The position numbers and the translations under genes are program-made. Positions 1-16,064 of a stretch of DNA of 16,064 nucleotides are shown one piece after another. The number at the start of each line of letters is the position of its first letter. Within the stretch, counting starts at the first letter, position 1. A model generated the notes under the pieces. The model saw only the letters and a program-made list of their open reading frames with translations. It did no database searches and was not told where the DNA came from. Source of the stretch: Prevotella sp. (lineage in GTDB: Bacteria > Bacteroidota > Bacteroidia > Bacteroidales > Bacteroidaceae); the NCBI GenBank assembly GCA_017442765.1, contig JAFRZC010000180.1:1-16064 (forward strand), read 5' to 3'.

Positions 1-1
1 C

Positions 2-283
2 TCCCTGAGAATGATATTTGCCCAAAGGAGCGACAATGAATCAGGACGCAAGAGTTTACAGAAATGGTATGTCAAGATATGTGAATTTGACAACAAGGCT
101 TTCAATGATATTGCTGCTGCCATGTACGACAGAGAAGACGAGATACTCAACTATTTTGTGAACCGATCCACCAATGCTTCCGCAGAATCGCTCAATGCCA
201 AAATCAAAGACTTCAGGGCGCAGCTAAGAGGTGTCATTGACAAGAAATTCTTTATCTTCAGACTGGTTAAAATCTTCGGTTAA
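2..283 (+). mobile_element. ISL3-like transposase, C-terminal fragment (runs off left edge)
   Basis: This is the last ~93 codons of a DDE transposase; the frame is open to the window edge, so the start lies outside. The C-terminal stretch STNASAESLNAKIKDFRAQL (about residues 56-75 of the visible part) matches the end of ISL3-family transposases, where the Glu in SAESLN is the last acid of the DDE triad. The reading TAA stop is at 281-283. It is the only plus-strand gene, converging on argS. The terminal inverted repeat of the element should lie between about 290 and 470 but I could not identify it because the other end is not visible. The family call rests on memory of related Bacteroides/Prevotella proteins; ISL3 is the best guess. 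Whether the element is complete cannot be told. Confidence 0.75.
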
Positions 284-321
284 TCCACGCGGATATGCAG
301 GTGACCCCAAAGAAACAGGAA

Positions 322-346
322 AACGCCCACCATGTCAGTAGGCGTT
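322..346 (+). terminator. Hairpin downstream of the transposase
   Basis: AACGCC at 322-327 pairs with GGCGTT at 341-346, with two more pairs (AC/GT) after a 1x1 mismatch and a 7-base loop. It lies 39 bases after the transposase stop. No U-run follows, so it may be an element-end structure rather than an intrinsic terminator. Confidence 0.35.
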
Positions 347-477
347 ACCATTATTACATTGTGTGTTCTTTCCACCTGCAAGTTTCTGAACGTTTTGAAT
401 AATAGCCAACGCTAATGTTTTACCCACGATGTCACACCGCCACCCTGCGCTCAGGGACTATCGGCAGTGCTTGGGCA

Positions 478-485
478 CAAAGGTA
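478..485 (-). promoter_or_regulatory. Possible Bacteroidetes -7 box reading left, with no gene behind it
   Basis: The minus strand reads TACCTTTG here, fitting the TAnnTTTG -7 consensus. No clear -33 TTTG is seen about 20 bases upstream, and no credible minus-strand gene starts to the left before the window ends. It may be the promoter of a gene displaced by the IS element. The surrounding 284-561 stretch holds no gene that I can support. Confidence 0.3.
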
Positions 486-496
486 CGAATAAAATG

Positions 497-538
497 TGAA
501 AGGAAAAAGAAAAGGCAAGGAAATTTGCTTTCCTTGCC
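497..538 (-). terminator. Intrinsic terminator of argS
   Basis: GGCAAGGAAA (514-523) and TTTCCTTGCC (529-538) form a perfect 10-base-pair stem with a 5-base loop. On the minus strand the stem is followed by a T-rich run (complement of 497-513). It begins 23 bases after the argS stop at 562, the expected place for a rho-independent terminator. Confidence 0.85.
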
Positions 539-561
539 AATAGCATTCTTTCCAATGTCGC

Positions 562-2346
562 TTACATGCGCTCGGGCACTTCGATGCCGAGGAGGCTCAT
601 GCCACGCTTGATGACCTTGGCGACGCATTGGGCAAGCATGAGACGCATCTGTCGGATTTGCGGGTCGGGTTCGCCAAGGATGCTGTAGTCGTGGTAGAAC
701 TGGTTGAACTCCTTGGTGAGCTCGTAGCAGTAGTTGGCGATGCCGCTGGGCGAGTAGTCTTTGCCGGCCTGCTCGACGACGGAGGGGAAGTCGCTGAGTT
801 TCTGGATCAACTCTACTTCTTTCTCTGCCAGCGAGACCTGAACAGCAGCAGGCTTTAGTCCTTCGGCCTCGGCCTTGCGCAGAATACTTCGTATGCGGGC
901 ATGGGTGTATTGAATGAACGGGCCGGTGTTGCCGTTGAAGTCGATGCTTTCCTCGGGGTTGAAGAGCATGTTCTTGCGTGCATCGACCTTGAGGATGAAG
1001 TATTTGAGTGCGCCGAGACCCACGATGCGGGCAATCTCGTTGCGCTCGTCCTCGGTCATGTCGGCGTTCTTGCCAGCCTCGTCGGCCACGCGACGTGCGT
1101 CGGCAATCATGGCGGCGATGAGCTCGTCAGCATCAACGACGGTTCCCTCGCGGCTTTTCATCTTGCCGTTGGGCAGTTCCACCATACCGTAGGAGAAGTG
1201 AGTGAGCTCTTTGCCCCACTTGAAGCCGAGCCGGTCGAGCAGGATGGAGAGCACCTGGAAATGGTAGTTCTGCTCGTTGCCCACGACGTAGATCATCTTG
1301 TCGATGGGATAGTCTTCATAGCGCATCTCGGCGGTACCGATGTCCTGCGTCATATAGACGCTGGTGCCGTCGGAGCGGAGCAGTAGCTTTTGGTCGAGTC
1401 CTTCGTCGGTAAGATCTGCCCACACGCTGTTGTCGTCTTTGCGGAAAAAGAGACCCTTTTCGAGACCTTCCTCTACCTTTTTCTTTCCTTCGAGATAGGT
1501 CTGCGACTCGTAGTAAATCTTGTCGAAGCCTACGCCAAGAGCCTTGTAGGTCTCGTCGAAGCCGGCATAGACCCAGTCGTTCATCTTCTTCCAGAGTGCG
1601 CGAACATCCGTGTCGCCCTGTTCCCATTTTACGAGCATCTCGCGGGCTTCCTTCATCAGCGGAGCCTCCTGCTTGGCCTGCTCCTCGTCCATGCCCTGCG
1701 CCATGAGCCGGCTGACCTGCTCACGATAGTGCTTGTCGAAGGCCACGTAGTAGTCGCCGATGAGGTGGTCGCCTTTCTTCCCACTGCTCTCGGGTGTCTC
1801 GCCGTTGCCCCATTTTTGCCAGGCGAGCATCGATTTGCAGATGTGGATACCGCGGTCGTTGACGATGTTGGTCTTCACCACCTGCCAGCCGTTGGCTTAC
1901 ATAAACTGCGCGAGCGACCAGCCGAGCAGGTTGTTGCGCACGTGTCCGAGGTGCAGGGGCTTGTTGGTGTTGGGCGACGAGTATTCAATCATTACGAGCG
2001 GGCTGTCGGCCGTAGCCTTTTTGCAGCCGAAGTCGTCGTCATTGTGTATGTCGCTGAGTAGCTGAAGCCATGCCTCGGGTGCGATGACAAGGTTGAGAAA
2101 GCCCTTTACAACGTTGAACGAGGCGACGGCATCGCATTTCCCGACGAGATACTGTCCAATCTCGTGTGCCACGTCCTCGGGTTTCTTCCGTGCCACCTTC
2201 ACGAAAGGGAACACCACCAACGTGAGGTTGCCCTCAAAACCTTGGCGGGTTTTCTGCAACTGTGCCTGTTCGGCAGGCACGTCCTGCCCGTACAATTCTT
2301 TTACGGCCTCTACAACTGCCGTGCTGATATTTTTCTCAATAATCAT
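562..2346 (-). pseudogene. argS: Arginyl-tRNA synthetase, interrupted by one in-frame TAA
   Basis: ArgS charges tRNA-Arg with arginine in the cytoplasm (class Ia synthetase). Read through the stop, the frame has 594 codons, about full length for the family. The N-terminal ~149 residues include the additional tRNA-binding domain and the HIGH-type signature HLGH at 132-135 (within SPNTNKPLHLGHVRNN). The rest, resuming at codon 151, has the Rossmann catalytic domain, the KMSKS-equivalent KMKSREGT and the C-terminal DALR anticodon-binding domain ending ...GIEVPERM. Codon 150 is TAA (1897-1899) where relatives have Glu in a run like QxMEANG; GAA to TAA is one base change. Both halves are in the same frame, so there is no indel. 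argS itself ends in TAA at 562-564, as do other genes here, which argues against a reassigned stop. The gene has its own promoter and terminator. The product is certain; whether it is a true nonsense mutation, a sequencing error or read through is not. Confidence 0.9.
1897..1899 (-). other. In-frame TAA codon inside argS
   Basis: The minus strand reads ...CAG TTT ATG TAA GCC AAC GGC TGG..., where the protein family continues without a break. The base after TAA is G, and no recoding hairpin is obvious. A GTG at 1879-1881 could in principle restart translation, but it has no purine-rich ribosome site before it. Confidence 0.9.
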
Positions 2347-2368
2347 AGTCGTCGATATTTTCGCGGTG

Positions 2369-2376
2369 CAAAGTTA
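2369..2376 (-). promoter_or_regulatory. Promoter -7 box of argS
   Basis: The minus strand reads TAACTTTG, matching the Bacteroidetes TAnnTTTG box. It sits 22 bases upstream of the argS ATG at 2346, giving a very short leader. No strong -33 TTTG was found at the right distance, only a T-rich stretch. Confidence 0.6.
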
Positions 2377-2564
2377 CGAAAATTTCGATTAAGCGAGAAG
2401 AAAACGAATGTATTTGTTTTCCCGGGCGAGAGAAATTTATGCAATTAGTGAGCGAAAAACCAAATTTAGAAGCAGCGAATGCAGAGAAACGTTACCAAAA
2501 ATGGCATTGGGGGTTGCCTGCCGGTGGTGAAAGACCCTTTGCCCTTGAGGGGCGAAGGCTAAAG

Positions 2565-2616
2565 TTTCCGGGTGCAAAAGCCATGCTTCCGCAGTGCAAA
2601 ACATAGGTTTCCGCGG
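2565..2616 (+). repeat. Diverged copy C of the dispersed repeat core
   Basis: This stretch aligns with the inner part of copy A (about 11228-11280) in the same orientation, sharing words such as GGGTGC, GCAAAACATA and CGCGG in the same order and nearly the same spacing. Roughly three quarters of positions match by eye. It lacks the flanking parts seen at copies A and B. Confidence 0.55.
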
Positions 2617-2638
2617 TTTTTGCTTATAGGCAAAAACC
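2615..2638. repeat. 9-base-pair hairpin
   Basis: GGTTTTTGC (2615-2623) and GCAAAAACC (2630-2638) are perfect inverted copies with a 6-base loop. It abuts repeat copy C. Role unknown; no T-run follows on either strand. Confidence 0.6.
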
Positions 2639-2754
2639 TTGTTCCGCAACGGCGGCGTGACATTTTGCGATGCGTGCCGACGTTTTTATATAGCACGGCC
2701 GACAAATTCTAACTCCGTGCCGACAAATTCTGACAAAAAAGCGGGTAAAAACAA

Positions 2755-2785
2755 TTGCGGGTTATAATTTTTTTTTGTATCTTTG
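2755..2785 (+). promoter_or_regulatory. Orphan Bacteroidetes promoter reading right
   Basis: TATCTTTG at 2778-2785 is a perfect -7 box, and TTG at 2755-2757 stands 20 bases upstream, the normal spacing to the -33 element. Transcription would start near 2792 and run antisense into the 3' end of the sulfatase gene. No plus-strand coding sequence follows. Confidence 0.55.
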
Positions 2786-2920
2786 CGGGCGAATAGAACA
2801 CATTTATACATATTTTTTATACTTGTTTATACTTGAGTTAAGTTTTTTTATAAAAAGCGCTTTTTGGGAGTTGCTGTCCGTGATGGATGGCAATTCTTGT
2901 TTTCTCTCCTCTCTCCCCTC

Positions 2921-4480
2921 TTATTTCAGGGTTTCCTGTTCGCGGTCGGGGTCGTAGTAGCCGCTGACCTGGCGCAGGAAGGCGCGTTTGAGCTTTTTCA
3001 GCAGTGCGGGCTTGCGTCGGGCGAGGTCGGTGTGCTGTGTGGGGTCGGCCTGCAGGTCGTAGAGTGCCCAGTCGCTGACCACACCCAGTTCGTTGCCTGT
3101 CTCATTGGTCTCGGGACCGCGATAGGGCGGCACCAGCGCATACTGCCTCCAGCGGTAGGCCAGTCGTCCGCTGGCCTCCACCACGAGGTCGTCGCGGTTT
3201 CTCATGCGTTGTCCGAGGAAGGTGTCGAGCATATCTTTCGAGTCGAGCCCCTCGGGAATAGTCTGTCCGATGAGTCGTGCCAATGAGGCCAGCAGGTCTT
3301 GCTGCGAGACGAGCACGTGGCTGTCTATGTGGCGTGTGTGCCCTTTCCAATAGACGAAGAAGGGTACGCGCGTGCCGGCATCGAAGAGGCTGTACTTGCC
3401 GCCGCGCAGCGAGCCGTTGGGGTCGTGCAGGGGTCGGCTGTCGCGTGAGCCGTCGATGTAGCCGTCGTCGAGTACGGGGCCGTTATCGGACGTGAAGATG
3501 ACGAGGGTGTTGTCGAGCAATCCTTTGTCTTCCAGTTTCTTCATAATCTGCCCGACGCACCAGTCGGCCTCCACCACAACGTCGCCGCGCGGTCCGAGAC
3601 GGGTTGCTCCGACAAATCGCGGGTCGGCGGTGCGCGGCACATGAGGCTCATGCAGGCCGTAATAGAGGAAGAAGGGGGCTGCTTTTTGACTTCCTGCCGA
3701 AGCGGGACGGGCTTGTGTCACCGAGTCGATGAACCAGCAGGAACGGTCGAGGAAATATTGTGCCATCTCGTCGTCCTTCCATCGCGCCCGCTCACCGCCT
3801 TTCATGTAGCCGATACGCGGGATGCCGTTGACAACGGTGTTCTGGTGGCCGTGGCTCCACTGCATCCTGACCAGCTCGGGGTTGGTCAGTGCGGTGGGCT
3901 CGCCCGGGAACGGTGTGTCGTAGTCCACGTAGATGGGATCGGCAGGGTCGCGCCCCACCACGTCGCCGTTCTCCACATAGACTGTCGGCACGCGGTCAAC
4001 CGTGGCGGCGATGATGCATGAGTAGTCGAAGCCTATCTCCCGTGCGCCGGGAGCGATATGGCGGTTCCAGTCAATCTTACCGATGCCCATGCCGAGGTGC
4101 CACTTGCCGATGGCCGCCGTAGCATAGCCCGCCTGCTGAAACATCTTCGGCATGGTGAACTGGTCGGGCGAGATGAGCAGCGGCGCGTCGCCCGGCAGAA
4201 TCTTCGCGTTCTCGTTCTTCCAGGGATACATGCCCGTGAACAGCGCGTAGCGCGACGGTGTCGATGTGGCCGAGGTGGCGTGGCCGTCGCTCAGGCATAC
4301 TCCCTCGCGGGCCAGCCGGTCGATGTTGGGTGTGTGAATGGTGGTGTTGCCGTAGGCGCTCACGTCGCCCCAGCCCAGGTCGTCGGCCACGATAATGACC
4401 ACGTTGGGCCGCTCCTGCTGCGCCATGGCGGGCACGGCTGCCGCCAGTGCCGCCAATACTGTTGTGCTCTTCTTTTTCAT
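2921..4480 (-). CDS. Secreted S-type sulfatase (S1 family)
   Basis: A 519-residue hydrolase that removes sulfate esters from a glycan. Residues 1-20 are a signal peptide ending AMA, so it should act in the periplasm or at the surface. The active-site signature is S73-T-P-S-R77: serine rather than cysteine at the position converted to formylglycine, the form matured by the anaerobic radical-SAM enzyme anSME, which is not encoded here. Other expected residues are the metal ligands D33-D34 and D332-N333 (in TSDNGP), K126/H128 in GKWHLG, H277 in LHEPH and K362 in LRGGK. Length is normal for the family. It is the last gene of the operon and its ATG overlaps the TGA of the GH51 gene (ATGA). The S1 subfamily, and so the sulfate position it removes, cannot be assigned by eye. 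Confidence 0.93.
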   Translation of the reverse strand: MKKKSTTVLAALAAAVPAMAQQERPNVVIIVADDLGWGDVSAYGNTTIHTPNIDRLAREGVCLSDGHATSATSTPSRYALFTGMYPWKNENAKILPGDAPLLISPDQFTMPKMFQQAGYATAAIGKWHLGMGIGKIDWNRHIAPGAREIGFDYSCIIAATVDRVPTVYVENGDVVGRDPADPIYVDYDTPFPGEPTALTNPELVRMQWSHGHQNTVVNGIPRIGYMKGGERARWKDDEMAQYFLDRSCWFIDSVTQARPASAGSQKAAPFFLYYGLHEPHVPRTADPRFVGATRLGPRGDVVVEADWCVGQIMKKLEDKGLLDNTLVIFTSDNGPVLDDGYIDGSRDSRPLHDPNGSLRGGKYSLFDAGTRVPFFVYWKGHTRHIDSHVLVSQQDLLASLARLIGQTIPEGLDSKDMLDTFLGQRMRNRDDLVVEASGRLAYRWRQYALVPPYRGPETNETGNELGVVSDWALYDLQADPTQHTDLARRKPALLKKLKRAFLRQVSGYYDPDREQETLK

Positions 4481-6528
4481 AAGTTAATTCTGTAGATGAC
4501 GAAAGCGTTTCCGGGTAGGGTTATCTTGTCGCCGTTGCTGACAGAGGTAGTCGTGCTGACGGTGCTGACGGCATTGGGCGTGAGCGGTGTCACCCGTTGG
4601 TCAGGTGTTGCCGTGAGGGTGATGACCTCCGCTTTACGATTCTTAAAGTTCTTATCGGTTTTCAGCTCAAACGTCTGAGACAGCTCGCTCAGGTTAATCA
4701 TCTTTACAACCATTTGCTTGCGCTGGAGGTCGCGGCCTGCGGTGACGAAGAGGGTCTGCTCGCCTTCAGAGTTGACTACCTCGAACATCTGGTCGACAGG
4801 GTTATCGCGCAGCATCTTGCACAGCTGATAGTTGAACGTCCGCGCGCTGACAGTGCTGCTGTTGAGGATGAGCGGCTGCATGTCGTTGCGGTCGATGGAC
4901 TCCCAGTTGCGCATCAGCGGCCGGTCGGCCATGATGGGGTTCAGGTCGCCGTTGCGCTCAAGTCCCATCTTGAAGATGCCCTCTGCCAGGATGCTGCCCG
5001 GATATTTGCCCGACGGTCCGCCTACGCCGTTGCTCTGTATGCCCAGCTCACCGACAAAGATATCGATGCCTTGGCGTTTGTAGCTGTCGTACTTGTGGAA
5101 ATTCTGCACGACCCAGGGGATGCCCTTGTAGTAGTGCTCGTCGTAGATTTCCAGCTCGCTCTTGTCGATGAACTCGTCCATGAACCGCTCTTTCTCTCCC
5201 TCGGTGCCCAGGGGGCTGTCGGCGATGAAGCGCAGCTGAGGATAGCGTTTCTTCACGGCAGAGTAGATCTGATGGTACTTCTCGTAATAGACAGGTCCGA
5301 AATCCTCGTTGCCAATCTCAATATACTTCAGCGGGAAGGGCTTGGGGTGCCCGTTCTTGGCGCGCTCTGCTCCCCAACGGCTGTCGGTGGAGCCGATGGC
5401 ATATTCAATGGCATCGAGCAGGTCGTTGATATAATAGTTCACATCGGTCTCCTTGTGAAAGAAATTGCGGTTGTCGTCGCGGTTGACCCACTCCGTGCAG
5501 GCCATGCCCGTTGGGGTGACATACATGGCATCGCAGCCCATGTACTCGCAAAGCTCATAGAACTCGTGATAGCCGAGGCCGTCGGTGCGGTAGTGAGGCT
5601 GCCACTTGCTCCACTGCCCCGGGCGCCGGGCAATGTCGCCGATGGTCTTCTTCCAATGGTACATTGTCTCCTCGTTCACACCATGCACGATGCAGCCGCC
5701 TGGGAAACGGAGAAAATGGGGCTTATAGTCGATAAGGTTCTGCAGCACGTCGGCACGGAAGACCGACCGTCCGCCGTCGTAGGTGTCAGACGGGAACATC
5801 GACACCATGTCAATCTGAAAGCGTCCGCGTTTTGAGGGGATGATGGTGAGCATGCCTGCGGAAATGTTTTTCCCCGGTACGAGCTCACACTCGTACTTAG
5901 TCCATTTGCCTTTCTCTATCGTAAACGGCTTGGCTTCCGATACGGCATTCCCTTCTTCGTCGGAGAGCCGGAAGGCAATGGTTCCCTCATAGTCTTCGGT
6001 GCGTGCGTAGAACGACAGCCGGCATGGCACGCCCTGTTTGAATGCCATGCCGAAATAGCCTCGGTTATGGATGGCGGCACGGCCAAGGTCATCGCTGACG
6101 ACGTTGACTGCCATCGAATGTGGGTTCTGCTCGTTCAGCGGATTGCGGTCGGTGAGTGTGATGCGGATGGGACTGTTGGCGAGCGGTGTGGTCGTCCACC
6201 CCACGAGCGGGTCAATCTGATAGACACGCTTGATGGGCTGCCGAGGGTTGGGCATGTCCTTGTATTGGTTGTTCTCGATGACAAGGCCTTCAGGCAGGTT
6301 GGCCTCCTCGAAGCCGCGGTTGCGGACCATCTCGGCATAGAGTCCGCCGTCGCCGATGTTTCCTATTTCTTCATAGTGCCAGCCATATATCATCCGTGAC
6401 ACCTTTTTGGCCTTTGACGTGCTGATAGTGACTTTGCTGGTTTGTGCGTGAGCATTTGCAGTGAGCAGTCCTGCGAGAACTGTCATGGGAAAGATGGTAC
6501 TTGTCTTCATAATTTTTATCATTGTCAT
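4477..6528 (-). CDS. Secreted alpha-L-arabinofuranosidase, GH51
   Basis: Hydrolyses terminal alpha-L-arabinofuranosyl residues with retention of configuration. From the ATG at 6528 it has 683 residues; a second ATG at 6510 (M7) gives a cleaner signal peptide, MKTSTIFPMTVLAGLLTANA..., and may be the true start. The order is signal peptide, a carbohydrate-binding-like beta-sandwich around residues 140-245, a TIM barrel (about 255-560) and a C-terminal beta domain ending NAFVIYRINL. The acid/base is E408 in EIGNED and the nucleophile is E494 in FVGELG, both in the expected GH51 strands. It starts 3 bases after the stop of the upstream GH43 gene and overlaps the sulfatase start by 4 bases, so translation is probably coupled. 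The family assignment is firm; the polymer attacked is inferred. Confidence 0.93.
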   Translation of the reverse strand: MTMIKIMKTSTIFPMTVLAGLLTANAHAQTSKVTISTSKAKKVSRMIYGWHYEEIGNIGDGGLYAEMVRNRGFEEANLPEGLVIENNQYKDMPNPRQPIKRVYQIDPLVGWTTTPLANSPIRITLTDRNPLNEQNPHSMAVNVVSDDLGRAAIHNRGYFGMAFKQGVPCRLSFYARTEDYEGTIAFRLSDEEGNAVSEAKPFTIEKGKWTKYECELVPGKNISAGMLTIIPSKRGRFQIDMVSMFPSDTYDGGRSVFRADVLQNLIDYKPHFLRFPGGCIVHGVNEETMYHWKKTIGDIARRPGQWSKWQPHYRTDGLGYHEFYELCEYMGCDAMYVTPTGMACTEWVNRDDNRNFFHKETDVNYYINDLLDAIEYAIGSTDSRWGAERAKNGHPKPFPLKYIEIGNEDFGPVYYEKYHQIYSAVKKRYPQLRFIADSPLGTEGEKERFMDEFIDKSELEIYDEHYYKGIPWVVQNFHKYDSYKRQGIDIFVGELGIQSNGVGGPSGKYPGSILAEGIFKMGLERNGDLNPIMADRPLMRNWESIDRNDMQPLILNSSTVSARTFNYQLCKMLRDNPVDQMFEVVNSEGEQTLFVTAGRDLQRKQMVVKMINLSELSQTFELKTDKNFKNRKAEVITLTATPDQRVTPLTPNAVSTVSTTTSVSNGDKITLPGNAFVIYRINL

Positions 6529-6531
6529 TTA

Positions 6532-7680
6532 TTATTTCGCTTTCGTTGCCCTGCTCCGCTTGTTGTCGATGTGGAACTGTCCTTTCCTGTATTTCATGGG
6601 TACCAGTCCGGGACGGCATGTCTGTTTGTATTCCTTGGCCTGTGCGCCCCGGGGGTTGAAGAAGATGGTGGCCCACCATTGTCCCTGTTTGTCGCGGAAG
6701 AGGTTGTTGTGCCCTCCGCCGGTGATGGCGTTATAGCGTTCGGAGTAGGGGCCATAGATGTTCTTGGCCGATGCGATGATGCAGTCGTAGCTGTAGCGTG
6801 TCTTGTCGTTGTCTTGCTTGGGGCAGTAGGTGTCGGTGCCGTCGGGCAGCCTGTGCGACCAGATGGCTTGCACAAGGTGATAGCGTCCGCCTTCTTTGCA
6901 GATGAACGCCCCTTCGATGTAGGGCTCGGGCTCGTAGCAGGTCTCCTGAAGTTTCCGTATGGGCTCGGCAAGCCCCGTCATGTCGTCTTTCATCCGGGCA
7001 ATGTAGTGGTTGTGGCCTACGAAATAGACTTTCCCGTCGGTGTCCTCAAAGAGTGAGCCGTCGATGTTGTTGAAGATGGGACCATCGTTGTTTCCGGCGA
7101 TGTTGGCATAGGGTCCTTCGGGTTTCCCGCTGAGACTTTTAAGGATGAAGGAGCCTTTTCTCCCAGTCTTAGAGTCATTCATGCAGGCCACGATAAACCA
7201 GCATTGTTTGCTTTTGATGTAGTGCATCTCAGGTGCCCAGACGGCGCGGAAGCGGTTGTCCATCACGTCGCCGTTGAGCGACAAGCGCGGGTGTCTCTCG
7301 CCTTTCCCGAATACCTTGGGCTCGCGTTGCCATGTGGCGTCATCGTCGAGCGACCACACGCGCCCCAGACTCTCCCACGATTTCATGTCGTGTGAGCGGA
7401 ACACGTAGATGCCGTCGTTCCAGTCCCAACAATGAGTGCGTCCCGGGAAATGCCTTTTGGGATCTGCTGTGGTGCCCGTGAGGTAGTAGTAGCCGTCGGG
7501 GCCGAGCGTCATCCATGTGTCGCGCATCCAGTAGTCTATCAGCGGCACCGTGCCTGCGGGTATCCGGGCAGCGGGGTCGGAGGTTCTGGCCTTACCGTAG
7601 CGGTTCTTTCCGCTGGTGAGCGTGAGTGCAGCCAGCAGCATGATGAGGATGAGGGGGGTGCGGGGGGCGATAGTTTTCAT
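6532..7680 (-). CDS. Secreted family 43 glycoside hydrolase (single domain)
   Basis: A 382-residue five-bladed beta-propeller enzyme of GH43, a family of inverting arabinofuranosidases, arabinanases, xylosidases and galactosidases. Residues 1-24 are a signal peptide without a lipobox. The three GH43 acids can be placed: base D54 in WMRDTW, modulator D207 in NIDGSLF and general acid E256 in YIEGAF. RAVWAPEMHY (145-154) is another typical blade motif. There is no extra binding domain. Its ATG overlaps the TGA of the large GH43 gene upstream (7677-7680), and GH51 starts just after its TAA. Subfamily and substrate cannot be fixed by eye; with a GH51 partner, arabinose release is the likeliest role. 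Confidence 0.9.
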   Translation of the reverse strand: MKTIAPRTPLILIMLLAALTLTSGKNRYGKARTSDPAARIPAGTVPLIDYWMRDTWMTLGPDGYYYLTGTTADPKRHFPGRTHCWDWNDGIYVFRSHDMKSWESLGRVWSLDDDATWQREPKVFGKGERHPRLSLNGDVMDNRFRAVWAPEMHYIKSKQCWFIVACMNDSKTGRKGSFILKSLSGKPEGPYANIAGNNDGPIFNNIDGSLFEDTDGKVYFVGHNHYIARMKDDMTGLAEPIRKLQETCYEPEPYIEGAFICKEGGRYHLVQAIWSHRLPDGTDTYCPKQDNDKTRYSYDCIIASAKNIYGPYSERYNAITGGGHNNLFRDKQGQWWATIFFNPRGAQAKEYKQTCRPGLVPMKYRKGQFHIDNKRSRATKAK

Positions 7681-10600
7681 CTGAGAACAAATTTTTTACC
7701 TTTAGTGACATAAATGGGGGTGCAGGGGTGCGAAGGTACGGGGGTGCGAAGTGCGAGGTTGCGGCCTTGCAGGTCGTAGAGGGATAAGGGATGAGAGATG
7801 AGGGATGAGGGATTGTTACTTTCATCCTTAATTCTTAATCCTTCATCCAGAATCCCCGTTGTGTTATCGATGGTGAGCGATGCCTTTGCCGTTCCCCCGT
7901 CGGCGGCGTATGCGGTGATGGTGGCCGTGCCTTGCTGGTGGCGGGTGATGGTGCCTTGCTCGTCAACGGAGATGATGTCGGGGTTGCTGCTTTCCCAGTG
8001 AAGGCAGGTGTTGGTGGCATCGGCGGGCAGGATGGTTGCTTCAAGTTGTTGCGACTGTCCGACGGCGCAGTTGGCCTCAGCGATGGCGATGCTCTTGACG
8101 GTGATGCCGCCTGTCTGGTAGCAGAGGATGTTGTCGAAACGAGCCTCCAGTTGTTTTTTTGTAAGTGCCGGCCGCGAGGGTTGCCAGTTGCCCTTCACCA
8201 CGGCCACCTGCTCGTTGTCCACGAGGATGTGCACTCCGTCGGCCTCGCGGCGCGAGCGCAGGTGATAGCCTGCGGAAAGGTCCTCATGAACATAGACGCA
8301 GAAGGGTCGTGCTGCCGTTCCCGACTTTGTTTGCAGGTAGAGTCGCACGGCCGAGGTCTTCACTGGCGGGAAGGTATAGGTGTTCATCTCGCTCAGTCTG
8401 GGCTCGCCTTGTAGCGTGGCCTCCACCTTTTTCCATGAGTTTCCCTCCTTCACCATCACGACGACGCGCGACGGCAGGTCGAACGTCTGGCTCAGATAGG
8501 GATAGCTGCCCTCTAACCACAACACGTCGATGCCCGACACCTCGGTCTCGTGGCGCAGTTCATAGACGTAGGAGGTGGTGGGGTAGGTGCTGGTTGGCGA
8601 GAAGGAATACTGCCGCATGGTTTTATGCTTGAGCGGCAGCGACAGTTGCTCGGTCGCCGTGCCCTGCTCGCAGGCTGTCACCTTGAGGCACTTCTCTGCA
8701 TAGTCGATGGTAGCCCGCACATAGTTGTCCTCATCTACATAGACGGGATAGAATCCCGCCTCGCCCGAAGCCGGGATGCTCCCGGCATCCATGTCGGCGG
8801 AGAACTCGTAGTTCCAGCACGGGTCGCCTTTCGCGCGGATGGTCTCCTCGCCGTTCTGCCACTCTTCCCAGCCGCAGATGCCGTCGCCCCACTCGTCCCA
8901 TCCTGTGGTGTATTGTATGGCGTCGAAACTGACGGTCGGCGCGGAGGCCACGAGCCCCACCGTACCTTTGGCGGTATGGCCGATGTTGATGTCGCCGTCG
9001 GTGGTGAGGCACATCTCGTCGAGCATCACGCGCAGGCGGTCGTGGTTTCTGTAGATGGTCAGCGTGTGCCACGGCTCGTCGTAGCCGGACGCGAGGGGAT
9101 GGTCTTCGAGGAAGCTGAACTTCGCGGGCAGGTCTTTCCGGGCGGTTTCGCTGATGCCGTCGGCGCAGTTCGTAAGCCGCCATTTGCCCTCGCGTCCTAT
9201 CTCCACGCGCGTCCAGTTGCGCTCGTCGGCGTAGAAGGCGTAGGCACCGCCCCAGTCGTCGCTCCCCGCGAGGCGCAGGGGCACCTCGAAGCGGTAGTTC
9301 GTCTCGGCAGGCTTTCGCAAGAGGAGCTCGCCGCCCGCCGCGTCCGTAGGCGACATCACCTTGTCGGCCACACGCCATTTGCTGTTGTTCAGGAACTGGA
9401 AGGGGTGGTAGATGGTGTAGTCGAGGTAATTGATGAACGTGGGTTGCGCCGGTGCCGGATGGTAGCCGGGCGTGCCCTTCACGGTGGCCTCCACCACAGG
9501 CTCGGTGCCGAAGAAGTGTATGCGATCGATGCTCTGCTGCTCTACGCCGTCGATGAACGCCTTATAGACCATCCATCGCTCGAAGCCGCCCGGGCCGGCG
9601 ATGAAGTTGGGCTGAGCCGGACCAATCATGGCGGGGTACATGTCGGCCTCGCCCGATCCGTAGAAGCCGAAGTCGATGAGCTGCTGGCTGGAGCTCGACG
9701 TGTTGCTGCTCACTCCGGCCACGGCCACGACGTTTTCTCCTGTCTGCAGCCACGACGGGTCTATCGTGCGCACGGAATAGGTGTTGTGGTTTGAGGTCAC
9801 CTTTATCTCGTGGCCGTTGATATAGAAGGTTGCCGTGCCGTTCACCCATAGTTTCATGCTCACGTGTGCGGGCACCTCGTCGAGGGTGAGCCGCCGGCGT
9901 ATATAGATGTTGTTGGTTTTCCAGAATGTCTTTCGCGCCCGTACCCTCGCGTTGGTCATCGTCGTGCCGGAATACAGGTCGAACTCCTGATAGCCGAATC
10001 CGCCCTGTCCCGCCGTCCACGACGAGTCGTCGTAGCCGGCCGCCGTCCAGTCGCCCGTCGGAGTCGTCGTCAGGTAGCGTGCGTCCCAGCCGCCATGCTC
10101 GGCGGTGGGGGCGATGGGTGTGAAGTCGATGAGCTGCTGCTCGGTGTTGCGGGTGAGCACGGGATGCGGCAGCTTCTTCGCGTTAGAGAAGTTCATCGGC
10201 TGGTCGCTGACGGCGCAGCCCACCTGGTACATTCCTGAGCGCGGCCCCATGCGGTTCACGGCATAGAAGATATAGTAGTTGTCGTGGTAGCGTGCCATCT
10301 CCGGACCCTCGAAGTTGATGTGGTTCAGGCTTGTCGGGTGTCCGCGCTGGTGAGTCATCTGCACGCGGCCCTCGGTGATGTCCCAGCGCGAGAAGGGCGA
10401 GTTCATGCGGAACGCCCACACCTCGGGGCCGTCGATGTTGCTGGCCGCGCCCGTCATGGGGTGGGGGTCGGCGGGGTTGCGCTTCTTCACCCAGTAGATC
10501 TCGCCGTCCTCGTCCTGGAATATTTGCACGTCGATACCGTAGTCGTCGAACGGCTCCGCCAGCGTCTGCTCCTTGTAGCTGCCTTGCGGCTCGGCGCAGT

Positions 10601-10940
10601 AGGCATGACCGATGCCGTTGAAATAGCTGTGCCACACGCCGTTCCGATAGAGCAGGTCGCCCGCGCCCACCTGCTTATAGGTGGAGGCCTGCGTCCACTT
10701 CGGATTGTTGAGCCACGTTGCGCCGTCGGTGGTGACGGCTTTCACGGGATTCGACCACGAGACCATGTCGCGCGACCGGTAGATGGTGCCCTGCGTTCCG
10801 CCGCCCATGGCGTAGTAGTAGCCGCGATGACGCTCTATGCAGCCGTCGCGCATATTGAGCACGGGGTTGATGAATTTCTGCTGGGCCGTTGCCGACAGCC
10901 AGGCTGCTGCCGCTATGACGGTGAGGTTACGTATGTTCAT
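7677..10940 (-). CDS. Large secreted multidomain GH43 enzyme with T9SS-type tail
   Basis: The frame is open to 11138, but the start is taken as the ATG at 10940 because a signal peptide follows (MNIRNLTVIAAAAWLSATAQ) and the promoter box lies at 10965-10972, inside the longer frame. The product is 1087 residues. The GH43 propeller has D32 (RDG), D137 (GIDVQ) and E211 (NFEGPE) as probable catalytic acids. A galactose-binding-like beta-sandwich (about 282-430) appears inserted before the last blade, which resumes at GPAQPNFIAGPGG (440-452). Next come a concanavalin-like domain (about 505-680), a second one (about 683-950) that seems to hold a discoidin/F5-8C-like domain (about 786-885), an Ig-like BIG2 domain (947-1026), a low-complexity linker (1029-1053) and a tail (YDLQGR...KGKKFVLR) like type IX secretion signals. 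It is first in the operon. The GH43 call is confident; domain borders are approximate. Confidence 0.88.
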   Translation of the reverse strand: MNIRNLTVIAAAAWLSATAQQKFINPVLNMRDGCIERHRGYYYAMGGGTQGTIYRSRDMVSWSNPVKAVTTDGATWLNNPKWTQASTYKQVGAGDLLYRNGVWHSYFNGIGHAYCAEPQGSYKEQTLAEPFDDYGIDVQIFQDEDGEIYWVKKRNPADPHPMTGAASNIDGPEVWAFRMNSPFSRWDITEGRVQMTHQRGHPTSLNHINFEGPEMARYHDNYYIFYAVNRMGPRSGMYQVGCAVSDQPMNFSNAKKLPHPVLTRNTEQQLIDFTPIAPTAEHGGWDARYLTTTPTGDWTAAGYDDSSWTAGQGGFGYQEFDLYSGTTMTNARVRARKTFWKTNNIYIRRRLTLDEVPAHVSMKLWVNGTATFYINGHEIKVTSNHNTYSVRTIDPSWLQTGENVVAVAGVSSNTSSSSQQLIDFGFYGSGEADMYPAMIGPAQPNFIAGPGGFERWMVYKAFIDGVEQQSIDRIHFFGTEPVVEATVKGTPGYHPAPAQPTFINYLDYTIYHPFQFLNNSKWRVADKVMSPTDAAGGELLLRKPAETNYRFEVPLRLAGSDDWGGAYAFYADERNWTRVEIGREGKWRLTNCADGISETARKDLPAKFSFLEDHPLASGYDEPWHTLTIYRNHDRLRVMLDEMCLTTDGDINIGHTAKGTVGLVASAPTVSFDAIQYTTGWDEWGDGICGWEEWQNGEETIRAKGDPCWNYEFSADMDAGSIPASGEAGFYPVYVDEDNYVRATIDYAEKCLKVTACEQGTATEQLSLPLKHKTMRQYSFSPTSTYPTTSYVYELRHETEVSGIDVLWLEGSYPYLSQTFDLPSRVVVMVKEGNSWKKVEATLQGEPRLSEMNTYTFPPVKTSAVRLYLQTKSGTAARPFCVYVHEDLSAGYHLRSRREADGVHILVDNEQVAVVKGNWQPSRPALTKKQLEARFDNILCYQTGGITVKSIAIAEANCAVGQSQQLEATILPADATNTCLHWESSNPDIISVDEQGTITRHQQGTATITAYAADGGTAKASLTIDNTTGILDEGLRIKDESNNPSSLISHPLSLYDLQGRNLALRTPVPSHPCTPIYVTKGKKFVLR
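7777..7853. repeat. Low-complexity GATGAGGGATGA repeat inside the GH43 gene
   Basis: The plus strand carries short tandem units of GGGATGA type (7779-7812), followed by pyrimidine units ATCCTTAATTCTTAATCC and TTCATCC (7822-7848), making an imperfect inverted arrangement. It keeps the reading frame open and encodes the linker between the BIG2 domain and the C-terminal tail. The same words occur in the arms of the intergenic inverted repeat at 11151-11341. Confidence 0.7.
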
Positions 10941-10964
10941 ATCGGTTTGTGGAAATTTGCGTGG

Positions 10965-10972
10965 CAAAGATA
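10965..10972 (-). promoter_or_regulatory. Promoter -7 box of the glycan-degradation operon
   Basis: The minus strand reads TATCTTTG, a perfect Bacteroidetes -7 box, 24 bases upstream of the ATG at 10940. The -33 region is poor (no TTTG about 20 bases upstream), which would suit a promoter needing an activator. It decides the start of the large GH43 gene. Confidence 0.7.
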
Positions 10973-11150
10973 GCCGATTATTAGTTCCCGGGCGGGTAAA
11001 ATTGTTCGGAATAAGGGTAAGAATGGCTTTTTCTGCGTTTTTACTCGTGTTAATTAGTCTTAAACAGAGCATGAGGATTTTAACAAATTCTGTCTGGATT
11101 TTTTCCAATTCTGGAGCGCGAAACCACCCCTTTTCCACCCTTTCACTCCT

Positions 11151-11204
11151 CTTTTATACCCTCATCCCTCTTCTTTCATCCCTCATCCTTTCCCAAACAT
11201 ATAT
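11151..11204 (+). repeat. Left arm of the 54-base inverted repeat around copy A
   Basis: A pyrimidine-rich arm made of CTCATCC and CTTCTTTCATCC units and ending CCCAAACATATAT. It is the reverse complement of 11288-11341 with one mismatch by eye. The two arms enclose 83 bases. Confidence 0.85.
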
Positions 11205-11297
11205 GTTTCGGGTCGCAAAACACGGTCTTTCGGGGTGCGAAAGACGGTCTTTCGCAAGGCAAAACATATATGTCTCGCGGGTGAGAGATATATGTTT
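11199..11297 (+). repeat. Dispersed repeat core, copy A (99 bases)
   Basis: Matches the reverse complement of 15929-16027 at 97 of 99 positions with no gaps. It begins and ends with ATATATGTTT and contains a third ATATATGT near 11266. Inside are three words, GTCTTTCG (11225-11232), CGAAAGAC (11238-11245) and GTCTTTCG (11247-11254), so the middle can pair with either neighbour. Neither copy contains a coding sequence. Confidence 0.85.
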
Positions 11298-11341
11298 GGG
11301 AAAGGATGAGGGATGAAAGAAGAGGGATGAGGGTTTAAAAG
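11288..11341 (+). repeat. Right arm of the 54-base inverted repeat around copy A
   Basis: Purine-rich arm starting ATATATGTTTGGGAAAGG and continuing with GATGAGGGATGA units. It is the inverted partner of 11151-11204, with one mismatch. Confidence 0.85.
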
Positions 11342-11362
11342 GGGCTTATGGGTCTGAGTGTC

Positions 11363-11383
11363 AGCGACTTGACGAAAGTCGCT
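11363..11383. repeat. 8-base-pair perfect hairpin
   Basis: AGCGACTT (11363-11370) and AAGTCGCT (11376-11383) pair perfectly around a 5-base loop. It lies between the core and the 59-base module of copy A. No T-run follows directly on either strand, so a terminator role is unproven. It is absent from copy B. Confidence 0.65.
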
Positions 11384-11388
11384 CGTGA

Positions 11389-11447
11389 TTGAAAAATTTA
11401 CGGCCACGCGATTTTTCGTGGAAAAATCTTCATTCTCCGCGTTAAAA
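11389..11447 (+). repeat. 59-base module of the composite repeat, copy A
   Basis: Matches the reverse complement of 15787-15845 at 57 of 59 positions. Its centre forms a hairpin, GATTTTTC (11410-11417) with GAAAAATC (11421-11428), and an overlapping CCACG/CGTGG alternative. It lies 91 bases from the core. In copy B the same two parts are 83 bases apart with unrelated sequence between them. Confidence 0.85.
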
Positions 11448-11496
11448 GAAATCGGGCAATCGTTAACAGATGTAAAAATTGGAGGGTTCTGATGGG

Positions 11497-11967
11497 TCAC
11501 TCCACCCACTCGGCTTTGCGGGTGATTTCGTCCTCCTGATAGTTGAAGGTGCTCTCGGGTTCGAGCGAGAGGAGTACACAGCCGATAATCTGTTCCACAT
11601 CCTCGACACCCTTGGCGGTCTCGCGCTCGTGGAGGTAGATGTTGAAGGTGTAGGGCTTCTCGGTATCGACCTCCCACGTGCCGCGAAGGATGACCTTGTT
11701 GCCGTCGGCATCCATCGTGTGGTTGTCGTAGTCGCCGTTGCCGTAGAAGGTCTCCACGCCCCGGGGATAGTCGGACAGCTCTTTCCCCTGCTCCTCGTAT
11801 TTCCATGAGCCGATGACGAACGCATCCCACTTGCTGGTGGCAGCGATACTGTTCTTGGCTTTATCCTCCTGTTCTTTCTGCTCGCCTATTTTCTTGGCAA
11901 ACTTGATAATATCGAGGCAGCTTGTGAGCAGCAATGCACAGGCTGCAAATGCAAGAATCTTCTTCAT
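11497..11967 (-). CDS. Small lipoprotein of unknown function
   Basis: A 156-residue protein with a lipoprotein signal peptide; the lipobox LLTSC puts the lipidated cysteine at C17, so it is membrane-anchored. A short charged helix follows (about 20-45), then a beta-rich part with spaced motifs IGSWKYEE, GNGDYDNHT and LRGTWEVD, somewhat like lipocalin-type barrels. I do not recognise the family and give no function. It is the second gene after the duplicated-motif protein, starting 3 bases after that gene's stop, with a strong Shine-Dalgarno sequence within the last codons of the upstream gene. The two products are probably made together and may work together at the envelope. Confidence 0.85.
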   Translation of the reverse strand: MKKILAFAACALLLTSCLDIIKFAKKIGEQKEQEDKAKNSIAATSKWDAFVIGSWKYEEQGKELSDYPRGVETFYGNGDYDNHTMDADGNKVILRGTWEVDTEKPYTFNIYLHERETAKGVEDVEQIIGCVLLSLEPESTFNYQEDEITRKAEWVE

Positions 11968-11970
11968 GGT

Positions 11971-12669
11971 TTATTTCCTCCTTTTGTTTTTATAGTCTCT
12001 GATGCCAGCCTCGGCCTCGCGCAGCAAACCTTCGTATTGCCCTTCCATGCCGGCTTCGCGCAGGGCGGCCCGGGCGGCTTCTATCTGTTTCTGGGCTTCG
12101 TCCACGTTCATGTCGCCCTCGCGTAGCTTCCGGTTGATTTCCTCGTCGCCGGGGATACCCGCTCTCTTGTTTTTCTTCATCTCGGCAGCCGTCTTTTCGT
12201 CTAGTTCCTTGTCCGACTGCTTGAGAATTTCGGCGAGGGTCTTGTTGCCTGTCGTGGTCAAAAACGGAAAGGAGGTTGACGAGAGCCAGTTGGGTTCTTT
12301 CTTTTTGAGCCAGCTCTTATCCGACGAGCCGTCGGGCTTGTCGCGACCGAGGAAATTGCCCATGCCGTCTTTCCACACGAAGCAGCCACGTTTCTTGTCC
12401 CACTCCTTGTGCACACCCATGAGGTCTTTGCCCTCTTGGGTGATGTTCTCGGCAAAGTAGTCTTCGTCGATGGCATGAAGAGGCTTTGAGTCTTTCACGT
12501 CGCAGAGGTAGCTGCCCATGCCGGTCTTCCAGACTTCTTTCTTCAGTTTCTTGTCCCACTCCTTGTGCACGCCAGGTGCATCCTCGTTCACATAGTTAAT
12601 GGCTCCGGCCGTAAGCGGAAAGGCTAAGGCCACCGGCAACAGGGCCAGAATCATGCTAAATTGTTTCAT
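11971..12669 (-). CDS. Secreted protein with a duplicated GVHKEWDKK motif, unknown function
   Basis: The open frame extends up to 12753, but a perfect promoter at 12723-12754 lies inside that extension, so the start is the ATG at 12669. This gives 232 residues with a signal peptide (MKQFSMILALLPVALAFPLT...). Two 23-residue repeats, 33-55 and 85-107, share 16 identical positions: GVHKEWDKK, then VWK, GMG and a final Leu, a 52-residue period. The C-terminal third (about 145-232) is highly charged and probably helical or coiled-coil (DEEINRKLREGD, IEAARAALREAG). I do not recognise a family. It leads a two-gene unit with the lipoprotein downstream. Confidence 0.8.
   Translation of the reverse strand: MKQFSMILALLPVALAFPLTAGAINYVNEDAPGVHKEWDKKLKKEVWKTGMGSYLCDVKDSKPLHAIDEDYFAENITQEGKDLMGVHKEWDKKRGCFVWKDGMGNFLGRDKPDGSSDKSWLKKKEPNWLSSTSFPFLTTTGNKTLAEILKQSDKELDEKTAAEMKKNKRAGIPGDEEINRKLREGDMNVDEAQKQIEAARAALREAGMEGQYEGLLREAEAGIRDYKNKRRK
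11977..11982 (-). promoter_or_regulatory. Strong Shine-Dalgarno site for the lipoprotein gene
   Basis: The minus strand reads AGGAGG, 9 bases before the ATG at 11967. The same bases encode the Arg-Arg near the end of the upstream protein. Such strong sites are uncommon in Bacteroidetes, where most genes start without one. Confidence 0.65.
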
Positions 12670-12722
12670 AGTTTTTTCGGTTTTTTTGTTACAATGTCTA
12701 AGGTAGAGACCAATATCGGGTA

Positions 12723-12754
12723 CAAAGATATGGTTTTTCATCCATAAAACCAAA
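12723..12754 (-). promoter_or_regulatory. Promoter of the duplicated-motif protein and lipoprotein unit
   Basis: On the minus strand TTTG (12754-12751) is followed after exactly 20 bases by TATCTTTG (12730-12723). This is the best match to the Bacteroidetes -33/-7 consensus in the window. It starts 17 bases after the dprA stop and leaves a leader of about 45 bases. Confidence 0.85.
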
Positions 12755-12771
12755 TATCACAGGCCATATTT

Positions 12772-13893
12772 TTATACCATCAGGTGGTAAACCCCACCGG
12801 CGAGGTTTTTGATGACACCCTTCATCTCGAGCGAGAAGAGCACAGCCGTGAGCCGACCGATGGGGATGCCAGTCTGTACGGAGAGCATATTGATTTGCAG
12901 GTCGTTGGTACGTTGGAGCGTGCCGACCACTTGCCGTTCCTCGTCGGTGAGGTCGGGGAAGATCTGCCGCTCTATGCCTTGCCGCTGTGCTTCTTGCAGT
13001 GTGGCGGCGGTCTGCCAACCCATGCTCTCCACGAAGTCGCGGGCAGAGGTGATGAGGGCAGCCCCGTTGTTGCGGATAAGGTTGTTGCAGCCCTCGCTGT
13101 AGGGTGCGCCGACGGCTCCGGGGAAGGCGAACACGTCGCGGTTGTAGTCGCGGGCGATACCGCAGGTGATGAGGCCGCCGCCCTTGGCCGCGCTCTCCAC
13201 GAGGATGCATGCGTCGCTCATGCCGGCCACGATGCGGTTGCGCCTGACGAAGTTCACTCTGTCGGCTCTCGTCCCCGACGGATACTCGGTCAGCAGTCCG
13301 CCATTTCTCACCATTTCATCGGCGGTCTGCCGGTGTCGGGGCGGATAGAGGTCGTCCTGTCCATGCGCGAGCACGGCCACCGTGGACATGCCGTTCTGCA
13401 AGGCATGGCGATGGGCGCAGATGTCGATGCCGTAAGCCAGTCCGCTCACGATGAGCGTCTGCGGACAAAGGGCGCGCAGCTCTTGTGTAAAGCGGCGGAT
13501 GAGGTCTTCGCCATAGACGGTGCTGTGGCGCGTGCCCACGATGCAGACGACATGCTGCGGGTTTAACGTGGCCGAGCCTTTATAATAGACGACCAGCGGG
13601 GCATCGTCGCACTCGCGCAGCCGCAGCGGATAGTCGGTGTCGTTCATCGCCAACGGCCTGATGCCGTTATGCTCGCAGAACTCCAGCTCAGCCTCGGCAC
13701 GGCGGAGCGGTTCATCGACATTGGCAAGTGCCTCCATGAGCCGGTCGGAGGCATCGGGCATCATGTCGCGGATGTCGCGGCGGTGCTCCATGACGGCCGT
13801 GGCCGAGCCCATGCGACGGTAGAGCTCGAGCATACCCGCCAGGGAAAAATAGCTGACGCGGGTCAGCGCAATGGCATTTAAGATTTCGTTCAT
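12772..13893 (-). CDS. dprA: DNA processing protein DprA (Smf)
   Basis: DprA binds incoming single-stranded DNA and loads RecA during natural transformation; it is also common in bacteria not known to be competent. The 373-residue product has an N-terminal helical region, the Rossmann-like DNA-processing domain (about 80-285) and a C-terminal winged-helix (DML1-like) domain (about 315-370). Diagnostic motifs are VGTRHSTVYG (119-128), SGLAYGID (150-157), NFVRRNRIVAG (214-224), FPGAVG (257-262) and GCNNLIRNNGA (268-278). The start overlaps the TGA of the thioesterase gene (ATGA, 13890-13893), indicating translational coupling. The small hairpin over its stop (TACCA/TGGTA, 12775-12789) is too weak to call a terminator. 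Confidence 0.95.
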   Translation of the reverse strand: MNEILNAIALTRVSYFSLAGMLELYRRMGSATAVMEHRRDIRDMMPDASDRLMEALANVDEPLRRAEAELEFCEHNGIRPLAMNDTDYPLRLRECDDAPLVVYYKGSATLNPQHVVCIVGTRHSTVYGEDLIRRFTQELRALCPQTLIVSGLAYGIDICAHRHALQNGMSTVAVLAHGQDDLYPPRHRQTADEMVRNGGLLTEYPSGTRADRVNFVRRNRIVAGMSDACILVESAAKGGGLITCGIARDYNRDVFAFPGAVGAPYSEGCNNLIRNNGAALITSARDFVESMGWQTAATLQEAQRQGIERQIFPDLTDEERQVVGTLQRTNDLQINMLSVQTGIPIGRLTAVLFSLEMKGVIKNLAGGVYHLMV

Positions 13894-14291
13894 AGGAATT
13901 TGGCAAAGGCGCGGTCGTAGTCCTCGGAATTACTGAGCCTCCCGTTGATGAGGCACACCAGCTCGGCTGTCGCGCGGAAGCAGAGCTGTTCGTCGGAGGC
14001 GCGGTAGATGTCTTGATAGAAGATGTAGCGGATGCCCTCTTTCTTGAGGTTCAGCCGCGAGAGGAACTCGTCGTCGCAGCGCAACGGCTGCTTGTATTGC
14101 ATGTTCATGCGTGCCACCACGGCATCGATGCCCCGGCTGTGCAGCTCGGCAAAGCTCACGCCGAGGCTTTTCAGGAAGAGGTGGCGCGTGTGCTCGATGT
14201 AGTGCAGGTAGTTGGCGTTGTTCACGATGCCCTCGATGTCGCACTCATAGTCGCGCACCTCCATGCGGGTCTCAAAAATATAGTCTTTCAT
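13890..14291 (-). CDS. Hotdog-fold acyl-CoA thioesterase (4HBT, YbgC/FadM-like)
   Basis: A small cytoplasmic thioesterase that hydrolyses acyl-CoA or related thioesters. The frame is open from 14369, but the first 26 residues (SRPQTNTESRDAACRPQKSD) are not hotdog-like and overlap the preceding gene. The ATG at 14291 gives 133 residues, the usual size, starting MKDYIFETRMEVRDYECD. The active-site helix region is CDIEGIVNNANYLHY (17-31), with D18 in the place of the conserved catalytic Asp, followed by the long hotdog helix (EHTRHLFLKSLG). It sits 67 bases after the DUF2851 gene and overlaps the dprA start by 4 bases. The substrate cannot be predicted. Confidence 0.87.
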   Translation of the reverse strand: MKDYIFETRMEVRDYECDIEGIVNNANYLHYIEHTRHLFLKSLGVSFAELHSRGIDAVVARMNMQYKQPLRCDDEFLSRLNLKKEGIRYIFYQDIYRASDEQLCFRATAELVCLINGRLSNSEDYDRAFAKFL

Positions 14292-14358
14292 ATTCTCTGG
14301 CTTATCACTTTTCTGGGGGCGGCACGCCGCGTCCCTACTTTCCGTGTTTGTCTGTGGT

Positions 14359-15705
14359 CTACTTTTCACTCAGCAATGCCACGGCGGCGTTTTTATGTTT
14401 TGAGGAGATAAACTCGTAGCCGATGCGGCAGCGCAGGCAGTCCTTGCGTTCGCAATACTCGCGTCGCAGCTGGATGAGTGCCTGCGAGTCGCCGGCATTG
14501 CTGGCCGTCAGCCCGCATTCGCGCCATAGGCTGACAATGTGGTTGTGCTCGGCTTTCAGTTGTTCGAGAAAGTCGAACGCACGGTCGCAGAGATGGTCTT
14601 TCCGTGTATGCCGGCCGTATGCGAACAGCATGGGCACAATGGAGTTCACCATGAGTAGGTCGAGCGAGGCCGCCGACAGCCGTTTCTCGCTTTTCCTGCT
14701 TTCCGCCCCGAAGGTATAGTGGGTCTGCCAATAGTCTGACACCTGCGTGGCGAGCATCTTCTTCGCCTCTTCAACGGTCTCACATTCCATTAGGTTGCGC
14801 AGTCCTGCGCGTCGTGAGCAATAGAGGTTGGCCAGTTGCGAGATACGGATGTTGGGAAAGTTCTGCGGGCGCAGCCGGAGATACCGCCAAAGTTTAAAAT
14901 TCATCGGTTTCATCGAGAATTTATGAGCCAGATAGCGGTATTCGGCGGATAGCCTCTGGTAGTATTCGTCGGCCTGGGCTGCCTCGCGGTGCTGCCGGGG
15001 CAGGGCATCGGGCGAGAGCATTCCGGCCTGTCCGAAGAAGATGGCCTCTATCTGGAAGAGGTTGTCGCGGTGGTGGGCGCAGGCATCAAGCGGCACGGCA
15101 CCGGCCCATGCCTCGAACGCGTCGCCGTTGATGCCGAAGCCGAAGTTGCGGGCCAGTGTCACGAAGAAAGCCTGCTCCCATGAGCCGTTGGCTTGCTCGG
15201 CCCTGTGGCGTATGGCCTCGGTCTTCTGCTCAAGCCGTTCAGCCTGCAAGGCGCTCATCCACGAGTGGAGCATCAGCGGCGACAGCTCGGGGATAATCTG
15301 ATAGCAGGGGGGATAGCGGTCTTCGGCCAGCAGTCGCTCATAGTTGCGCGTCACCTCTTCGGGCACCGTCACCTGCAACTGCGCCAGCCGCTTTCCGGCT
15401 TTGGTGACCACGTCGGTGTCGATGATGCCGCACACATGCAGGATGACATTGTCGTAGGCATCGTCGTGCTGATGGCCATGGGCATACCAGTCGCCGGCCC
15501 TCTGGTGTATCTCCACATTGCCCACCCACAGCGTGCCGTCCAGTTTTATCTTGGCATTGAAGAAGTCGGGACCGCTGTCGCGCCGGTTGTAGAGACCGGG
15601 GTCGATGATCTCAACCTGCTGCCCGTCAGTGGTTGTCAGTCCACCGGCCGGCAACAAGCGGTGTTTCCATACATAGTGCAACAGCTGTTCCTGCTTCCGC
15701 ATCAT
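14359..15705 (-). CDS. DUF2851 family protein
   Basis: A 448-residue protein of a family that I know mainly from Bacteroidetes and that has no established function. The N-terminal domain carries the family's conserved pattern: GLYNRRDSGPDFFNAKI (37-53), WVGNVEIHQRAGDWYAHGH (60-78) and DNVILHV (85-91). The middle is helical. Near the C-terminus four cysteines cluster, C397, C418, C423 and C426 (in EYCERKDCLRCRIG), suggesting a metal or iron-sulfur site. There is no signal peptide, so it is probably cytoplasmic. It is first in a unit with the thioesterase and dprA and has its own promoter 17 bases upstream. MM at the start leaves a one-codon ambiguity (15705 or 15702). Confidence 0.88.
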   Translation of the reverse strand: MMRKQEQLLHYVWKHRLLPAGGLTTTDGQQVEIIDPGLYNRRDSGPDFFNAKIKLDGTLWVGNVEIHQRAGDWYAHGHQHDDAYDNVILHVCGIIDTDVVTKAGKRLAQLQVTVPEEVTRNYERLLAEDRYPPCYQIIPELSPLMLHSWMSALQAERLEQKTEAIRHRAEQANGSWEQAFFVTLARNFGFGINGDAFEAWAGAVPLDACAHHRDNLFQIEAIFFGQAGMLSPDALPRQHREAAQADEYYQRLSAEYRYLAHKFSMKPMNFKLWRYLRLRPQNFPNIRISQLANLYCSRRAGLRNLMECETVEEAKKMLATQVSDYWQTHYTFGAESRKSEKRLSAASLDLLMVNSIVPMLFAYGRHTRKDHLCDRAFDFLEQLKAEHNHIVSLWRECGLTASNAGDSQALIQLRREYCERKDCLRCRIGYEFISSKHKNAAVALLSEK

Positions 15706-15721
15706 CGTTCACAATAAGTTG

Positions 15722-15729
15722 CAAAGATA
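15722..15729 (-). promoter_or_regulatory. Promoter -7 box of the DUF2851-thioesterase-dprA unit
   Basis: The minus strand reads TATCTTTG, 16 bases before the ATG at 15705, leaving an almost leaderless transcript. The -33 region (GTTCC near 15747) is a weak match. Confidence 0.7.
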
Positions 15730-15786
15730 ATATAAAATCGGTGGAACACTCTTTTTTAATACATTATTTAACAATTCACTTTTTCA

Positions 15787-15845
15787 TTTTAACACAGAGA
15801 ATGAAGATTTTTCCACGAAAAATCGCGTGGCCGTAAATTTTTCAA
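15787..15845 (-). repeat. 59-base module of the composite repeat, copy B
   Basis: Reverse complement of 11389-11447 with two differences (CTCTGTG against CTCCGCG). The GATTTTTC/GAAAAATC hairpin is intact (15806-15824). Confidence 0.85.
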
Positions 15846-15928
15846 CCATGCGTGTGCAGTTGGTTAGCCCCCTAAATTAGAGGGTTGGGGGTCTTCAGAG
15901 CGGCAAGTGTGCAACTTTCCGTTTTGCG

Positions 15929-16027
15929 AAACATACATCTCTCACCCGCGAGACATCTATGTTTTGCCTTGCGAAAGACCGTCTTTCGCACCCCGAAAGA
16001 CCGTGTTTTGCGACCCGAAACATATAT
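15929..16027 (-). repeat. Dispersed repeat core, copy B (99 bases)
   Basis: Reverse complement of copy A at 97 of 99 positions. The two differences lie in the second and third ATATATGT-like words. Unlike copy A it is not enclosed by a long inverted repeat: the sequence outside the core differs completely, though the right side is again purine-rich on the plus strand. Confidence 0.85.
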
Positions 16028-16064
16028 CTTTCAGAAATGTGAGGTGAGAGGTGAGGGGTGAAAA

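Follow-up and report, generated by a model that had tools for sequence, protein, structure and literature searches.

The two inverted repeats in the 16,064-nucleotide stretch of Prevotella sp. DNA analysed here (the window) belong to a family of modular repeats interspersed in the genomes of a few Prevotellaceae. Each has a core of five dyads, AAAS-N5/6-STTT, with centres 22 bp apart, and this spacing is conserved while the sequence differs, both across species and within one genome. We propose, at a probability of about one half, that the array is a curved wrapping or binding platform within a mosaic repeat of the BIME or BOX kind, a candidate function read from sequence.

The element around 11199-11447 (+) is called W1 and the inverted copy around 15787-16027 (-) W2. 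The earlier note had described a two-part repeat in inverted copies, and this stands: core 11199-11297 and the reverse complement of 15929-16027 agree in 97 of 99 positions, and module 11389-11447 agrees with that of 15787-15845 in 57 of 59. The intervening 91 and 83 bp are, as claimed, unrelated (alignment score -12.0 against -13.7, sd 3.5, in shuffles; 80 of the 83 bp used).

W1 may begin at 11050-11121 (+), which by eye weakly resembles the class II left end (TTAATTnGTCTTAAA ...) of a near relative, the MAG RUG12198 (G002); a left-end model from three G002 copies matched nowhere in the window. Its core is flanked by a 62-nt inverted repeat, 94% complementary, of which 11148-11209 (+) comprises a pyrimidine-rich left arm and the start of dyad 1, and 11283-11344 is the partner. 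The five-dyad W1 array, 11193-11303 (+), includes the 99-base core; nhmmer with the G002 array model places it at 11193-11297 (E 7e-24), a two-dyad pattern matches at 11196-11230 and 11218-11252, and the last dyad was assigned by eye. A purine-rich right arm of GGATGAGGG type (11304-11344, +) is followed by a class III connector that carries TTATGGGTCTGAGTGTCAGCGACTTGACG as its motif (11354-11431, +; E 6e-5 with a model built from three training copies; motif score p=0.005), and the module, 11382-11473 (+), is the right end of class II elements (nhmmer E 1.7e-7, G002 module model).

W2, on the minus strand, has a pyrimidine-rich arm (16033-16064) cut off by the window end, then its own array of five A/T dyads with a 22-bp period (15923-16032; nhmmer 15927-16032, E 7.7e-24, and pattern). 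Its class II connector, recognised by eye at 15852-15914, has a layout that recurs in nine G002 elements: TTGCACAC (15907-15914), a variable slot (15860-15906) containing a GACCCCCAACCCTCTAATTTAGGGGGCTAA palindrome, and a second copy, CTGCACAC (15852-15859). The module lies at 15762-15858 (nhmmer E 1.8e-10, G002 module model). A third, degenerate 22-bp array, overlooked in the earlier note, lies between argS and a sulfatase gene (2524-2614, +; nhmmer E 1.4e-6 with the G002 model, and pattern). With up to two mismatches allowed, the window holds five matches to the two-dyad pattern where 0.01 would be expected; 2555-2589 is one of the five. The elements are intergenic and, as had been supposed, have no evident coding capacity: the mechanical ORFs overlapping them (10837-11316 +, 11183-11830 - and 15633-15836 +) were not accepted as genes, and 11183-11830 overlies, in a different frame, a better gene candidate at 11497-11967 (-).

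G002 shows how these parts are assembled. A profile model found 31 array loci in the 793 kb covered, which extrapolates to about a hundred array sites per genome. Its elements consist of a five-dyad block, commonly flanked by one arm rich in pyrimidines and one rich in purines, and interchangeable connectors link this block to one of three or more sets of ends; the best-aligned copies are 395-463 bp long, with ends visible in the alignments. The reading as a composite whose parts are conserved around a replaceable segment, beyond a simple MITE, is borne out by this family. The predicted co-occurrence of core and module also held: a standard array lies no more than 250 bp from four of the six G002 modules, although three of these four had served to train the model, and the two remaining modules adjoin a different array of about 22-bp period. 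Core and module as a composite was only half right, since the pairing is real but the module is just one of several alternative ends, with 6 module loci against 31 array loci in G002. Among 119 relatives of G002, the module on its own matched just once, and weakly (E 0.006 over 27 bp); it was recovered only with models of diverged copies. The changeable cargo slot needs a similar correction: a slot does take different contents, but the spacers are connectors of two recurring types, not random cargo. Exchange of small palindromes was seen solely in the slot of the W2-type connector. The W1 connector motif is absent beside arrays of genome G423 (0/8) and of viral contigs (0/4) and is not significant at W2.

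Dyad spacing is retained in the family even where the sequence differs. In G002, 120 spacings were 22 bp, with at most one at every other value from 10 to 40. With 18-26 bp allowed, all 41 spacings in G016 and all 27 in G423 were 22 bp, and P. nigrescens had 20 at 22 and one at 23. The inner AAA-to-TTT distance is set by the search pattern; the 22-bp peak is independent of it. All 43 distinct G002 arrays, examined where a regular expression found at least three strict dyads, fit five dyads in 106-108 bp by a score tolerating mismatches, with some exceptions; two further loci are short, at 72 bp. Dyad number varies elsewhere, from 3 to 5 in G016 and 3 to 7 in G423. BLAST with the W1 array gave nothing at E<=1e-3 in the stretches of G016, G423 and P. 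nigrescens (150 kb), all of which have 22-bp arrays. Within G002, two elements with class II parts bear a different array (spacings 21, 22, 22 and 22, 22, 22), one of them having both class II ends and the other the module.

The family occurs in a few Prevotella-type bacteria of gut and mouth, with 22-bp arrays in rumen and other Prevotellaceae. Only 13 of 399 genomes of the taxonomic family had at least 12 tile-pair matches on a strand; all others had at most 8. This patchy distribution, with copies missing beside related genes, suggests turnover. No match to W1 was found in plasmid and phage collections, nor any to the central palindrome in viral contigs. A three-dyad 22-bp pattern did occur in 17 viral-contig stretches, P. 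nigrescens-like arrays included, some of which, judged by eye, may be repeats within phage genes. None of 29 tested G002 arrays overlapped genes called by our own script, and none of 12 in P. nigrescens lay inside a CDS annotated in the incomplete PLSDB gene table. The 19 of the 29 that could be oriented showed no bias relative to flanking genes (6/5/5/3).

On average, an AAA or TTT tract comes every 11 bp. The 11-bp phase score is 0.95 against 0.34 in shuffles, a score that is partly built in because the search pattern fixes the inner AAA-to-TTT distance. For A-tracts of only 3-4 nt, predicted curvature reached z<-3 in 30 of 43 G002 arrays against 6% of 170 G002 intergenic controls. The z values were -2.3 for the window arrays, -2.8 for G016 and -4.2 for P. 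nigrescens. Curvature alone cannot be the conserved property, because G423 arrays keep the 22-bp period at a predicted z of +0.07, that is, uncurved. In four data sets of 13-23 distinct dyads each, the dyad interiors were not complementary beyond about 2 sd, the largest excess being for S-S in G002 (0.73 against 0.54, sd 0.10). At position 6, 425 of 430 G002 half-sites carry G or C, yet this position pairs in only 20 of 43 arrays in slot A and 14 of 43 in slot E. Positions 7 and 8 covary in slots B, C and D of the G002 arrays because whole palindromic centres are exchanged, which suits dimer sites or hairpins.

We favour a curved wrapping or binding platform because the dyad interiors are not clearly complementary and the A/T tracts recur every 11 bp. 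The five-dyad block would act as double-stranded DNA, with its A/T tracts on one helix face, so that a segment of some 107 bp would be curved or readily wrapped. A wrapping or bending protein could use this segment, for instance a nucleoid protein of the HU kind, or else DNA gyrase, as is the case for BIME-2 of E. coli and the Mu SGS; alternatively, a row of dimers of some binding protein might occupy it. Arms and connectors would be extra palindromes assembled around the block. We counted for the platform the spacing kept across differing sequences, the five-dyad block, the non-hairpin interiors, the 11-bp phase score, the predicted curvature, the intergenic sites, the absence of orientation bias and the periodic flanks of the E. 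coli gyrase motif, and against it the uncurved G423 arrays, the 3-7 dyads outside G002, the short A-tracts, the partly built-in phase score, the covariation in slots B, C and D and the very stable W1 fold as RNA. A more specific form can be put forward only tentatively: the repeat may be a wrapping cassette in which selection keeps the helical phasing of 22-bp A/T dyads while sequence is freely exchanged, and which positions a nucleoid protein or topoisomerase. Within a genome the exchange would proceed by cassette swap, and sequence would differ freely between species as well.

A real possibility, though one we lean against, is a non-autonomous MITE- or BOX-like element moved in trans, whose array would be either neutral or a set of repeats bound by a transposase. 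The many copies, alignable over a limited length with visible ends, and the patchy distribution fit this, as does W2 itself, which lies upstream of DUF2851 where G001 and G002 have no copy; BOX repeats have also been judged parasitic mobile elements in the available text of PMC3049150. The DUF2851 site is no clean empty site because the upstream neighbour of W2 lies beyond the window end, and no exact empty site was found, neighbouring genes differing or lying outside the data. In an alignment of 11 G002 elements from three classes, no terminal inverted repeats (inner inverted arms do exist) and no target duplications were seen by eye, at ends uncertain to a few bases, and the ends differ among the classes. 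A simple MITE was rejected. PINSR elements also lack terminal inverted repeats, and about three quarters of PINSR regions are common to two P. intermedia strains, according to the passages available of PMC4755523. A G016 pair, L171/L189, at 99% identity, was rejected as an insertion: the two lie in a duplication that extends into 16S rRNA (identified by eye). Mobility through a RAYT (Y1 tyrosine transposase), with the arrays as its REP elements, is very unlikely. Of eight genomes searched that bear arrays, five had PF01797 above cut-off, but so had four of eight array-free ones; G412, G479 and G427 have arrays and no match, and none of eight fetched Y1 loci (2.8-3.4 kb each) has a tile array. 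The RAYT-REP candidate was rejected on these two grounds. Two of the Y1 loci, read by eye, bear other small repeats.

Another possible but rather doubtful explanation has every dyad bound specifically by a dimer of a single putative DNA-binding protein, perhaps mobile or partition-like. A 22-bp period puts dimers on one helix face with no need for a special DNA shape. The nearly invariant AAA/TTT half-sites, freer centres and strict phasing would follow naturally, as would the uncurved G423 dyads and the restriction of rich arrays to so few genomes. On the other hand, half-site contexts differ among species, half-sites this short would confer little specificity, and PF01797 was the sole candidate protein family looked at. 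Transcript hairpins acting as terminator, mRNA stabiliser or processing site seem improbable. The W1 strand (11140-11450) does fold stably (z -12.6; W2 -2.6), its arms are complementary and the slot B, C and D centres covary; yet the interiors are not clearly complementary, A-E pairing covaries at only one of 18 positions, orientation is unbiased, and Rfam gave no family at gathering score, with just snoRNA and miRNA matches below it at a permissive E. A recent local duplication in the source genome, which the earlier note had thought likelier if only two copies existed, can be practically dismissed. The 97/99 identity of the cores would suit it, but core and module models from another species match both copies, and the core matched in all six genomes picked up by a palindrome scan, whose array counts are inflated by near-palindromes counted on both strands. 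Nor is the pairing of core and module a matter of chance.

Few firm functions have been assigned to interspersed palindromic repeats in the decades since they became known. In this family a physical parameter, the 22-bp phase, persists among several versions that share no sequence similarity, so that one can test directly whether selection in such repeats acts on sequence, on RNA structure or on the shape of the DNA. The platform reading would also supply a structural explanation for PINSR.

The earlier note did not recognise a described family; PINSR of P. intermedia and P. nigrescens is probably the same kind of element, its architecture appearing alike. PINSR is 188 bp long, intergenic and probably without coding sequence, with 177 and 184 copies in two P. 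intermedia strains (PMC4755523, in part). It shares with our elements a Prevotella host, intergenic position, high copy number and lack of terminal inverted repeats. In P. nigrescens, a PINSR carrier, a 22-bp-dyad element is alignable over 205-209 bp, near the PINSR length, and we infer that this array is PINSR. The window elements are longer and mosaic, and their W1 array finds no P. nigrescens counterpart by BLAST; the available part of the PINSR description does not mention 22-bp dyads. We do not file them as PINSR because 22-bp arrays extend beyond the P. intermedia/nigrescens clade. 

Like the BIME/REP repeats of enterobacteria, present in hundreds of copies (PMC3049150, in part), the family is an intergenic mosaic of palindromic units, but no RAYT link was found for it, and it has a single strict period in the block and other sequences. 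BOX of Streptococcus is likewise a modular A-B-C composite, and in S. suis alternative end modules surround the same boxB (PMC3049150, same passages); boxB number is variable, whereas the G002 arrays examined have five dyads and those of G016 and G423 have 3-7, and period and sequences differ from BOX as described there. BrickBuilt of Porphyromonas gingivalis, also in Bacteroidales, is intergenic with leader, tandem short units and tail, but the available description gives 23-nt direct repeats in 1-22.8 copies with IS5-type TIRs (PMC4596501) rather than 22-bp dyads with freer interiors; a GAGACC-type TIR had one two-mismatch match in the window (14770-14781), below chance, and none near the elements. 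Gyrase sites, which include BIME-2, share a helically phased AT/GC alternation across about 100-130 bp (PMC6379681, in part). The E. coli gyrase motif has two flanks with 10.75-bp periodicity around a 36-bp centre, whereas the arrays described here keep about 11.0 bp throughout.

The window's two composite repeats, W1 (11199-11447) and the inverted W2 (15787-16027), are best read as copies of an interspersed mosaic repeat built around a constant, helically phased block of DNA, putatively a platform for wrapping, bending or binding. Re-alignment in the window bore out the earlier note on both inverted pairs and their coordinates, with the cores identical at 97 of 99 positions and the modules at 57 of 59. 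The spacers of 91 and 83 bp, which it had called unrelated, do align with each other no better than shuffles, but they are two standard connectors (the segments between array and end), since W1 carries one of class III and W2 one of class II. Using models built from copies in G002 (MAG RUG12198) alone, the array matched W1 at E 7e-24 and W2 at E 7.7e-24, the module, which is the right end of class II elements, at E 1.7e-7 and 1.8e-10, and the class III connector in W1 at E 6e-5. W1 therefore consists of arms, array, class III connector and module, and W2 of array, class II connector with slot, and module. A third, degenerate array lies at 2524-2614 (E 1.4e-6), and the class I and left-end models matched nowhere in the window. 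Recombination between the near-identical inverted cores (11199-11297 and 15929-16027) might invert the 4.6 kb between them, which carry dprA and DUF2851.

The central palindrome TGCGAAAGACNGTCTTTCGCA matched 10 stretches of the genome_contigs collection, all titled Prevotella, Prevotellaceae or Marseilla massiliensis. The core matched in all six genomes behind them, 28-78 times each, counts that are inflated by near-palindromes scoring on both strands and that come from at most 40 candidates per genome. By argS DNA the window's nearest relative among 399 sampled family genomes is G002 (83%); a red deer MAG outside that sample, G001, is 81% identical across 4.2 kb elsewhere. G002 served as the anatomy reference, with 793,098 bp scanned and additional loci fetched. 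The window's argS (562-2346) is itself split: a stop codon ends the N-terminal part (1897-2346) shortly before the remainder (562-1881), and argS Pfam domains occur in both. Either the assembly is wrong here or the gene copy is broken.

In G002 a single modular plan is common to 25 core loci viewed with their flanks, 24 of them distinct, and to 44 array loci. The array, within which the core lies, is a row of dyads (AAAS-N5/6-STTT) centred 22 bp apart, and five dyads across 106-108 bp fit 43 distinct arrays; the script demanded five, none of the 44 loci was discarded for having fewer, and one was a duplicate. In three arrays (C3_53849, C13_39093 and L067_3123) the last called unit is no dyad and a full dyad stands on the left instead, the L064 array has a degenerate fifth dyad, and C15_36924 has a possible sixth. 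A model scan of 793 kb found 31 array loci, two of them short at 72 bp. Many copies have a pyrimidine-rich left and a purine-rich right arm. There are at least three sets of ends, and the eight longest pairwise alignments span 395-463 bp. An array lay within 250 bp of 11/11 class I left, 11/11 class I right, 3/3 class III, 4/5 class II left and 4/6 module loci, an agreement partly built in, as the end models were trained on 3-5 copies from array flanks. Both module loci lacking a standard array bear a different one: in C21 it lies between class II left end and module (spacings 21, 22, 22), and in C4 it adjoins the module (22, 22, 22).

The class II connector is laid out as TTGCACAC - slot - TTGCACAC. 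By eye, the slots of nine G002 elements held an AGACCCC...TTAGGG palindrome (five), the CGCGGCACGCCGCG type (two), the CATCCCTC type (one) and another sequence (one). The GGCGGCACGCCGCGTCCCTAC palindrome, which also occupies the slot, stands between DUF2851 and a thioesterase gene in the window (14319-14341) and at the same place in G002, where two other genomes (G412 and G003) have dyad arrays. A GGATGAGGGATGAG arm-type repeat runs in frame at 7782-7814, within the part of a GH43/Big_2 gene that encodes the protein's C-terminal region (SSLISHPLSLYDLQGR), adjoining what is presumably a T9SS-like sorting domain; G002 has a similar one close to the end of a gene (L114:2980-3012). The neighbourhood of such C-terminal sorting domains is perhaps a hotspot for small repeats.

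The phase is strict. With all spacings of 10-40 bp allowed, the 22-bp distance between dyads occurred 120 times in G002 and no other distance more than once; the reversed-sequence control likewise peaked at 22 bp (35 times), a result of the near symmetry of the units. Allowing 18-26 bp, all 41 spacings in G016 (15 arrays of 3-5 dyads) and all 27 in G423 (eight arrays of 3-7) were 22 bp. In 150 kb of P. nigrescens the count was 20 at 22 bp and one at 23 bp. Single-locus arrays, with 20-24 bp allowed, gave 21.5-22.5 bp in G010, G427, G479, G180, G315, G216 and G232, and 22 and 23 bp in G260. Dyad number varies outside G002. BLAST with the W1 array, the whole W1 element and a G002 element as queries gave nothing at E<=1e-3 in the stretches from G016, G423 and P. 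nigrescens.

Interior pairing is weak: in none of four data sets did complementarity inside the dyads exceed about 2 sd. In G002 arrays 425/430 half-sites have G or C at position 6, which nonetheless pairs poorly (20/43 in slot A, 14/43 in slot E). The exchange of whole palindromic centres does make positions 7 and 8 covary in slots B, C and D. For phase at 11 bp the A/T tracts score 0.95 and shuffles 0.34, the inner distance being partly fixed by the search pattern. Under a wedge model the arrays of G002, G016 and P. nigrescens are predicted to be curved, those of the window moderately so (z -2.3), and those of G423 not to be curved. The elements are intergenic, with no orientation bias relative to genes among 19 orientable arrays.

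Between species the distribution is patchy. With the tile-pair pattern, 13 of the 399 family genomes reached 12 or more hits on a strand and the remainder no more than eight, with practically none in G287, G246 and G065, among the nearest argS relatives; the pattern's backward control was mostly 0-10, except in G002 (20/20) and G431 (28/22). An exact two-dyad pattern across 326 Bacteroidota genomes hit G002 239 times, G156 11 times and the others 0-2 times. The G156 hits represent a second type of dyad (AAAC-N5-GTTT), likewise spaced at 22 bp. A strong core match was restricted to G002 and, weakly, G010 (399 genomes, two candidates scored in each). The connector motif TTAACnnRYTGAYTGACAGYRRWTTA, derived from 18 G002 connectors, did not recur beside G423 arrays (0/8), viral-contig arrays (0/4) or at W2. 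It recurred at p<=0.05 beside 7/12 arrays in G016 and 4/8 in P. nigrescens, and to the right of W1 (p=0.005), and the composite plan therefore seems to predate a single species.

Two serious rivals are that the array is an operator row and that the repeat is a mobile element. The latter concerns spread and is compatible with a phased platform; both can be true together. The arrays are unlikely to be the REP elements of a RAYT, the transposase linked to such repeats; RAYT matches occur in array-free genomes also. Two Prevotellaceae Y1 transposase genes have their own flanking small repeats (GGCCTCGAAGAGG at L164, GGGCAACGCCCTG at L165) and are perhaps RAYT-REP systems distinct from the arrays. 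The window itself opens with a C-terminal piece of an ISL3-type transposase (PF01610, 2-283). Returning to the phased block, we infer that it is curved in solution, has a protein partner and serves a function.

Among known repeats, the closest comparison is PINSR. In the open-licence literature we found one paper on it and none on 22-bp-phased dyads in Prevotella. That paper describes a 188-bp intergenic repeat without TIR, in 177 and 184 copies, carried by P. nigrescens among others and of unknown function (Naito et al., PMC4755523). One array from a viral contig (L220) has 13 matches in a P. nigrescens replicon, and an element there, alignable across 205 bp between two copies, bears 22-bp dyads. 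PINSR is thus probably of the same kind as the window repeats, a likeness drawn from carrier species and dyads. For the phased block itself, PMC6379681 has E. coli gyrase favouring flanks phased at 10.75 bp and BIME-2 elements as gyrase sites; by this likeness, gyrase or an HU-like protein would be the first candidate partners.
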